NCBI GenBank assembly: GCA_030064755.1 | Contig: JASJEH010000011.1 | Span: 1 to 56,300 of the forward strand | From: Methyloceanibacter sp. | GTDB taxonomy: Bacteria; Pseudomonadota; Alphaproteobacteria; Rhizobiales; Methyloligellaceae | Direction of reading: 5' to 3' | Length of the DNA: 56,300 bases | In this document: positions 1 through 56,300 of the stretch, piece after piece | Layout: every line of letters starts with the position of its first letter | Numbering within the stretch: position 1 is the stretch's first letter | The notes under the pieces: model-generated | Databases searched by the model: none | What the model was told of the DNA's origin: nothing | The model's input: only the letters and a program-made list of their open reading frames with translations | Made by a program: the position numbers and the translations under genes

Positions 1-1
1 G

Positions 2-43
2 CTCCCCCGGCTGGCCCCTGAGAACCGGGCCGCAAAGACCTAA
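2..43 (+). CDS. Possible 3' end of an upstream gene (phoR?)
   Basis: The reading frame starting at base 2 is open to a TAA at 41-43 and ends ...LPRLAPENRAAKT. A Leu-Pro near the C-terminus is common at the end of histidine kinase ATPase domains, and phoR often lies just upstream of pstC in Rhizobiales. Only 13 codons are visible, and the other frames also close here, so this is a guess from context and not a recognised protein. Confidence 0.2.
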   Translation, partial: LPRLAPENRAAKT

Positions 44-70
44 GAATGACCGACCGAGGGGGGTCGTCGG

Positions 71-1543
71 GTGTCCAGTCTCACCGTACTTGCCATTCTC
101 ATTGGCGCAGGGATCTTGGCCTATTTTATTGGCCGCCTGCGCAGCATTCAGGTCTGTGGGGGTGAGCAGTACAAGCTCCACTCGCGTCCAACGTACCACG
201 GCTACTACCTTGCCATCATGACCGCGCTGCCGGCGATCATCTTGCTCGCAGCATGGAGCATCGCCGAACGACCCGTCACCCGATACGTCGCGATGCAGGA
301 ATTGGGTCCTCGCGTGTTGCAGGGCACCAATGCGCAAAAATCGCTGACGATGAGCGTGGTCGATACGATCGCTCAAGGCCTCCCGCAACTCAGCCCTGAA
401 GAATATGAGGTAGTGCGGAAGGCTCGCCTCGGCTTCGTCACCACCAGTGACGCGCGCGATGTTCTGGGGCGGCACGGTGTGGTTCTCGGATCTGATCCTG
501 ACCGCACGGTGCTCGCTGCTGCGGACGAACTTGCGTCTGCCCGCGCGACCAGCCGTTTTCTGCTACCTATCGCCTGCTTCGGCCTTGCGGGTTTGGGCTT
601 TCTGTGGGGCTACACCCGCATCCGGCCAGAGCTTCGCAGCCGCAATATCACAGAGAGCGTTATTCGATCAGGGCTTTTTGTGGCCTCGACCGTTGCGGTG
701 CTCACCACCGTCGGCATCGTGTTGTCGGTGTTGTTCGAAACCATTCACTTCTTCCAGTACGTCTCGCCCTTTGACTTTCTGTTTGGGACGGTTTGGGACC
801 CGCGCTTTGCCACCGTCGGACAAGCTGAAGGTCAGTTCGGTCTCCTGCCGCTCTTATGGGGTACGTTGTTTATCTCGGCGGTTGCCTTGCTGGTCGCCGT
901 CCCCGTGGGCCTCTTTGCCGCGATCTACATGTCCGAGTATGCCGGCTCTCGAGTGCGCGCTTTCGCAAAACCGGTCCTTGAGATTCTCGCTGGCATCCCA
1001 ACGATCGTTTACGGCTTCTTCGCGCTATCGGTCTTCGGCCCGCTCCTGCGCGATCTCGGCTTCAATATCGGGTTGGAGATCTCCGCGTCGAGTGTGCTGA
1101 CCGCTGGCATTGTTATGGGTGTGATGATCATCCCGTTCGTGTCGTCCCTGTCCGATGACATTATCAATGCGGTGCCGCAGTCGCTCCGTGAGGGCTCATA
1201 CGGGCTTGGCGCGACGCAATCTGAGACAATCAAGAAGGTCATTCTGCCAGCGGCCCTGCCTGGTATCGTCGGCGCCTGCCTACTCGCGGCGTCACGCGCC
1301 ATCGGTGAGACCATGATCGTGGTGTTGGCCGCCGGTATCGCCGCCAATCTCACACTTAACCCATTGGAGCCGGTCACGACGATCACCGTGAAGATTGTCA
1401 GCCAGCTGACGGGTGACCTTGAGTTCAACAGTCCGCAGACCCTGGTGGCCTTCGCACTTGGACTCACGCTGTTCGTCATTACTTTGGCGCTGAACGTCTA
1501 CGCCCTCTACATCGTGCGCAAGTATCGGGAGCAGTACGAATAA
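71..1543 (+). CDS. pstC: Phosphate ABC transporter permease PstC
   Basis: PstC is one of the two inner-membrane permeases of the high-affinity PstSCAB phosphate importer. The 490-residue protein begins with a membrane segment (about residues 3-20). A second hydrophobic stretch and a soluble region follow. The MetI-like permease domain lies in the C-terminal 290 residues, with the typical ...SEYAGSRVRAFAKPVLEIL... cytoplasmic segment and the EAA-type loop REGSYGLGATQSETIKKVIL (about 373-392). It is much longer than E. coli PstC (about 319 residues). The N-terminal extension is usual in alphaproteobacteria. The start is GTG at 71, with a GAGGGGGG ribosome site 7 bases upstream. Its stop overlaps the pstA start by one base, so the two are translationally coupled. 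PhoB control is expected for this operon, but the promoter is outside the window. Confidence 0.96.
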   Translation: MSSLTVLAILIGAGILAYFIGRLRSIQVCGGEQYKLHSRPTYHGYYLAIMTALPAIILLAAWSIAERPVTRYVAMQELGPRVLQGTNAQKSLTMSVVDTIAQGLPQLSPEEYEVVRKARLGFVTTSDARDVLGRHGVVLGSDPDRTVLAAADELASARATSRFLLPIACFGLAGLGFLWGYTRIRPELRSRNITESVIRSGLFVASTVAVLTTVGIVLSVLFETIHFFQYVSPFDFLFGTVWDPRFATVGQAEGQFGLLPLLWGTLFISAVALLVAVPVGLFAAIYMSEYAGSRVRAFAKPVLEILAGIPTIVYGFFALSVFGPLLRDLGFNIGLEISASSVLTAGIVMGVMIIPFVSSLSDDIINAVPQSLREGSYGLGATQSETIKKVILPAALPGIVGACLLAASRAIGETMIVVLAAGIAANLTLNPLEPVTTITVKIVSQLTGDLEFNSPQTLVAFALGLTLFVITLALNVYALYIVRKYREQYE

Positions 1544-2850
1544 TGACCGACCAGACCGCCTCCCTCGCATCCTTCAAGGGCGAAGACGCTCAGAAGAAGT
1601 TGCGCAAACGGCACCGCGCCGAGCGCCGGTTCCGCATGTATGGCATGGCTGCGATCATCTTCGCGGTCGCGTTCTTGATCTTCCTCTTCGGGTCGATCTT
1701 CAGCCAGGGCTGGTCTGCTTTTCTGCAGACCTCCATAAAGTTGCCCGTCGACTTTAGCCAGGAAGTGATCAACCCGTCAGGCAACCCTGCGGACGAAGAA
1801 GAGCTCTTCCGCGCCAACTACGTGAAACTGGCGCGTGAGGCACTCTACGGACAGCTCGGTATCGACCCTAAGGATCGTAAGGTCCGCCGCGACGCCAACC
1901 GGCTCTTGTCGCGTGGGGTTGATGTGCAACTCCGCGACATGGTTCTGCGCGACCCGTCGATCATCGGCACAACACAAGATGTATGGCTCCTCGCAAGCGA
2001 CAATGCGGATGCATTGTTGAAAGGGTCCATCGACCGCGCGACGCCGAGCGACCGCCGTCAAGTCAGTGATCAGCAGATCGGATGGATCGATCAGCTGGTT
2101 GACAAGGGCGATATGAAGAAGCGCTTCAACACCGGCTTGTTCGTGAACGGTGCGTCGAGCAACCCAGAGACTGCTGGCCTTGGCGTTGCGCTGATTGGCT
2201 CGCTCTTCATGATGATCACAGTGGTTCTGCTGGCTGTCCCACTTGGTGTATGCACCGCACTCTACCTTGAGGAATATGCGCCGAAGGGCAAAATATCTGA
2301 CACGATCGAGGTGAACATCAACAACCTCGCTGCCGTGCCATCCATTGTGTTCGGTCTCTTGGGCCTCGCTATGTTCATCAACTTTTTTGGGCTGCCGCGG
2401 TCGGCGTCGTTGGTGGGCGGTCTCGTGCTGACCCTGATGACACTACCCACCATTATCATTACGACGCGAGCCGCGATCCGCGCGGTGCCGCCGTCGATCC
2501 GCGAGGCGGCCCTTGGCGTGGGCGCATCGAAGATGCAGCTCATCGGACACCACATCCTTCCATTGTCCTTGCCAGGCATCTTGACCGGTACGATTATCGG
2601 ATTGGTTCAAGCGTTGGGTGAAACCGCCCCGCTTCTCATGATCGGCATGGTTGCGTTTGTGGTTGATTATCCCAGCAGCCCGCTCGATCCAGCGACTGGT
2701 CTGCCGGTGCAGATCTATATGTGGGCGGCGTCGGCAGAACGCGGGTTCGTGGAGCGGACCGCTGGTGCAACCATGGTGTTGCTGGCCTTCCTGATCGTCA
2801 TGAACAGTTTGGCTGTGTACCTACGAAACAAGTTCGAACGTAAATGGTAA
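1543..2850 (+). CDS. pstA: Phosphate ABC transporter permease PstA
   Basis: This is the second permease subunit of the phosphate importer. The 435-residue protein has a charged cytoplasmic N-terminus rich in Lys/Arg (residues 15-30), a first membrane segment (about 33-55), and a large predicted periplasmic insertion (about 60-210). Five further membrane helices follow in a MetI-like domain, with an EAA-type loop near [20 protein letters not shown]. The periplasmic insertion makes it longer than E. coli PstA (about 296 residues). The long form is common in alphaproteobacteria, and I infer it pairs with the equally long PstC upstream. The ATG at 1543 shares a base with the pstC stop, and the 3' end overlaps the first possible pstB start. 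Confidence 0.96.
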
Positions 2851-3713
2851 AGGGGACCGAAGCTATGGAGGCGAAAGTGGAAGACAGGCCTGCTACGACG
2901 GTCGAGCAGCCAGCCGGACCCAAGGAGACTGGCGACGCCGCTCCTGCAGGGCTTGGCGAGCTAAAGATGAAAGCGACTGACGTCAACCTGTGGTATGGCG
3001 ACAAGCAGGCGCTTTACGATGTCAATCTCGATATCTTTGGCCAGTCGGTCACGTCCCTCATCGGCCCGTCCGGTTGCGGCAAATCCACATTCATACGGTG
3101 CCTCAATCGCATGAACGATGTAATCGATATCTGCAGAGTTCAGGGCGACATCCGGCTTGACGGCGAAGACATCTATGCGCCTGACGTGGATCCGGTTCAG
3201 CTGCGCGCACGTGTCGGCATGGTCTTTCAGAAGCCGAACCCGTTCCCCAAATCGATCTATGAGAACGTGGCCTATGCCCCGCGTCTCCATGGTCTGTGCG
3301 CCTCGAAGGCCGACATGGACGAGGTTGTCGAAACTAGCCTCATCAAGGCGGGCCTTTGGGAAGAAGTGAAAGATCGCCTGGATCAGCCCGGCACGGGCCT
3401 TTCCGGCGGTCAGCAGCAGCGCCTCTGCATCGCTCGAGCCATCTCGGTGAACCCAGAAGTCCTTCTGATGGACGAGCCCTGCTCAGCCCTCGACCCTATT
3501 GCAACGGCGACGATCGAAACGCTTATCGATGAGCTTAAGGAGAATCTCTGCATTGCGATCGTGACGCACTCGATGCAGCAGGCCGCGCGTGTGTCTCAGC
3601 GTACGGCGTTCTTCCATCTCGGCAAGCTCGTCGAGGTGAATGATACGTCGACGATCTTCACCAATCCGTCCGATCAGCGAACCCAAGACTACGTCACCGG
3701 TAGGTTCGGCTAG
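2844..3713 (+). CDS. pstB: Phosphate ABC transporter ATP-binding protein PstB
   Basis: PstB hydrolyses ATP to drive phosphate import through PstCA and, in known systems, passes uptake status to PhoR via PhoU. Visible motifs are Walker [10 protein letters not shown] (residues 74-82), the Q-loop in [11 protein letters not shown], the signature LSGGQQQRL and Walker B LLMDEP followed by a typical D-loop and a switch His (VTHSMQQ). The first ATG (2844) overlaps the pstA stop by 7 bases. A second in-frame ATG at 2865 has AGGGGA 9 bases upstream and may be the true start, giving 282 residues. The N-terminal 40 residues are low in sequence identity to anything I recognise and precede the ABC core, which starts near [11 protein letters not shown]. 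Confidence 0.97.
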
Positions 3714-3738
3714 TATCGGCGCTCAGGAGTCCGCCCCC

Positions 3739-4473
3739 ATGGAACAGCAGAACGAACACATCGTCCGGTCCTACGAGGAAGAACTCGCGCTTCTCAACAA
3801 CAAGATCGCCAAGATGGGCGGCCTTGCGGAGAAGGTGCTCGGGCAGTCTTTCGACGCGCTGGACCGGCGCGATCCGGACCTAGCCGCCAGCACGATTGGC
3901 GAGGACGAGGAGATCGATCAGCTTCAACGCGAGATCGAAGAGCAGGCGGTCGTGATGATCGCCCGCCGCCAGCCAATGGCTTACGACCTTCGGCAAATCA
4001 TGGCTGCCTTGCGTATCTCGGCGGACCTTGAGCGGATCGGCGACCTTGGCAAGAATATCGCCAAGCGCGCCGTCGCGGTGGTGACCGAGCAGCAGCCGAA
4101 GCAGCTCATGCTTGGCCTCAAGCATATGGGTGAACTGTCCCTGAATCAGCTCAAGGAAGTGCTGGACGCGTTCATCGAGCGCGACGCGGAGCGGGCCTTG
4201 AACGTCTGGTACAAGGACGAGGAAATCGACGCGATGTACAACTCGCTGTTTCGTGAGCTCCTCACCTACATGATGGAGGATCCGCGGAACATCGGCCTTT
4301 GCACACATCTGCTCTTCGGCGCCAAGAACATCGAGCGCGTTGGTGACCACGCGACCAACATTGCTGAGACGGTCTATTACCTTGTACACGGCCGGCCGAT
4401 CACGGATCAGCGCCCAAAAGGCGATACGACCAGTTCGACGGCGTACACGTCATTGAGAAGCACGTCCTTCTAG
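3739..4473 (+). CDS. phoU: Phosphate transport system regulator PhoU
   Basis: PhoU is a cytoplasmic helical-bundle protein that links PstB activity to PhoR and keeps the Pho regulon repressed under phosphate sufficiency. The 244-residue protein has two PhoU repeats. Each carries the hallmark helix with an ERIGD-type metal-binding motif: DLERIGDLGKNIAKR in the first repeat and NIERVGDHATNIAE in the second. The start is ATG 3739. An open frame extends upstream to 3640 but runs through the end of pstB in another frame and has no PhoU similarity. The gene lies 25 bases after pstB. The C-terminal 20 residues are Ser/Thr-rich and non-conserved. Confidence 0.96.
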   Translation: MEQQNEHIVRSYEEELALLNNKIAKMGGLAEKVLGQSFDALDRRDPDLAASTIGEDEEIDQLQREIEEQAVVMIARRQPMAYDLRQIMAALRISADLERIGDLGKNIAKRAVAVVTEQQPKQLMLGLKHMGELSLNQLKEVLDAFIERDAERALNVWYKDEEIDAMYNSLFRELLTYMMEDPRNIGLCTHLLFGAKNIERVGDHATNIAETVYYLVHGRPITDQRPKGDTTSSTAYTSLRSTSF

Positions 4474-4489
4474 CGGGCCGGTGAGCAGC

Positions 4490-5197
4490 ATGAGCGCTGG
4501 AGCGAAAGTGTTGGTTGTGGAGGATGAGGAGCCGCTTGCTCTTCTCCTGCGCTACAATCTTGAGGCGGAAGGTTTCGCCGTCGATGTCGTTCATCGTGGT
4601 GACGAGGCTGAGGTTGCGATTGCGGAAAACTCGCCGGACCTGATCGTCCTCGATTGGATGTTGCCCGGTATTTCAGGACTTGAGCTTTGCAGGCGTCTCC
4701 GCACCGGCAAGGAGTCGCGCACTATTCCAATCATCCTGTTGACGGCGCGCAGTGAGGAGAACGACCGGATTCGTGGCCTCACCACGGGCGCGGACGATTA
4801 TGTGGTGAAGCCCTTCTCGCTGCCGGAACTCATGGCGCGCGTGCGTGCCATTTTGCGGCGTACCAGCCCTGAGCGGATCGCGTCGGTTCTATCTGTTGGA
4901 GACATCGAACTCGATCGCGAGTCCCATCGGGTCACACGCAATGGCCGTCAGGTCCATTTGGGGCCGACGGAGTTTCGGCTATTGGAGTTCCTGATGCAGA
5001 GCCCTGGCCGCGTGTTTAGTCGCGCGCAGCTGCTCGACGGCGTGTGGGGACGCAACGTCTACGTCGATGAGCGAACCGTAGATGTACATATCGGCCGGTT
5101 GCGGAAAGCCATGATGCGCGGCAGCGAACGTGACCCGGTTCGGACTGTGCGCGGCGCCGGCTACGCCTTCTCGGACAAGTTGGAAGAAACGGCCTAG
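4490..5197 (+). CDS. phoB: Phosphate regulon response regulator PhoB
   Basis: This is an OmpR-family response regulator that, when phosphorylated by PhoR, activates phosphate-starvation genes. The receiver domain (residues 1-125) shows the acidic pocket E11/D12, phospho-acceptor D55 in LIVLDWMLPG, T85 and K107 in VVKPF. The C-terminal winged-helix DNA-binding domain (about 130-232) includes GPTEFRLLEFLM, RVFSRAQLLDGVWG and RTVDVHIGRLRKA, as in E. coli PhoB. I prefer ATG 4490 over the in-frame GTG at 4481 because GGTGAG sits at a good distance from it and PhoB proteins usually begin close to KVLVVEDE. phoU ends 16 bases upstream, so phoB is probably the last gene of the pst operon. Confidence 0.95.
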   Translation: MSAGAKVLVVEDEEPLALLLRYNLEAEGFAVDVVHRGDEAEVAIAENSPDLIVLDWMLPGISGLELCRRLRTGKESRTIPIILLTARSEENDRIRGLTTGADDYVVKPFSLPELMARVRAILRRTSPERIASVLSVGDIELDRESHRVTRNGRQVHLGPTEFRLLEFLMQSPGRVFSRAQLLDGVWGRNVYVDERTVDVHIGRLRKAMMRGSERDPVRTVRGAGYAFSDKLEETA

Positions 5198-5229
5198 ACC
5201 CGCTCGGCTCATTCTGAGACCGAAAGAAG

Positions 5230-5256
5230 GAAGGCGCCAGTTGTGGTGGCGCCTTC
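5230..5256. terminator. Bidirectional intrinsic terminator between phoB and gcrA
   Basis: A perfect 10-bp stem (GAAGGCGCCA, 5230-5239, with TGGCGCCTTC, 5247-5256) closes a 7-base loop. It is followed by a T-rich run on the plus side. On the minus side the flank read in that direction is CTTCTTTC. It lies 33 bases after the phoB stop and 29 bases after the convergent gcrA stop, so it can serve both. Confidence 0.75.
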
Positions 5257-5284
5257 TGTTGTGTCTGGGACGGGAAAGAGAGGC

Positions 5285-5797
5285 TCAGCCACCGGCTGAG
5301 CGCTTCTCCCGCCGCCGCGCCTGTACCGGCTGAAACGCCATGCGGGAATGATACTCGCAGTATGGCGAAGAGCCGGACTTCTTGCGCCCGCAAAAATGAA
5401 AGTCCTCATCGGTGGGATCGCCGATCGGCCATTTACACATGCAGTCCTTCAACGTCAGGATGCTGGCGCGCTCATGGAGCGGGATCACCAGTTCCTCGAC
5501 GGGAGCCGGCGCTGGAGCCGCCTCGAACTCTTCTTCGAAGGTCGGCTTTAGCGCGACATTGCCCCGGGTCCCAAAGGTAATCGACGGTGCCCTGTTTTGC
5601 CGCGGTGCATGATTGCGTCGTGGACGGGGGACACTAGACCGAGACGTGGTCGCGCGTCCCGAAAGGCCTAGCCGGTGCACCTTGCCGATCACCGCGTTGC
5701 GAGTCACGCCGCCTAAGCGACCCGCAATCTGGCTCGCGCTTAGCCCTTCGGACCATAGCTTCTTCAGCAGATCTACTCTTTCGTCAGTCCAAGCCAT
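5285..5797 (-). CDS. gcrA: Cell-cycle transcriptional regulator GcrA
   Basis: GcrA is an alphaproteobacterial cell-cycle regulator that binds sigma-70 RNA polymerase and stimulates promoters carrying CcrM-methylated GANTC sites. The 170-residue protein starts MAWTDERVDLLKKLWSEGLS, the diagnostic N-terminal DNA-binding helix-turn-helix, followed by SASQIAGRLGG and TRNAVIGKVHRLGLSGR. The middle is a basic, low-complexity linker (about 48-80). The C-terminal polymerase-binding module contains the conserved CMCKWPIGDP and FHFCGRKKSGSSPYCEYHSRMA (Cys-rich) stretch. The start ATG has GAGGAG 11 bases upstream. Two GANTC sites lie just upstream of this gene (see the separate entry). It is convergent to phoB, with a shared terminator. 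Confidence 0.97.
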   Translation of the reverse strand: MAWTDERVDLLKKLWSEGLSASQIAGRLGGVTRNAVIGKVHRLGLSGRATTSRSSVPRPRRNHAPRQNRAPSITFGTRGNVALKPTFEEEFEAAPAPAPVEELVIPLHERASILTLKDCMCKWPIGDPTDEDFHFCGRKKSGSSPYCEYHSRMAFQPVQARRREKRSAGG

Positions 5798-5820
5798 TGT
5801 TTTTCGGCCTCCTCAGTTTG

Positions 5821-5831
5821 GACTCAGATTC
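5821..5831. promoter_or_regulatory. Paired GANTC (CcrM) sites upstream of gcrA
   Basis: GACTC (5821-5825) and GATTC (5827-5831) are separated by a single base, 24-34 bases upstream of the gcrA ATG. GANTC is the CcrM methylation site and the sequence element through which GcrA acts. The position suggests methylation-dependent autoregulation. Methylation itself cannot be seen here. Confidence 0.5.
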
Positions 5832-6139
5832 CACCCGTCGTGAGAGACGGTATTTTTTCGCGATACTCGGATTTACTGCTGAGAAATGACCGCCCGGAGG
5901 TCCAGCGTGCCTACGACATCTGGTGGCCGAGCGGTTATTACCCTACTAAGGCCGGTAGAAACCGACAAGCGTCCGCCACGCTTGTGTGCCTCGTTTTCCA
6001 CCGGAACGATGTGATTCTGCCATCACTGCGGGCTGAGCACAAACCCAGCCGTTGATAGAAGCGTGGAGAAACTTTGGATAAGCAGGTCATAACGACAGAT
6101 TGACTCAGGTGTGGTGCAGACCTAACACTTTGACAATGC
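5832..6139. other. Divergent intergenic region gcrA/argD
   Basis: I see no convincing gene in this stretch. A 71-codon frame on the plus strand (5840-6055) has no ribosome site or family resemblance. Promoters for gcrA (leftward) and argD (rightward) must lie here, but I cannot assign clear -35/-10 pairs. A TTGACA is present at 6130-6135 without a matching -10. Two further GANTC sites occur (GATTC near 6012 and GACTC at 6102-6106). Confidence 0.4.
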
Positions 6140-6170
6140 TTGCCGCCGCCGCTTGGCGGCAATTTTGTTT
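6140..6170 (+). terminator. Terminator-like hairpin in the argD leader
   Basis: TTGCCGCC (6140-6147) pairs perfectly with GGCGGCAA (6155-6162) around a 7-base loop and is followed directly by TTTTGTTT (6163-6170). This is an intrinsic-terminator shape on the plus strand ending 18 bases before the argD ATG. No plus-strand gene precedes it (gcrA runs the other way), so it is either an attenuator for argD or the end of an unrecognised short transcript. Confidence 0.55.
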
Positions 6171-6188
6171 CAAACACACGGAACTTTC

Positions 6189-7361
6189 ATGTCGGCTCTA
6201 CTTCCGACCTATGCTCGCAGCGATTTGTCCTTCGCGCGGGGCGAGGGCGCCTTTCTCTTCGACGAGAGCGGCGAGCGTTATCTCGACTTCTCGAGCGGGA
6301 TTGCGGTCACCGCGCTTGGACATGCGCATCCGCGTCTGTTGGAGGCCTTAAACGAGCAAGCGCAAAAGGTCTGGCATGTGTCGAACCTGTACGGCATCGC
6401 CGAACAGGAGCGCCTCGGGCGGCGGCTCTGCGAGGCAACCTTCGCCGATCGCGTGTTCTTCGCAAACTCCGGCGCCGAGGCGGTGGAGGCGGCGATCAAG
6501 TGCGCGCGCCGCTATCACTTCGCCAATGGTGCGCCGGAACGCTACCGGCTCATTACCTTCGAAGGCGCTTTCCACGGACGGACGCTGGCGACAATCGCGG
6601 CAGGCGGTCAGGCCAAACACTTGGAAGGCTTTGGTCCGCCGGTTGATGGATTTGATCAGGTCGCGGGTTTCGACATCGATGCGGTCAAGGGCGCCATCAC
6701 CGAAGAGACGGCGGGTGTGCTGCTGGAACCCATCATGGGCGAAGGCGGGATGCGCGAAGCGCCGTACCGCTTCCTGCAGGAGCTACGCACCCTGTGTGAC
6801 GAGCACGGTCTTCTGCTGGTCTTTGACGAGGTCCAGTCTGGCGTTGGCCGGACCGGTCGCCTCTACGCCCATGAATGGGCCGAGATCACGCCCGACATCA
6901 TGTCCTCCGCAAAAGGTTTGGGCGGCGGGTTTCCCGTTGGCGCATGTCTCACCACGGAAGTGGTCGGCCAGGCCATGGTCCCTGGCACGCATGGCTCCAC
7001 CTTCGGCGGGAACCCTCTGGCCATGGCCGTCGGCAATGCCCTGCTCGATGTGGTTCTTGAGCCTGGCTTTCTCGAACATGTCGCGCAAATGGGCTTAAAG
7101 TTGAAGCAGCGGCTTGCTGGTATTGCCGATGAGCACAACGAAATCATCGCCGAGGTTCGGGGCCAGGGACTCATGACGGGACTACAGTGCAAGCCTCAGA
7201 ATACGCATCTCGTTTCGGCGCTGCGTGAGCGGGGTCTGCTGACAGTTCCGGCTGGCGACAATGTCGTGCGGTTGCTGCCACCGCTTATTGTCGAAGAGGA
7301 AGAGATCGATCTCGCCACCCGCACTATTGACGCCGCATGCGCCTCCCTAAGGTCCAGCTAG
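6189..7361 (+). CDS. argD: Acetylornithine aminotransferase ArgD
   Basis: This PLP-dependent class III aminotransferase converts N-acetylglutamate semialdehyde to N-acetylornithine in arginine synthesis. Many ArgD enzymes also act on succinyl-diaminopimelate in lysine synthesis. With the start at ATG 6189 the protein has 390 residues, the usual size. Visible features are the GHAHPRL segment near residue 48, [15 protein letters not shown] (PLP phosphate region, about 93-107), GAFHGRT, the DEVQSG cofactor-binding Asp and the Schiff-base Lys in [12 protein letters not shown] (about K242). Residues upstream of 6189 in the same frame would need a TTG start inside a hairpin and are not conserved. 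It is followed by argF and hslO on the same strand. Confidence 0.95.
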
Positions 7362-7403
7362 GCCTCCATCGTTTCAGCCTTACGCCTCCAAGAAAACACC
7401 TCT

Positions 7404-8534
7404 ATGCCTCCGACGCCTTCCCATTTTCTCGACATCGATGCACTGGACTCAGCGACGCTGCGCGCCATCATCGACACAGCCGCCGCGCTCAAGAAGGCGC
7501 GAAGGGTCCCCAAGGCGCTTGCGGCACCCGAGGGGGCCGTGCTGGCCATGATTTTCGAGAAGCCGTCCACGCGGACGCGCGTTTCCTTCGAGATAGCCAT
7601 GCATCAGCTTGGCGGGTCGGCCATCGTGTTGAACGCACAGGACATGCAGCTCGGCCGCGGCGAGACAATCGGCGATACGGCGCGGGTCCTCTCGCGCTAC
7701 GTCGATGCGATCATGTTGCGTACGGGCCCGCATCAGGGGCTGCTCGAGTTTGCCAACTTTGCCAGCATTCCGGTGATCAACGCGCTAACGGACCGGTCCC
7801 ATCCCTGTCAGATCATGGCGGACATCCTGACCTTCGAGGAACATAAGGGCCCCATCAAAGGGCGCATTGTCGCGTGGCTCGGCGATGCGAACAACGTGGC
7901 GACCTCTTGGGTCCATGCCGCTGCACGGTTCGGCTTTACATTGCGCATGGCCAGTCCGCCGGACTTCGCGCCCCGTGCCGATCTCCTGGCTTGGGCACGC
8001 GCAGAGGGTGCCACGGTCGAAGTCATGGAGGATGCGCAGGCGGCGGCCAGAGGCGCCGACTGCATCGTCACCGACACCTGGGTCTCCATGGGCGACAAGG
8101 ATGTGGAGGCACGCAGGAGTGCCCTTGAGCCATTCCGGGTCGATGAGGGGCTGATGGCGCTGGCCAAGCCCGACGCGATTTTTATGCACTGCCTTCCCGC
8201 CCATCGCGGCGACGAAGTCACCGATGCGGTCATGGACGGCCCCCAGTCGGTGGTTTGGGATGAGGCCGAGAACCGGCTCCATGCGCAAAAGGCGATCCTG
8301 ACCTGGTGCCTCAACAACAGACGTCTGGCCGCTCGGCCGGCAGCGAAAGCGAAGACTCCGCGCAAGACCATTTCGGCCAAGAAGGTCGCTGCGACGGAGA
8401 GGAAGGCTGCCACCAAGAGCAAGAGAGTGACGGTCAAGAAAAGACCCACGACCAAAAGGTCTGCGGCGCTGAAGAAGGCTGCCCGCAAGAAAGTGCCTGG
8501 GAAGAAGAACCCAAAACGCGGAGGCAAGCGGTGA
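7404..8534 (+). CDS. argF: Ornithine carbamoyltransferase ArgF with a lysine-rich C-terminal tail
   Basis: ArgF makes citrulline from ornithine and carbamoyl phosphate. The catalytic core (about residues 1-305) shows the carbamoyl-phosphate loop FEKPSTRTR, the HPCQIMAD motif, the ornithine-binding DTWVSMGD segment and the catalytic HCLPAHRG. The family normally ends near the ILTWCLNNR segment. Here another 65-70 residues follow, made almost entirely of Lys, Arg, Ala, Thr and Pro (for example [19 protein letters not shown] and [19 protein letters not shown]). This tail looks like histone H1-like or AlgP-type tails. The tail is encoded before the stop and overlaps the hslO start by 4 bases. Its function is unknown to me. 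Nucleic-acid or polyphosphate binding are inferences from charge only. Confidence 0.94.
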
Positions 8535-9472
8535 GCGAGGCCGCCATCGGCGACGCGATCGAGTTTACGGTGCCTGCGGACGATGTGGTTCTGCCGTTTC
8601 AGGCCGAGCAAGCAGACGTCTTGGGCCGCCTCGTGAAGCTCGGCCCGACCGTCGACACGATCCTATCGCGCCATGAATATCCCGAGCCCGTCTCGCGCCT
8701 CTTAGGTGAGGCCGTCGCACTGACGGCGCTTCTGGGTGCCTCCCTGAAGTCCGAGGGCAAGCTAATCCTCCAGGCCTCGACGGACGGTGCGGTCGATTTG
8801 CTCGTGGTCAACTTTGTGGTGCCCGGCGCCATGCGGGCCTATGCGCGGTTCGATGCGGACAAGCTTGCGACGCTAGACACGGACGACGACGCAGCCCTGC
8901 TGGGCACGGGTCATCTCGCCATGACGATCGACCGTGGTGTCGATACCGAGCGCTATCAGGGCGTCGTGCCGCTTGAAGGGAGTAGTCTCACGGAGGCGGC
9001 GGATACCTATTTCAAACAGTCCGAACAATTGCCGAGCTTCTTGCGGCTCGCGGTGGCTCGGCATTTTCAAGCCGCGCAGAATGGCGAGGGTACGTGGACT
9101 TGGCGCGCCGGGGGGCTGCTCGTGCAAAAGCTGACCCGCGAAGGTGGGCTCGTCACTCCCAAGCGCTTCGAGGAAGACTGGACGCGGGCCAAGTCGCTGG
9201 CGGAGACGGTCGAGGATCACGAATTGCTGGATCCGACCTTGTCGCCGGAGCGTCTTCTGTTCCGGCTTTTCCACGAAGAACAGGTTCGCGTCTACCGGGC
9301 GATTGAACTCACGACCTATTGTAGCTGCTCGCGCGAGCGCGTGGGCGAAATGCTCCGGCGCTTCTCAGGCGAGGAACTGAAGGACATGGTCGTTGACGGC
9401 AGGCTTTGGGTGAATTGCGAGTTCTGCAACGTCCGCTACGAGTTCGACCCGAAAGATTTCGGCGCCGGATAG
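8531..9472 (+). CDS. hslO: Redox-regulated chaperone Hsp33 (HslO)
   Basis: Hsp33 is a cytosolic holdase chaperone activated by oxidation of a C-terminal zinc centre. The 313-residue protein has the N-terminal Hsp33 fold, with [14 protein letters not shown] and [16 protein letters not shown]. The zinc switch is intact: CSC in [10 protein letters not shown] and CEFC in [12 protein letters not shown] near the C-terminus. The start is GTG 8531, in the GTGA overlap with the argF stop. The reading frame is open 75 codons further upstream, but that part merely reads the argF tail in a second frame and has no Hsp33 similarity. The argF-hslO linkage is common in alphaproteobacteria. Confidence 0.95.
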
Positions 9473-9485
9473 GCTAGGGGGCTTG

Positions 9486-10649
9486 CTAGGCGCTCATCCG
9501 GTCCGTGAGCCTCGCCAGGAACGCGAGGCACGACTCGATCTGCGAAACTGCGACGAACTCATCCGCCGCATGCGCTTGTTCGATATCACCAGGCCCGCAC
9601 ACGACGGCGGGGCAACCCGCATCCTGAAACAGCCCTGCTTCCGTCGCGTAGGACACGCCCGACGCTCGGTTCGCACCCGTGAGCGTCATCGCCAGCGAAA
9701 CGGCCTCGGAGTTCGGTCCCGCCGAGAAGGCCGGAACTGCCGTCTCCGTCTTCGTCTCGACGCCGGCATCAGGGGCAACGGCCCGCATGCCGGGCAGCAG
9801 TTTTTCTTCCGCGAAAGCCGCCAGCCGTGCCGACACATCCCTGGCCTTGGTGCCAGGCAGCCCGCGAAGCTGCCAGAGCAAATCGCAGTTGCGCGGCACA
9901 ATGTTTGGGGCCGTGCCACCCTCCATCATGGCCACCATCACCGTCGAATAGGGTGGCTCGAAATGCGGATCGTTTTCGGTTTGCGCGATCTCGGCGGCCA
10001 TGCGGTCGATTTCGTCCACAAGCTTGGAGGCGGCCGAAATCGCGTTCACGCCAATCGCCGGCATGCTGGAATGGGCTTCCTTGCCCGTAACTGTAGTGCG
10101 GAACACGTCGATACCTTTGTGGCCGTCGATGACCTGCATGCCCGAGGGCTCGCCGACGATAACGACGCGCGGGCGCGGCAAATCCCGACCCAGCCGCGCG
10201 ATCATCGGGCGCACGCCAAGGCAGCCGACCTCTTCGTCGTAGGAGATGAGAATGTGGATCGGTTCCGTCAGCGGCGCGGACTTGAACAACGGCACCGACG
10301 CGAGCACGCAAGCGACAAAGCCCTTCATGTCACACGTGCCGCGCCCATAAAGTTTGCCGTCCCGTTCAGTCAGCGTGAACGGATCGGACGTCCAGGATTG
10401 CCCGGTGACAGGCACGCAGTCGCTATGGCCCGAAAGCCCGACGCCCCCTTCGCCCTCGCCGATTGTCGCGAGCAAGCACGCCTTCTTGCCGTCGCCGTCC
10501 GGCACCAAGGTCGGCGTAACACCGTGCGCGTTCAGGTAGGCTTGCACAAAGTCAATCAGATCGAGATTCGACTTCGCGCTCGTCGTGTCGAAGGCAATGA
10601 GTTTTGCGAGGAGCTCGGCCGCGGCCTGCGTGCTTGCGGGTGTCGCCAT
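9486..10649 (-). CDS. argE: Acetylornithine deacetylase ArgE
   Basis: ArgE is an M20-family zinc hydrolase that removes acetate from N-acetylornithine to give ornithine, the substrate of the neighbouring ArgF. Metal ligands are recognisable: the HSD of GLSGHSDCVPV, GRGTCDMKGF (bridging Asp), the catalytic Glu pair in SYDEEVGCLG, and the C-terminal His in PGDIEQAHAADEF. Length (387) is standard. The gene lies 4 bases downstream of metZ on the minus strand and so is probably co-transcribed with it, which would place it under the SAM-II riboswitch. It ends 13 bases from the convergent hslO stop. Confidence 0.95.
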   Translation of the reverse strand: MATPASTQAAAELLAKLIAFDTTSAKSNLDLIDFVQAYLNAHGVTPTLVPDGDGKKACLLATIGEGEGGVGLSGHSDCVPVTGQSWTSDPFTLTERDGKLYGRGTCDMKGFVACVLASVPLFKSAPLTEPIHILISYDEEVGCLGVRPMIARLGRDLPRPRVVIVGEPSGMQVIDGHKGIDVFRTTVTGKEAHSSMPAIGVNAISAASKLVDEIDRMAAEIAQTENDPHFEPPYSTVMVAMMEGGTAPNIVPRNCDLLWQLRGLPGTKARDVSARLAAFAEEKLLPGMRAVAPDAGVETKTETAVPAFSAGPNSEAVSLAMTLTGANRASGVSYATEAGLFQDAGCPAVVCGPGDIEQAHAADEFVAVSQIESCLAFLARLTDRMSA

Positions 10650-10653
10650 GCTG

Positions 10654-11853
10654 CTACGTCGCCTTTGCTAAGGCTTGATCCAAATCCGCTTCTAAGTCGC
10701 CTGCGTCTTCGAGGCCGACCGAAATCCGGATCGTGTTGTCGAAGATGCCAAGGTCTGCGCGGGTTTCCGGCGTGAGGCGTTGATGGGTCGTGGTCGCCGG
10801 GTGCGTAGCGAGGCTTTTCGCGTCACCAAGATTGTTGCTGATGCTGAAGATCTGCAGCGCATTTAAGAACGTGAACGCATCGGCCTTGGTTTTCCCGACC
10901 TCGAAGGCCACGAGCGGACCGCCGAAAGCCATTTGCTTCTTGGCGATGGCGTGCTGCGGATGATCCGCCCGCCCTGGATAATGTACGCGCGTGACGCCTG
11001 GTCTATCCGCCAAGAAGTCGGCGATACGGGCGGCAGACTCGCAGTGACGCGCAACACGCAAAGGCAGCGTCTCCAGCCCTTTGAGCAGCACCCACGCGTT
11101 GAACGGACTGAGCGAGGGGCCCGTGTGCTTGAGAAAGGTGTGTAGCGTCTCGTCGATGAAGTCTTGCGGGCCGAGGACGACGCCGCCGAGACATCGTCCT
11201 TGTCCGTCAATGTGCTTCGTGGCCGAGTAGACGACGATATCGGCGCCGAGCGCCATGGGTCTTTGGCCGAGCGGTGTCGCGAACACATTGTCGACGATGG
11301 TGAGCGCGCCGCAGGACTTGGCAACCCTAGCCACGGCCTCGATGTCGACCAGCTCCAGAACCGGGTTGGTGGGGGTCTCGAAAAAGAAGGCCTTGGTGTT
11401 TGGCGTCACGGCCGCTTCCCAGGCTCCAAGGTCCCCGCCGTCTACGAGGGTTGAGGTGATACCATAGCGGGGCAGCAGGTCCTCGACGATATAGAGGCAG
11501 CTGCCGAACAGCGCCCGGCCAGCCACCACATGATCGCCTGCCTTGAGGTGGCAGAGCATCGATGCGGCCACGGCGGCCATGCCGCTCGCTGTGCCGCGCG
11601 CGGCCTCCGCGCCTTCCAGCGCGCACATGCGCCGTTCGAACATGGACACGGTTGGATTTGCGTAGCGGCTATAGACGTAGCCGTCCGCTTCGCCTTTGAA
11701 CCGGGCTTCCGCCTCCTCGGCGTTCTCGTAGACGTAACCCGAGTTGAGGAAGATGGCTTCGGATGTCTCGCCAAATTGGCTGCGCAGCGTGCCCTCATGG
11801 ACCAGCTGCGTGGCGGGACGCCAGCCCTCAGTCTTCTTGTCGTTCCCGGCCAT
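10654..11853 (-). CDS. metZ: O-succinylhomoserine sulfhydrylase MetZ
   Basis: This PLP enzyme of the Cys/Met metabolism family makes homocysteine from O-succinylhomoserine and sulphide, consuming the sulphide made by the cys operon at 47.5-54.8 kb. Typical segments are YSRYANPTVSMFERRMCALEG, ETPTNPVLELVDI and the Schiff-base Lys in YSATKHIDGQGR (about K213). The ETPTNP...SATKHIDGQGRCLGG pattern fits MetZ more than cystathionine gamma-synthase or MetY. I start it at the ATG at 11853, which has GAGGAG 8 bases upstream. Earlier in-frame GTG/ATG codons at 11862 and 11859 overlap that ribosome site. A SAM-II riboswitch and a terminator precede it. Confidence 0.93.
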   Translation of the reverse strand: MAGNDKKTEGWRPATQLVHEGTLRSQFGETSEAIFLNSGYVYENAEEAEARFKGEADGYVYSRYANPTVSMFERRMCALEGAEAARGTASGMAAVAASMLCHLKAGDHVVAGRALFGSCLYIVEDLLPRYGITSTLVDGGDLGAWEAAVTPNTKAFFFETPTNPVLELVDIEAVARVAKSCGALTIVDNVFATPLGQRPMALGADIVVYSATKHIDGQGRCLGGVVLGPQDFIDETLHTFLKHTGPSLSPFNAWVLLKGLETLPLRVARHCESAARIADFLADRPGVTRVHYPGRADHPQHAIAKKQMAFGGPLVAFEVGKTKADAFTFLNALQIFSISNNLGDAKSLATHPATTTHQRLTPETRADLGIFDNTIRISVGLEDAGDLEADLDQALAKAT

Positions 11854-11920
11854 GACCATCACTCCTCATACGTTCTTTACACGATGGGCTCTTGGCCGCT
11901 GGAATCCTGAACGTCGGCAC

Positions 11921-11955
11921 AAAAAAACCCGGTCTGGCGCGCGCCAAAAGCCGGG
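11921..11955 (-). terminator. Intrinsic terminator of the metZ leader (riboswitch expression platform)
   Basis: On the minus strand CCCGG (11955-11951) pairs with CCGGG (11932-11928) around an inner TGGCGC/GCGCCA palindrome, followed by seven T residues (11927-11921). It sits between the SAM-II aptamer and metZ in the right orientation to stop metZ transcription. Confidence 0.85.
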
Positions 11956-11967
11956 GATACCTCTCGT

Positions 11968-12025
11968 CCGCGGCCTTTTAGCGACTTGTTTTACGTGGCT
12001 GCAAGCCGGCCGGCCAAATCACCAC
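11968..12025 (-). promoter_or_regulatory. SAM-II riboswitch controlling metZ
   Basis: Read on the minus strand, the segment contains the core blocks of the SAM-II aptamer: GTGGTGATTTGG, then CCGGCTTGCAGCCAC, then AAGTCGCTAAAAGGCC. GTGG pairs with CCAC to form P1, and GGCC blocks can form the pseudoknot stem. The order and the CTTGCAGCCAC and GCTAAA blocks match SAM-II aptamers upstream of met genes in alphaproteobacteria. The class is known to bind S-adenosylmethionine and turn off methionine genes. Confidence 0.92.
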
Positions 12026-12059
12026 ATCTGAATTAATGTCGCGTGGGACATGGGGCGTC

Positions 12060-12120
12060 AAGCAAAAGGCAAGGGGCGTTGAGCAAAAGGCAAGTGGCTT
12101 CAAGCAAAGGGCGAGGGGCT
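12060..12120. repeat. Three imperfect tandem repeats of about 20 bases
   Basis: Three copies of AGCAAAAGGCAAGGGGC-like sequence (CAAGCAAAAGGCAAGGGGCG, GAGCAAAAGGCAAGTGGCT, CAAGCAAAGGGCGAGGGGCT) run head to tail up to the stop of the DJ-1/PfpI gene. They lie between that gene's 3' end and the riboswitch. No function is evident. Confidence 0.6.
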
Positions 12121-12851
12121 CACGTTCCGCTTGGGGTGGCGATCCCGAGCCGGTGGGCCACCTCCCGCGCCGTCGTCTCCCGTCGCGCGGTTAAGGCGGC
12201 GGTGGCTTTCCGAACCGCTTCAACGACTGCTTGAGGTGCCTTGCCCGGGCTTCCCGTATCGAAGGGTGGCTCCGGGTCGTATTGCATAGCGAGCTGAATG
12301 GTCTCCGCAGCTTCGCGCCCCCGGAGCATTGCCGCCACCTGCAGTGCCCCATCGATACCGGAGGTGACGCCGCCTGCGCAAACGAGATTGCCGTCCACGG
12401 CCACGCGGGAATCCAGCGGCGTCGCCCCGAAAAACGGCAGGAGATGCTGAACGGTCCAGTAGGTCGTGGCCTTGCGCCCCTGAAGCAAGCCAGCCGCGCC
12501 GCAGAGCAACGCACCGGTGCAAACTGAAAAGACGATCTTTGCGCCTTCTGCCTGGCGACGAATCCAATGGAACAGCGCCTCATCGTGCATCAGGGCTTCC
12601 TGGCCCGGCCCACCAGGAATGTGCAGTACGTCCAGCTGGGGCGCATCGAGCAGCGACCCGTTGGGCACAAGCTGCAAGCCGCCAGCATCTGTGACAGGGG
12701 TCGCTGTCAGGCCGTAGAGCCGGGCCCTGGCGTTCGGGAGGCGGGTGAAGACTTCAAAAGGACCCGTTAGGTCGATCTGATCGAGCCCCTCGAACAGCAA
12801 AGACCCGATTTCAATGGGCGTGTCGGCTGGAATCTGGCCTTCCGAGATCAT
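12120..12851 (-). CDS. DJ-1/PfpI family protein, isonitrile-hydratase-like
   Basis: This is a 243-residue class I glutamine-amidotransferase-like protein of the DJ-1/PfpI superfamily. The nucleophile Cys sits in the elbow FSVCTGALLCGAAGLLQGRKATTYW, followed by RVAVDGNLVCAGGVTSGIDGAL. This pattern is shared by bacterial isonitrile hydratase (InhA) and by the sensor half of GlxA-type regulators. The C-terminal AraC-type helix-turn-helix of GlxA is absent, so an enzyme is more likely than a regulator. I start at ATG 12851, with AGAGGG 6 bases upstream. 15 extra codons upstream are in frame but poor. The substrate cannot be told from sequence. It is divergent from dcd. Confidence 0.8.
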   Translation of the reverse strand: MISEGQIPADTPIEIGSLLFEGLDQIDLTGPFEVFTRLPNARARLYGLTATPVTDAGGLQLVPNGSLLDAPQLDVLHIPGGPGQEALMHDEALFHWIRRQAEGAKIVFSVCTGALLCGAAGLLQGRKATTYWTVQHLLPFFGATPLDSRVAVDGNLVCAGGVTSGIDGALQVAAMLRGREAAETIQLAMQYDPEPPFDTGSPGKAPQAVVEAVRKATAALTARRETTAREVAHRLGIATPSGT

Positions 12852-12940
12852 GGGATGCCCTCTGGTGTTCCTTGTGAATCCGGGGGAGAATCGCACTCGC
12901 AGGATGACCCGGCGCGCGGCAAATGCAATGAAGATCGGTT

Positions 12941-14122
12941 ATGAGCCAGCCCAACCCCGCTTTTGACGACGCCTCCGACACCGGCGCGACAGACGGCGCT
13001 AGCCGTGCGCTTTCGCGGACCGGCGTTCTGCCCAGCCAAGCTCTGCGGGCGCTCATCGCCGCGGGTGAGGTCGGGGGCACGGCCCCGATCGAAGAAGCAC
13101 AGATCCAACCGGCGAGTCTTGATCTTCGCCTCGGTCAAGTGGCTTATCGCATCCGGGCGAGCTTTCTGCCGGGCACTAATGCGACCGTGCGCGACAAGCT
13201 CGAAGGGCTCACCTTTCACGAGATCGATCTGACCAAGGGGGCCGTACTCGAAGCGGGATGCGTTTACCTCGTGCCGCTTCAAGAGCATCTCAACCTTCGC
13301 CCGACGATCGCCGCATTCGCCAACCCGAAGAGCTCCACGGGCCGGCTAGATGTCTTCACGCGGCTGATTGCGGACTACCAGGAGAGCTTTGATTGCGTAT
13401 CGGAGGGCTATCGCGGCCCGCTGTTTGCCGAGATCTGTCCGCGCACTTTCTCCGTCAAAGTGCGCACGGGAACTCGGCTCAATCAAATTCGCTTTCGACG
13501 TCGCGTTAGTCAGCAGGCAGACGAAGCGCCGGGGCGCATCGGTGATAAACATTTGCGCGAAATTCATTCCGACGTAGGGCTCGTGGAGGGCGAGGCGGCC
13601 ATTCGAGACGGGCTTAACCTTCGCATCAGCTTGGCGCCAGTCGAACCTGGCGGTATCGTTGGTTATCGTGCCCGGCGCTATGCCGGGGTGATCGATATGG
13701 ACAATATCGGTGGCTACGAAGTCGCGCAGTATTGGGAGGCGGTCTATCTCGGCAGCGACCAGCGTCTCGTCTTGGACCCGCAGGAGTTTTACATCCTCGC
13801 GTCGAAGGAAAGCGTCTCGGTGCCGCCGGAGTATGTGGCCGAGATGGCTCCCTTCGATCCCATGATCGGCGAGTACCGCGTCCACTATGCCGGCTTTTTC
13901 GATCCCGGCTTCGGCTATGCCGAGGGCCAGGCGCCTGGCGCCAAGGCGGTCCTGGAAGTACGCAGCCTAGACATTCCCTTCATCGTCGAAGACGGCCAGA
14001 TCGTCGGTCGTTTGGTCTACGACAAACTCACCGAGATCCCCGAGTCCCTTTACGGCCAGGGCATCGGCTCGCATTATCAGGCTCAAGGTCTGAAGCTGTC
14101 GAAGCACTTTCGCCAGTCGTAA
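12941..14122 (+). CDS. dcd: dCTP deaminase (long alphaproteobacterial form)
   Basis: The enzyme deaminates dCTP to dUTP for thymidylate synthesis. The 393-residue protein is about twice the length of E. coli Dcd (193), as in other alphaproteobacteria, and looks like two dUTPase/Dcd-fold units in tandem. The first half has QPASLDLRLG and the KSSTGRLDVFTRLIADY segment corresponding to the nucleotide-binding motif. The second half repeats a related pattern (GLNLRISLAP..., EFYILASKESVSVPPEY, IGEYRVHYAGFFDPGFGY). The start is ATG 12941. It is a single gene with its own upstream gap and is divergent to the DJ-1/PfpI gene. Confidence 0.9.
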   Translation: MSQPNPAFDDASDTGATDGASRALSRTGVLPSQALRALIAAGEVGGTAPIEEAQIQPASLDLRLGQVAYRIRASFLPGTNATVRDKLEGLTFHEIDLTKGAVLEAGCVYLVPLQEHLNLRPTIAAFANPKSSTGRLDVFTRLIADYQESFDCVSEGYRGPLFAEICPRTFSVKVRTGTRLNQIRFRRRVSQQADEAPGRIGDKHLREIHSDVGLVEGEAAIRDGLNLRISLAPVEPGGIVGYRARRYAGVIDMDNIGGYEVAQYWEAVYLGSDQRLVLDPQEFYILASKESVSVPPEYVAEMAPFDPMIGEYRVHYAGFFDPGFGYAEGQAPGAKAVLEVRSLDIPFIVEDGQIVGRLVYDKLTEIPESLYGQGIGSHYQAQGLKLSKHFRQS

Positions 14123-14195
14123 GCCCACTTCTTAGAGGTATGCGCTGTTTCGGGGGAGACGGCCGCCTACAATCCAACAACGGGGGACAATCGTC

Positions 14196-15557
14196 ATGCA
14201 GACGCTAACGCAGGCCATTGAGTGGTTGAGCGGGGTCGTGTGGGGTGTGCCCATGCTGGTGCTCCTGCTCGGTGTCGGCATCTACCTCACCATCGGTCTG
14301 CGATTTCGGACGGTGCGTGATTTGCCCGTTGCCATGGCCATGCTCTGGCATGGCCGGGTCGCCGAAGGCAAAGGCGAGATCACGCCGTTCAATGCCTTGA
14401 TGACGGCACTTGCCGCGACCATCGGGACGGGAAACATAGCTGGCGTTGCCACGGCGATCTTCCTGGGTGGTCCTGGCGCCGTCTTCTGGATGTGGATGAC
14501 CGCGCTCGTTGGAATGGCCACGAAATTCGCCGAGGCGGTCCTTGCCGTGCGCTATCGCGAAGTGGACGAACGCGGCAAGTATGTCGGCGGTCCCATGTAC
14601 TACATCAAGAATGGCCTAGGTCCCCGCTGGGCTTGGCTGGGGACGGCCTTCGCTCTCTTTGCGGGTTTCGCCGGGTTTGGCATCGGCAACACCGTCCAAG
14701 CGAATTCCGTCGCCGATGCTTTGGAGGCGGCCTTCGGGATACCGTTTTGGCTCACGGGCGTGAGTCTCTCGGTGCTGGTCGCATTGGTCCTGGTCGGTGG
14801 CGTTCAGCGCATCGCCGCTGTCGCCGGCACGCTCGTACCGATCATGGCCATTGGGTATCTCACGGCGGGCTCAATTGTTTTGATGCTGAACGCCGGAGCG
14901 ATCCCTAGTGCATTCGGACTCATTTTTCAGCATGCCTTCTCTCCGGCCGCTGCGGCTGGAGGATTCGCCGGTGCCGCCGTCTGGGCGGCCATCCGCTTCG
15001 GCGTGGCCCGCGGCGTCTTCTCCAACGAGGCCGGACTCGGGTCGGCGCCGATTGCCCATGCGGCTGCGGAGTGTAGGGGGCCTGTCAGCCAGGGACTGGT
15101 CGCCATGCTCGGCACGTTTGTCGACACGATTCTCGTCTGCACCTTCACGGCGCTCGTGATTTTAAGCACCGGCGTTTGGACGAGCGGGCTAAACGGCGCC
15201 GAACTCACCTCAAGCGCGTTCGAGTCCGCGCTCCCCAACGTCGGCAGCGAAATCACCTCCGTCGCACTCGCCGTATTCGCCTTCACGTCGCTCCTTGGCT
15301 GGAGCTACTATTGCGAACGAGCCTGGCAGTATCTTCTCGGCGTGAAGGTAATCGTGCCGTTTCGCGTTCTGTGGTCGTTGGCGCCGATCCTCGGTGCGAC
15401 GGTGAAGCTTAGCTTCGTATGGCTCCTGGCTGACACGCTCAACGCCCTGATGGCGATTCCGAACTTGATTGCGCTGGCGCTCCTGAGCCCCGTGGTTTTC
15501 GCCACGGCGAGAGAGTTCTTCGCCACGCGTGGCAAGTCCGAAAACAATCCCTATTAG
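14196..15557 (+). CDS. Alanine/glycine:cation symporter family protein
   Basis: This is an inner-membrane Na+- or H+-coupled amino-acid importer of the AGCS family (AgcS/DagA type). The 453 residues form about 11 membrane helices. The family hallmark lies near residues 65-95 (NALMTALAATIGTGNIAGVATAI), followed by GPGAVFWMWMTALVGMATKFAE. EAGLGSAPIAHAAAE is a second conserved signature. The protein is complete and of normal length. The exact substrate (alanine, glycine, other) cannot be told. It follows dcd after 73 bases, with an oriented but independent layout. Confidence 0.93.
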   Translation: MQTLTQAIEWLSGVVWGVPMLVLLLGVGIYLTIGLRFRTVRDLPVAMAMLWHGRVAEGKGEITPFNALMTALAATIGTGNIAGVATAIFLGGPGAVFWMWMTALVGMATKFAEAVLAVRYREVDERGKYVGGPMYYIKNGLGPRWAWLGTAFALFAGFAGFGIGNTVQANSVADALEAAFGIPFWLTGVSLSVLVALVLVGGVQRIAAVAGTLVPIMAIGYLTAGSIVLMLNAGAIPSAFGLIFQHAFSPAAAAGGFAGAAVWAAIRFGVARGVFSNEAGLGSAPIAHAAAECRGPVSQGLVAMLGTFVDTILVCTFTALVILSTGVWTSGLNGAELTSSAFESALPNVGSEITSVALAVFAFTSLLGWSYYCERAWQYLLGVKVIVPFRVLWSLAPILGATVKLSFVWLLADTLNALMAIPNLIALALLSPVVFATAREFFATRGKSENNPY

Positions 15558-15566
15558 GATCGCGGC

Positions 15567-15815
15567 CTAGCTGGCGGCGGCACGAAGCCCGTCGGTCCAC
15601 ATGAGAAGGCCGAGCGCCGCAGCGTTGGCAACCATCCATACCAAGGTGAGGAGCCCAACCCGAATAAACATGGGGCGGTCGACGGTGCCGTCCTTGTTGC
15701 GCCGACGATACCAGAGCCAGAGAAGGACGAGCGGGAGGATCAGAAGGGTGAGTGAGAAGGCAAGATAAGCGCCTCGTAGGGCCGGGTCCGCGAGGGCATC
15801 AGCGAATGCGTGCAT
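15567..15815 (-). CDS. Small two-helix membrane protein
   Basis: This 82-residue frame encodes two hydrophobic segments (about 18-36 and 52-74) separated by a basic loop (WYRRRNKDGTVDRP). Both ends are short and polar. It is convergent with the symporter gene, 9 bases apart. I do not recognise a family. The clean topology and the positive-inside loop argue for a real gene. The upstream region runs into the leader of the next gene, and I see no strong ribosome site. Confidence 0.55.
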   Translation of the reverse strand: MHAFADALADPALRGAYLAFSLTLLILPLVLLWLWYRRRNKDGTVDRPMFIRVGLLTLVWMVANAAALGLLMWTDGLRAAAS

Positions 15816-15955
15816 CGCCCGACATTAGAATGGGAGTGGGCCGACCCGCAATGCTGCCCTGTTGCCGCAGGGTTGGAGTGGCGCGGGAACAGGCCTTGTG
15901 TAATGGTCACAAACTCCGAGCGGCATATGGCTTTTCAGACACTCAAGGGGGCACA

Positions 15956-16561
15956 ATGAAACACGCTGCGATCGCACTTCTCCTGGCTTTCGTCGCGAGT
16001 GCGGGCGCCGGAGGACCCAGCCACGCGCAGAGCGTTCAAGAACTGGCAAAGCGTGCTGCCGCCGACGCGAAGCGGGGCAACGACCTTGAGGCCTACAACA
16101 CAATCCGTAAGGCGGCGCAGAGGATCTGGGCACGCGGGCCGCTCCTGTTTCGCGAGGCTCTGTTCGTAAAGTCGGCGCCAACCGGATACGGCATCTATGA
16201 CCCGCGGCCCAACAATGTCTTCAAGCCGGGCGAAAAGCTCTTCATCTATGTCGAACCCGTGGGATTCACTTGGAAGAAGAAGGGTGGTCTCAACCATGCG
16301 GAGCTCGTCTCCGACCTGGTTCTGAAAGACAGCGAAGGCGAGGTGCTGGGTGAGCAGGCCGGTTTCGGCACCTTCACCTTCGATAGCCGCGACACAAATA
16401 TGGAAGTGATGACGGCGCTCACGATTGATTTCACCGAGGCGCCAGCGGGCAAATACGTGGCTGAGCTGAAGTTTACCGACAAGCTCGGAAAGAAATCCGC
16501 GTCGTTCGAGCTTCCCTTTGAGATCGAGGGCGAAGGCGGCGAGTCCGACAAGGACGAGTAG
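15956..16561 (+). CDS. Exported protein of unknown function
   Basis: The 201-residue protein has a classical signal peptide (MKHAAIALLLAFVASAGAGG..., cleavage likely after SHA-QS). The mature part is soluble and mixed in charge, with the segment YGIYDPRPNNVFKPGEKLFIYVEPVGF and a beta-rich C-terminal half ending in an acidic tail. I see no catalytic motif. The start is ATG 15956 with AAGGGGG upstream. An open frame to 15752 is not coding-like. A periplasmic or outer-membrane-associated role is inferred only from the signal peptide. Confidence 0.8.
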   Translation: MKHAAIALLLAFVASAGAGGPSHAQSVQELAKRAAADAKRGNDLEAYNTIRKAAQRIWARGPLLFREALFVKSAPTGYGIYDPRPNNVFKPGEKLFIYVEPVGFTWKKKGGLNHAELVSDLVLKDSEGEVLGEQAGFGTFTFDSRDTNMEVMTALTIDFTEAPAGKYVAELKFTDKLGKKSASFELPFEIEGEGGESDKDE

Positions 16562-16616
16562 CGGGGACAATGGCTACCTCAAACATACTATTGGGTATCT
16601 AAACGGGAATGTGTTA

Positions 16617-16644
16617 TTGACATACAATCCTTAGATGCAACAAT
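16617..16644 (+). promoter_or_regulatory. Possible luxR promoter
   Basis: A perfect TTGACA (16617-16622) is followed, after 16 bases, by AACAAT (16639-16644), 34 bases before the luxR start. The -10 match is modest (4 of 6). The surrounding gap is AT-richer than its neighbours. Confidence 0.35.
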
Positions 16645-16677
16645 TGTGCCTCGCATCCGCTAGAACGAGGAAGTGCT

Positions 16678-17421
16678 TTGGGCGCACCTGCATCGCCGTA
16701 TGCCCATCGGCCGCTCGATTTTGTCGAGAAGATCGAGTCTCTTACAGACTTTGACGCGATTTGTGCCGCGATCTCCGAGGAGTTGGCTTGGTACGGCTTC
16801 AGCTGTGTCACCAGCTTTATGATGCCAGGACCTGGCGAACCACAAAGGAATTGTGTTCAACTGAACACGCGGCCTCAGGGGTATCTCGATCACTACGTGG
16901 AAAACAACTATGTTCTGCGGGATCCCCTGGTCACGGAACTGCGAAACACGGTTCAACCGTTTTCGTGGAGCGATGTAGTTGAGAGGCGCGATCTCACCCG
17001 TGCGGACAGGCGAATTGTCGAAGAAGCCGATGAGTTCGACGTCAACAACGGCCTTGTGGTCCCGATTGTGACGCTGTCTGGGTCATTGTCGGTCTTCAGC
17101 CCATGCGGCCGCGATCCGGACCTGTCCCCCGATGCGCGACGCGCTGTCGAACTCATTTCGCTTTACAGCCATCAGGCACTCAAGCGCGTCCTCGTGGATA
17201 GGATGCGGAGCAGTGAAGCCCACACGCCACTGACACCGCGCGAACGGGAGGTGATGCATTGGATTGCGGCCGGCAAGTCTGACCACGAGGTCGCCGCGAT
17301 TCTGAATATTTCCGCCGGCACCGTGAACCTGCATGTCGAGCGGGCGAAGCGTAAGCTTGATGCCTTTCGTCGTACCTTCGCTGTTGTGAAAGCCATCCGT
17401 CTCGGCGAGATATCACTCTAA
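16678..17421 (+). CDS. LuxR-family quorum-sensing receptor/regulator
   Basis: This 247-residue regulator has an N-terminal autoinducer-binding domain (about 15-165) and a C-terminal LuxR-type helix-turn-helix (about 180-245, LTPREREVMHWIAAGKSDHEV... NISAGTVNLHVERAKRKL). Of the six ligand-pocket residues conserved in TraR/LuxR (W57 Y61 D70 P71 W85 G113), five are present as Y73, D82, P83, W97 and G125. The first is Tyr (Y69) where the family has Trp. The start appears to be TTG 16678, with GAGG upstream, as no ATG or GTG lies nearby in frame. Its partner luxI follows after a lux-box-like palindrome, so it is the likely cognate receptor. Confidence 0.92.
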   Translation: MGAPASPYAHRPLDFVEKIESLTDFDAICAAISEELAWYGFSCVTSFMMPGPGEPQRNCVQLNTRPQGYLDHYVENNYVLRDPLVTELRNTVQPFSWSDVVERRDLTRADRRIVEEADEFDVNNGLVVPIVTLSGSLSVFSPCGRDPDLSPDARRAVELISLYSHQALKRVLVDRMRSSEAHTPLTPREREVMHWIAAGKSDHEVAAILNISAGTVNLHVERAKRKLDAFRRTFAVVKAIRLGEISL

Positions 17422-17449
17422 CAGTCTGGAATAACTGAGAGAATAGTGT

Positions 17450-17471
17450 CTATATGGGAAAACCCATATAG
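17450..17471. promoter_or_regulatory. lux-box-like palindrome upstream of luxI
   Basis: CTATATGGG (17450-17458), AAAA, CCCATATAG (17463-17471) form a perfect 9-bp inverted repeat, 22 bases in all, 59 bases before the luxI ATG. Size and symmetry match the 18-22 bp operators of LuxR-type activators. I see no second perfect copy in front of luxR. Confidence 0.75.
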
Positions 17472-17530
17472 CCCAACAGCCATTCCCTAAGGCCTTAATT
17501 GCCTCGCGATTCACACCGGGAGGCACAGTT

Positions 17531-18199
17531 ATGGTTCAGGTCATCGAGGGTAAGGACAGGGCGCGGCACGCCGACCTGTTCGAGAAGCTCTTTCGCGCTC
17601 GCTACGAGACATTCGTCGTCAACCGCCGTTGGTCGTTGCCGGCTCGCAACGGCCTAGAGATCGATCAATACGACACCGATCAGGCGGTTTACTTCATTGA
17701 CATCGACAAAACGGGACATTTGCAGGGCGCGCTGCGTCTCACGCCAACCGTTACTGCTTCGCTCACCGCTGACTACTACCCGCATCTGTCCGATGGCGTG
17801 GTTCCCTTGCGTGACCCACTCATCTACGAGGGAACCCGCTATATGGCCTGTTCCAGGGAGAAGACACCTGGGAACAACCGGCGGGTGAAGGCACGCATCA
17901 TCAGCGCCGCGACCGAGTGGGCGTGGAATGTCGGAATAGGCCACGTTCAAACCATCATCGATGCGCCGCTGCTGAGAAGTTTCAAGAAGGTCAACTCTCA
18001 GACCTTCGCCCTGGGGTCTGCGCATCCCTACGGCGGGGGCAAAGGCGCACCGGGTGGCGGGACCTGCATGGCCATTCGACTCCCCGTGACCGAACGGGCG
18101 GTCCGCGAGGTCAAGGCTTATGGCGGTCTCGAAACTTCGATGTTGCCCGAGTCCTGCTTCAACGAGCTGACCCAGCCGCAATTGCGGAACGTCGCTTAA
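17531..18199 (+). CDS. LuxI-family acyl-homoserine-lactone synthase
   Basis: LuxI-type synthases make N-acyl-homoserine lactones from S-adenosylmethionine and an acyl-ACP or acyl-CoA. The 222-residue protein contains the full set of invariant residues at nearly canonical numbering: R24, F28, W34, E43, D45, D48, R69, E100 and R103 (in RARYETFVVNRRW, GLEIDQYD, GALRL and YEGTRYMACSRE). The acyl specificity cannot be read from the sequence. The start ATG has GGGAGG 8 bases upstream. A 22-bp palindrome lies 59 bases before the start, so activation by the upstream LuxR is expected. The phyH-like gene starts 28 bases after it. Confidence 0.93.
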   Translation: MVQVIEGKDRARHADLFEKLFRARYETFVVNRRWSLPARNGLEIDQYDTDQAVYFIDIDKTGHLQGALRLTPTVTASLTADYYPHLSDGVVPLRDPLIYEGTRYMACSREKTPGNNRRVKARIISAATEWAWNVGIGHVQTIIDAPLLRSFKKVNSQTFALGSAHPYGGGKGAPGGGTCMAIRLPVTERAVREVKAYGGLETSMLPESCFNELTQPQLRNVA

Positions 18200-18227
18200 G
18201 TTATGTCCTAGAGAGGGAGCCGCAAAA

Positions 18228-19265
18228 ATGACAATACATGCAAGAGATATCACACGCGCCGTTACACCAGACGAGATTGCTGCATATCGGCAGGCCGGTG
18301 TTGTTCTGCTGAAAGGAATCCTCAGTCTCGATGCCGTCAACAACCTCAGACGGTCAATCGACCTCACGGTCAATAAGCTCGACGATAGCCCGAGCGGGTA
18401 CGACTTCACTGAAATACTACGCGCGGCCGACGCGAATGATCTTGAGACGCTCAGCGCCATGAGTGACGGTCAGTATGATATCAAGGCGCTCGTGGATTAC
18501 GTCAGGTCCACCGGAAAGCCGATGCTGGCTGACGCCGACTCAGATGGGCGGGAAGGTGCCTATTTCATCGACACGGGCGTGGCGGCGAGGCTCAACAGCT
18601 ATCGTCAGCTCTGCGTGCGCGGTGCATTGCCGGCGGTCGCCGGACAACTCTTAGAGTCGGATACGGTTCGCTTTTTCGGTGACCAAGTCTTCGTCAAGGA
18701 GCCGAACACGCCAGGCAAGACCGCATTCCATCAAGATGCGACCTATTTCGAGATTGAGGGTGATCAGTGCTGCGTGATGTGGGTACCGGCGGACCCCGTG
18801 ACCTTGGAGACCGGCGCGATGATGTATGTGCGCGGGTCCCATAGCGACGGCACCTTGTACAAGCCCAACGTTTTTATCTCGCAAGCCCCCTTGCCAGGTT
18901 CAGAAGGTGTGGACCTCCCCGATATCGAAAGCAATCTAGAAGACTACGATATTGTGCACTTCGACGTGGAGCCCGGCGATGTCATCGTTCACCACTACAG
19001 GACCATTCACGGCACGGGCGGAAACCAGAGCCGCTATCAAGTACGACGGGCCGCCTCAATTCGGTATTGCGGCGATGACATTCGCTTCAAGGAGCGCCCC
19101 TGGGCGCCGCCGCAGCTGCATCACACAAATCGGTTGAAAACCGGCGATCCACTTGAGGGGCCTGATTTCCCGGTTGTCTGGGAGAGGCCGCTCGAGATTC
19201 CGGCGGTTGCCGGCGCCGTAGCCAGAACGACGACGGATCAACCAACCGGGACATACCAAACGTGA
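18228..19265 (+). CDS. Phytanoyl-CoA dioxygenase (PhyH) family protein
   Basis: Members of this family are Fe(II)/2-oxoglutarate-dependent oxygenases that hydroxylate acyl chains and other small molecules. The 345-residue protein has the iron-binding His-x-Asp (H168-Q-D170 in TAFHQDATYF), a distal His (H261 in YRTIHGTGGN) and an Arg (R273/R274) expected to bind the 2-oxoglutarate carboxylate, within the double-stranded beta-helix region. Start ATG 18228 follows GAGAGGG. It lies 28 bases after luxI and overlaps the next gene by 4 bases, forming luxI-phyH-ORF. The linkage suggests a role in the quorum response or in modifying the signal. Neither substrate nor product is known. Confidence 0.88.
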   Translation: MTIHARDITRAVTPDEIAAYRQAGVVLLKGILSLDAVNNLRRSIDLTVNKLDDSPSGYDFTEILRAADANDLETLSAMSDGQYDIKALVDYVRSTGKPMLADADSDGREGAYFIDTGVAARLNSYRQLCVRGALPAVAGQLLESDTVRFFGDQVFVKEPNTPGKTAFHQDATYFEIEGDQCCVMWVPADPVTLETGAMMYVRGSHSDGTLYKPNVFISQAPLPGSEGVDLPDIESNLEDYDIVHFDVEPGDVIVHHYRTIHGTGGNQSRYQVRRAASIRYCGDDIRFKERPWAPPQLHHTNRLKTGDPLEGPDFPVVWERPLEIPAVAGAVARTTTDQPTGTYQT

Positions 19266-19555
19266 AGCGGCGCCCTTTCAGTCCCACGGCGTCACTGCCG
19301 CAAGGTGAGCCATTCGACGTGGATGACGGTGGGGTCGCAGATCCCGATCCCACCGTGAGTTTTCCTCAGTGGTCTCGTTCCTTGCTCCTGCTGCTCGACT
19401 ACGCGATCATCGAGGGACTTCAGCATCGGCAGCTCGGATTCGTGCATTACCTAAAGCTCGCGGAAGCGGAATTGACCCAAGCTGCGTCCGAAGGCATAGC
19501 CAAAGAAAACACGGGGTCCCACGACGAAAGACCGTTGCCCTCGAAGACGCACTAA
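19262..19555 (+). CDS. Small protein downstream of the luxI operon
   Basis: This is a 97-residue frame starting with GTG in the GTGA overlap with the phyH-like gene, which argues for translational coupling. The N-terminal third is proline-rich and acidic. The middle (about 38-75) is predicted amphipathic helix (SRSLLLLLDYAIIEGLQHRQLGF), and the C-terminal part is polar. I recognise no family. Its position as the last gene of the luxI operon is the only clue. It ends 12 bases before a convergent regulator gene. Confidence 0.5.
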   Translation: MKRRPFSPTASLPQGEPFDVDDGGVADPDPTVSFPQWSRSLLLLLDYAIIEGLQHRQLGFVHYLKLAEAELTQAASEGIAKENTGSHDERPLPSKTH

Positions 19556-19567
19556 GCGGGACTCGTC

Positions 19568-19963
19568 CTACTTTGCGCCGTTCTCTTCGGCCTCGCTGCC
19601 GGCTATGCCCTCGACAAGGTTGACGACGGAACGCCTTAGTCCGGCATCGTCGATATCAGCGAAGGCTCGAACGAGGCGCAAGGCTTGTTGATCGCCGACA
19701 AACTTGATCGGCGACTCCGTTTCGTCAGTCTGCGGGCCTGCACCATCGAAGAACGCATGAATCGGTACATCAAGAGCCGTGGCGATTTGCATGAGCCGGC
19801 TTGCGCCCACGCGATTCGCGCCATTCTCGTACTTCTGAATCTGCTGAAATGTCAGACCAAGAAGGTTCGCGAGATCGGTCTGAGACATCTTACGTTCCAA
19901 CCGCCAGAATCGGACATTGTGTCCCACGACCACATCTGTCTGTTGCGGCGACTTCTTTCCCAT
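19568..19963 (-). CDS. XRE-family repressor resembling rhizobial PraR
   Basis: This 131-residue protein has an N-terminal Xre helix-turn-helix (about 12-70): VVVGHNVRFWRLERKMSQ, LANLLGLTFQQIQKYENGANRVGASRL, LMQIATALDVPIHAFFDG. The LGLTFQQIQKYE...GANRVGASRL block closely recalls PraR of Rhizobium, a repressor of quorum-sensing regulators. The C-terminal half is helical and acidic. I chose ATG 19963, which has AGGAG 5 bases upstream, over an in-frame codon 60 bases further. It is convergent with the luxI operon, so it may govern it or other targets. The function is by family resemblance only. Confidence 0.85.
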   Translation of the reverse strand: MGKKSPQQTDVVVGHNVRFWRLERKMSQTDLANLLGLTFQQIQKYENGANRVGASRLMQIATALDVPIHAFFDGAGPQTDETESPIKFVGDQQALRLVRAFADIDDAGLRRSVVNLVEGIAGSEAEENGAK

Positions 19964-20106
19964 GTTTGCTCCTGTAATGCACTGAAGGGGACAACCAATT
20001 ACAGCTGTTCGTGCCGCTAACATAGCGACAATCTCGCGGATGGAACATACTTTAGAGGGACTATAGACTGCGGCGCAACGTGTAGATGTCGCGCCATAGG
20101 CCGCGC

Positions 20107-21096
20107 CTATTCAGAGGATGCGTTAGAGCACGATCCGCCGCCCAGGACGCAGAATCGGGCGCAATGCGGATGGCATAGTTTGACAGCCCCCTGATCAAAG
20201 TAGCCGCCATGGGCGTCCGCTGCCTCGGCAAGGGTGGCGCCCATGCTGAAGCGCCGAAGATCCGTCAACAGCGTGCAGGGCAATACGACGGGCGCTCGAT
20301 CGCCGCGCCGCTTTGCAATCATGCGGCTTGAGGCACACATCATCGATGACGGCGACAGGTTGAGGATATCCCAGCATCCATCGGTAATCTCAGGCACGTC
20401 GGCGTGAGCGTCCATTTCCGGGAACAGCACAAGCGAGTTGCCATCGTTCGCGGCAATCGGCCACGATCGAGCTTCGATCAGGGCGGCGTAGCCCGCTCTG
20501 GCAGCCTCCTTTTGTTCACCCCAACAGGTTCGTCCCGCAAGTGCGACGGAGAAGCCGTGGGCTGCCAGCCAGTCGATCCCCTCGAGTGTCCTATCGAATG
20601 AGCCGGGTCCGCGTTCTTCGTCGTGAAGAACCGCAGTGTAGTGATCGAGACTGACCCGCAGTGTCAGCTGATCTCCATGAGCGTCGAGCAAATCCAACAG
20701 TGCATCGCGCACGCGCGGGCGCAGCATCGGCTGCATCGCGTTCGTCAGTACAAGTGCCGAGAAACCGCGTTCCAGCGCATCGGCGAGCATGCCAAGCATA
20801 TCTGGGTTCAAAAACGGCTCGCCGCCCGTGAACCCGATTTCCTTCACTGGCCAACTATCTGCCACGATCTCATCAAGAAAGGCGGATGCTTCCGCGCGGC
20901 TGATATAGACGAACGTATCGTTTGTAGGGCTGGATTCGATGTAGCAGTTACGGCAAGCGATGTTGCAGAGCGTACCGGTGTTGATCCAGAGCGTGTTGAG
21001 TTGCGTGAGTGAGACGCGGGCGCGGCGCTTGCCGTCGGCGGTCAGGTCCGGATGAGCAAATTTTCTTGTCGGTGTCGCGAGAACAGCGTCTGTCAT
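20107..21096 (-). CDS. Radical SAM protein with C-terminal Cys cluster
   Basis: Radical SAM enzymes use a [4Fe-4S] cluster to cleave S-adenosylmethionine and start radical chemistry. The CxxxCxxC motif is C44-x3-C48-x2-C51 (TLCNIACRNCYIE). The GGEP motif (GFTGGEPFLNP) follows about 40 residues later. The C-terminal 130 residues hold several more Cys (DGCWDI, MCASS, LPCTLL and the cluster KLCHPHCARFCVLGGGSC). They would fit a SPASM/twitch-type auxiliary cluster domain. The 329-residue length is normal. No precursor peptide or maturation partner is evident nearby, so the substrate is unknown. It has its own upstream gap and is not obviously part of the luxI locus. Confidence 0.85.
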   Translation of the reverse strand: MTDAVLATPTRKFAHPDLTADGKRRARVSLTQLNTLWINTGTLCNIACRNCYIESSPTNDTFVYISRAEASAFLDEIVADSWPVKEIGFTGGEPFLNPDMLGMLADALERGFSALVLTNAMQPMLRPRVRDALLDLLDAHGDQLTLRVSLDHYTAVLHDEERGPGSFDRTLEGIDWLAAHGFSVALAGRTCWGEQKEAARAGYAALIEARSWPIAANDGNSLVLFPEMDAHADVPEITDGCWDILNLSPSSMMCASSRMIAKRRGDRAPVVLPCTLLTDLRRFSMGATLAEAADAHGGYFDQGAVKLCHPHCARFCVLGGGSCSNASSE

Positions 21097-21245
21097 CAGC
21101 TTGGAGAGTCGGCGTTAGTGTTTGCGCGCATTAATCAATGAGGTCACTCGAACCGCAAGCCTCCGCGTATTCACCCTTGCGTGAAGGCTTGTTGCTTTTC
21201 TGCCTTTCCAAGTCATCCTGGACGAGCTACCCATGGTGGCATCAG

Positions 21246-21320
21246 GCGGGTGTAGCTCAGTGGTAGAGCAGTAGCTTCCCAAGCTACGTGTCGCGAGTTC
21301 GATTCTCGCTACCCGCTCCA
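21246..21320 (+). tRNA. tRNA-Gly (anticodon CCC)
   Basis: The 75-base sequence folds as a tRNA. The 5' acceptor strand GCGGGTG (21246-21252) pairs with TACCCGC (21310-21316) through six pairs and one G-T. The D-arm is GTAGCTCAGTGGTAGAGC, the anticodon stem GTAGC/GCTAC closes loop TTCCCAA with anticodon CCC, and GTTCGATTC is the T-loop region. The 3' CCA is encoded (21318-21320), with T as discriminator. The gene is convergent with the glycosyltransferase gene that follows. Confidence 0.97.
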
Positions 21321-21342
21321 GTTCTTCACTTGAGCTTTGCTC

Positions 21343-23241
21343 TCAGCTTGCAGGCCGTGCACGCGCACGGGACCCGTGGTCCGTTTTTTCCCATTTGAAC
21401 GGGGCAACGATGAACTGCCACACCGCCCGGTATGCGGCAAAGGAAACGAGCAGCCAATAGACCGGCATGAAAGCGACATGCCACCGAAGCCCGTCCTGAC
21501 GTCGGTGCCGCACCGCAATTAGGCCAAGGGTCATGGCGGTGGCATAACCCACGGCCAAGCTGAAAGTAGAGGCGGCCCAGAACGGGACTCCGAAGACGGA
21601 TTCCGGGAGCGCCAAGAGGGTCCCGCCACTGACAAGTTGCAGGGCCAAGAGTACGTAGAACCATGGATGTAGGAGTGCGGTCAGGATGGTGCCGCCAATC
21701 ATGATCTGGAACGCCACGAATCCGCGTAACCCCAGCTGATGAAAGAGTGCAGACGGGTGGCGCATGTGTACGAGCCAGGTTTGGACGAAGCCCTTCATCC
21801 AGCGCGTGCGCTGCCGAATCCAACTACCCAGCCGAACAGGCGCTTCCTCAAAGGTGGTGGACGCAATGACCGTGCAGCGATAACCGAGGCGGGACATGCG
21901 TGCTCCCAGATCCGCATCTTCGGTCACGTTGAAGGGATCCCAAGCGAGCAACCGCTTCAAGGCCGCCACACGGAAATGATTGGATGTCCCGCCCAGCGGG
22001 ATCGGCAGCTTCAGCCGATCGAGAAGCGGCAATAGTCCATCGAACAGAGCCAAATACTCAATCGCGAACTGCCGCGTCAGCCAGTTCGCATCCGAGTTAT
22101 GGATATTCAGGCGAGCCTGTGCTGTTGCAAGACTGGGCGGCCCAGTGCGAAACGCTTGGTAAGCACAGCGGAGCTGATCCGGTTCCGGTATGTCTTCGGC
22201 ATCGTAAACCACCAGATACTCCCCGCGCGCTCTAGGCAGGGCATAGTTCAGGGCTTTTGGCTTCGTTCGGGGACCAAGGTCAGGCACAACTACGATTTCA
22301 ACATTCGCTGGCAGGTGCAGTGCCCGCGCTTCCGCCACGGTCTTGGCGTCCGTAGCTTCGAGCACTAACTTGATGTCGAGTTTTGCCGCGGGCCAATCCA
22401 GGTTGCACAGTCCGTGCAAGAGCGGCTTCAGCATGTGCGCCTCGCGATAAAGCGGCGCGAGGATCGTATAGGTCGGTAGGGTAACATCGGCATCCCGAAT
22501 GCTGTGTTCACGCCTCGAACGCAGGTTGCACGGCGTGAACGTCAAGACAGCCTGCAAGCGAAACACGACGATGGGCAGGAAGAGGCATGCGGATGCGAGC
22601 GATGCGGCATAGATCGTCGCCTGTAGTGCGATGAGTGCACCCGCGACGAAGGCCAGCGCCCCAAGCACGATGCTCCACAACTGCCAGGGCATGAGCGGTC
22701 GATGCGCGCTTAGGCGAGGGGCGCGGAACTTCAAAGCCCAGATGGCATCTTGGGCGATCCGGGAGGCAAAGCACGCCGCTATCCCGTTTCGGAGTGTTCC
22801 CGGGGTTGTGAGCGCAACCGGGTGTGTGCCGAGCTTCGCCAGCAGGGCGCGGACGGCCAGGGGACGAAGCTGCGTCGCGTCCAGGAGTATTCGCCGCGTG
22901 GGGCTTAGGTCCTGCACGAGGCTGTCCCTCAGACACTGACTGGGGCCTGCTCCGCCCTGGGGAGCGACGTAGGGCGCTGCAATTCGCGATCGGTAGGGAA
23001 CGCCGGCCGAAGCGGCAAGAGCGCGGGCATACGCTTCCGCCGTGATCAGTCCCGACGCGATCATTGCTTCATGGACGGGAACGCCCCAGCGCTCCGCCAG
23101 ACGGCAGGCCTCAGCAAGGGCGGCTGAACTGAGATGTGTGTTGACGAGAAAACTGTATTCGACGGCAGCTGAAAGAGGTGTGCCAGCCGCGCGGGGCGCT
23201 ATCAGTGAGCCGCGGGTCTGGGTCGAAGGAGCAATTAACAC
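21343..23241 (-). CDS. Membrane GT2 glycosyltransferase with N-terminal GspE-N-like region
   Basis: This 632-residue inner-membrane processive-type glycosyltransferase resembles cellulose-synthase-like enzymes. The catalytic features are DAEDIPEPDQ (about 347), TEDADLG (about 439) and the QxxRW motif QRTRWMKG (about 476). Two or three membrane helices lie before the catalytic region (about 180-240) and several after 500. Residues 35-90 (GVPVHEAMIASGLITAEAYARALAASAGVPY) resemble the N-terminal domain of type II secretion/pilus ATPases, an arrangement seen in some bacterial exopolysaccharide GTs. The start is GTG 23241, which is poorly defined. The polymer made is unknown. Confidence 0.85.
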   Translation of the reverse strand: MLIAPSTQTRGSLIAPRAAGTPLSAAVEYSFLVNTHLSSAALAEACRLAERWGVPVHEAMIASGLITAEAYARALAASAGVPYRSRIAAPYVAPQGGAGPSQCLRDSLVQDLSPTRRILLDATQLRPLAVRALLAKLGTHPVALTTPGTLRNGIAACFASRIAQDAIWALKFRAPRLSAHRPLMPWQLWSIVLGALAFVAGALIALQATIYAASLASACLFLPIVVFRLQAVLTFTPCNLRSRREHSIRDADVTLPTYTILAPLYREAHMLKPLLHGLCNLDWPAAKLDIKLVLEATDAKTVAEARALHLPANVEIVVVPDLGPRTKPKALNYALPRARGEYLVVYDAEDIPEPDQLRCAYQAFRTGPPSLATAQARLNIHNSDANWLTRQFAIEYLALFDGLLPLLDRLKLPIPLGGTSNHFRVAALKRLLAWDPFNVTEDADLGARMSRLGYRCTVIASTTFEEAPVRLGSWIRQRTRWMKGFVQTWLVHMRHPSALFHQLGLRGFVAFQIMIGGTILTALLHPWFYVLLALQLVSGGTLLALPESVFGVPFWAASTFSLAVGYATAMTLGLIAVRHRRQDGLRWHVAFMPVYWLLVSFAAYRAVWQFIVAPFKWEKTDHGSRARARPAS

Positions 23242-23463
23242 TAGTACTAATCCGAAATAACACCTCTAAGTATAATTCCTGATCTTTATTGAGATGCAAC
23301 CGCTCAATGCAATCAGAAGATAGAAATTCATATAATTACAGCTTTGGAGAGCATAGTTTGTTCTTGCAACCAGTTGAGGCGCACATCAGGCCGGGGCCTG
23401 TCTGGCGATGGCAATCAAGGCGCGCTATGACGAAGGCACTGACAGATACGTGGTGATCTTCGA

Positions 23464-24330
23464 ATGATGAGACTTGCTGCGGCGCTTGTTCGCGCCGCCA
23501 CTTTAGCGTTCGCTATCGCGAGCACCTCGGGGGCGGCGAATGCGCAAGCGCCTGCGACAGGGGTCAAGCCGATCGTGCCCGATGCTTGGCAGGGCGAAGC
23601 CTATCGTCCGAGGCCCGATCTCAAGGGTCTTAGGAAGATCCGCTTCATTACCGACTCCGACTACCCGCCATTCCACTACTACGACGAAGTGGGTGCGCTG
23701 ACCGGATTCAATATCGACCTTGCCCAAGCGATCTGTGACGTGCTCTCGGTCGAGTGCGAAATCAGCGCGACGAACTGGAGCAGTCTGATGCCGGCTATCC
23801 AAACTGGCGAGGCAGACGCGGCGATCGCCTCGATCCGCATCACGACCGAGGCTCTGAAATCGGCGGACTTCACCTTGCGCTACTACGCAACGCCAGCACG
23901 CTTTGCAGCGCAGGTAGACAGTGAGATCACCGACATCCGCCCAGAGACCATCGAAGGTCTCAAGATTGGTGTGGCCAAGAACAGCGGACACGAGGCCTAT
24001 CTCAAGGCGTTCTTCCCCGGAGCGGCCGTGGCCGCATTCGAGACGAGTGAAGCAGCGCAGAAGGCGCTCAGGGAACGGGCCATTGACCTCGTCTTCGCCG
24101 ATGGGATCACGCTGGCGTTCTGGTTCAACGGCGCAGAGAGCGGGCGGTGCTGCGAGTTTCGCGGCGGTCCCTACTTGGACTCTCGGTTCTTTGGCGAAGG
24201 GGTCGGCATAGCAGTCAAGAAGGGCGACCGCACACTTGTCCAGGCGCTCAACTATGCGCTGGAGCAGGTTCATGCGCGCGGCACCTATGAAGAGCTTTTC
24301 CTGCGCTACTTCCCGATGAACTTCTTCTAG
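23464..24330 (+). CDS. Family 3 extracellular solute-binding protein
   Basis: The 288-residue periplasmic binding protein is of the amino-acid/polar-solute type. It has a signal peptide (about residues 1-28, cleavage near ANA-QA). The SBP_bac_3 fold follows, with FITDSDYPPFHYYDEVGALTGFNIDLAQAICD near the start and IQTGEADAAIASIRITTEAL. The lobe-2 part contains GLKIGVAKNSGHEAYLKAFFPG. No permease or ATPase gene is adjacent, so it is an orphan or a sensor-type binding protein. Pos. 22-60 of the mature part carry an insertion of Pro- and Lys-rich residues before the core. The stop overlaps the convergent hydroxylase stop by 4 bases. Confidence 0.9.
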   Translation: MMRLAAALVRAATLAFAIASTSGAANAQAPATGVKPIVPDAWQGEAYRPRPDLKGLRKIRFITDSDYPPFHYYDEVGALTGFNIDLAQAICDVLSVECEISATNWSSLMPAIQTGEADAAIASIRITTEALKSADFTLRYYATPARFAAQVDSEITDIRPETIEGLKIGVAKNSGHEAYLKAFFPGAAVAAFETSEAAQKALRERAIDLVFADGITLAFWFNGAESGRCCEFRGGPYLDSRFFGEGVGIAVKKGDRTLVQALNYALEQVHARGTYEELFLRYFPMNFF

Positions 24331-25211
24331 CGCGTCGTTTCGGAGGCCTTGGGCCCGTCGCTCGATGTGCTTTTCTGTGTGCTGCCATCGGCATTCGCGT
24401 TGCTCAGGAAGGGAAGCAACAGGCTCCAGCCAAGCCGCGTGGGTGATGGCGTTTGATACGGGATGAGACCGATGCGCATACCCAAATGCCCGTCCTTCGG
24501 CTGGGCGGTGTAGGTTCGGAACAGTCGGTCCCAGATAGACAGATTGAATCCGTAATTCGAGTCGTGTTCCGTCCGGTAAACGGAATGGTGCACGCGATGC
24601 ATATCTGGCGTCACGATAACGAGACGCAAGAGCCGATCCAGCGGTCGCGGTAGATTGATGTTCGAGTGGTTGAAGAGCGCACATCCGTTGAGGATCGCCT
24701 CGAAAAGGAACACCGCGAACGGCGACGCACCTAGCGGCATGACAACGGCGATCTTCCACAACATGGACAAAACGATCTCTATGGGATGGAAGCGGATCGC
24801 GGTCGTCACGTCGATATCTCGATCGGCGTGATGAACCCGATGGATGCGCCACAGGATCGGAATCTTGTGGGATGCAAGATGCTGCGCCCATATCGCGAGA
24901 TCGAGTACGGCTAGAACGATCAGAACCTTGAGCCAAGACGGCCAATCGACGTGATTGAGCAGGCCGAGGCCATTCTGTTGCGCGTAGAACGCTGCAGCAA
25001 TTGCGGTCAGCGGTACCGCAAGCCCTGCAATGAACCGCATGATCAAGCCCGTGATCGCGAGCATACCCAGGTTGGTGACCCAGCGGCGCCCCTTCGAAAC
25101 GATGAGTTGCCTGCGCGGCCAAATGAACTCGATCAGTGCGAACAGAACCAAGAGGCCGGCGAAGATGCCAAACCGCACCATAGAGTCATTGAAGGCGAAT
25201 GGAGACTGCAT
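24327..25211 (-). CDS. Sterol desaturase / fatty acid hydroxylase family protein
   Basis: This membrane-bound di-iron oxygenase family (Pfam fatty acid hydroxylase) includes sterol desaturases and lipid hydroxylases. The 294-residue protein (start ATG 25211; an alternative 12 codons upstream is weaker) has about four membrane helices. The His clusters are HLASH, HRVHH (about 125) and a second HRVHH in the C-terminal half (MHRVHHSVYRTEHDSNYG). Together with HPIE these form the eight-His di-iron site. The C-terminal 20 residues are Ser/Thr-rich and variable. The substrate is unknown. Hopanoid or fatty acid modification would be typical in this group. Confidence 0.88.
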   Translation of the reverse strand: MQSPFAFNDSMVRFGIFAGLLVLFALIEFIWPRRQLIVSKGRRWVTNLGMLAITGLIMRFIAGLAVPLTAIAAAFYAQQNGLGLLNHVDWPSWLKVLIVLAVLDLAIWAQHLASHKIPILWRIHRVHHADRDIDVTTAIRFHPIEIVLSMLWKIAVVMPLGASPFAVFLFEAILNGCALFNHSNINLPRPLDRLLRLVIVTPDMHRVHHSVYRTEHDSNYGFNLSIWDRLFRTYTAQPKDGHLGMRIGLIPYQTPSPTRLGWSLLLPFLSNANADGSTQKSTSSDGPKASETTR

Positions 25212-25298
25212 GTCGCGCAGTTTGGCGCGCCCCGCGCCCCGTTCCAATGGCTCGGCCGATCAAAACGGCGCGAGGTGAAATTGCTGCGTGCGGGCGAC

Positions 25299-25329
25299 AA
25301 AAAGGGACGGCGCTGAATGCGCCGCCCCT
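25299..25329 (-). terminator. Intrinsic terminator after the hdeD-like gene
   Basis: On the minus strand AGGG-C-CGGCGC (25329-25319) pairs with GCGCCG-T-CCCT (25313-25303) around an ATTCA loop, with one internal mismatch. It is followed by T residues (25303-25299). It starts 29 bases past the stop of the HdeD-like gene. Confidence 0.75.
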
Positions 25330-25357
25330 CGAAAAGGATCCCTTTGCTACGGGTCGG

Positions 25358-25987
25358 CTAGGCCTTGGTCGAGGCGTCTGCCGCCGGCGGCACTTTGCTC
25401 ACGTTCTCGTCCTTCTTGCCCTTGAGCTTGAAGCCCAGGATCAACATTAGAATGCCAAACGCGACCGCATAGGCACCGATCCACCAGGTCAAGACCACCG
25501 CGCCGATGACTGGGGCAACAAAGAGTAAGATGCCGAAGATAACCGACGCGACGCCGGCGAGTACGAGCCACCAACGGCCGTGGTCCAGCTTCAAGCTGAA
25601 GGCCGCATAGACGAGAAGGCCGCCCGATATGACCGCCCAGATACCGATGATCAAGACAAAGACCACGGCGGCCATGGCGGGCCAAAGAAAGGCAATGACA
25701 CCCGCCGCAATGTCTACGATCCCTTCCAGGATCAAAAGACCCCAGCGCTTGCCGTTGCGCGCAGCCTTCACACCGGACCAAATGGCAAGCACACCGTCAA
25801 CGAGCATGTAGGCCGAGAAGAACAAGACAGCCGCAAGGATCGCGGCGGGCGTGAAGAAGAAACAAACTAAGCCGAAGAGAATGGCGACGACGCCACGTAA
25901 GGCCACGATCCACCATTGATCGGCCAGAACCTCGCTAAGAGCCTCTTGATGTTCCGTGAGTTCTCTTGAGTCTTTCGATTCCGCCAT
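25358..25987 (-). CDS. hdeD: HdeD-family (DUF308) membrane protein
   Basis: The 209-residue protein is a six-helix inner-membrane protein of the HdeD/DUF308 family, some members of which support acid resistance in E. coli. Six hydrophobic segments in pairs run through residues 27-185. Conserved features of the family are LRGVVAILFG, LVDGVLAIWSG, GIVDIAAGVIAFLWP, and GVASVIFGILLFVAP. It starts with a short polar segment and ends in a charged Ala/Lys tail. The gene is followed by an intrinsic terminator at 25.3 kb. Confidence 0.85.
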   Translation of the reverse strand: MAESKDSRELTEHQEALSEVLADQWWIVALRGVVAILFGLVCFFFTPAAILAAVLFFSAYMLVDGVLAIWSGVKAARNGKRWGLLILEGIVDIAAGVIAFLWPAMAAVVFVLIIGIWAVISGGLLVYAAFSLKLDHGRWWLVLAGVASVIFGILLFVAPVIGAVVLTWWIGAYAVAFGILMLILGFKLKGKKDENVSKVPPAADASTKA

Positions 25988-26118
25988 ACCTGCCCCCTTC
26001 GGCGTTGGATTTAGTTTAGGGTGTGCGCCGGCCGTCTCGCGTGCGACGCACGACTGAATTTTGCGGCGCGAATATAACGTGCTTGTTGCGGCTTGGGGAG
26101 TTGTCGTGGCGCTCGGGG

Positions 26119-27054
26119 TCAGAGTTCCAGGCTATCCTCGGAGACCAACGAGGCGATGGTCTGTCTCAGCCATGTATGACTGAGGTCCCGGTTGAAACTG
26201 CTGTGCCAAAGCAGAGAGATCGTGAAGCGTGGCAACTCGATGGGCACGGGACTTGTTGCGAGCGAGAACGCATCGGCGAAATAGTGCGCCAGCCGCGAGG
26301 GCATCGTGACCAAAATGGGCGAGCGTCGCACCACGAAGGGTACGGCCAGGAAGCCCGGCGTTGTCATGATGACCTTCCGCCGCAGCTTCTGTTTGGCGAG
26401 CGCCTCGTCGACCACGCCTCGCGTGTCGTCCGCGAGGCTCGTGAGAATGTGTGGAAATCGCAGATACTGATCGAGCGAAAGCGGCGGCGAGACGCCGATC
26501 TGGTCTGGGCTGAAGAGGCAAAGAAAATGGTCTGTGTAGAGCTGCCGGCGAAAATGGTGAACCTGGCCTTGTTCAAACACGCCGATCCCTAGATCCAACT
26601 GGCCGGAATCGAGTTCTTCGCGGACGTCGATGCGGTTGGCTGGCCGCAGTCTTATGGACACACCTGGGGCAAGCGATCGTAGCCGTTCGACAAGGGCCGG
26701 CATGATGGCAACTTCGATCGAGTCCGCCAGGCCTATCCGAAACACGCGGTCAGCTGTGGCCGGGTTGAATGTGCCGCTCTCCAGCACTGCGGATTGAACT
26801 GTCCTCAGTGCATTGCGCACAGGGTCCGCGAGCGCCAAGGCGCGCGGTGTCGGTTGCATGCCGTCCGCGCTGCGGGTCAGAAGCTCATCGTCGAAGAGGC
26901 GCCGGAGCCGCGCAAGATTGTGGCTCATGGCAGATTGGCCAAGCCCGATCCGACTCGCTGCGCGCGTGACGCTGCGCTCCGACAGAAGCGCATCGAATGC
27001 GACGAGGAGATTCAGGTCCAGACGACTAAGATTGGTGTGATCGATTTCCATCAT
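26119..27054 (-). CDS. LysR-family transcriptional regulator
   Basis: LysR regulators usually activate a divergent or nearby gene on binding a small ligand. The 311-residue protein begins with a helix-turn-helix (LSRLDLNLLVAFDALLSERSVTRAASRIGLGQSAMSHNLARLR). The substrate-binding domain follows (about 95-300), with VFRIGLADSIEV and the typical DLGIGVFEQG region. I prefer ATG 27054 (or 27051), just before the conserved LDLNLL segment, over ATG 27093, which lacks a visible ribosome site. The target is not clear: the downstream plus-strand gene of 425 residues is divergent and separated by about 350 bases. Confidence 0.88.
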   Translation of the reverse strand: MMEIDHTNLSRLDLNLLVAFDALLSERSVTRAASRIGLGQSAMSHNLARLRRLFDDELLTRSADGMQPTPRALALADPVRNALRTVQSAVLESGTFNPATADRVFRIGLADSIEVAIMPALVERLRSLAPGVSIRLRPANRIDVREELDSGQLDLGIGVFEQGQVHHFRRQLYTDHFLCLFSPDQIGVSPPLSLDQYLRFPHILTSLADDTRGVVDEALAKQKLRRKVIMTTPGFLAVPFVVRRSPILVTMPSRLAHYFADAFSLATSPVPIELPRFTISLLWHSSFNRDLSHTWLRQTIASLVSEDSLEL

Positions 27055-27267
27055 CGACCCGATCAATTGGATTAATTCTACGAGAAGACGCATGCTGGTC
27101 GCAACAGGATCATCAGGAGAGCCTGGCGAGCCACAGGTTCCCGAGATGTCCTCGCGCGAACGAGATTGCTCCCTAGCGGCGTGAAGTGCGAGGCCCCGGC
27201 CGTCCTTCTGCTGAACCAGCGGTGAGGGCGGCCGGTCTTTAGGGCGCTTCGATGCGGTAACCTTTTG

Positions 27268-27360
27268 TTATGGTTAACGTGACGGCCTTCAAATCGCCAA
27301 GAAGCACTTGAAAATACTGGATTTCTGGAACGGTTAGTGTCATTGCGCCGTTAACCATAA
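27268..27360. repeat. 12-bp perfect inverted repeat in a 93-bp block
   Basis: TTATGGTTAACG (27268-27279) and CGTTAACCATAA (27349-27360) are exact reverse complements 69 bases apart. Each contains TTAACCAT, which resembles a CtrA-type half site, but no classical TTAA-N7-TTAA is formed. The block sits in the gap between the LysR gene and the next secreted-protein gene, whose start is 48 bases away. The rest of the gap (27055-27407) shows no gene I can support. Confidence 0.6.
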
Positions 27361-27407
27361 GCTCTGGTTCGTCAGCACTCTGGGGTCTGGGGGAGGAAGC
27401 TGATGGA

Positions 27408-28685
27408 ATGCGTATCGCCCATGTCATAGCCCTTGTCATCGCGCTTGGGGCCTTAGGCCTGATCGGCGTCGCTCCGTCCGATTCTGCGCGCGCGGCCGAT
27501 GGGGCCGAACCCAACAGCAGCGTCTACTCCAAGTCGCCGCTACGTCAGCCTTCGCGCCTAGCGCCACCGCAGCGTGAGACCAATCAGACTCCGGCGCGGC
27601 AGGCTGCCCCCGCCGAAAGCACCCCGCAAGCGAGTGTGAGAGCGGCTGAGCCCGAGCCTCCGTACCAAGGCCCAACAGAGACACTGTACGACCTGCAGGC
27701 TCCGCAGCAGGTGCCGGCTGAACCTCCGTACGCCGCGCCCAACGCGCCTGCTGCGGGACCGCCAGAGTTCGCCTCGGCGGATCGGCTTCTAGATTGGGTG
27801 TCGAACTACCGCGACAAACCCCAATACTGGAAGGTGCCCGCCGCCGTTCATGCCATGCGCGACCATCGTCTGTTTGCGGACGAAGAACAACGCTGGTTCT
27901 GCATCGGATTCATCGCCGGAGTTCTTGGCACTAACCCCAATGATGGTCCGGGACTGATACCCCAGATGTTCCCGATGCCGCCAAAAGAGCAAGAGGTCAT
28001 TATCCGGGCCATCGCTTACTCGGGGCGTCCCGACTGGCAGGACCTTATGGAGAAGAACGCGCATCGCATGCCGTTGCGCAAGCCGCTGATCGACGACTTG
28101 CTCAATGGGCGGCGCCCAACATTACAGGCCATGGAACTCGATACCGGCGGTACGACCGCCGTATACGCTCTGTGGGGCTACTATGTTGCATCGGGACAGT
28201 ACGAGCCGGTGATGCGCATCATGCAGGCGCTGAAATGGTCAAAGGGCGCCAAGAAGGCGGGCTTCTTCGAAAAGCTCACGACGGGTTGGGGCAAGGATGC
28301 CAACAACACCGAAAAGATCACGACAGGCGGAACCGCGAAGTGGACGCTTGCGTCCTATGCCGAGCGCGACCGTGATCTGATCGAGCTCTATCGCGCGGAG
28401 ATCATCAACCAGCCTGAAGAGATCGCCGGGCCACTGAAAGACGTCATCGAGGCGGCGTCTCTGTTTGAGGCCGAAAAGATTAGAAAAGAGCAATACGGAG
28501 CGATTGAAGATGCCCAGCGTCGTCAATTGACGGCGGATGCCGGCATGTCCAAGGGCTGGACTGCGGGGTCGATTGCAATTGCCACCGGCTGCATAGCCGC
28601 TTCCGCGCTCGGTCAAGCGCAGATCGCCGTCCCGTGCGTCATCGGCGGCGCGCTCTACTCTGGCGCCGGTAAGCTCGCCCGCTAG
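27408..28685 (+). CDS. Large exported protein of unknown function
   Basis: The 425-residue protein has a signal peptide (MRIAHVIALVIALGALGLIG..., cleavage near ARA-AD), followed by a 90-residue Pro/Ala/Gln-rich linker. The globular part (about 120-330) has DRLLDWVSNYRDKPQYWKVPAAVHAMRDHRLF and RWFCIGFIAGVLGTNP. The C-terminal end contains a helical stretch and a hydrophobic tail (GSIAIATGCIAASALG). I recognise no domain. The Pro-rich linker and the C-terminal tail suggest envelope anchoring. It begins at ATG 27408 with GGGGGAGGAAG upstream. Confidence 0.75.
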   Translation: MRIAHVIALVIALGALGLIGVAPSDSARAADGAEPNSSVYSKSPLRQPSRLAPPQRETNQTPARQAAPAESTPQASVRAAEPEPPYQGPTETLYDLQAPQQVPAEPPYAAPNAPAAGPPEFASADRLLDWVSNYRDKPQYWKVPAAVHAMRDHRLFADEEQRWFCIGFIAGVLGTNPNDGPGLIPQMFPMPPKEQEVIIRAIAYSGRPDWQDLMEKNAHRMPLRKPLIDDLLNGRRPTLQAMELDTGGTTAVYALWGYYVASGQYEPVMRIMQALKWSKGAKKAGFFEKLTTGWGKDANNTEKITTGGTAKWTLASYAERDRDLIELYRAEIINQPEEIAGPLKDVIEAASLFEAEKIRKEQYGAIEDAQRRQLTADAGMSKGWTAGSIAIATGCIAASALGQAQIAVPCVIGGALYSGAGKLAR

Positions 28686-28697
28686 AAGAGCGGCGCT

Positions 28698-29111
28698 TTA
28701 CAGAACCTTGTTCCGGGCTCGGATGCCGCGTTCGATCGCCGACTTTGTCAACATGTCGATCTCCAGCGACTCGGCCAGCAACTCCAGGAACCGGGTTTCC
28801 TCCGGACGGACATCGAGATCCGCCGCGGCGACTTCCAACGCGATGGCGTAGGCGGTCTCTCGCAATTGCATGGGCAGGCTGCTTCGGATCAGCTCAAGAA
28901 CAATCTCGAGGCCGGAATCGCTGGAGAGAAGCTCTCCGCACGCTTGTGAAGCATCGACTAGGCCGTCAGCGTTGTAGTCCGCAAAGACAGGCAAGTGCGA
29001 GACGATCTCACCGATGCGGGCAAGCTCGGCTCCGGACATGGTCCGGTCGACCGCCGAGGTCGTGACCATCGTGTAGATAAGCGCTTCGTGATGGTCCAAG
29101 GACTTCGTCAT
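28698..29111 (-). CDS. TerB-like (tellurite resistance B) protein
   Basis: The 137-residue all-helical protein belongs to the TerB superfamily. The repeating pattern is clear: DHHEALIYTMVTTSAVDRTMSGAEL and VLELIRSSLPMQLRETAYAIALEVAAADLDVRPEETRFLELLAESL. Residues 45-56 (DYNADGLVDASQ) look like a Ca-binding EF-hand loop except for Gln at position 12. The family's own acidic metal sites are of a different type. TerB proteins are cytosolic or membrane-associated and are linked to stress and phage defence in some systems, but the function here is unknown. It is divergent from lysK. Confidence 0.8.
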   Translation of the reverse strand: MTKSLDHHEALIYTMVTTSAVDRTMSGAELARIGEIVSHLPVFADYNADGLVDASQACGELLSSDSGLEIVLELIRSSLPMQLRETAYAIALEVAAADLDVRPEETRFLELLAESLEIDMLTKSAIERGIRARNKVL

Positions 29112-29311
29112 CGGCTACCAACCCTTTCTGGCCGTGTGTGTCTAAAACGGGCGCGACGGTATGAAATTGAAGCGGAGCGGGCAAGCGCCTGTTTGGTAAG
29201 AATGTTTGGGAAACACTAGCGTCGTGCGAGAATCTGTGAAAGTTGTTGCCCCATCAGGGCGCCTGTCGTCAATGGCGCCGATGTCTGCTTTTTCAGCGCA
29301 CCTATTCTGTT

Positions 29312-30949
29312 ATGTCCGAGACCACGAACGCTGGCCCCGATGCGGCCCCCATCGAGATAAACTCCGAACTCCTGGCCCATGCCCATGTCAGCAAAGCTTG
29401 GCCCTTTGAGGAGGCGCGCAAGGTTCTGAGCCGCTTGAAGCGGATTCCGCAACCAACCGGCTCGATCATATTCGAGACCGGCTACGGACCCTCGGGATTG
29501 CCGCATATCGGCACGTTCGGCGAGGTCGCTCGCACGACTATGGTGCGTCATGCGTTTCGCATTCTCACCGAAGACAAGGTTCCCACGCGGCTGATTTGCT
29601 TCTCCGACGATATGGACGGCCTACGGAAGGTGCCGGACAACATCCCCAATAAGGAGATGGTTGCCGAGCATTTGGAGAAGCCGCTGACCCAGGTTCCGGA
29701 TCCCTTCGGCGAATATCCGAGCTTCGGCCAACACAACAATGCGCGACTACGGGCCTTTCTGGATAGATTCGGCTTCTCGTATGAGTTCCTCTCGGCGACC
29801 GAGTGCTACACCTCGGGGCGCTTCGACGCGACCTTGCTGAAGGTGCTGGAGAACTACGACGAAATCCGAGACGTCATCCTGCCGACTTTGGGGCCAGAGC
29901 GCCGGGCCACCTACAGCCCCTTCCTGCCAATCTCGCCGTCGACCGGCAAAGTCCTGCAGGTGCCGATCATTGATCGGGACCTTGCGGCCGGGTCGGTTCT
30001 CTACAAGGACCCTGACACAGGCAAGCTCACGCAAGTCTCGGTCACGGGCGGCCATTGTAAGCTGCAATGGAAAGCCGACTGGGCGATGCGCTGGGCCGCG
30101 CTTGGCGTCGACTACGAGATGGCTGGCAAGGACCTGATCGATTCGGTGCGTCTGTCGGGCCGAATCTGCCGCGTCCTTGGGCGTCAACAGCCGGAAGGCT
30201 TCAACTACGAGCTCTTCCTAGACGAGAACGGCGAGAAGATCTCGAAGTCACGCGGCAACGGACTCACTATCGAAGAATGGCTGTCTTACGCCTCGCCGGA
30301 GAGCCTGGCGCTCTACATGTATCAAAGCCCCAAGAAGGCTAAGCGGCTCTACTTCGATGTGATCCCGCGCGCGGTCGATGAATATGCAGGACACCTCGCC
30401 GCGTTCCCGAAGGAAGATCAGGCCGCGAAACTGATGAACCCCGTTTGGCACATTCACGAGGGCAGCCCGCCCGAGGCCGATATGCCCATCAGCTTTGCGC
30501 TTCTGCTCAATCTCGCCTCGGCATCGAATTCTGAAGAGCGCTCGGTGCTTTGGGGCTTCATCCAGCGCTATGCGCCGGAGGCAAGTCCGGAGTCCCAGCC
30601 CCTGTTGGATGAACTCGTGGGCTATGCGATCCGGTACTTTCACGATTTCGTAAAACCGACAAAGCAATACCGCGCTCCAACCGAGCAGGAACGTGCCGCC
30701 CTCTTGGATCTCGACCAACGGCTCGTCGCGCTGCCAGACGATGTTCTAGCCGAGGAGATCCAGAACGAAGTCTATGCGGTGGGCAAGGAGCACGGGTTCG
30801 AGCCGTTGCGTGCGTGGTTCCAGGCGCTCTACCAGGTTCTGCTCGGCCAATCGCAGGGGCCGCGCTTCGGTTCTTTCGTGCAGCTCTACGGGATCGAGAA
30901 CACCCGACTGCTGATCGGAAAGGCCTTGTCCGACGGCGGAATGTCATAA
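29312..30949 (+). CDS. lysK: Lysyl-tRNA synthetase, class I
   Basis: This charges tRNA-Lys. It is the class I form (archaeal/alphaproteobacterial), unrelated to class II LysS. The 545-residue protein (start ATG 29312) has the HIGH-type motif ([10 protein letters not shown], 62-71) and the KMSKS-type motif KISKS near residue 309. A C-terminal alpha-helical anticodon-binding region follows. The upstream in-frame codons to 29243 are not conserved. The gene stands alone between divergent TerB-like and convergent nuclease-fold genes, with room for its own promoter. Confidence 0.96.
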
Positions 30950-30980
30950 GCCAAGGCCGTCTCTCTCCCTGACCCGTTAC

Positions 30981-31001
30981 AAAAAAAGCGGCGAAAAGCC
31001 G
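30981..31001 (-). terminator. Weak terminator after the minus-strand nuclease-fold gene
   Basis: On the minus strand CGGC (31001-30998) and GCCG (30992-30989) enclose a TTTTC loop, followed by C and a run of seven T (30987-30981). The stem is only four base pairs, so confidence is limited. It lies about 90 bases after the stop of the 31092-31745 gene. Confidence 0.4.
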
Positions 31002-31091
31002 TCGTTTCGCATTGCCAAGGTGATTCTGGGCCCGAGGTTCACATAGCCGTATGGTGCGATGCGACGTCGCTCAGATCCCTAAGAGCTGGCA

Positions 31092-31745
31092 TCACCGCCA
31101 GATCCCGAGCCGCCGCTCTCGTGCCGCGTCTTGCGCTTCCTTAAATGCCGCCTGTGCCGGCTGCGCTGGCTTGGCCCAGCCTTGGGCGACCATCCAGAAC
31201 GACAGGTCCTTTCCGCCGACCGAACAGCGTGCCGTGAGGATTTCGGGGGCGTTGGAGGCTGGCACGTGGCACACCACTGCGCGGCCTCGGATCAGCCGCA
31301 TGAGAGCGGAACGGGCGGCGCGGCCGCAGGGCCAGGCCTGCCCGCGTGAGTCCTCGCATTGGCCCGTCAGCCCTTCGACCTCGATCTCGGCAAGCGCAAT
31401 CGCGGTGCCACCAGCTTGCAGATTCCCGCCGTCCAGGACGACGACCCGGTAGAAGCGCTTGGGGCGCAGCAGCGCTTTTTGGGTTGCTTGCTGGTTGGCT
31501 CCATCGGGCGGCGCAGCGGCCAGGTCTCGGTTTGCGCCAGTGTCGTCTTGCGTCGAACTGTCCGAGTTTGTGTTGGCTTGAGGAGCTGCCGCGTCACCCG
31601 AGAGCGGCTTGGTGAAGAGCTGACCTTGTTCGGTGTCAGCTTGAGGCGCGATGGGGACCACCTCTTCATACTTGCCGAATGGCCAGAAGAACCATATCGC
31701 GCCGACGACAGCCATAACTGCGATCAGGCGTGAGACACGAAACAT
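31092..31745 (-). CDS. Staphylococcal-nuclease-fold protein, apparently degenerate
   Basis: The 217-residue membrane-anchored protein has a single N-terminal hydrophobic segment (about 5-23), a Pro/Ala/Gln-rich linker (about 30-95) and an SNase-like domain (about 96-217). The fold is suggested by PKRFYRVVVLDGGNLQAGGTAIALAEIEV, PCGRAARSALMRLIRGRAVVCHV and WMVAQGWAKPA...AARERRLGIW. The usual catalytic segment of SNase (LxGIDxPE with Arg and Glu) is replaced by LAEIEVEG, and I cannot find the Arg/Glu catalytic set. It may bind rather than cut. I do not recognise a close family for the linker. Confidence 0.7.
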   Translation of the reverse strand: MFRVSRLIAVMAVVGAIWFFWPFGKYEEVVPIAPQADTEQGQLFTKPLSGDAAAPQANTNSDSSTQDDTGANRDLAAAPPDGANQQATQKALLRPKRFYRVVVLDGGNLQAGGTAIALAEIEVEGLTGQCEDSRGQAWPCGRAARSALMRLIRGRAVVCHVPASNAPEILTARCSVGGKDLSFWMVAQGWAKPAQPAQAAFKEAQDAARERRLGIWR

Positions 31746-31767
31746 GGCTACGATCCCCGTGCGGCGC

Positions 31768-32409
31768 TTATTGGCTCGCCCAGATGATGCGCGCGATCCA
31801 TTCGACCCTATCCAAGGGGAGAACGATATTCGGATGGTCTGGGTTCATGGACGCGAGCTCGATCGTTTTCGAGGTCCGGCGCACAAGGGTCTTCGCCATG
31901 ACCTCGCCGTCGTCCGTTCGGATCACGACGCGGTCGCCCTTACGGGTCGTTGCATTGGGCGACACGATTAGGACGTCGCCTTCCCGGTAGAGCGGCTCCA
32001 TACTCTCGCCGGAGACCTCCAGAGCGTAGGCATTCTCGTCCTGGACACGTGGAAAACGGACCTGCTCCCAGCCCCCGCCGACGGGGTAGCCGCCATCGTC
32101 GAAGTATCCGCCAACCCCGGCCTGGGTAATGCCGATCAGGGGGATCGAATGGCCGTGAAGGCCCACATTGGCCCCATTTGAGGCGAGTGTCGTAAAATCC
32201 TCAAGCGTCGCGCCTGTCGCCTCCAAAACCTTGGCAATGCTCTCGGTCGTCGGCCAGCGCGGGCGTCCATCGCCTGTTGCGCGCTTGGATTTATTGAATG
32301 CCGTGGGGTCCAATCCGGATTGCTTCGCGAGCCCCGATGCTGATAATCCATAGCGATGTGCCAGGGCATCGATGGCCGACCAGATACGGTCATGGGTGAG
32401 CCTTTTCAA
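31768..32409 (-). CDS. S24/LexA-type repressor-like protein with N-terminal helix-turn-helix
   Basis: The C-terminal domain (about 110-210) is a LexA/CI-type peptidase: the catalytic Ser in EVSGESMEPLYREGDVLIV and the Lys in VMAKTLVRRTSK are present. The N-terminal half is a cro/CI-like DNA-binding domain (LTHDRIWSAIDALAHRYGLSASGLAKQSGLDPTAFNKSKRAT). I place the start at TTG 32409, ahead of the conserved LTHDRIWSAID. ATG 32517 adds 36 residues without family support. A minus-strand TATTAT near 32450 would start transcription between the two. It is divergent from the DUF952 gene. Self-cleavage in response to DNA damage is possible but not established. Confidence 0.82.
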   Translation of the reverse strand: MKRLTHDRIWSAIDALAHRYGLSASGLAKQSGLDPTAFNKSKRATGDGRPRWPTTESIAKVLEATGATLEDFTTLASNGANVGLHGHSIPLIGITQAGVGGYFDDGGYPVGGGWEQVRFPRVQDENAYALEVSGESMEPLYREGDVLIVSPNATTRKGDRVVIRTDDGEVMAKTLVRRTSKTIELASMNPDHPNIVLPLDRVEWIARIIWASQ

Positions 32410-32579
32410 TGAAATGGCCCCACTTTCCTGAAACGTTGACAAGGAAATAATACCTATTTGCTTATGCCGTATCTGCGGGCTCGCGTCTACCGTGCAAAGA
32501 TTGAATAGTTCCCGCATATCGATTGCTGATTGTCGCCTTGTTGCGTGAGGGGAGGGCCGGTAGGGTGACGCCCCACGCC

Positions 32580-32927
32580 ATGGCCAAGAAAATCTACAAG
32601 ATCCTCGCCGATGCCGCCTATGACGCGGCCAAGAGCGAAGGGCGCTTCTTTGGAACCGCCGACGATCTGCGTGATGGTTTCATCCACTTTTCAGCCGGGC
32701 ATCAGGTTGCCGAAACGCTGGCTAAGCACTATCCGGGCGAGGAAGAGCTTGTTCTTCTTGCAGTTGATGCGGATCGGCTGGGCCCGGCGCTGAAATGGGA
32801 AGAGTCTCGTGGCGGCGACCTTTTTCCGCATCTCTATGGCCCGCTCGATCTCGATACGATCGTAGCGGAGGCACCGCTGGCGCTTGACGACGACAACCGT
32901 CACATCCTGCCAGAGGGCGTCGCGTGA
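32580..32927 (+). CDS. DUF952 family protein
   Basis: The 115-residue protein is a member of the DUF952 family (also called glutathione S-transferase-like in some annotations). It starts MAKKIYKILADAAYDAAKSEGRFFGTADDLRDGFIHFSAG, the diagnostic segment, and ends with FPHLYGPLDLDTIV. Its function is unknown. ATG 32580 is the most conserved start. The TGA stop overlaps the pyrD GTG start by 4 bases, giving DUF952-pyrD-arsC in one coupled run. Confidence 0.9.
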   Translation: MAKKIYKILADAAYDAAKSEGRFFGTADDLRDGFIHFSAGHQVAETLAKHYPGEEELVLLAVDADRLGPALKWEESRGGDLFPHLYGPLDLDTIVAEAPLALDDDNRHILPEGVA

Positions 32928-34027
32928 ATCCGCTTTTCGGCCTCGGTCAGGCTCTCATGCTCGCGCTCGACCCGGAGCGGGCGCATGAGCTGACCATCAA
33001 ATCGCTTGAGATGGGCATCTATCCCCGCAACCTCGTACCGGACGACCGGCGGCTTCGCCAGACGATTTGCGGGCTCGAGTTTCCCAATCCGATTGGCATC
33101 GCCCCGGGCTTCGACAAGAACGCGCGTGTCGCGACCGCCTTGTTCAATATGGGTTTCGGGTTTGTCGAAGTTGGTACGCTCACGCCGCAGCCGCAACCAG
33201 GAAACCCCGCCCCGCGCGTCTTTCGATCGGCTGGTGACCGCGCCGTGGTGAACCGGCTCGGCTTCAACAATGAGGGCCAGGCGGCCGCCTTGGAGCGCCT
33301 ACGAAAAAGTGTCCCGGGCATCATTGGCGTCAATGTGGGGGCCAACAAGACGAGCGAGGACCGGGTTGCAGACTATGTGGAGGGGGTCTCGCGCATGGCG
33401 CCGGTTGCCTCCTATCTCACGGTCAACATTTCTTCGCCGAATACGCCAGGATTGCGCGACCTTCAGGCGCCTAAGGAGCTGGCGAGGCTTTTGACCCAGG
33501 TTGTGAAGGCACGGGCAGCGTTGCCGGGTGACAAGCCGCCGCTCTTCGTGAAGCTCGCACCGGACCTTGCCGACGCTGACTTGCCGGAGATTGTTGGGAT
33601 TATCCAGGGCAGCGGCGCAGAAGGCATCATCGTTTCCAACACATCACTCTCACGCGACGGCCTGACGGACCCATCCCTGATCGCGGAGCAGGGCGGCCTA
33701 TCGGGGCGGCCTCTTTTCGCGCGCTCGACGCGGATGCTGGCGCAGGTCTATCGCCTCACGGCAGGCACGATGCCGCTTATCGGCGTGGGCGGAATTGACT
33801 CAGCGGAAGCCGCGCTTGCCAAGATCGAGGCGGGGGCGTCGCTCATTCAGATGTATACGGGACTGATTTTCGAAGGCCCGGACCTGATCAACCGCATCAA
33901 GCGCCGCCTGGTTCAAGCCGTTGCGGAAGCACGGGCCGAATCGCTTGCGCCCATTGTTGGACGCCGCGCGGAGGAATGGGCGCTTAAGACGGTTGAGGGA
34001 TCTGATCGCCCCGGAGGCAATGGATGA
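32924..34027 (+). CDS. pyrD: Dihydroorotate dehydrogenase (quinone), PyrD
   Basis: PyrD oxidises dihydroorotate to orotate in pyrimidine synthesis, reducing a membrane quinone. The class 2 (membrane-bound) 367-residue form has an N-terminal helical extension (LFGLGQALMLALDPERAHEL). FMN-binding and catalytic segments are IGIAPGFDKNARVATALFNMGFGFVEVGTLTP, VNISSPNTPGLRDLQ (catalytic Ser) and IGVGGIDSAEAALAKIEAGASLIQMYTGLIFEGP. The start is GTG 32924, overlapping the DUF952 stop. The stop overlaps arsC by 4 bases. The coupling with arsC is common in alphaproteobacteria. Confidence 0.97.
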   Translation: MNPLFGLGQALMLALDPERAHELTIKSLEMGIYPRNLVPDDRRLRQTICGLEFPNPIGIAPGFDKNARVATALFNMGFGFVEVGTLTPQPQPGNPAPRVFRSAGDRAVVNRLGFNNEGQAAALERLRKSVPGIIGVNVGANKTSEDRVADYVEGVSRMAPVASYLTVNISSPNTPGLRDLQAPKELARLLTQVVKARAALPGDKPPLFVKLAPDLADADLPEIVGIIQGSGAEGIIVSNTSLSRDGLTDPSLIAEQGGLSGRPLFARSTRMLAQVYRLTAGTMPLIGVGGIDSAEAALAKIEAGASLIQMYTGLIFEGPDLINRIKRRLVQAVAEARAESLAPIVGRRAEEWALKTVEGSDRPGGNG

Positions 34028-34371
34028 CAGTCACGATCTACCATAACCCACGCTGTTCGAAATCGCGGCGGACCTTGGCCTTGCTCGAAGAACGCGGCAC
34101 GGCGCCGACCGTTGTAGAGTATCTGAAAACCCCGCCGAGCAAAGACGAGCTCAAGGCTATTCTGAAGAAACTCGGCCTCAAACCACAGGACATCGTGAGG
34201 AAGTGCGAGGCCTGTTACAAAGACATCGGTCTCAAGGTGGGCACCGCCTCGGACGATGAGCTTGTTACGCTCATGGCCGAAAACCCAATCTTGATCGAAC
34301 GGCCGATCGTGGTCGCGGGCGATAAGGCCGCTATTGGCCGCCCGCCGGAGTCGGTTTTGGCGATTCTTTAG
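34024..34371 (+). CDS. arsC: ArsC/Spx-family arsenate reductase-like protein
   Basis: The 115-residue protein is of the glutaredoxin-linked ArsC family. It contains the active-site Cys motif NPRCSKSRRTLALLEE (C12), the LKTPPSKDELKAIL helix and PILIERPIVV near the C-terminus. It could be a true arsenate reductase or an ArsC-like protein (YffB-type) of other function. No arsenic resistance genes are adjacent. Its start overlaps pyrD, and its 3' end overlaps the convergent minus-strand gene by 41 bases. Confidence 0.88.
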   Translation: MTVTIYHNPRCSKSRRTLALLEERGTAPTVVEYLKTPPSKDELKAILKKLGLKPQDIVRKCEACYKDIGLKVGTASDDELVTLMAENPILIERPIVVAGDKAAIGRPPESVLAIL

Positions 34372-34708
34372 AGGCTACGGGTACGCGGGGCTCCCGTTCA
34401 GGCGGCACAAGGTCGTCGGGGCTCTCGTCGCCGCCTCCGAAGATCTTAAAGATCCGCATCAAGAACCAGATTGGGAACACGATCACCGCGCCAAGCAAGA
34501 AGTACCGGAAGCCCTTTTCCACGGCGGCGAAGCCCATATCGTAAATCCGCTGAATGAGATCGCGCAGGGTCTGGACCAGGTCATACGGACTGAAGCCAAG
34601 CGCCGCCAGGACGACGCCGACGATCAGCGATATGATCGCGAGTCGGACCAAGACGAGAGCCGGATTGCCGCCAAAAAAACGTTCCAGATACACGAGAGAC
34701 CTCCACAT
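34331..34708 (-). CDS. DUF6460-type small membrane protein
   Basis: The 125-residue protein starts MWRSLVYLERFFGGNPALVLVRLAIISLIVG (ATG 34708). A second hydrophobic segment is RYFLLGAVIVFPIWFLMRIFKIFGG (about 75-99). A polar Pro/Glu tail follows (SPDDLVPPEREPRVPVAS). The first part is the conserved feature of the DUF6460 family of alphaproteobacteria, as I recall. The frame is open to 34930, but the extra residues are not typical. It overlaps the arsC 3' end. The function is unknown. Confidence 0.7.
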   Translation of the reverse strand: MWRSLVYLERFFGGNPALVLVRLAIISLIVGVVLAALGFSPYDLVQTLRDLIQRIYDMGFAAVEKGFRYFLLGAVIVFPIWFLMRIFKIFGGGDESPDDLVPPEREPRVPVASKESPKPTPAGGQ

Positions 34709-34807
34709 CGAGGGCTTTGCTTGTGATTCGCAACAAACGTGGGGGGGCGAGACCATAAGGTCAAGGCGCACGCGGCATGTGAGGCGGCGCGAGATTGTGA
34801 AGGAGCC

Positions 34808-37423
34808 ATGCGGATAAACGGGCGAACCAGGAGACGGCTCGAGGAGGAGATTGCTCGTCCTCCCAGTGCGTCCCTTCCCAAACAGTTCGCAGCGTGGTTC
34901 TCCTCCCGCAGCTGGCGTCCGCGCACCCATCAGCTTGAGTTGCTAGAGCGCGTCCAGCGCGGCGCCGATGCGTTGCTGATCGCACCGACCGGTGGCGGCA
35001 AGACCCTGGCCGGATTTCTGCCCAGCTTGATTGATCTCGCGGGATGCTCCGAAACGAGGCGCGGGGCCGGCGTCCATACGCTTTATGTCTCGCCGCTGAA
35101 AGCACTCGCGACAGATATCGCCCGCAATCTGGCGACGCCCATCGCCGAAATGGGCTTGTCGATCCGAACGGAGACGCGCACGGGCGATACACCTCAATCC
35201 CGCCGCGCGCGGCAGCGCGTTCTGCCGCCGGACATCCTGCTCACAACACCCGAACAGATCGCGCTCATGCTCTCGCACAAGAGCGCGGTGCAGATCTTCG
35301 TTAGTCTCAAATGTGTGATCCTCGATGAGTTGCATGCCTTGAGCGCCAGCAAGCGCGGTGATCTCTTAGCGCTCGATCTCGCGCGCTTGAGGACATTGTC
35401 ACCGGACCTGCGGGCGATTGGGTTGTCGGCGACTGTCGCGCGGCCCTATGAGCTGTCCGCCTATCTCGCGCCTCAGCACAAGGGGACCGCCCCTGCTACG
35501 CACTTTGCCGAGATCGTCACGGCGGAAGGCGGAGCGAGAGCGGATATCACAATCCTCAAATCCGAAGCGGACCTGCCTTGGGCCGGCCACGCCGCGCGCT
35601 ACGCGTTGCCCGAGATCTACGAGGCAATCAAGGCTCACAAGCTGTCCCTCATGTTCGTCAACACACGATCGCAAGCGGAGCTGCTTTTCAATGAGCTGTG
35701 GCAGTACAACGAGGAAAATCTGCCCATCGCACTCCATCACGGTTCGCTCGATGTCAGTCAGAGGCGCAAAGTGGAAGCGGCCATGGTGGACGGTAAGCTT
35801 CGCGCCGTCGTCTGCACCTCGACTCTCGATCTCGGCATCGACTGGGGCGATGTCGATCTTGTCGTCAATGTCGGCGCGCCGAAAGGAGCCAGCCGTCTTG
35901 CTCAGCGCATAGGCCGCGCCAATCATCGTCTCGAAGAACCGAGCAAGGCGCTGCTCGTGCCGGCCAATCGTTTCGAGGTCATGGAGTGCCAGGCCGCGTT
36001 GGAAGCCGCCGAAGAAGGACAACAAGACACACCACCCACACGGCCCGGCGCCCTCGACGTGCTCGCGCAGCACATACTTGGGTCTGCCTGCGCGGAACCT
36101 TTTGACTCCGATTTGCTTTTTACAGAAGTCACAAGTGCTGCGCCCTATCGCGATCTCTCTCGTGAGAGCTTCGATCAGGTGCTCGCCTTCGTGGCCACAG
36201 GTGGCTATGCGCTCGCGAACTATGACCGCTACGCCAAACTGAAACGCACGAAAGAGGGCGCCTACCGCGTGGCCCACCCCCGTATCGCCCAACAATATCG
36301 GCTTAACGTGGGTACTATCGTCGAGCTGCCGATGCTGCGTGTGCGGTTGGCACGGCTCAAAGGCGGTGCGCTCAAGCCAACCGGCGCGCTCGCCGGCGGA
36401 CGTATCCTCGGCGAGGTCGAGGAGTACTTCATCGAACAACTGGCGCCCGGCGATACTTTTGTCTTCGCGGGTGAGGTGCTGCGCTTTCAAGGCTTGCGTG
36501 AGATGGACGCCATTGTCACACGCGCCCATGCGACCGATGCCAAGGTGCCTGCCTACGCGGGCGGGAAGTTCCCGCTCTCGACGTATCTGGCTGAGCGCGT
36601 GCGTCTGATGCTGGCCGAACGCCGTCATTGGGCGAAGCTGCCGGAGCAAGTGGCCTATTGGCTGAAACTGCAATCAGCTTTCTCCGTCGTTCCTAGCGCG
36701 CGAGAAATGCTGATAGAGACGTTTCCGCGCGGACAGCGCTACTACATGGTCTGCTATCCATTCGAAGGCCGGCTCGCGCACCAAACGCTTGGCATGCTCC
36801 TCACGCGGCGGCTAGAACGGGCAGGGGCGGCGCCGCTCGGCTTCGTCGCCAACGAGTACGCGCTCGCTGTGTGGGGGTTGAACGACCTGAGCGCCATGAT
36901 CCGAAACGGGCGGCTCAGCCTCGGGGACTTGTTCGACGAGGACATGCTTGGCGACGACCTCGACGCGTGGCTCGCCGAGTCCAATCTCATGAAGCGATCG
37001 TTTCGGGTGTGTGCCATCATTTCCGGCCTGATCGAGCGCCGCCATCCCGGGCAAGAAAAGTCGGGCCGTCAGATGACCGCCTCGTCGGATCTCATCTACG
37101 ATGTGCTCCGCCAGCACGAGCCCGGCCATGTGTTGCTGAAAGCGGCATTTGCCGACGCCGCAACGGGCCTGATCGATCTGCGACGATTAGGCGAATTCTT
37201 GGGGAGAATTGCCGGACGAATCAGGCATAGTGAGGTGAGTCGCGTATCGCCGCTCGCTGTGCCTGTCATGCTCGAGATCGGGCGTGAGAGCGTTCCGGGC
37301 GATGCGGGCGAAACCCTGTTGCGTGAGACCGCCGAAGAACTCGTCGCCGAGGCCCTGGGAGAGGACGCTTTGGGCGACGTGAAGCAGAGCCCTGGGGGGG
37401 AGCATGCTGCACGCCAGACTTGA
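34808..37423 (+). CDS. Ligase-associated DNA damage response DEXH-box helicase
   Basis: This is a superfamily 2 helicase of the Lhr-like kind that pairs with ATP-dependent DNA ligase, an MBL-type exonuclease and PdeM in a DNA repair set. Motifs in the 871-residue protein are Walker A APTGGGKTLAG (59-69), LDELHAL (motif II), SATVARP (motif III), TRSQAELLF (Ia/IV region), LDLGIDWGDVD and QRIGRANHR (motifs V/VI). The C-terminal 400 residues contain the Lhr-core domain. The start is ATG 34808 with AGGAG upstream. The gene overlaps pdeM by 20 bases. The DNA ligase and exonuclease of the set are not in the window. Confidence 0.92.
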   Translation: MRINGRTRRRLEEEIARPPSASLPKQFAAWFSSRSWRPRTHQLELLERVQRGADALLIAPTGGGKTLAGFLPSLIDLAGCSETRRGAGVHTLYVSPLKALATDIARNLATPIAEMGLSIRTETRTGDTPQSRRARQRVLPPDILLTTPEQIALMLSHKSAVQIFVSLKCVILDELHALSASKRGDLLALDLARLRTLSPDLRAIGLSATVARPYELSAYLAPQHKGTAPATHFAEIVTAEGGARADITILKSEADLPWAGHAARYALPEIYEAIKAHKLSLMFVNTRSQAELLFNELWQYNEENLPIALHHGSLDVSQRRKVEAAMVDGKLRAVVCTSTLDLGIDWGDVDLVVNVGAPKGASRLAQRIGRANHRLEEPSKALLVPANRFEVMECQAALEAAEEGQQDTPPTRPGALDVLAQHILGSACAEPFDSDLLFTEVTSAAPYRDLSRESFDQVLAFVATGGYALANYDRYAKLKRTKEGAYRVAHPRIAQQYRLNVGTIVELPMLRVRLARLKGGALKPTGALAGGRILGEVEEYFIEQLAPGDTFVFAGEVLRFQGLREMDAIVTRAHATDAKVPAYAGGKFPLSTYLAERVRLMLAERRHWAKLPEQVAYWLKLQSAFSVVPSAREMLIETFPRGQRYYMVCYPFEGRLAHQTLGMLLTRRLERAGAAPLGFVANEYALAVWGLNDLSAMIRNGRLSLGDLFDEDMLGDDLDAWLAESNLMKRSFRVCAIISGLIERRHPGQEKSGRQMTASSDLIYDVLRQHEPGHVLLKAAFADAATGLIDLRRLGEFLGRIAGRIRHSEVSRVSPLAVPVMLEIGRESVPGDAGETLLRETAEELVAEALGEDALGDVKQSPGGEHAARQT

Positions 37424-38129
37424 CCTCATGCCAGAGACCGCGCCCACATTGCGCTCGCATGTGACAATCGGAAAACACTCGCTTCAGCCGCTCGCGGCGG
37501 GGGCGCTCTATTGGCAGGAACAGCATGCGCTGCTGGTGGCCGACCTTCACCTAGAGAAGGGCGCTGCCCTTGCCGCCCGCGGCATGTTGCTGCCGCCCTA
37601 TGATACGCGGGCGACCTTGTCGCGGCTCGGCAAGATCATCGAAGCCCTCGATCCGCAGCGTGTTGTAGCGCTCGGCGACAGTTTTCACCGCAGCGAATGC
37701 GCCGACCGGCTCGTCGACGACGATTTCGATCTGTTGCGGTCGCTGCAAAAGGGGCGCGATTGGTTCTGGATTTGCGGTAATCACGATCCGCATCTACCGG
37801 AAAGCGTTGGGGGAACAGTCTGTAGTTCTCTGACGATCGAAGGTGTCGTTCTGCGGCACGAACCGTCCGACGATGCGAGGACGCCCGAGATCGTTGGTCA
37901 CTTGCATCCTGTCGCGCGCATCTCCCGCCGCGGTACCGTCGTCCGCCGCCGCTGCTTTGCGACCGACAAAAGCCGTCTCGTCATGCCAGCTTTTGGCGCA
38001 TACACGGGCGGCCTCAATGTCATGGACGAGGCGTTCAAACCGCTATTCTACTGGAATCAGGTCGAAGCTTGGATGATGGGGCGGCACGCTGTCTATCCTG
38101 TCCTCGGCAGCCTGCTTCTCCCGGATTAG
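37404..38129 (+). CDS. pdeM: Ligase-associated DNA damage response endonuclease PdeM
   Basis: The 241-residue metallophosphoesterase is of the calcineurin-like superfamily. Metal-binding motifs are DLHLEKG, GDSFHR, GNHDPH and GHLHP. Together with TFGAYTGGLN-like C-terminal sequence this fits PdeM, the usual partner of the upstream helicase. The start overlaps the helicase gene by 20 bases, so the two are translationally coupled. It is convergent with the TIGR02186 gene 6 bases later. Confidence 0.93.
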   Translation: MLHARLDLMPETAPTLRSHVTIGKHSLQPLAAGALYWQEQHALLVADLHLEKGAALAARGMLLPPYDTRATLSRLGKIIEALDPQRVVALGDSFHRSECADRLVDDDFDLLRSLQKGRDWFWICGNHDPHLPESVGGTVCSSLTIEGVVLRHEPSDDARTPEIVGHLHPVARISRRGTVVRRRCFATDKSRLVMPAFGAYTGGLNVMDEAFKPLFYWNQVEAWMMGRHAVYPVLGSLLLPD

Positions 38130-38135
38130 TCGCCC

Positions 38136-38951
38136 TTAGTCGCGGCGGAAAGCGATCCAACCCATAAGTCCCGCCAGCACGGCGATGGCGATGCCCAGCA
38201 CGCCATACAGAAACGGTTGGTGGAAGGCGAGATTGTAGATCGTCGCCTCCATGCCGACCTTGTTGACCTCAAGTGAGCCCTTGGTCTTGCTGGCAAGGTC
38301 ACCGTCCCGAAATAGGTAGACCTCTACCCGGTAACGGCCGGTCGGGACATTGGCTGGCAGCGCGACCGTCGCGCGGAACAGACTCCGGCCAATAAAGACC
38401 ACACCGGAGTCGTTCTCCGTATAGAGATTTCTTTCTTCCATGAGTCGGATCAGCGCAGATTCGAAGCTCTGCTCCTGCGGGTTGCCGGCCGTCTCTCGGC
38501 CAAAGTCCAACTCCGACAGTCCGATACCGAGTCCATGCAGGGTGTCGTTTGATGTGATGGCGCGCACCGGCCGTGACGACAAGACGGCGTAGAAGCTTGG
38601 GGCGTCTGGATATGTCGCACTCGGTCCGTTTACCCAGATGCCGGCCACGCGCGTCTTGCGCCTCACTGTGATGGAGTCATCTGGACCGCGAACAAGGGCA
38701 ATCACATCGTAGGTGCCTTGGCTTGGCATGCGTGCATCGCTGAAATCGATGCTGCCGAAGATCAAAATCTCAATGCCGCTAAAATCTGACTGAATAGCGA
38801 CTTCGCGCGTCGAGATGTCCGCCTGCACCCGCTCCTGGCTGGTCCCCGGCTTGATAACGGGCGCCGGGGGCGGTGCTTCCTGCGCGCTGACAAATCCGGT
38901 TAGAAGCGCCCATCCGACGAATGCAGTGAGAAGTCGCGTGGCCATTCGCAT
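38136..38951 (-). CDS. TIGR02186 family membrane protein
   Basis: The 271-residue exported protein has a signal peptide (about 1-23), a large extracytoplasmic part with segments such as VQADISTREVAIQSDFSGIEILIFGSID and GTYDVIALVRGPDDSITVRRKTRVAGIWVN, and a C-terminal membrane helix (about 248-268). This is the TIGR02186 family, found beside TSUP permeases in alphaproteobacteria. One base separates it from the upstream TSUP gene, so the two are surely co-transcribed. The biochemical role is unknown. The pairing suggests an accessory of sulphite or sulphur-compound export. Confidence 0.88.
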   Translation of the reverse strand: MRMATRLLTAFVGWALLTGFVSAQEAPPPAPVIKPGTSQERVQADISTREVAIQSDFSGIEILIFGSIDFSDARMPSQGTYDVIALVRGPDDSITVRRKTRVAGIWVNGPSATYPDAPSFYAVLSSRPVRAITSNDTLHGLGIGLSELDFGRETAGNPQEQSFESALIRLMEERNLYTENDSGVVFIGRSLFRATVALPANVPTGRYRVEVYLFRDGDLASKTKGSLEVNKVGMEATIYNLAFHQPFLYGVLGIAIAVLAGLMGWIAFRRD

Positions 38952-38952
38952 C

Positions 38953-39909
38953 TCAGCCTCCCGACATCGGAATGATGCTGTAGAGATCCGCCGGACGTAC
39001 GACCAAGTCGATCAAGATCCGCACTCCGACACCGAGCACCATGAGCGCCAGCAAGGCTCGGAGTTGTTCGCCGCGGAGCTTCTGTCCGGCGCGCACGCCA
39101 AACTGACCGCCGATGACGCCACCTATGATCAGCAGGAAGGCGAGCAGAATATCCAGCGTGTGGTTGAGGGTGGCATGGAGCAGCGTGGCCAAGGCCGTTA
39201 CGAAGATGATCTGGAAGATCGAGGTACCCACAACAACGTTAGTCGGCATGCGCAGGATATAGATCATGGCCGGAACCATGATGAAGCCGCCGCCGACGCC
39301 GAGGAACGCCGCGAGCAACCCGACCAGGGCGCCGATCACCAGAGGCGGTATGGCGCTGATGTACAGCCGCGAGCGCGGAAAGCGCATCTTGAAGGGCAGA
39401 CCGTGGATCCAGTTATGCTGACCCGACTTCCGGGCGGAGACGGTCTTGCCGGCCCGATGGCGTCGCATCGCATTGACGCTTTCCCACAGCATCAATGTGC
39501 CAATCGTGCCGAGAAACACAACGTAGGTTAGCGAGATGATGAGGCCGGCCTGTCCGACGCCGCGGAGATAGCGCAAAAGGAGGACACCGATCAGGGCCCC
39601 CGCGACGCCACCCGCGATGAGAATAGCGCCCATATGCAGGTCGACATTGCCGCGCCGCCACTGGGCGAGCGTGCCCGATACCGATGTGCCGACGATTTGG
39701 TTGGCGCCTGTGGCCACGGCGATGGCCGGAGGGATCCCCGACAGCATCAGAAACGGGGTCAGGAGAAACCCGCCTCCGACGCCGAACATGCCAGACAGGA
39801 AGCCCACCGCCGCACCGAGACCCAGCATCACCAAGAGGTTCACTGAAATCTCGGCAATCGGCAGGTAGATCTGAAACATCGTCTGATCGGTCAGAAGGCG
39901 GGTGCTCAT
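38953..39909 (-). CDS. TSUP (TauE/SafE) sulphite exporter family protein
   Basis: The 318-residue inner-membrane protein has the TSUP fold, with two repeats of four helices. Signature segments are GLGAAVGFLSGMFGVGGGFLLTPFLM and ALVGLLAAFLGVGGGFIMVPAMIYILRM. A charged loop (AMRRHRAGKTVSARKSGQHNW) separates the repeats. The TSUP family includes exporters of sulphite and related anions. It starts at ATG 39909 and precedes its TIGR02186 partner by one base. A second TSUP gene lies at the end of the cysteine operon (54.8 kb). Confidence 0.93.
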   Translation of the reverse strand: MSTRLLTDQTMFQIYLPIAEISVNLLVMLGLGAAVGFLSGMFGVGGGFLLTPFLMLSGIPPAIAVATGANQIVGTSVSGTLAQWRRGNVDLHMGAILIAGGVAGALIGVLLLRYLRGVGQAGLIISLTYVVFLGTIGTLMLWESVNAMRRHRAGKTVSARKSGQHNWIHGLPFKMRFPRSRLYISAIPPLVIGALVGLLAAFLGVGGGFIMVPAMIYILRMPTNVVVGTSIFQIIFVTALATLLHATLNHTLDILLAFLLIIGGVIGGQFGVRAGQKLRGEQLRALLALMVLGVGVRILIDLVVRPADLYSIIPMSGG

Positions 39910-40024
39910 GCACCGTGTTCGCCGCGAGCCGACGAGTCAATGCGCTAAGCGGAGCAAGCCGCATTTCTCACCGAATTTCAGGCGGAAGTGTGGACAGGCT
40001 CTCACAAGGCTGAGGATCCAGTGG

Positions 40025-43000
40025 CTAGCTGGCCAGGGCCTCGAGCTGCGCGACGAGCTGGACGGTGATCTCACCGGTTTGGGTCATCCCATTGCGCTCT
40101 TGGAAGCGCTTGACCCCAGCCCGGGTCTTATCGCCTGCCAAGCCGTCGGGGATCCCGACATCGTAGCCCAGCTTGTTGAGCAAGGTCTGGGCCCGGCTGA
40201 CAAGGGTGGAAGCTTGGGGCGTCTTGGTCTTCTTAGCCGACGTCGCATCGTTGCCCCAGGAGGTCGGCTCCTCAACTGTGTTGGCCTCCGGCGAAACCGC
40301 TTTCGGCTTCCACGTCGCCAGTTTGCCATCCAGCTCGACGATGGTCTTTGACGAGAGCTGTGCAGAGACGATGTCGCGGCGCTTCAGCGCTTCGGTGTCG
40401 CCTTGCTTGGCCGCAAGGACGTACCATTCGTAGGCCTTTGCGAGGTCTTTTGTCTGACCCAAGCCATGCTCTGCCAGAATGCCAAGATTGAATTGGCTGT
40501 CCGCTAGGCCACGGCGGGCTGCTTCACCATACCACTTTGCCGCCAGGGCATAGTTTGGCGTTGCGCCCCCACCGCCACTGACGCTTACGGCGAGGTTGTG
40601 CATGGCTTTGATGTTGCCGCGCTCGGCGGCTGCCAAGTACCAGCTTCGGGCCGTGTCGATATCTGCGGTCACGCCCACGCCGCGCTCGTACATCGTGCCC
40701 AGCCGATACTGCGCCGGTGCCAGGCCGCTCCGGGCAGCGCGCTCCATCCACTCCGAACCCGTTTTCGGGTTGGCCGTTACGCCGCGGCCGTCAATGTAAC
40801 TAAGGCCAACCGTATACTGTGCGATCGGGTTGCCGCTTGCGGCCGCCTCACGCAGCCCCTTCGAACCGATTGCTTCGGGCGGCAAGGGGCCTTTCACGGA
40901 AGACGCTGCGAGTTTTTCGGCCAGGGCGACCTCTGTCGCTGACTCAGGTTCCTCAACCGAGAAGACCACGTCGCTCGGAAGAGAAGCCGTGTCGTCCGAT
41001 TTCAGAGATGCGAGCTGAGGTGCCAGTGTCTCCTGGCCCTTTGATTTCGGTATGTCCGTCACGCCGTTGGAGTCTCCCACCCGGTCGTGCAGGGGCACGA
41101 CGCCAGGAACGGGCTCAAAGTCGGGAATTGGGAAAATCTCGAACGACCCGGACTGCTGCTCGGCGGGGGTCTCCAGCGACCCGGCCGGCAACGACCCGGC
41201 CGGCGCCGTCTGGTTAGCCGCGGCGGGCGCTGGCAATGTCTGCGGGTCTGCTGGGAGTGCAGCTCCCTCTTGAGCGCCTGCATTGAATTCGTCTTGAGTT
41301 TTGGACCCAAGACGACCGTAAAGGAGCAGCGCGCTGATCGTGAGAAGAACAGCGGCGGAGATAATGAGGTAGGGCCGTTTGCGGCTGCGGTCCTTATCCT
41401 CGGTGGCCAGGTCAATCCGAGGCTCTCGTTTGACCGGGCGTTCTTCGCGGCTCTCGGCGAGGGCTGCGGCCTGGGCCGCTGCAGCCTGCGCGGCGCGGCG
41501 CGCAGCGGCAACCATGTCCTCGGAAGCACTGGGCGCCGGGGGAGCATCCATTTCCGGACGTAAATCACCGGCCAATGCCTGCTTCTCCGGCTCGACATGT
41601 GGCGCCCGTGCCCGCTCGAATGCTGCCAGGAGATTTCGCGGCTTGGCCTTTGTGCCCGCTGCATCAAGTCGGTTTCGCAACGTCTCCTTCACGCGGCTCT
41701 CGGCTTCGTCCACGTCGACGTGCTGCGGGTTAGTTTGACCCGGGGCCGGCGCCGCGTCTGCTACTGGAGCTGCATCGGGGGCTACTTGTGAGACAGATGT
41801 CGCATTCGGCGCTGATGCGGCTGGTATTGGCTTGGCAGCTGGCGCTGGCTTGGCAGTTGGCGCGGGCTTGGCAGTTGGCGCGGGCTTGGCAGTTGGCATT
41901 GGCTTGGCGCCGGCGGAGCTGGCTGCCATCGGGCGCTTACGCTCGGCTCTTGCCACGAACGGATTGGTCTGCGGCGACACGATCACCGGACGTTCGACCT
42001 GTTGCACAAGCTGCTTAAGGGATTCGTGCACCGATTGGAGGGTGTCGTTGAGCCGATCGTCCGCCTGCCGGCTGGTATCGCCCACGGCATTCAGCTCACG
42101 CTGCATGGCCTCAAGCCGGTCGGTCGTTTTCTGGGAGTCGTCGGCGACCAAGCGCGCAGCCTCTACAGCGGCTTTTGCGGCGATTTCCTGAAGCTGCGCT
42201 GGATCGATCTCCGGAGCCTGGGGAGCTGCGTCCTTGTTCTCCAGTCGCGACAGGAGCTGGAGGAGGCGTTCCTCGACACCGCCAAGTCGGCCTAGCTGTT
42301 CCTCAGCGCGGCTCAGCTGACGGCCCATGTCGGTGATTTGCTGCTCGACATGCTCCAGAGCTGTCCGGCTCGGCGCGGCCTCGAGGGATTGAGCGATCTG
42401 CTGGCCGACTTCTTCAAGACGGGCATTCAGCGCCTCAATCGTGCTGCTCGGCATAGCAGCCCCGATCGACTGTTCGAGCCGATTTGCCATTTCGGTCAGT
42501 CGGTTGTCGAAGTCTGCAGGAGCGGCGGCGGGCTTTGGATCCCAAGACCAGTCGACAGGAGGCGCAAGCTCGGGCGCCAAGCGATTGATGCCACGGTGCT
42601 CTTGGATCGATTGAGCGAATGGGCTCGGCGCGGGCTCTTCGCGCGGGGCGGCGGGAGCCTCATCTAGGTCATTCCGGAGACCGTCTGAAAGAGCGCGGCC
42701 CAGGCGTTCAAAGTCATCGAGATGGGTTTTTGGCTCGCTTTCGAGCCGTTGCGCCAGACTACTGACCTGCTCGTGCAGTCGGTCGAACGTATCTGCGGTC
42801 TCAGGAGAGCTTGTGCTGCGCGCGGCGCTCGTCGTCTGCGACAGTTGATCGAGCCGCGAATGAAGCTCATCGAGAGCCTGACCGTAGCGGCGTTCGGTTT
42901 CCTCAACCCTATCTACCAAGCGCCGAAGCAGGGATTCGACGGTGCGCTGGTCCATGGGCTCGGAGAACAGCGTTTCCGTAGGCGGCTGCGACAGCGGACT

Positions 43001-43099
43001 ATCCGGCGCTTCGAAGCGGCGTTCGTACCACCGATCCTCGGCGGGGTTGTCTGGTGTCCCGCCACTTGCCGAAGTTTGCCAACTTGCTTTCGAAGCCAT
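40025..43099 (-). CDS. Large Sel1-repeat, peptidoglycan-binding polarity-type protein (PodJ-like)
   Basis: The 1024-residue protein is built like PodJ/PleC-locating proteins. It has an N-terminal cytoplasmic half with predicted coiled coils (about 55-130, 195-390), a Pro/Ala-rich repeat stretch (about 395-435), and a single membrane helix (about 575-595, in RKRPYLIISAAVLLTISALLLYG). The extracytoplasmic side has four Sel1-like repeats (about 745-920) and a C-terminal peptidoglycan-binding domain (about 970-1025, DVGIPDGLAGDKTRAGVKRFQ). The start at ATG 43099 has GGGGA upstream. ATG 43114 is also possible. The layout suggests polar localisation or envelope assembly, but no partner is seen here. 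Confidence 0.8.
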   Translation of the reverse strand: MASKASWQTSASGGTPDNPAEDRWYERRFEAPDSPLSQPPTETLFSEPMDQRTVESLLRRLVDRVEETERRYGQALDELHSRLDQLSQTTSAARSTSSPETADTFDRLHEQVSSLAQRLESEPKTHLDDFERLGRALSDGLRNDLDEAPAAPREEPAPSPFAQSIQEHRGINRLAPELAPPVDWSWDPKPAAAPADFDNRLTEMANRLEQSIGAAMPSSTIEALNARLEEVGQQIAQSLEAAPSRTALEHVEQQITDMGRQLSRAEEQLGRLGGVEERLLQLLSRLENKDAAPQAPEIDPAQLQEIAAKAAVEAARLVADDSQKTTDRLEAMQRELNAVGDTSRQADDRLNDTLQSVHESLKQLVQQVERPVIVSPQTNPFVARAERKRPMAASSAGAKPMPTAKPAPTAKPAPTAKPAPAAKPIPAASAPNATSVSQVAPDAAPVADAAPAPGQTNPQHVDVDEAESRVKETLRNRLDAAGTKAKPRNLLAAFERARAPHVEPEKQALAGDLRPEMDAPPAPSASEDMVAAARRAAQAAAAQAAALAESREERPVKREPRIDLATEDKDRSRKRPYLIISAAVLLTISALLLYGRLGSKTQDEFNAGAQEGAALPADPQTLPAPAAANQTAPAGSLPAGSLETPAEQQSGSFEIFPIPDFEPVPGVVPLHDRVGDSNGVTDIPKSKGQETLAPQLASLKSDDTASLPSDVVFSVEEPESATEVALAEKLAASSVKGPLPPEAIGSKGLREAAASGNPIAQYTVGLSYIDGRGVTANPKTGSEWMERAARSGLAPAQYRLGTMYERGVGVTADIDTARSWYLAAAERGNIKAMHNLAVSVSGGGGATPNYALAAKWYGEAARRGLADSQFNLGILAEHGLGQTKDLAKAYEWYVLAAKQGDTEALKRRDIVSAQLSSKTIVELDGKLATWKPKAVSPEANTVEEPTSWGNDATSAKKTKTPQASTLVSRAQTLLNKLGYDVGIPDGLAGDKTRAGVKRFQERNGMTQTGEITVQLVAQLEALAS
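41821..41913. repeat. 18-bp tandem repeats encoding AKPAPT units in the Sel1 protein gene
   Basis: The plus strand carries about four near-identical copies of an 18-base unit (for example CTTGGCAGTTGGCGCGGG), coding for the six-residue unit AKPAPT on the minus strand. Copy number is a likely site of slippage. The repeats are inside the Pro/Ala-rich linker of the large protein. Confidence 0.75.
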
Positions 43100-43276
43100 A
43101 CCGTTCCCCATCATTTTTCGGCCGTTCCGCTCCCCAAGCGGCTATCAGCGCGAGCGCGGCGATTCTTTCGCAGCGATTGAATGGACGGTGGCAAGGCAGA
43201 GTAAATTTTCTCTTAAGGATTGACCGATATTGGGACGAGCGGGGCCAGTAATCGGTAGAGCAGTGGGGCAGCCATA

Positions 43277-43711
43277 GTGGGTCTAGAAGAGCGGAGCCAT
43301 GTCCTGACCGTGCCGACGCGCGGTAAGGGGTTCGTCAATTTCACGCGAGCGGTTGCCGCATGGCTCGAGTCGATCGGCGCCCAGGGTGGTCTGCTGACCG
43401 TCTTCGTAACCCATACGTCGGCGTCTCTGACCATCCAGGAGAACGCCGATCCGAACGTCCGTGTCGACCTGCTGGACGCCCTGGAACGATTCGCACCAGA
43501 GGATCATCCTTATGCCCATCACGAAGAGGGGCCCGACGACATGCCAAGCCACATCAAGGCGATGCTGACGTCCGTAAGTCTCTCAATTCCCGTTCGCGAG
43601 GGTGCAATTGCGCTTGGCGTCTGGCAGGGCATTTATCTGATCGAACACCGCGCTGCGCCCAATCAGCGCCAGGTCGTGCTTAGTTACATCGGCCGCGTGG
43701 GTCGCACGTAG
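43277..43711 (+). CDS. yjbQ: YjbQ family (UPF0047) protein
   Basis: The 144-residue protein is of the YjbQ/UPF0047 family. These proteins have been reported to have secondary thiamine-phosphate synthase activity. Conserved segments are GFVNFTRAVAAWL, VFVTHTSASLTIQENADPNV and GPDDMPSHIKAMLTSVSLSIPV...LGVWQGIYLIEHR. The His/Asp residues in the conserved segments form the expected metal or active site. The GTG start at 43277 is the only one in frame with good context. It lies alone between the large Sel1 gene (divergent) and pip (convergent). Confidence 0.92.
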   Translation: MGLEERSHVLTVPTRGKGFVNFTRAVAAWLESIGAQGGLLTVFVTHTSASLTIQENADPNVRVDLLDALERFAPEDHPYAHHEEGPDDMPSHIKAMLTSVSLSIPVREGAIALGVWQGIYLIEHRAAPNQRQVVLSYIGRVGRT

Positions 43712-43730
43712 TCGACCGGCGCGCACTTTG

Positions 43731-44702
43731 TCAGTTATCAGCAAAGGTGCGCGTGGCGGCGATCAGGGCATGAACGATGCCCGGCTCCGACATCGCATGT
43801 CCTGCATCGGCCACAACCCGCAGCTCGGCCGATGGCCACGCCTTGGATAAGTCGAACGCGTTCCTTAAGGGGGTGACCACATCGTAGCGGCCGTGGACGA
43901 TCACACCGGGGATGTCATTCAGGTGGCCGGCATTTCTCAGCAGCTGATCGTCTGTGTCGAAGAAACCGCCATTGACCACGTAGTGGCATTCGATCCGCGC
44001 AAGAGCGAGTGCGTAGTGATCCGCCGTCAAGTAACGCGTGCGGTCGTGGTCGGGCAAGAGCGAGAGCGTGCGTCCCTCCCACGAGGTCCAGGCGCGCGCC
44101 GCAGCCCGTTGGATGGATGGGTCCGAACTCGTGAGGCGCCTGTAGTAAGCGCCAATCAAGTCTTTGCGTTCCGCTTCGGGGACTTCGTTGACAAAGTCGT
44201 CAAAGGCCTCGGGAAACAACCAATTGCAGCCATTCTTGTAAAACCAGTCTAGCTCGGACCGCCGCATCAGGAAGATGCCGCGCAAGATCAGCTCCCGGGC
44301 CCTATGCGGGTGAGTTTGCGCATAGGCCAGCGCAAGCGCCGATCCCCATGAACCGCCGAAGACCTGCCAGCTTTCGATGCCAAGATGCTCGCGCAAAGCC
44401 TCAATGTCCGACACAAGGTCCCAGGTGGTGTTTGCGTCGAGCGACGCGTGGGGCAGCGACCGGCCGCAACCGCGTTGATCGAACAAAACGATGCGGTAGA
44501 GCCTCGGGTCGTGAAAGCGTCGCATGATGGGCGAAACGCCCGCGCCCGGTCCGCCGTGAAGGATGACGACGGGTTTGCCGAGCTGCGACCCGCACTCCTC
44601 GAAGTAAAGGTCGTGGCCTCCTGACACGGGAAGGCGCGCGCTCCGATACGGCACGATCGAAGGGTAGAGCGGAAAGCGCTGAGGCTCGGTCAGGTGTTCC
44701 AA
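43731..44702 (-). CDS. pip: Proline iminopeptidase (prolyl aminopeptidase)
   Basis: The alpha/beta-hydrolase removes N-terminal proline from peptides. The 323-residue protein shows HGGPGAGVSPIMRRFHDPRLYRIVLFDQRGCGRS (oxyanion loop and glycine-rich segment), the nucleophile elbow GGSWGSALALAYA, and acid/His parts in GRYDVVTP...VADAGHAM. The size is that of the S33 family. It lies 30 bases downstream of the sodium symporter gene on the same strand, possibly in one operon. Confidence 0.95.
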   Translation of the reverse strand: MEHLTEPQRFPLYPSIVPYRSARLPVSGGHDLYFEECGSQLGKPVVILHGGPGAGVSPIMRRFHDPRLYRIVLFDQRGCGRSLPHASLDANTTWDLVSDIEALREHLGIESWQVFGGSWGSALALAYAQTHPHRARELILRGIFLMRRSELDWFYKNGCNWLFPEAFDDFVNEVPEAERKDLIGAYYRRLTSSDPSIQRAAARAWTSWEGRTLSLLPDHDRTRYLTADHYALALARIECHYVVNGGFFDTDDQLLRNAGHLNDIPGVIVHGRYDVVTPLRNAFDLSKAWPSAELRVVADAGHAMSEPGIVHALIAATRTFADN

Positions 44703-44732
44703 TCTGAACTCGTTACTCTCTCTCGTTGCACA

Positions 44733-46577
44733 TCAGCTTGCTTTGCGTTGAGCGGCTAGGGCTTGCGCTTCTGCCTGGTCGTAGAGAGTCTCGCCATCGG
44801 GGCGACGCATAGCCTCGAAGAACGCGGTGTCGGCAGGCTTCGGGGCCGGCCCGTAGAGGCTGGCGCCAAGCCCCGCCGCAACGGCGAGCACGGCTGATGC
44901 GAGGCTCGCGGCTGCGGTACCGGCTGCCGTGTCGGCTATTCCGACGATCCCACCCGCGATCAGGCATAGAAGCATAACAACGAACCCTGTTGCGAGGCTC
45001 GCAAGCGCTCCCCAAACAGTGCACCGTTGCCACCAGGTCGATAGGAACAGAGGAGGGAAGAATGTCGCCGCCGCGAGGGCAAATGCGGTAACCGCGTAGC
45101 CCAACGCGTCCACATCCGCGATGAACAGATAGACCGCCATAATCAGCCCCGTCGCGCCAACGGCCCCCCAGGCCAGCAAGAGACGCGGCAGGACGAGCGG
45201 TTGCGGCTCGATCGAACGGTAGAGATCGTCCGACAAGCTTGCGGCGAGCGTGAACAGGTGGGAGCCAGATGCTGCCAGGGCGATGGCAAGTCCTGCCGCC
45301 GCGAGGAGTGCGGTAAGGATATAGGGCAGGTTGGCGAGCGTCGGCAGCGCAAGTGCGATTCCGTCACGGGCGACCAGAAGATCGTTGACGCTGATTGCTC
45401 CATCTCCGTTCAGATCGGTAGCGCGCAGGATCTCGAGTTGGCTGAGGCTGCCCAACCAACCCGGCAGCCCTTGTGTAGGGACAAGGACGATGTCGCCGAA
45501 CATCAGAACCTTGGCGAAGACCACAAGCCCCGGTGCGGTGATGGCGAATAGGGCGACAAGAAGAAGCGTCCACGCCGATGACCGGCGCTGGTCCGCGACT
45601 GAGGCCGTAACGCCGCTTCGTGACAAGAGGCTCGGCAGGGCCGCGGTGCCCAGTGCGAAGCAAAAGAAGAGCGCAAAAAAGCCGGCCTCTGAGATCGAGT
45701 CGAAGACTTGGAGAAACGGCGCCGTCACGGCTGCGGGTTCGTGGCCGGGAAGGCCGGAAGCGACATCGGGAGAGCCGGTCGCGCTGCCTGCAGAAACCTC
45801 CGCGTTCTTGAGCGACTCAAATAGTCCGCCATAGGTGAACTGAGGCGCAGGCACATTGGTTAGGACGACCGCGATTATCGTCAAAGGAATTGCGAGACCA
45901 AGACCGCCCGAAATGAACTGGGCACTGCCGGACCAGGTCAGCGAACGCATCCCTCCTAGAATGCCCGTTGCGCCTATAAACAGGATAACAATCAGCACGG
46001 CCACCCAGTAGGCGGCGGGCAGAAAGATCGAGACGACCATCGCCGCGATCGTCGCCTCGGCTGCAAGCAACAAGAATGTTGGTGCGATTTGGAGCACGCT
46101 CGCCACCATGCGCGTCATCGGCGATCTGAATCGCAATCCAAAGTATCCAGGGAGTGTGTAGGCGCCGACGCGTCGCAAGCAGGGTACGAACAGCACGGCG
46201 GCCAGCAAGAGACCGCAGACCCAGCCAAGGCCGATTGCCAGCCCGTCAAAGCCTACAAAGAACAGTGCGCCCGTATAGGCGAAGAAGCCAGTGCCGCCGA
46301 CGGTTATCGCCGCCATAAGAAACGCGTTGTAGACCTGCGGGACGCGCCGGCCGGATGCAAAGAAGTCCTCAATGTTGAGCGTGCGCGCCGCGACCGCGAT
46401 GGCCATGTAGAGAATCAGCGGTATCAGGATCATGAGCCGCGCAATCGACCCGTCCTGCCAGCCCAACTGCTCTGCCATGGCCAGTAGGATCGCGAGCGAG
46501 ACGAAACCGCTGGCGACAATCCCGTAATAGGCACCGAGATGGGGATTCGGCGTCCGCTGGCGCGACTGGAGAGCCAT
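44733..46577 (-). CDS. Sodium:solute symporter (SSS) family protein with an EF-hand loop
   Basis: The 614-residue membrane transporter has about 14 helices and belongs to the SSS family (VC_2705-type, related to ActP acetate permease). Signatures are EDFFASGRRVPQVYNAFLMAAITVGGTGF, LGWVCGLLLAAVLF, and the GGMRSLTWSGSAQF segment. In a loop at residues 388-399 there is a perfect EF-hand calcium loop, DLNGDGAISVND, in a hydrophilic stretch. It follows the DUF4212 gene after 3 bases, the usual symporter small-subunit pairing. The substrate is unknown, but acetate or short-chain acids are typical. Confidence 0.92.
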   Translation of the reverse strand: MALQSRQRTPNPHLGAYYGIVASGFVSLAILLAMAEQLGWQDGSIARLMILIPLILYMAIAVAARTLNIEDFFASGRRVPQVYNAFLMAAITVGGTGFFAYTGALFFVGFDGLAIGLGWVCGLLLAAVLFVPCLRRVGAYTLPGYFGLRFRSPMTRMVASVLQIAPTFLLLAAEATIAAMVVSIFLPAAYWVAVLIVILFIGATGILGGMRSLTWSGSAQFISGGLGLAIPLTIIAVVLTNVPAPQFTYGGLFESLKNAEVSAGSATGSPDVASGLPGHEPAAVTAPFLQVFDSISEAGFFALFFCFALGTAALPSLLSRSGVTASVADQRRSSAWTLLLVALFAITAPGLVVFAKVLMFGDIVLVPTQGLPGWLGSLSQLEILRATDLNGDGAISVNDLLVARDGIALALPTLANLPYILTALLAAAGLAIALAASGSHLFTLAASLSDDLYRSIEPQPLVLPRLLLAWGAVGATGLIMAVYLFIADVDALGYAVTAFALAAATFFPPLFLSTWWQRCTVWGALASLATGFVVMLLCLIAGGIVGIADTAAGTAAASLASAVLAVAAGLGASLYGPAPKPADTAFFEAMRRPDGETLYDQAEAQALAAQRKAS

Positions 46578-46580
46578 CGC

Positions 46581-46886
46581 CTAGGTAATCTCCTCGTTCA
46601 TGCTGCGGGTGAGATCAATTCGCTCCTGTACGCGCACGTACCAGAAGGTCACGAAGACGGCGAAGAGTATCAGCCCCTGAGCCAGCAGATAGAAGCCAAG
46701 AGGAAAGTTCAGGAACCAGATACGGTTTAGCGGGACTGCGTACATAATGGCCACTGCAACGGCGAAGAGCACAACCGATATCGCCGTGACGGCAACAGCA
46801 AGCGTACGCAATTGGTGACGGTCGCGGGCAGCGTTCTCGATTTCGATGTCGTGCTGCGTGTCCTGATCGGTGTTCTGCGTCGTCAC
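46581..46886 (-). CDS. DUF4212 protein, small subunit of the sodium symporter
   Basis: The 101-residue protein has two membrane helices (about 29-50, 60-86). Their connecting loop is LNRIWFLNFPLGFYLLAQGL, the diagnostic DUF4212 segment (TIGR03647). It lies 3 bases before the SSS symporter, as in YjcH-ActP-type pairs. Together they would form a two-component symporter. The start is the ATG at 46886. Tandem repeats lie just upstream. Confidence 0.9.
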   Translation of the reverse strand: MTTQNTDQDTQHDIEIENAARDRHQLRTLAVAVTAISVVLFAVAVAIMYAVPLNRIWFLNFPLGFYLLAQGLILFAVFVTFWYVRVQERIDLTRSMNEEIT

Positions 46887-46899
46887 GCGTCCTACCCCA

Positions 46900-46931
46900 T
46901 TGCGCGGTTAACATGTTGCGCAGTTGACATG
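46900..46931. repeat. Two tandem 16-base repeats upstream of the symporter operon
   Basis: TTGCGCGGTTAACATG (46900-46915) is directly followed by TTGCGCAGTTGACATG (46916-46931), 14 of 16 identical. They lie 14-45 bases upstream of the DUF4212 start, so they overlap its likely promoter. A tandem operator for a dimeric regulator would fit. Confidence 0.6.
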
Positions 46932-47509
46932 CCGCCGGGACCCGCAACCATCGCGGAACGGGAGCTGGCCAGCATTTGAGCGACTTCTCAGAAGCACTTA
47001 GCAGCCAAGGCAAGCGATGCAAACCTCCCGTCGGGGCGGCAGTCGTTAATACTCTGTTGGAGCGCGGTCATCGATTACCGAGGATTCGACGTCCGAGTTG
47101 GCCGAGGGGTAGTAGGCAGTGCCTGCCCGCCAGCAGGCTGAATCTCCGCCGAACGTGCAGGAAAGAAACAGTTTTTCGTCTTGCCGTGCTGACGGAGATT
47201 CTGGTCGCAAAAGCGACCCGTGAAAGAAAATCCTTCGCTTCCTGGGCAATTTTCGGAACAATATTGCACTACATGTCGGGTATGGACATTCGCCAAGGAA
47301 TGATTTTTCTGTAACCAACCCTATTCATAGAAGGCAGCCTTCCAGAGGGGATGAGGGCAAACACCTTACCGGCCAGGGCGTGCGGCCCGGGGCGGCCAAT
47401 CTGGTGTTCATGATATGCAGTTTTGCGGTCTTGCGGGGCGCGGCGCCGCCAAGTACACGGGCTGTTCTTTGATTTTGATCGCGGTGCCTTTTGGAAGGTG
47501 GCTTGAGAC
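46932..47509. other. Long intergenic region upstream of the sulphur operon
   Basis: No frame here is convincing. A 112-codon plus frame (46976-47314) and minus frames share the space and have no family resemblance. A short hairpin and a longer 9-bp stem lie at 47121-47201. A CAATATTG palindrome occurs near 47261. The ferredoxin start has GGAAGG upstream. Promoters for both the sulphur and symporter operons should be within this gap. Confidence 0.45.
47121..47201. promoter_or_regulatory. Structured stretch in the leader region of the sulphur operon
   Basis: GCCTGC/GCAGGC (47121-47126 with 47133-47138) form a 6-bp stem with a 6-base loop. Immediately after, GAATCTCCG (47140-47148) can pair with CGGAGATTC (47193-47201) across 44 bases. 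No known riboswitch motif is recognised. It might be a leader RNA or operator. Confidence 0.35.
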
Positions 47510-47869
47510 ATGTTCATCAATGTGCGCCTACCCGACGGTTCCACACATCGCCTCGAAGCCATGGAAGGGTGGCGTGTGATGGAGGTCATCCGCGATTGGG
47601 GACTTCCAATCAAAGCTGAATGCGGCGGAGCATGCGCCTGCGCGACCTGCCATGTCTGGGTCGCGGATAGCTGGATCGATAAGCTGGTGCCGCCGACCGA
47701 CGAAGAAACCGAGATGCTCGATGGCGCCTTTTCTGTTGATGAGGATCGATCACGGCTGTCCTGTCAGCTAATTATGACGCCGGAACTCGACGGGCTTGAA
47801 ATCGAACTCGCACCGGAGAGCCTCGCCGACGTCGCCGAGAACTCGCCTGCAACAGGAACCTCCGGGTAA
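47510..47869 (+). CDS. [2Fe-2S] ferredoxin
   Basis: The 119-residue protein is an adrenodoxin-type ferredoxin. The cluster Cys residues are in AECGGACACATCHV (C-x5-C-x2-C) and in SCQL (about residue 86). Such ferredoxins commonly supply electrons to monooxygenases or to biosynthetic enzymes. Being the first gene of the cys operon, it may be the electron donor to the sulphite reductase or another step. That is an inference from position. The stop overlaps the ATG of cysG by one base, so they are coupled. Confidence 0.92.
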   Translation: MFINVRLPDGSTHRLEAMEGWRVMEVIRDWGLPIKAECGGACACATCHVWVADSWIDKLVPPTDEETEMLDGAFSVDEDRSRLSCQLIMTPELDGLEIELAPESLADVAENSPATGTSG

Positions 47870-49308
47870 TGCGGACATTCCCCATCTTCATAAGCTTTGA
47901 CGGTAGACCGCCCCTTGTCGTGGGCGGGGGTCCGCTTGCGGCCATCAAGACGCGTTTGCTCCTGAAGCGGGCCGAGCGCGTCGATGTTGCGGCGGATACG
48001 CTGGAGTCCGAGTTGTCGAAATTCGTGGACGAGGGCAGGGTGGTGCAGCAGCCGCCTCATCCTGGCGTCGATCAGATTCGTGGCCGGCCGCTTGTCCTCT
48101 CGGCGACAGAGCATGACGGCGAAGACGAACGCATCGCCGAGATGGCCCGAGCGCTTGGCGTTCCTGTCAATGTTCCAGACCGGCCGCCTCTATGCACCGC
48201 CGCGCTGCCTGCCATCGTGGATCGTGGCGATGTCACCGTCGCGATTGGCACGTCAGCTGCGGCGCCGGTCCTGGCGCAACGCTTACGCGCCCGGCTCGAG
48301 CACGAGCTGCATCCGCGTCTTGGCGACCTGGCCAGCCTCGCGGGAGAGTTTCGTGATCGCGTTGCAGAAGCCTTGCCCGAAGGGCCTGCCCGCCGCCTTC
48401 TTTGGGAGAGGGTCTTCGATGGTCCGGCCGCAAGCGCCATGCTGCATGGCGACGAAGAGTCTGCCCGCAAGTTGATCGATCTGGAGATCGAGCGGGGCGC
48501 CTTGGCGGAGAAGCACGAGCCGCCGAAGGGCCGCGTCCTTCTCGTGGGGGCTGGCCCCGGCGATCCCGAGCTTCTGACCATGAAGGCCATCCGGGCGCTA
48601 AAGGCCGCCGACGTCGTGTTTTATGACAAGCTGGCAGGCGCTCAGGTCCTCGAATTGGCCCGGCGCGAAGCCGAACTGATTTCCGTTGGAAAAGCGAAGG
48701 GGGCGCACAGCGTTCCCCAAGCGGAGATTAATGCGCTGCTGGTTGCTCGTGCCAAGGCGGGGCAAACTGTCGTTCGCCTTAAGGGTGGAGACCCGTTCAT
48801 CTTTGGCCGCGGGGGCGAGGAGCTCGACGCGCTGCGGGCTGCGGCGATCCCGGTCGAGGTTATCCCGGGAGTCACGGCTGGCGCAGCAGCGGCAGCAAGT
48901 CTACAGATTCCGCTGACACATCGCGACGTTTCCCACACAGTGACCTTTCTCTCGGGCCACGAAGCCGGCGGCAAAGCGCCGAGTTTTGAACATCTGGATT
49001 TGAGGGCTTTGGCGTCGGGCAACAATACGCTCGTCGTCTATATGGGCGTCACAACAGGGGCGGTCATCGCGCGACGCTTGCTCGACGCAGGCTTCCGCGA
49101 GGCGCTGCCCGTGATCGCTGTCGAGAATGCTAGCCGTGCGAATGAGCGGCGCGTCGCCACGACGATTTCCGTACTGGCCAGCGATCCCGGCAGCCTCGAT
49201 TTGAGCAGTCCAGCGGTGCTTATCTTCGGGGAGGTCGCGGGCCTACCGGCCGCAGGCGTTGTCGCAACCATTCTGGCACAAGAGGAGGTCGTTCGCGCCT
49301 ATGCCTAG
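47869..49308 (+). CDS. cysG: Siroheme synthase CysG
   Basis: CysG makes siroheme from uroporphyrinogen III by methylation, oxidation and ferrochelation. This cofactor is needed by the neighbouring sulphite reductase. The N-terminal Rossmann-like part is the dehydrogenase/ferrochelatase (about 1-210) with VVGGGPLAAIKTRLLL. The C-terminal SUMT methyltransferase (about 220-475) has GAGPGDPELLTMKA, VVRLKGGDPFIFGRGGEE and VIPGVTAG. The 479-residue length is standard. It starts in the ATG overlap with the ferredoxin stop. Confidence 0.95.
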   Translation: MRTFPIFISFDGRPPLVVGGGPLAAIKTRLLLKRAERVDVAADTLESELSKFVDEGRVVQQPPHPGVDQIRGRPLVLSATEHDGEDERIAEMARALGVPVNVPDRPPLCTAALPAIVDRGDVTVAIGTSAAAPVLAQRLRARLEHELHPRLGDLASLAGEFRDRVAEALPEGPARRLLWERVFDGPAASAMLHGDEESARKLIDLEIERGALAEKHEPPKGRVLLVGAGPGDPELLTMKAIRALKAADVVFYDKLAGAQVLELARREAELISVGKAKGAHSVPQAEINALLVARAKAGQTVVRLKGGDPFIFGRGGEELDALRAAAIPVEVIPGVTAGAAAAASLQIPLTHRDVSHTVTFLSGHEAGGKAPSFEHLDLRALASGNNTLVVYMGVTTGAVIARRLLDAGFREALPVIAVENASRANERRVATTISVLASDPGSLDLSSPAVLIFGEVAGLPAAGVVATILAQEEVVRAYA

Positions 49309-49597
49309 CGTCGTGACAGCAAACCGCCTGAACGACGGCATCGTAGTCTATCTTGCTCCAGATGGCACGTGGACGGAGGACATCGTCGCCGCTGCCCGGG
49401 CCGAGAGTGAGGACGAGGTCAAGGCGCTTGAGGCGACGGCTGCCGAGGCCGTTCGCGAGCGGCTCGTCATCAGCGTCTATCCCATGCCGATCGAGGTTAA
49501 AGAAGATGGCGCCGTCGACCCCATTTCTGTGCGCGAGCGCATTCGCGCGTCCCATCGCACAACGCTAACAAAGGACTGGTACGATGTACCGTTATGA
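49301..49597 (+). CDS. DUF2849 domain protein
   Basis: The 98-residue protein belongs to DUF2849, usually sandwiched between cysG and cysI in alphaproteobacteria. Start ATG 49301 (the frame opens 14 codons earlier within cysG), ending at 49597 in an overlap with the cysI start. The short sequence (VVTANRLNDGIVVYLAPDGTWTEDI...) has no catalytic motif. A sulphite-reductase accessory role is inferred by context only. Confidence 0.88.
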   Translation: MPSVVTANRLNDGIVVYLAPDGTWTEDIVAAARAESEDEVKALEATAAEAVRERLVISVYPMPIEVKEDGAVDPISVRERIRASHRTTLTKDWYDVPL

Positions 49598-51239
49598 TGA
49601 GTTCGATCACGCCTTCGTAAACGAGCGCGTTGCTGAGTTTCGCGATCAGGTTGCGAGGCGGCTGACTGGCGAGCTGTCCGAAGAAGAGTTCCGTCCCTTG
49701 CGATTGCGCAACGGGCTCTATTTGCAACTGCACGCCTACATGCTGCGTATTGCAATTCCCTATGGCCAGCTGTCGCCGCGCCAGTTGCGTCAACTCGGCA
49801 TGATCGGCCGCAAATGGGATCGCGGCTACGGCCATTTCACGACGCGTCAGAATCTTCAGTTCAACTGGATTAAGCTGGTGGACGTCCCCGACGTGCTGGC
49901 GGCGTTGGCAGATGTCGAGATGCACTGCATTCAGACAAGCGGCAACTGCGTGCGCAACGTGACCTCGGATCCGTACGCCGCTGCGGCCAACGATGAACTC
50001 GAGGACCCGCGCGTGTGGTGCGAAATCCTGCGCCAGTGGTCAACGCTTCATCCAGAGTTCAACTGGCTGCCACGCAAATTTAAGATTGCCGTTTCGGGTG
50101 CGGCCGAGGATCGGGCTGCCACGGCGTTTCATGATATCGGCCTTCGCATCGTCCGTGGTCCGGACGGCGAGAATGGATTCCGCGTCCTCGTCGGCGGTGG
50201 CATGGGTCGCACGCCCTATGTCGGCCAGGTGATCCGTGAGTTCCTGCCCAAGGAGCACTTGTTGTCGTACGTGGACTCGATTCTGCGCGTCTATAACTTG
50301 CTCGGGCGGCGGGACAATCTTTATAAGGCCCGGATCAAGATCCTCGTCAACGCGCTTGGCATCGATAAGTTTCGCGAGGCCGTTGAAACCGATTGGGAGG
50401 CGACGAACAAGGACGCCGTCGATCTTCCGGAAGACGAAATACGCCGGATCGCATCCTATTTCGCGCCACCCGATCTGCCGGAACGCGCACCGCGCGACGA
50501 AGCGCTCGCCGCGCGTCGCGAAAGCGATTCTGGTTTTGCGATTTGGTATCGGAACAACGTTCTGGCCCATCGGGTACCAGGCTACGCGTCCGTGGTGATC
50601 TCGCTCAAGGAACCGGGGCGTACGCCAGGCGATGCGTCGTCCGACACGATGGATCTCGTGGCGGATCTCGCCGAGCGCTTTGGTCATAACGAGATCCGCA
50701 CAAACTACACTCAGAATCTCGTTTTGCCGCATGTTGCTCTGGCCGATATCCCCGCGCTCTACGACGTGCTCGCCGAGGCCGGTCTCGCGGTCGGCAACAA
50801 CGAGATGCTGGGCGACATGATCTGCTGCCCTGGCCTCGACTATTGCAACCTTGCAAATGCGCGTTCGATCCCCATTGCGAAGGAAATCGCCAAGAGGTTC
50901 GAGGACCCCGAGCGGCAGGCGGAGATCGGCAAGCTCCGGGTCAACATGTCCGGCTGCATCAATGCCTGCGGTCATCACCATTCGGGTAATATCGGCATCC
51001 TCGGTGTGGATAAGAGGGGTACGGAGCTTTACCAAATCACGCTCGGGGGCAGCCCCAAGGATGATGCTGCGGTGGGCACCATTATTGGTCCCGGCTTCCG
51101 CGCAGAGAAGGTTCCGGAAGTTATCGATACCATCGTCGATACCTATGTCGAAAATCGCCAAGAGGGGGAGAGCTTCCTCGAGACTTGGCGCCGCGTGGGC
51201 GCCGCGCCGTTCAAGGAGGCTCTCTATGGTGCTCGTTGA
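49584..51239 (+). CDS. cysI: Nitrite/sulphite reductase, siroheme type (CysI)
   Basis: This reduces sulphite to sulphide with six electrons, using siroheme and [4Fe-4S]. The 551-residue protein contains the paired sulphite/nitrite reductase repeats. The Cys ligands are in CCPGLDYCNLAN (about 413) and SGCINACGHHHSGNIGI (about 455). The N-terminal RTGQNL-like segment (FTTRQNLQFNWIKL) contributes Arg residues to the siroheme site. A separate CysJ flavoprotein is missing, so electrons may come from ferredoxin. The start at ATG 49584 overlaps the DUF2849 gene by 14 bases, and the stop overlaps the cysH fusion by 14 bases. Confidence 0.93.
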   Translation: MYRYDEFDHAFVNERVAEFRDQVARRLTGELSEEEFRPLRLRNGLYLQLHAYMLRIAIPYGQLSPRQLRQLGMIGRKWDRGYGHFTTRQNLQFNWIKLVDVPDVLAALADVEMHCIQTSGNCVRNVTSDPYAAAANDELEDPRVWCEILRQWSTLHPEFNWLPRKFKIAVSGAAEDRAATAFHDIGLRIVRGPDGENGFRVLVGGGMGRTPYVGQVIREFLPKEHLLSYVDSILRVYNLLGRRDNLYKARIKILVNALGIDKFREAVETDWEATNKDAVDLPEDEIRRIASYFAPPDLPERAPRDEALAARRESDSGFAIWYRNNVLAHRVPGYASVVISLKEPGRTPGDASSDTMDLVADLAERFGHNEIRTNYTQNLVLPHVALADIPALYDVLAEAGLAVGNNEMLGDMICCPGLDYCNLANARSIPIAKEIAKRFEDPERQAEIGKLRVNMSGCINACGHHHSGNIGILGVDKRGTELYQITLGGSPKDDAAVGTIIGPGFRAEKVPEVIDTIVDTYVENRQEGESFLETWRRVGAAPFKEALYGAR

Positions 51240-52380
51240 TTTGTCGACAGGCGAGCTGATCGCGGAACCGGACACGCCGGCAACGGTACTAGAGCCGGAT
51301 TCGAACGAGGAAGCCTTGGCTTCGGCGGTTGGCGGGAACGCCGGGCCGATAGCGATCATGTTCCCGAGTTTTGCCGATGGCCGCGGCTTCAGCCTGGCGC
51401 GCATTCTGCGCGACCGCCTTGGATTTACGGGCGAAATCCGCGCCGTTGGTTCACTCATTCCAGACCAATCGCAGTTTCTGTTGCGGTCCGGCTTCGATAC
51501 GGCGGAGATCGCCGATCCCGATGCGGCTGAGACGTGGAGGAGAACGCTCACGCTCATTCGCCATAGCTATCAGCCTTCTGCACGGAATCCGATGCCGCTT
51601 CGCTGGAATGCGTCCACGAAGGCCGCAGCCGAGCTCGACCGGGCACTCAACGCGACGGACGATCTTGCAGAGCGCATCAGGTTGATCGCCGAGCGTATCG
51701 ATGGACGCATCGCGTTCTCGACGAGCGTGGGTCTGGAGGATCAGGTCATCTTGCAGGCCATTGCCAAGTCCGGCGTGGTGAAGGCCGGGGCCGACATTGA
51801 TGTCTTTACACTTGATACCGGCCGGCTGTTTCCGGAAGTCCTAGAAACGATCGAATTGTCCGAGCTCCGCTACCGGACGCGAATTCGTCTCGTGTCGCCG
51901 GAAGCTCGCGAGGTGGAGGAGCTTGTCCGCCGCGATGGCGTATACGGATTTCGCCGGTCGATCGAGAACCGAAAGAGTTGCTGCGAAATTCGTAAGGTTC
52001 GGCCGTTGAACCGGGCTTTGCAGGGCGCGCAAGCCTGGATCACGGGGCTGCGCCGCGATCAATCTGACGCGCGTGCCGATGTCCCGATGGCCGAGTGGGA
52101 CAAAGAACGGGGGCTGATCAAAATCAATCCGCTCGCCGACTGGTCCGAAGAGCGGTTGAACGCCTATATCGATGACAATGCCGTGCTGGTCAATCCACTC
52201 CACGCGCAAGGCTTCGTCTCGATCGGTTGCGCACCCTGCACGCGCCCGATCGAGCCTGGCGAAGATCCGCGCGCTGGCCGCTGGTGGTGGGAGGCCGAAG
52301 GCATGAAGGAATGTGGAATGCATGTGGCTGAGTCCGAGCGTCCGGCAGCGCCAGTCGCACAACAGGAGAAGGCTGCATGA
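51226..52380 (+). CDS. cysH: DUF934-CysH fusion: adenylyl-sulphate reductase with N-terminal DUF934
   Basis: CysH reduces APS or PAPS to sulphite. The N-terminal DUF934 domain (about 1-118: [40 protein letters not shown]) is normally a separate upstream gene in this operon. Here it runs in the same 384-residue frame into the CysH domain (about 125-384). The latter has [12 protein letters not shown], the Cys pair C252-C253, the second pair C335-x2-C338, and the catalytic ECGMH (C363). The CC plus CxxC set indicates a [4Fe-4S], APS-type reductase, not the E. coli PAPS type. No stop or frameshift is visible between the halves. A sequencing artefact that lost a stop codon would be the alternative. 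Confidence 0.9.
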
Positions 52381-53282
52381 CCGCACTGACATCGCATCTC
52401 AAGCTTCTCGAAGCCGAGAGCATTCATATCTTTCGCGAGGCTGCAGCGCAGTTTCGAACGCCGGTGCTGCTCTACTCGATCGGCAAGGACTCCACGGTTC
52501 TGCTGCACCTGGCGCGAAAGGCGTTTTGGCCAGCCAAGCTGCCATTCCCGCTGCTCCATGTGGACACGACGTGGAAGTTCCGCGAGATGATCGCCTTTCG
52601 GGATCGTATCGTGGCCGAGATGGGGCTCGATCTAATTGTGCAAACCAACCACGATGCGGTGGCGAAGAACATCAACCCCTTCGATTATCCGCCGTCTGTC
52701 TATACGGACATCATGAAGACGCAAGCCCTGCGCAAAGGGCTCGATGACGGCGGCTTCGATGCGGCCTTTGGCGGAGCGCGCCGCGACGAGGAAGCATCCC
52801 GCGCCAAGGAGCGCGTGTTTTCCTTCCGTGCGAACGGCCACACTTGGGACCCGCGCCTGCAGCGGCCGGAAATGTGGCAGCTACTCAACGGCCGCTTGGG
52901 CAAGGACGAGACCGTTCGGGTCTTCCCGATGTCCAACTGGACCGAAGCCGATATCTGGCGCTACATCATGCTTGAGCAGCTCGAAGTCGTCCCGCTTTAT
53001 TTCGCCAAGGAACGACCGACGGTCGAACGCGATGGCCAGCTCTTGATGGTCGACGACGACCGCATTCCGATGAAGCCGGGAGAGCAGCCCGTCATGCGCA
53101 AGGTTCGTTTCCGCACGCTTGGCTGCTACCCGCTCACCGCCGCGATCGAATCCGAGGCGGAGGATCTGGACGCGGTGGTGACCGAGACGTTGGGCGCGAA
53201 AGTCTCGGAGCGCGCAGGCCGGTTGATCGATCATGACGAGGTCGGCGCCATGGAGAAGAAGAAGCGCGAGGGGTACTTCTAA
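52377..53282 (+). CDS. cysD: Sulphate adenylyltransferase subunit 2, CysD
   Basis: CysD is the catalytic PP-loop subunit that, with the GTPase CysN, forms APS from sulphate and ATP. The 301-residue protein shows [21 protein letters not shown] (PP-loop), [27 protein letters not shown] and [14 protein letters not shown]. Standard length. The start ATG 52377 overlaps the cysH stop by 4 bases, and the TAA stop shares a base with the cysN start. Confidence 0.97.
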
Positions 53283-54766
53283 TGAGCGTGGCAGCACTTT
53301 CGGAAACGCAGGCCGTAGAGTCCGCCATTCGGCCGGCCGCGAAGTCCGAGTCGATCCTGCATCTGTTGACCTGCGGGTCCGTGGATGACGGCAAGTCGAC
53401 CTTGATCGGCCGTCTCTTATGGGATGCCGCCGGCGTCACAGACGACCAGCGCGCACAGATTATGCACGCCTCGCACGGCCGTGCCATGAATGGCGAAAAG
53501 ATCGACTTTTCGCTGCTGCTCGACGGCCTCGTGGCCGAGCGTGAGCAGGGCATCACGATCGATATCGCCTGGCGTTACTTTGAGACGGAAAGCCGCCGCT
53601 ATGTGATCATCGACTCGCCGGGGCACGAGCAATACACCCGCAATATGGCAACCGGCGCCTCCCACGCGGACATCGCCGTTTTGCTCGTCGATGCACGCCA
53701 TGGCGTGAAGCGGCAAACACGGCGGCACGCGGCGATCTGTAACCTTGTCGGCATCAAAAAAGTCATCCTCGCGGTCAACAAGATGGATCAGATCGATTGG
53801 TCCGAAGAGCGCTATCGCGCGATCGAGGCGGACTTCCGGGCTATAGCGGATAACTTCAGCTTTACGGACATCGCATCGATTCCAGTCGCGGCCTTGACCG
53901 GCGCGAACGTCGTTGCACGGTCGGACGAGATGCCATGGTACGCGGGGCCTACGCTTCTGGAGTATCTTGAGACCGTTGAAGCCAAGACCGAAGCCCAGGA
54001 TGCACCGTTCCGCATGCCGGTACAGCTCGTGTTGCGGGGGGACAACGATTTTCGCGGCTATGCAGGCACGGTGACGTCGGGCACAGTTCACGTGGGCGAT
54101 CGCGTTGTGGACGCGCGCAGCGGGTTGGGCGCCACCTTGCAGCGGATCGTCACGATGACGGGCGATCTTACGAGCGCCTCGAGTGGCGACGCGGTCACCC
54201 TTCTGCTCGATACCGATCTCGATATCTCGCGCGGGGCAGTACTGACGGAAACAGAACGCCGACCCACCAACGCCGATGTGCTTGAAGCGCGCCTCGTATG
54301 GCTGTCCGAAAAACCGTTCGATCCGGAGGCGGGCTATCTATTGCGCACAGCGACGGACTTGACGCCTGTGACCTCCATGAGTGTCTCGACCCTTATCGAT
54401 TTCGAGACGCTATCGTCGCACCAGGCGCATGACTGCGGCATGAATGACATCGCCGATTGCCGCATTCTGCTGGGACGGTCGACGGCCCTCGACCTCTTCA
54501 GTGATTTGCCGCTCACCGGCAATTTCGTTCTGGTCAACGCCCTGGATGGCGCCACCGTTGCCGGCGGTGTGATCACTTGGGTGCAAACCGGCGCGGCGGC
54601 AGTCGGCGACAATGTCTTGGTGCTCGACCGTGCTCGTCTGGCCAGCCTGTGCGCGGACCTCGGGGACTCTCCCGAGGACAAGGCCGAGTATGATCGGCGT
54701 GCTCAAGAGGTTGCGATTCTGCTACGGTCGGCTGGCATTCCGGTCTTGATCGCTACGGATCGCTAA
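53282..54766 (+). CDS. cysN: Sulphate adenylyltransferase subunit 1 (GTPase), CysN
   Basis: This elongation-factor-like GTPase drives APS synthesis with CysD. The 494-residue protein has P-loop GSVDDGKSTLIGRLL (about 33-47), the switch-II motif DSPGHEQY and NKMDQID (base recognition). Domains II and III (EF-Tu-like barrels) follow. No APS kinase (CysC) domain is fused to it and none is present in the window. This agrees with the APS-type reductase upstream. Confidence 0.96.
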   Translation: MSVAALSETQAVESAIRPAAKSESILHLLTCGSVDDGKSTLIGRLLWDAAGVTDDQRAQIMHASHGRAMNGEKIDFSLLLDGLVAEREQGITIDIAWRYFETESRRYVIIDSPGHEQYTRNMATGASHADIAVLLVDARHGVKRQTRRHAAICNLVGIKKVILAVNKMDQIDWSEERYRAIEADFRAIADNFSFTDIASIPVAALTGANVVARSDEMPWYAGPTLLEYLETVEAKTEAQDAPFRMPVQLVLRGDNDFRGYAGTVTSGTVHVGDRVVDARSGLGATLQRIVTMTGDLTSASSGDAVTLLLDTDLDISRGAVLTETERRPTNADVLEARLVWLSEKPFDPEAGYLLRTATDLTPVTSMSVSTLIDFETLSSHQAHDCGMNDIADCRILLGRSTALDLFSDLPLTGNFVLVNALDGATVAGGVITWVQTGAAAVGDNVLVLDRARLASLCADLGDSPEDKAEYDRRAQEVAILLRSAGIPVLIATDR

Positions 54767-54826
54767 AGGCCGTCAGATCCGTTTCGGTTCTGGTTTAGCC
54801 GGAAGTGTCGGGGGAGGCACTCATAC

Positions 54827-55624
54827 ATGATTGATCTCAGCGGGGTCATTGCCCTGCTGCCCCTGGCTGGCGCCGGCTTCGGTGTTGGCTTCTTGGTGGG
54901 ACTGACAGGGGTTGGCGGCGGCGCGTTGATGACGCCACTGCTCATCTCGAGTTTCGGCGTACCGCCTTCAATTGCGGTCGGTACGGATCTTCTCTATGCG
55001 GCGGTGACAAAAACGGTCGGCGGTTGGCGTCATCATGTGCAGGAGAATGTCGATTGGCAGATCGTCATTCGTCTGGCGATGGGGTCGCTCCCAGCGTCGA
55101 TCATTCTGCTAGCCGTCATTGCCTATGTACCGCTAGACACCGACGCGATGGCGGCGTGGATTCGATATGGGCTTGCGTTCGCGCTCCCAGTTAGTGCGCT
55201 AGCGATTGTGCTCTACCCCGTCATGATGAAGGCTCACGCCAATGGCAATGGAAGCTACGAGCAGCCGAAGCGCACGGCTGTTACGGTTTTGTTCGGTGCG
55301 GGGCTCGGCCTTCTGGTCACGTTGACCTCGGTGGGCGCGGGCGCCATCGGCGTTGTCGTGCTTGCGCTTCTCTTCCCGGCACTGCCAGCAAAACGCATCG
55401 TGGGATCCGATATCGCTCATGCGGTACCATTGACACTTGTCGCCGGCGCCGGTCACCTCGGACTAGGGCACGTGGATTTCGGCCTTCTAGCGGCGCTTCT
55501 GGTGGGATCGATCCCAGGCATCCTGATCGGCTCGCGGCTCGCGGGTGTCGCGCCAGACTGGCTGCTTCGGCCTCTGCTGGCCATCACGCTGTGCTACGCG
55601 GCGTATGCGCTCCTCACAAAGTAG
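54827..55624 (+). CDS. TSUP (TauE/SafE) family permease, possible sulphate or sulphite carrier
   Basis: The 265-residue inner-membrane protein has eight helices. Signatures are GFLVGLTGVGGGALMTPLLISSFGVPPSIAVGTDLLYAAVTKTVGG and LLVTLTSVGAGAIGVV. It follows cysN on the same strand after 60 bases and may be co-transcribed. No CysPUWA or SulP sulphate importer is in the window, so this TSUP protein is a candidate for sulphate uptake or for clearing excess sulphite. Direction cannot be told. Confidence 0.9.
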   Translation: MIDLSGVIALLPLAGAGFGVGFLVGLTGVGGGALMTPLLISSFGVPPSIAVGTDLLYAAVTKTVGGWRHHVQENVDWQIVIRLAMGSLPASIILLAVIAYVPLDTDAMAAWIRYGLAFALPVSALAIVLYPVMMKAHANGNGSYEQPKRTAVTVLFGAGLGLLVTLTSVGAGAIGVVVLALLFPALPAKRIVGSDIAHAVPLTLVAGAGHLGLGHVDFGLLAALLVGSIPGILIGSRLAGVAPDWLLRPLLAITLCYAAYALLTK

Positions 55625-55667
55625 GGCGTGGGGAGCGCTAGCGTCCAGCGGAAATACAGACCACGTC

Positions 55668-55886
55668 TTACGCGACTCTACGCTCGGATTCCGAGCCGAG
55701 GTATTCGTCGACGTTTTGCTTGGCCGCGGCCAGCGCCTCCTCGGGCGTCGGCGAGAGTGTCCTCAAGGGGGACATTGCCAAGATCGGAAGATCATCCCGC
55801 GTAGGGATGATGTTCGCGCACCAGTTCGACCATTCCTGACGAAGGCGAATCTCGTAGCCGCGGTATTGGGACCTATCGCTTACCAT
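55668..55886 (-). CDS. Small protein of unknown function
   Basis: The 72-residue frame starts MVSDRSQYRGYEIRLRQEWSNWCANIIPTRDDLPILAM. It continues with SPTPEEALAAAKQNVDEYLG. The composition is protein-like, with a conserved-looking Trp- and Pro-containing first half and a helical second half. I recall similar short proteins in Hyphomicrobiales but cannot name a family. It is convergent to the TSUP gene. Confidence 0.6.
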   Translation of the reverse strand: MVSDRSQYRGYEIRLRQEWSNWCANIIPTRDDLPILAMSPLRTLSPTPEEALAAAKQNVDEYLGSESERRVA

Positions 55887-56049
55887 TGTCGTTTCCTTCG
55901 CGATTCATGTCCCCCGTGGTGAAAGACATTGGGATTGTCACAGAACTTTCAATAGGGTTGGGACAGGATCGCATGGACGGCAGTGGCGTTCGCCGTGAAC
56001 CGTTTCCCATGGTAAAGGCCGTATTTCAGGGAGTTAGCGCCGGAAGCCC

Positions 56050-56298
56050 TTGGAAGGACTGCGGACGTTGCGAAGATTTAATCTCGACCGTCAGGGCCTC
56101 TTGGTCTTGGCAACTGCGGCGCTGCTAGCGTTTGCCGGTGCTCAGCAGGCCGTCGCCGCATCAATTGGCCCTGTGGCGCTTGATTGGTCGACCGCGAGCA
56201 GGACCTTAAGTCCGGCACACTGCAAGAAACACTGGCACTTTCACAAGCGCTGTCGCTATGGCCGGCGCGAGTATTACAGGTGCCAAAAGAAAAGGTGA
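56050..56298 (+). CDS. Small secreted cationic protein
   Basis: The 82-residue protein begins at a TTG (56050). A signal peptide is likely (LLVLATAALLAFAGAQQAVA, cleavage after AVA-AS). The mature 45 residues are very basic, with Cys and His (AHCKKHWHFHKRCRYGRREYYRCQKKR). This could be a small cationic, metal-binding or antimicrobial-like exported protein, but I know no family. The stop is 2 bases from the window end, and there is no clear ATG start. Confidence 0.5.
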   Translation: MEGLRTLRRFNLDRQGLLVLATAALLAFAGAQQAVAASIGPVALDWSTASRTLSPAHCKKHWHFHKRCRYGRREYYRCQKKR

Positions 56299-56300
56299 GC

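Follow-up and report, generated by a model that had tools for sequence, protein, structure and literature searches.

A Methyloceanibacter genome carries, one behind the other, genes for a LuxR-type receptor, a LuxI-type synthase, and a PhyH-type Fe(II)/2-oxoglutarate (2OG) oxygenase, the last belonging to a dedicated, luxI-linked clade found mostly in Hyphomicrobiales. We judge the chances to be evenly balanced that luxR, luxI, and phyH form a three-gene quorum-sensing circuit whose oxygenase hydroxylates either the acyl donor or the completed signal, with LuxR adapted to the product. The adjacency of luxI and phyH has already been published for sphingomonads (PMC3704786, PMC4288048, PMC5012321), and the reaction of a bacterial PhyH beside luxI was treated as an open question in the 2016 account (PMC5012321). 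New here are the dedicated PhyH clade with its exclusive linkage to luxI, a separate recruitment in sphingomonads, and the remodelled partner proteins. With this linkage, more than one recruitment and, most importantly, receptor changes to match, the question of the PhyH reaction becomes experimentally decidable.

Organization of the locus

The window, i.e., the whole stretch of DNA analyzed, spans 56,300 nucleotides. Within it, positions 16678-19555 hold luxR, a lux-box-like palindrome, luxI, phyH, and a coupled 97-codon open reading frame (ORF97) in this order. The coordinates and reading frames of the original prediction proved right:

16678..17421, + strand: luxR-type receptor gene, 247 aa, TTG start (PF03472, 91 bits; PF00196, 61 bits; pN/pS of 0.04-0.18 between species)
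16870..16884, + strand: codons of LuxR R65-P-Q-G-Y69 (HMMER alignment to LasR, counts over 71 LuxRs, LuxR tree)
17450..17471, no strand: 22-bp lux-box-like inverted repeat, CTATATGGG-AAAA-CCCATATAG, upstream of luxI
17531..18199, + strand: luxI-type synthase gene, 222 aa (PF00765, 55.8 bits, cut-off 24; catalytic residues kept)
18032..18061, + strand: codons of the LuxI GGGKGAPGGG signature, residues 168-177 (LuxI alignment)
18228..19265, + strand: phyH-type Fe(II)/2OG oxygenase gene, 345 aa (PF05721, 87.4 bits, cut-off 22; AlphaFold2/Foldseek; dedicated luxI-linked clade)
18729..18737, + strand: codons of the iron ligands H168-x-D170, with the third ligand, H261, at 19008-19010 (alignment of 42 relatives)
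19262..19555, + strand: ORF97, 97 aa, GTGA overlap with phyH (tblastn matches in the genus; purifying selection, overlap conserved)

The spacing between luxI and phyH, which are presumably co-transcribed, is 28 bp. Between species, pN/pS is 0.04-0.45 across luxR, luxI, phyH, and ORF97, indicating that all four genes are coding. The reading frame of luxI is broken by single-base gaps in two genomes, G004 and G013, the latter of which also has a broken luxR frame; these breaks may be assembly errors, and both genomes were excluded from the LuxI and LuxR trees and from the LuxR/LuxI residue counts.

A PhyH clade linked exclusively to luxI

In one genome scan, luxI lay directly upstream at 20 of the 21 clade phyH loci, the remaining one (L053) being cut by a contig end; the scan relied on two short peptide patterns only, so that members with neither would be missed. 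At non-clade PhyH loci, luxI was found in none of 48, within 2.3-12.9 kb of sequence per locus. A LuxI-profile search of 397 genomes recovered this LuxI type in 13, with phyH adjacent in 12, and added only two new genomes, G778 (with phyH) and G860 (where the contig ends). Neither the scan nor the profile search found a clade PhyH away from luxI (L053 is cut by the contig end). These counts strongly bear out the conservation in related genomes that the original prediction had set as its own test. Close LuxI and close PhyH also co-occur in the same 11 of 200 genomes, with the source genome counted and LuxI searched first, and the luxI-phyH order is kept despite an inverted luxR at one locus (L065) and a doubled luxR-luxI at another (L070). 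Within the genus, the circuit is patchy, missing from 11 of 17 Methyloceanibacter genomes (several incomplete). Distance correlations among LuxI, LuxR, and PhyH are all 0.88-0.89 and do not single out the luxI-phyH pair.

Strict linkage would be equally expected if PhyH served signal turnover, being induced with luxI and hydroxylating the acyl-homoserine lactone (acyl-HSL) to an inactive form in a negative feedback. Such a role requires no more than a hydroxylase fold and expression together with luxI. However, the LuxR remodelling described below is easier to account for if LuxR binds the modified molecule, and we know of no dedicated AHL-inactivating 2OG oxygenases; we therefore consider turnover quite unlikely.

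The suggested precedent for an enzyme gene beside luxI in Mesorhizobium does exist: the R1-I1-crotonase circuit of Mesorhizobium japonicum makes 2E,4E-C12:2-HSL, and the crotonase gene behind luxI is needed for this unusual acyl-HSL (PMC10470506). As here, three genes are linked, the enzyme gene (8 bp behind luxI) follows the synthase gene, and the linkage recurs in other genera. In contrast, that enzyme has a crotonase fold rather than being a 2OG oxygenase, and its signal was identified chemically and a mutant tested (PMC10470506).

Remodelled synthase and receptor

The claim that LuxI has every invariant residue of its family holds for R24, F28, W34, D45, D48, R69, E100, and R103, which we take to be the SAM/acyl catalytic residues, and fails at position 83, where the usual Phe is Tyr. 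A GGGx4GGG motif is present in 23 of 24 PhyH-linked clade LuxIs versus none of 50 others (0/32 PhyH-less and 0/18 sphingomonad PhyH-linked), "PhyH-less" meaning none in the sequence available per locus (L150 has a PhyH fragment of 36.5 bits, and L219 offers about 320 bp after luxI). Residue 147 is non-aromatic in 22/23 clade LuxIs. According to PMC8188788, a two-Trp indole platform (W142/W143 of BjaI) marks acyl-CoA-dependent synthases such as RpaI and BjaI. It is absent from the window LuxI, in which DAPLL aligns with ETWWL of BjaI, and Trp occurs at 147 in none of the 23 clade LuxIs.

The window LuxI scores highest against RpaI (77.7 bits) and BjaI (61.3), both CoA dependent, followed by TofI (49.1), EsaI (23.5), and LasI (21.7), all dependent on acyl carrier protein (ACP) according to PMC8188788. 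The top scores would suit a PhyH that supplies the LuxI acyl donor, an unusual acyl thioester made by an alpha-oxidation-like reaction, with the signal itself lacking the hydroxyl group. Human phytanoyl-CoA 2-hydroxylase (PAHX) prepares phytanoyl-CoA for one-carbon removal (PMC5012321), and the Mesorhizobium crotonase has been proposed to act at the acyl-donor step (PMC10470506). Yet the window LuxI lacks the indole platform, and TofI, which uses ACP, follows closely in score; on these grounds we reject acyl-CoA use by LuxI as an established fact. Among the neighbors listed, moreover, no recurrent pathway gene accompanies the circuit, and we regard donor supply as improbable.

The window LuxR has autoinducer-binding and GerE domains (PF03472, PF00196). 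Its R65 corresponds to Y53 of TraR (now Arg) and its Y69 to W57 (now Tyr); it thus keeps five of the six conserved ligand-domain residues defined for AHL-binding LuxR proteins in PMC3821632 (W57, Y61, D70, P71, W85, and G113), with W57 replaced by Tyr. At position 57 (TraR numbering), which contacts the ligand, Tyr occurs in 24 of 26 paired LuxRs of the clade (Tyr or Phe in 25), versus Trp in all 30 LuxRs beside LuxIs that are PhyH-less in the above sense; at position 53, Arg occurs in 25/26. The LuxR tree implies two changes at position 57 and one at position 53, and the LuxR and LuxI substitutions represent few evolutionary events. These traits were not gained together, since the nearest PhyH-less circuit (G054) already has R53, and the basal PhyH-linked circuit (L072) retains W57 and has no GGG motif. 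One LuxR with the R/Y pair (G181) has neither luxI nor phyH in its locus. In the PAB LuxR solos (OryR type; PMC3821632, PMC10134790), the loss of W57 likewise accompanies a ligand that is not one of the standard AHLs. There, however, W57 is Met, Y61 is Trp, and luxI is not linked, whereas here W57 is Tyr, Y61 is kept, and LuxR has its own luxI. Judged from the residues, the altered LuxR and LuxI suggest a chemically modified signal.

Separate recruitment in sphingomonads and the nature of PhyH

The sphingomonad novR-novI-phyH arrangement (topology T; Gan 2013, PMC3704786; Gan 2015, PMC4288048; Gan 2016, PMC5012321) shares with the present locus the same-strand order of luxR, luxI, and a PF05721 gene close behind. 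Its PhyH, however, is of a different subfamily and matches the window PhyH with only 17-19 bits (at the four loci where a match scored). Its nearest relatives are PrhA/AndA-type oxygenases, presumably fungal, and the sphingomonad node has an SH-aLRT support of 85 (not starred). A single origin of luxI-linked PhyH, as one common clade, was rejected after 30 more rows had been added (AU test, p = 2.4e-11), in a set from which the short rows L136 and L144 had been dropped, together with 8 of the 26 clade rows; L156 was relabelled as luxI-linked once LuxI was seen in its locus, and L161 was kept among the unlinked although luxI adjoins it. With poorer sampling, which left out the unlinked relatives of the sphingomonad PhyH, a single origin was not rejected (p = 0.55). 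The rejection indicates that PhyH was recruited behind luxI at least twice, with a possible third recruitment in G289. The sphingomonad PhyH-linked LuxIs lack the GGG signature (0/18), and 12 of 15 of their LuxRs keep W57, where most paired LuxRs of the present clade have Tyr; PhyH is therefore not always accompanied by a changed receptor.

Novosphingobium novI cloned without phyH makes 3-hydroxy-acyl-HSLs (PMC5012321); novI of N. subterraneum alone yields C8-OH and C10-OH HSLs, and the signals of the native strain are detected by ordinary AHL biosensors, as described by Gan and colleagues. We thus reject the idea that PhyH makes the 3-OH group, which novI alone introduces in another genus.

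The window PhyH shows the HxD...H iron triad, downstream Arg, and PhyH fold of PF05721. Its iron ligands H168/D170/H261 were correctly predicted and are invariant in 42/42 aligned relatives; R273/R274 we take to act in 2OG binding, and the enzyme is presumably active. An AlphaFold2 model (mean pLDDT 93) has MysH as its best Foldseek match (9c9n; TM 0.80, 24 % identity), and the closest solved relatives, MysH, SnoN, and SnoK, include no acyl-chain enzymes or lipid hydroxylases. PAHX (2a1x) and human PHYHD1 (2opw) share the Pfam family, the fold (Foldseek TM 0.65 by target length), and the triad, but with 14-15 % identity in the fold alignment they are more distant than MysH.

Together with the products of novI alone, these structural relatives disfavor signal hydroxylation by PhyH in its simplest form. 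PhyH could instead be a quorum-sensing output, co-transcribed with luxI and acting on an unrelated metabolite, with an ordinary acyl-HSL as the signal. PhyH-family enzymes take many small-molecule substrates (the nearest solved ones being MysH, SnoK, and SnoN), in sphingomonads NovI produces standard AHLs in the absence of PhyH, and Gan 2013 (PMC3704786) cites Hao and colleagues as proposing only that phyH is regulated by quorum sensing. Still, an output enzyme would be expected elsewhere at times, yet no clade member was found apart from luxI (L053 being cut), and the changed LuxR and LuxI sites and the two or more recruitments would be left unexplained. We consider an output role rather unlikely.

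A model of signal tailoring

The original prediction that PhyH tailors the signal is partly supported. According to this model, LuxI would couple an acyl group to S-adenosylmethionine, and PhyH would hydroxylate either the acyl donor before LuxI acts or the acyl-HSL afterwards. The site would most likely lie near the amide or head group, e.g., at C2, the position oxidized by phytanoyl-CoA hydroxylase. The paired LuxR, with Arg and Tyr at TraR positions 53 and 57 of the ligand pocket, would recognize the product and activate luxI-phyH via the palindrome.

More tentatively, the circuit may represent a distinct quorum-sensing code, a possibility we favor less than its negation: a 2OG oxygenase, recruited at least twice (perhaps three times) in Alphaproteobacteria, would make an acyl-HSL with a hydroxyl on the head group or adjacent to it, and in the present clade the LuxI acyl pocket and the LuxR ligand contacts (the near-invariant Trp57 and residue 53) would have been rewritten to fit. 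Such rewriting would make for a private signal that in part escapes standard AHL biosensors and m/z 102 scans. If the signal is modified, an oxygenase-tailored class would be added to the known acyl-HSLs, the joint evolution of a synthase, a tailoring enzyme, and a receptor would be exemplified, and such signals may be overlooked by standard biosensors as well as by targeted mass spectrometry.

The palindrome and ORF97

The predicted 22-bp palindrome at 17450-17471 is real, with two perfect 9-nt arms flanking AAAA. With up to 2 mismatches allowed, the assembly contains no second such site; one further match, on contig C145, has 3 mismatches, and a control pattern gave 0 matches. Taken singly, its palindromy has p = 0.035 against shuffles of the luxR-luxI gap that preserve single-base content only; inverted repeats reach p < 0.05 one by one in 4 of 24 loci, two of these four lying elsewhere in position. 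A repeat resembling TCCTARnnnnYTAGGATA, a motif derived from three of the loci later tested, occurs in the same gap of many other clade loci; the shuffles used for this motif likewise preserve only single-base content.

ORF97 has no match in Pfam or NCBIfam, and tblastn found none in six other stretches searched (five genomes); it was seen only in Methyloceanibacter, where all five other loci gave tblastn matches. Its pN/pS between species is 0.27-0.45, and the predicted coupling is conserved, the GTG start overlapping the phyH stop (GTGA) in all four species compared.

The luxR-luxI-phyH circuit in Methyloceanibacter

All five elements named in the original prediction were found where it had placed them (coordinates on the forward strand):
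16678-17421, luxR
17450-17471, palindrome
17531-18199, luxI
18228-19265, phyH, an Fe(II)/2-oxoglutarate oxygenase gene (PF05721)
19262-19555, ORF97, a 97-residue ORF coupled to phyH

Methyloceanibacter species are methylotrophs of the Hyphomicrobiales. The assembly (3.0 Mb, 157 contigs) holds a single luxI copy, according to a family search. Comparison between species indicated purifying selection on all four genes, with pN/pS values of 0.04-0.18 for LuxR, 0.07-0.22 for LuxI, 0.11-0.17 for PhyH, and 0.27-0.45 for ORF97. Of the 17 genomes of the genus, 6 carry the luxI-phyH pair and 11 carry neither gene, several of the latter being incomplete. Genes for an XRE-type regulator, a radical-SAM protein, and a glycosyltransferase occupy window positions 19568-23241, and their order beside the circuit is kept in the five other circuit-bearing Methyloceanibacter genomes. 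In two drafts, G004 (locus L045) and G013 (L044), luxI is broken by single-base gaps and phyH is open, reflecting either assembly error or decay; luxR of G013 is broken too.

Linkage of PhyH to one LuxI type

The luxR-luxI-phyH arrangement is not due to chance. Across 200 genomes, including the window's own, the same 11 hold strong matches to LuxI (>120 bits; next genome, 82) and to PhyH (>380 bits; next, 151). Two peptide patterns drawn from the PhyH alignment matched 41 loci in a scan of a collection of species genomes. The predicted conservation of the luxI-phyH link in related genomes was borne out: luxI lies directly upstream, on the same strand, in 20 of the 21 loci with PhyH scoring ≥300 bits. 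The remaining locus, L053, is truncated where its contig ends; the same record (G021) has the LuxI C terminus at that point and the remainder of luxI on a different contig. Neither luxI nor luxR was present within the 2.3-12.9 kb examined at each of the 20 weaker loci, or over the same range at 28 loci outside this luxI-linked clade among the matches listed from 385 Alphaproteobacteria genomes. A profile built from the PhyH-linked LuxIs themselves found this LuxI type in 13 of 397 genomes of the order (≥230 bits; next genome, 143), 12 of which have a clade phyH next door. This search added only two genomes to the set, G778, with PhyH, and G860; in G860, the 13th genome, the contig ends 89 bp past the LuxI match, and PhyH was not found in the assembly.

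The clade is mostly from Hyphomicrobiales, and one member (G324, locus L064) comes from outside that order. The luxI-phyH pair stays together in a locus with reversed luxR (L065) and in a tandem luxR-luxI-luxR-luxI-phyH array (L070). The first LuxI match of L071 is weak (51 bits), and the PhyH matches of L070 and L071 are shorter, about 264 codons versus about 313. Among the neighbouring genes listed, an XRE-type regulator is the only further gene common to three loci outside the genus (L058, L059, and L061).

A TCCTARnnnnYTAGGATA-like repeat recurs in the luxR-luxI gap of other loci. Of 18 loci from outside the genus, 14 have it with up to 3 mismatches of 14; subtracting L065 and L067, where by eye it sits within luxI, leaves 12, three of which served to define the motif. 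A half-site is seen in four of the six loci of the genus; in the window and in G013 the aligned stretch differs in sequence but is again palindromic.

Independent recruitment of PhyH

Adjacency of luxI and phyH is itself already published for four of five novI genes of Novosphingobium (PMC3704786), other sphingomonads (PMC4288048), and three novR-novI-phyH clusters of N. subterraneum, where the bacterial PhyH reaction is termed "yet-to-be described" (PMC5012321). In literature searches of a collection with few subscription journals, no title or abstract opening assigns the PhyH reaction or reports the present version of the circuit. This arrangement is not simply the published sphingomonad case. 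luxI occurs in 39 of 119 Sphingomonadaceae genomes, with a clear PhyH-family gene behind it in 20 of the 30 luxI loci listed, and all 11 aligned products match PF05721. They score only 17-19 bits against the window PhyH (four loci with a reported match), compared with 130-226 bits for unlinked PhyHs. Among solved structures, the sphingomonad proteins are closest to PrhA/AndA-type oxygenases and the window PhyH to MysH and SnoK.

In a 95-row PhyH tree, each luxI-linked group nests among its own unlinked relatives, and placing the luxI-linked PhyHs together in one clade is rejected (p = 2.4e-11). An earlier tree lacking the unlinked relatives of the sphingomonad enzymes gave p = 0.55 for such a clade. 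A single clade of PhyH-linked LuxIs is likewise rejected (p = 2e-57). G289 has the order luxR-luxI-phyH with its PhyH on a long branch among unlinked PhyHs, which, judging from the tree, may represent a third independent recruitment. At this locus (L186, 4556-7076), the PhyH falls outside both main luxI-linked groups, and the ORF ends suggest that the luxI stop overlaps with the first ATG of phyH. In the sphingomonad G590 (L144, 1447-2951), the luxI frame reads through into phyH as a 489-codon ORF that matches first LuxI (208 bits) and next PhyH (248 bits), before a frame change in the phyH part: a fusion, decay, or assembly error. In G203 (L187, 4206-8163), a sphingomonad-type PhyH lies between two luxR-luxI pairs.

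Changes in LuxR and LuxI

Residues 53 and 57, in TraR numbering, make contact with the amide carbonyl and with the lactone. Both touch the ligand, and W57 is among six highly conserved ligand-domain residues (PMC3821632). HMMER aligned LasR NYPAAW with TRPQGY of the window LuxR. Of the 26 clade LuxRs, counting L199 (contig end behind luxI), 24 have Tyr at position 57, one has Phe, and one, L072, has Trp; 25 have Arg at position 53. Beside PhyH-less LuxIs, all 30 LuxRs have Trp57, and 26 of them have an aromatic residue at position 53 and one has Arg there; sphingomonad PhyH-linked LuxRs (n = 15) have Trp57 in 12 and Ile57 in 3. Clade LuxIs carry GGGx4GGG in 23 of 24 ORFs, versus 0/32 PhyH-less and 0/18 sphingomonad PhyH-linked LuxIs. 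At position 147, Trp or Phe occurs in 17/18 sphingomonad LuxIs and at least 21/32 PhyH-less ones, versus 1/23 in the clade.

The LuxR tree places a single origin of Arg53 and two changes at position 57, both on PhyH-linked branches; these are thus few evolutionary events. G054 has R53 without PhyH, L072 has PhyH yet keeps W57 and lacks the GGG motif, and G181 has a lone LuxR with the R/Y pair at a locus without luxI or phyH, so the order of LuxR, LuxI, and PhyH changes is mixed. The G181 copy (L236) and a second LuxR of G123 (C336, 15578-16294) lie near the clade but off-circuit, and are possible listeners to the same signal.

Possible role of PhyH

The AlphaFold2 model of the window PhyH is confident (mean pLDDT, 93; 42-row alignment). 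Its best Foldseek match is MysH, at a target-length TM score of 0.80, followed by SnoN and SnoK; PHYHD1 and PAHX reach 0.65. The iron ligand Asp170 argues for hydroxylation and against halogenation, given what is generally known of the fold.

Tailoring of the signal is the likeliest reading, at about an even chance, because only if PhyH helps to make or shape the signal are three features jointly explained: its exclusive link to one LuxI type, its repeated recruitment, and the changed receptor. A precedent comes from Mesorhizobium, where an unusual acyl-HSL is largely lost once a crotonase gene is deleted (PMC10470506). Against tailoring count the ordinary 3-OH AHLs made by NovI alone (PMC5012321), the W57 retained in most sphingomonad PhyH-linked LuxRs, and receptor and synthase changes that are few and not exactly coincident with PhyH. 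That PhyH is an output enzyme of the circuit, which would not account for the three features jointly, seems unlikely; that it turns the signal over is more doubtful still, and supply of the acyl donor is the least probable role. Another candidate for signal tailoring, with its own carrier protein, lies on plasmid pSRL2 of Sphingobium indicum B90A (L153, 4001-7881), where luxI is followed by genes for an acyl carrier protein, a cyclopropane-fatty-acyl synthase-family protein, and a fatty acyl-AMP ligase.
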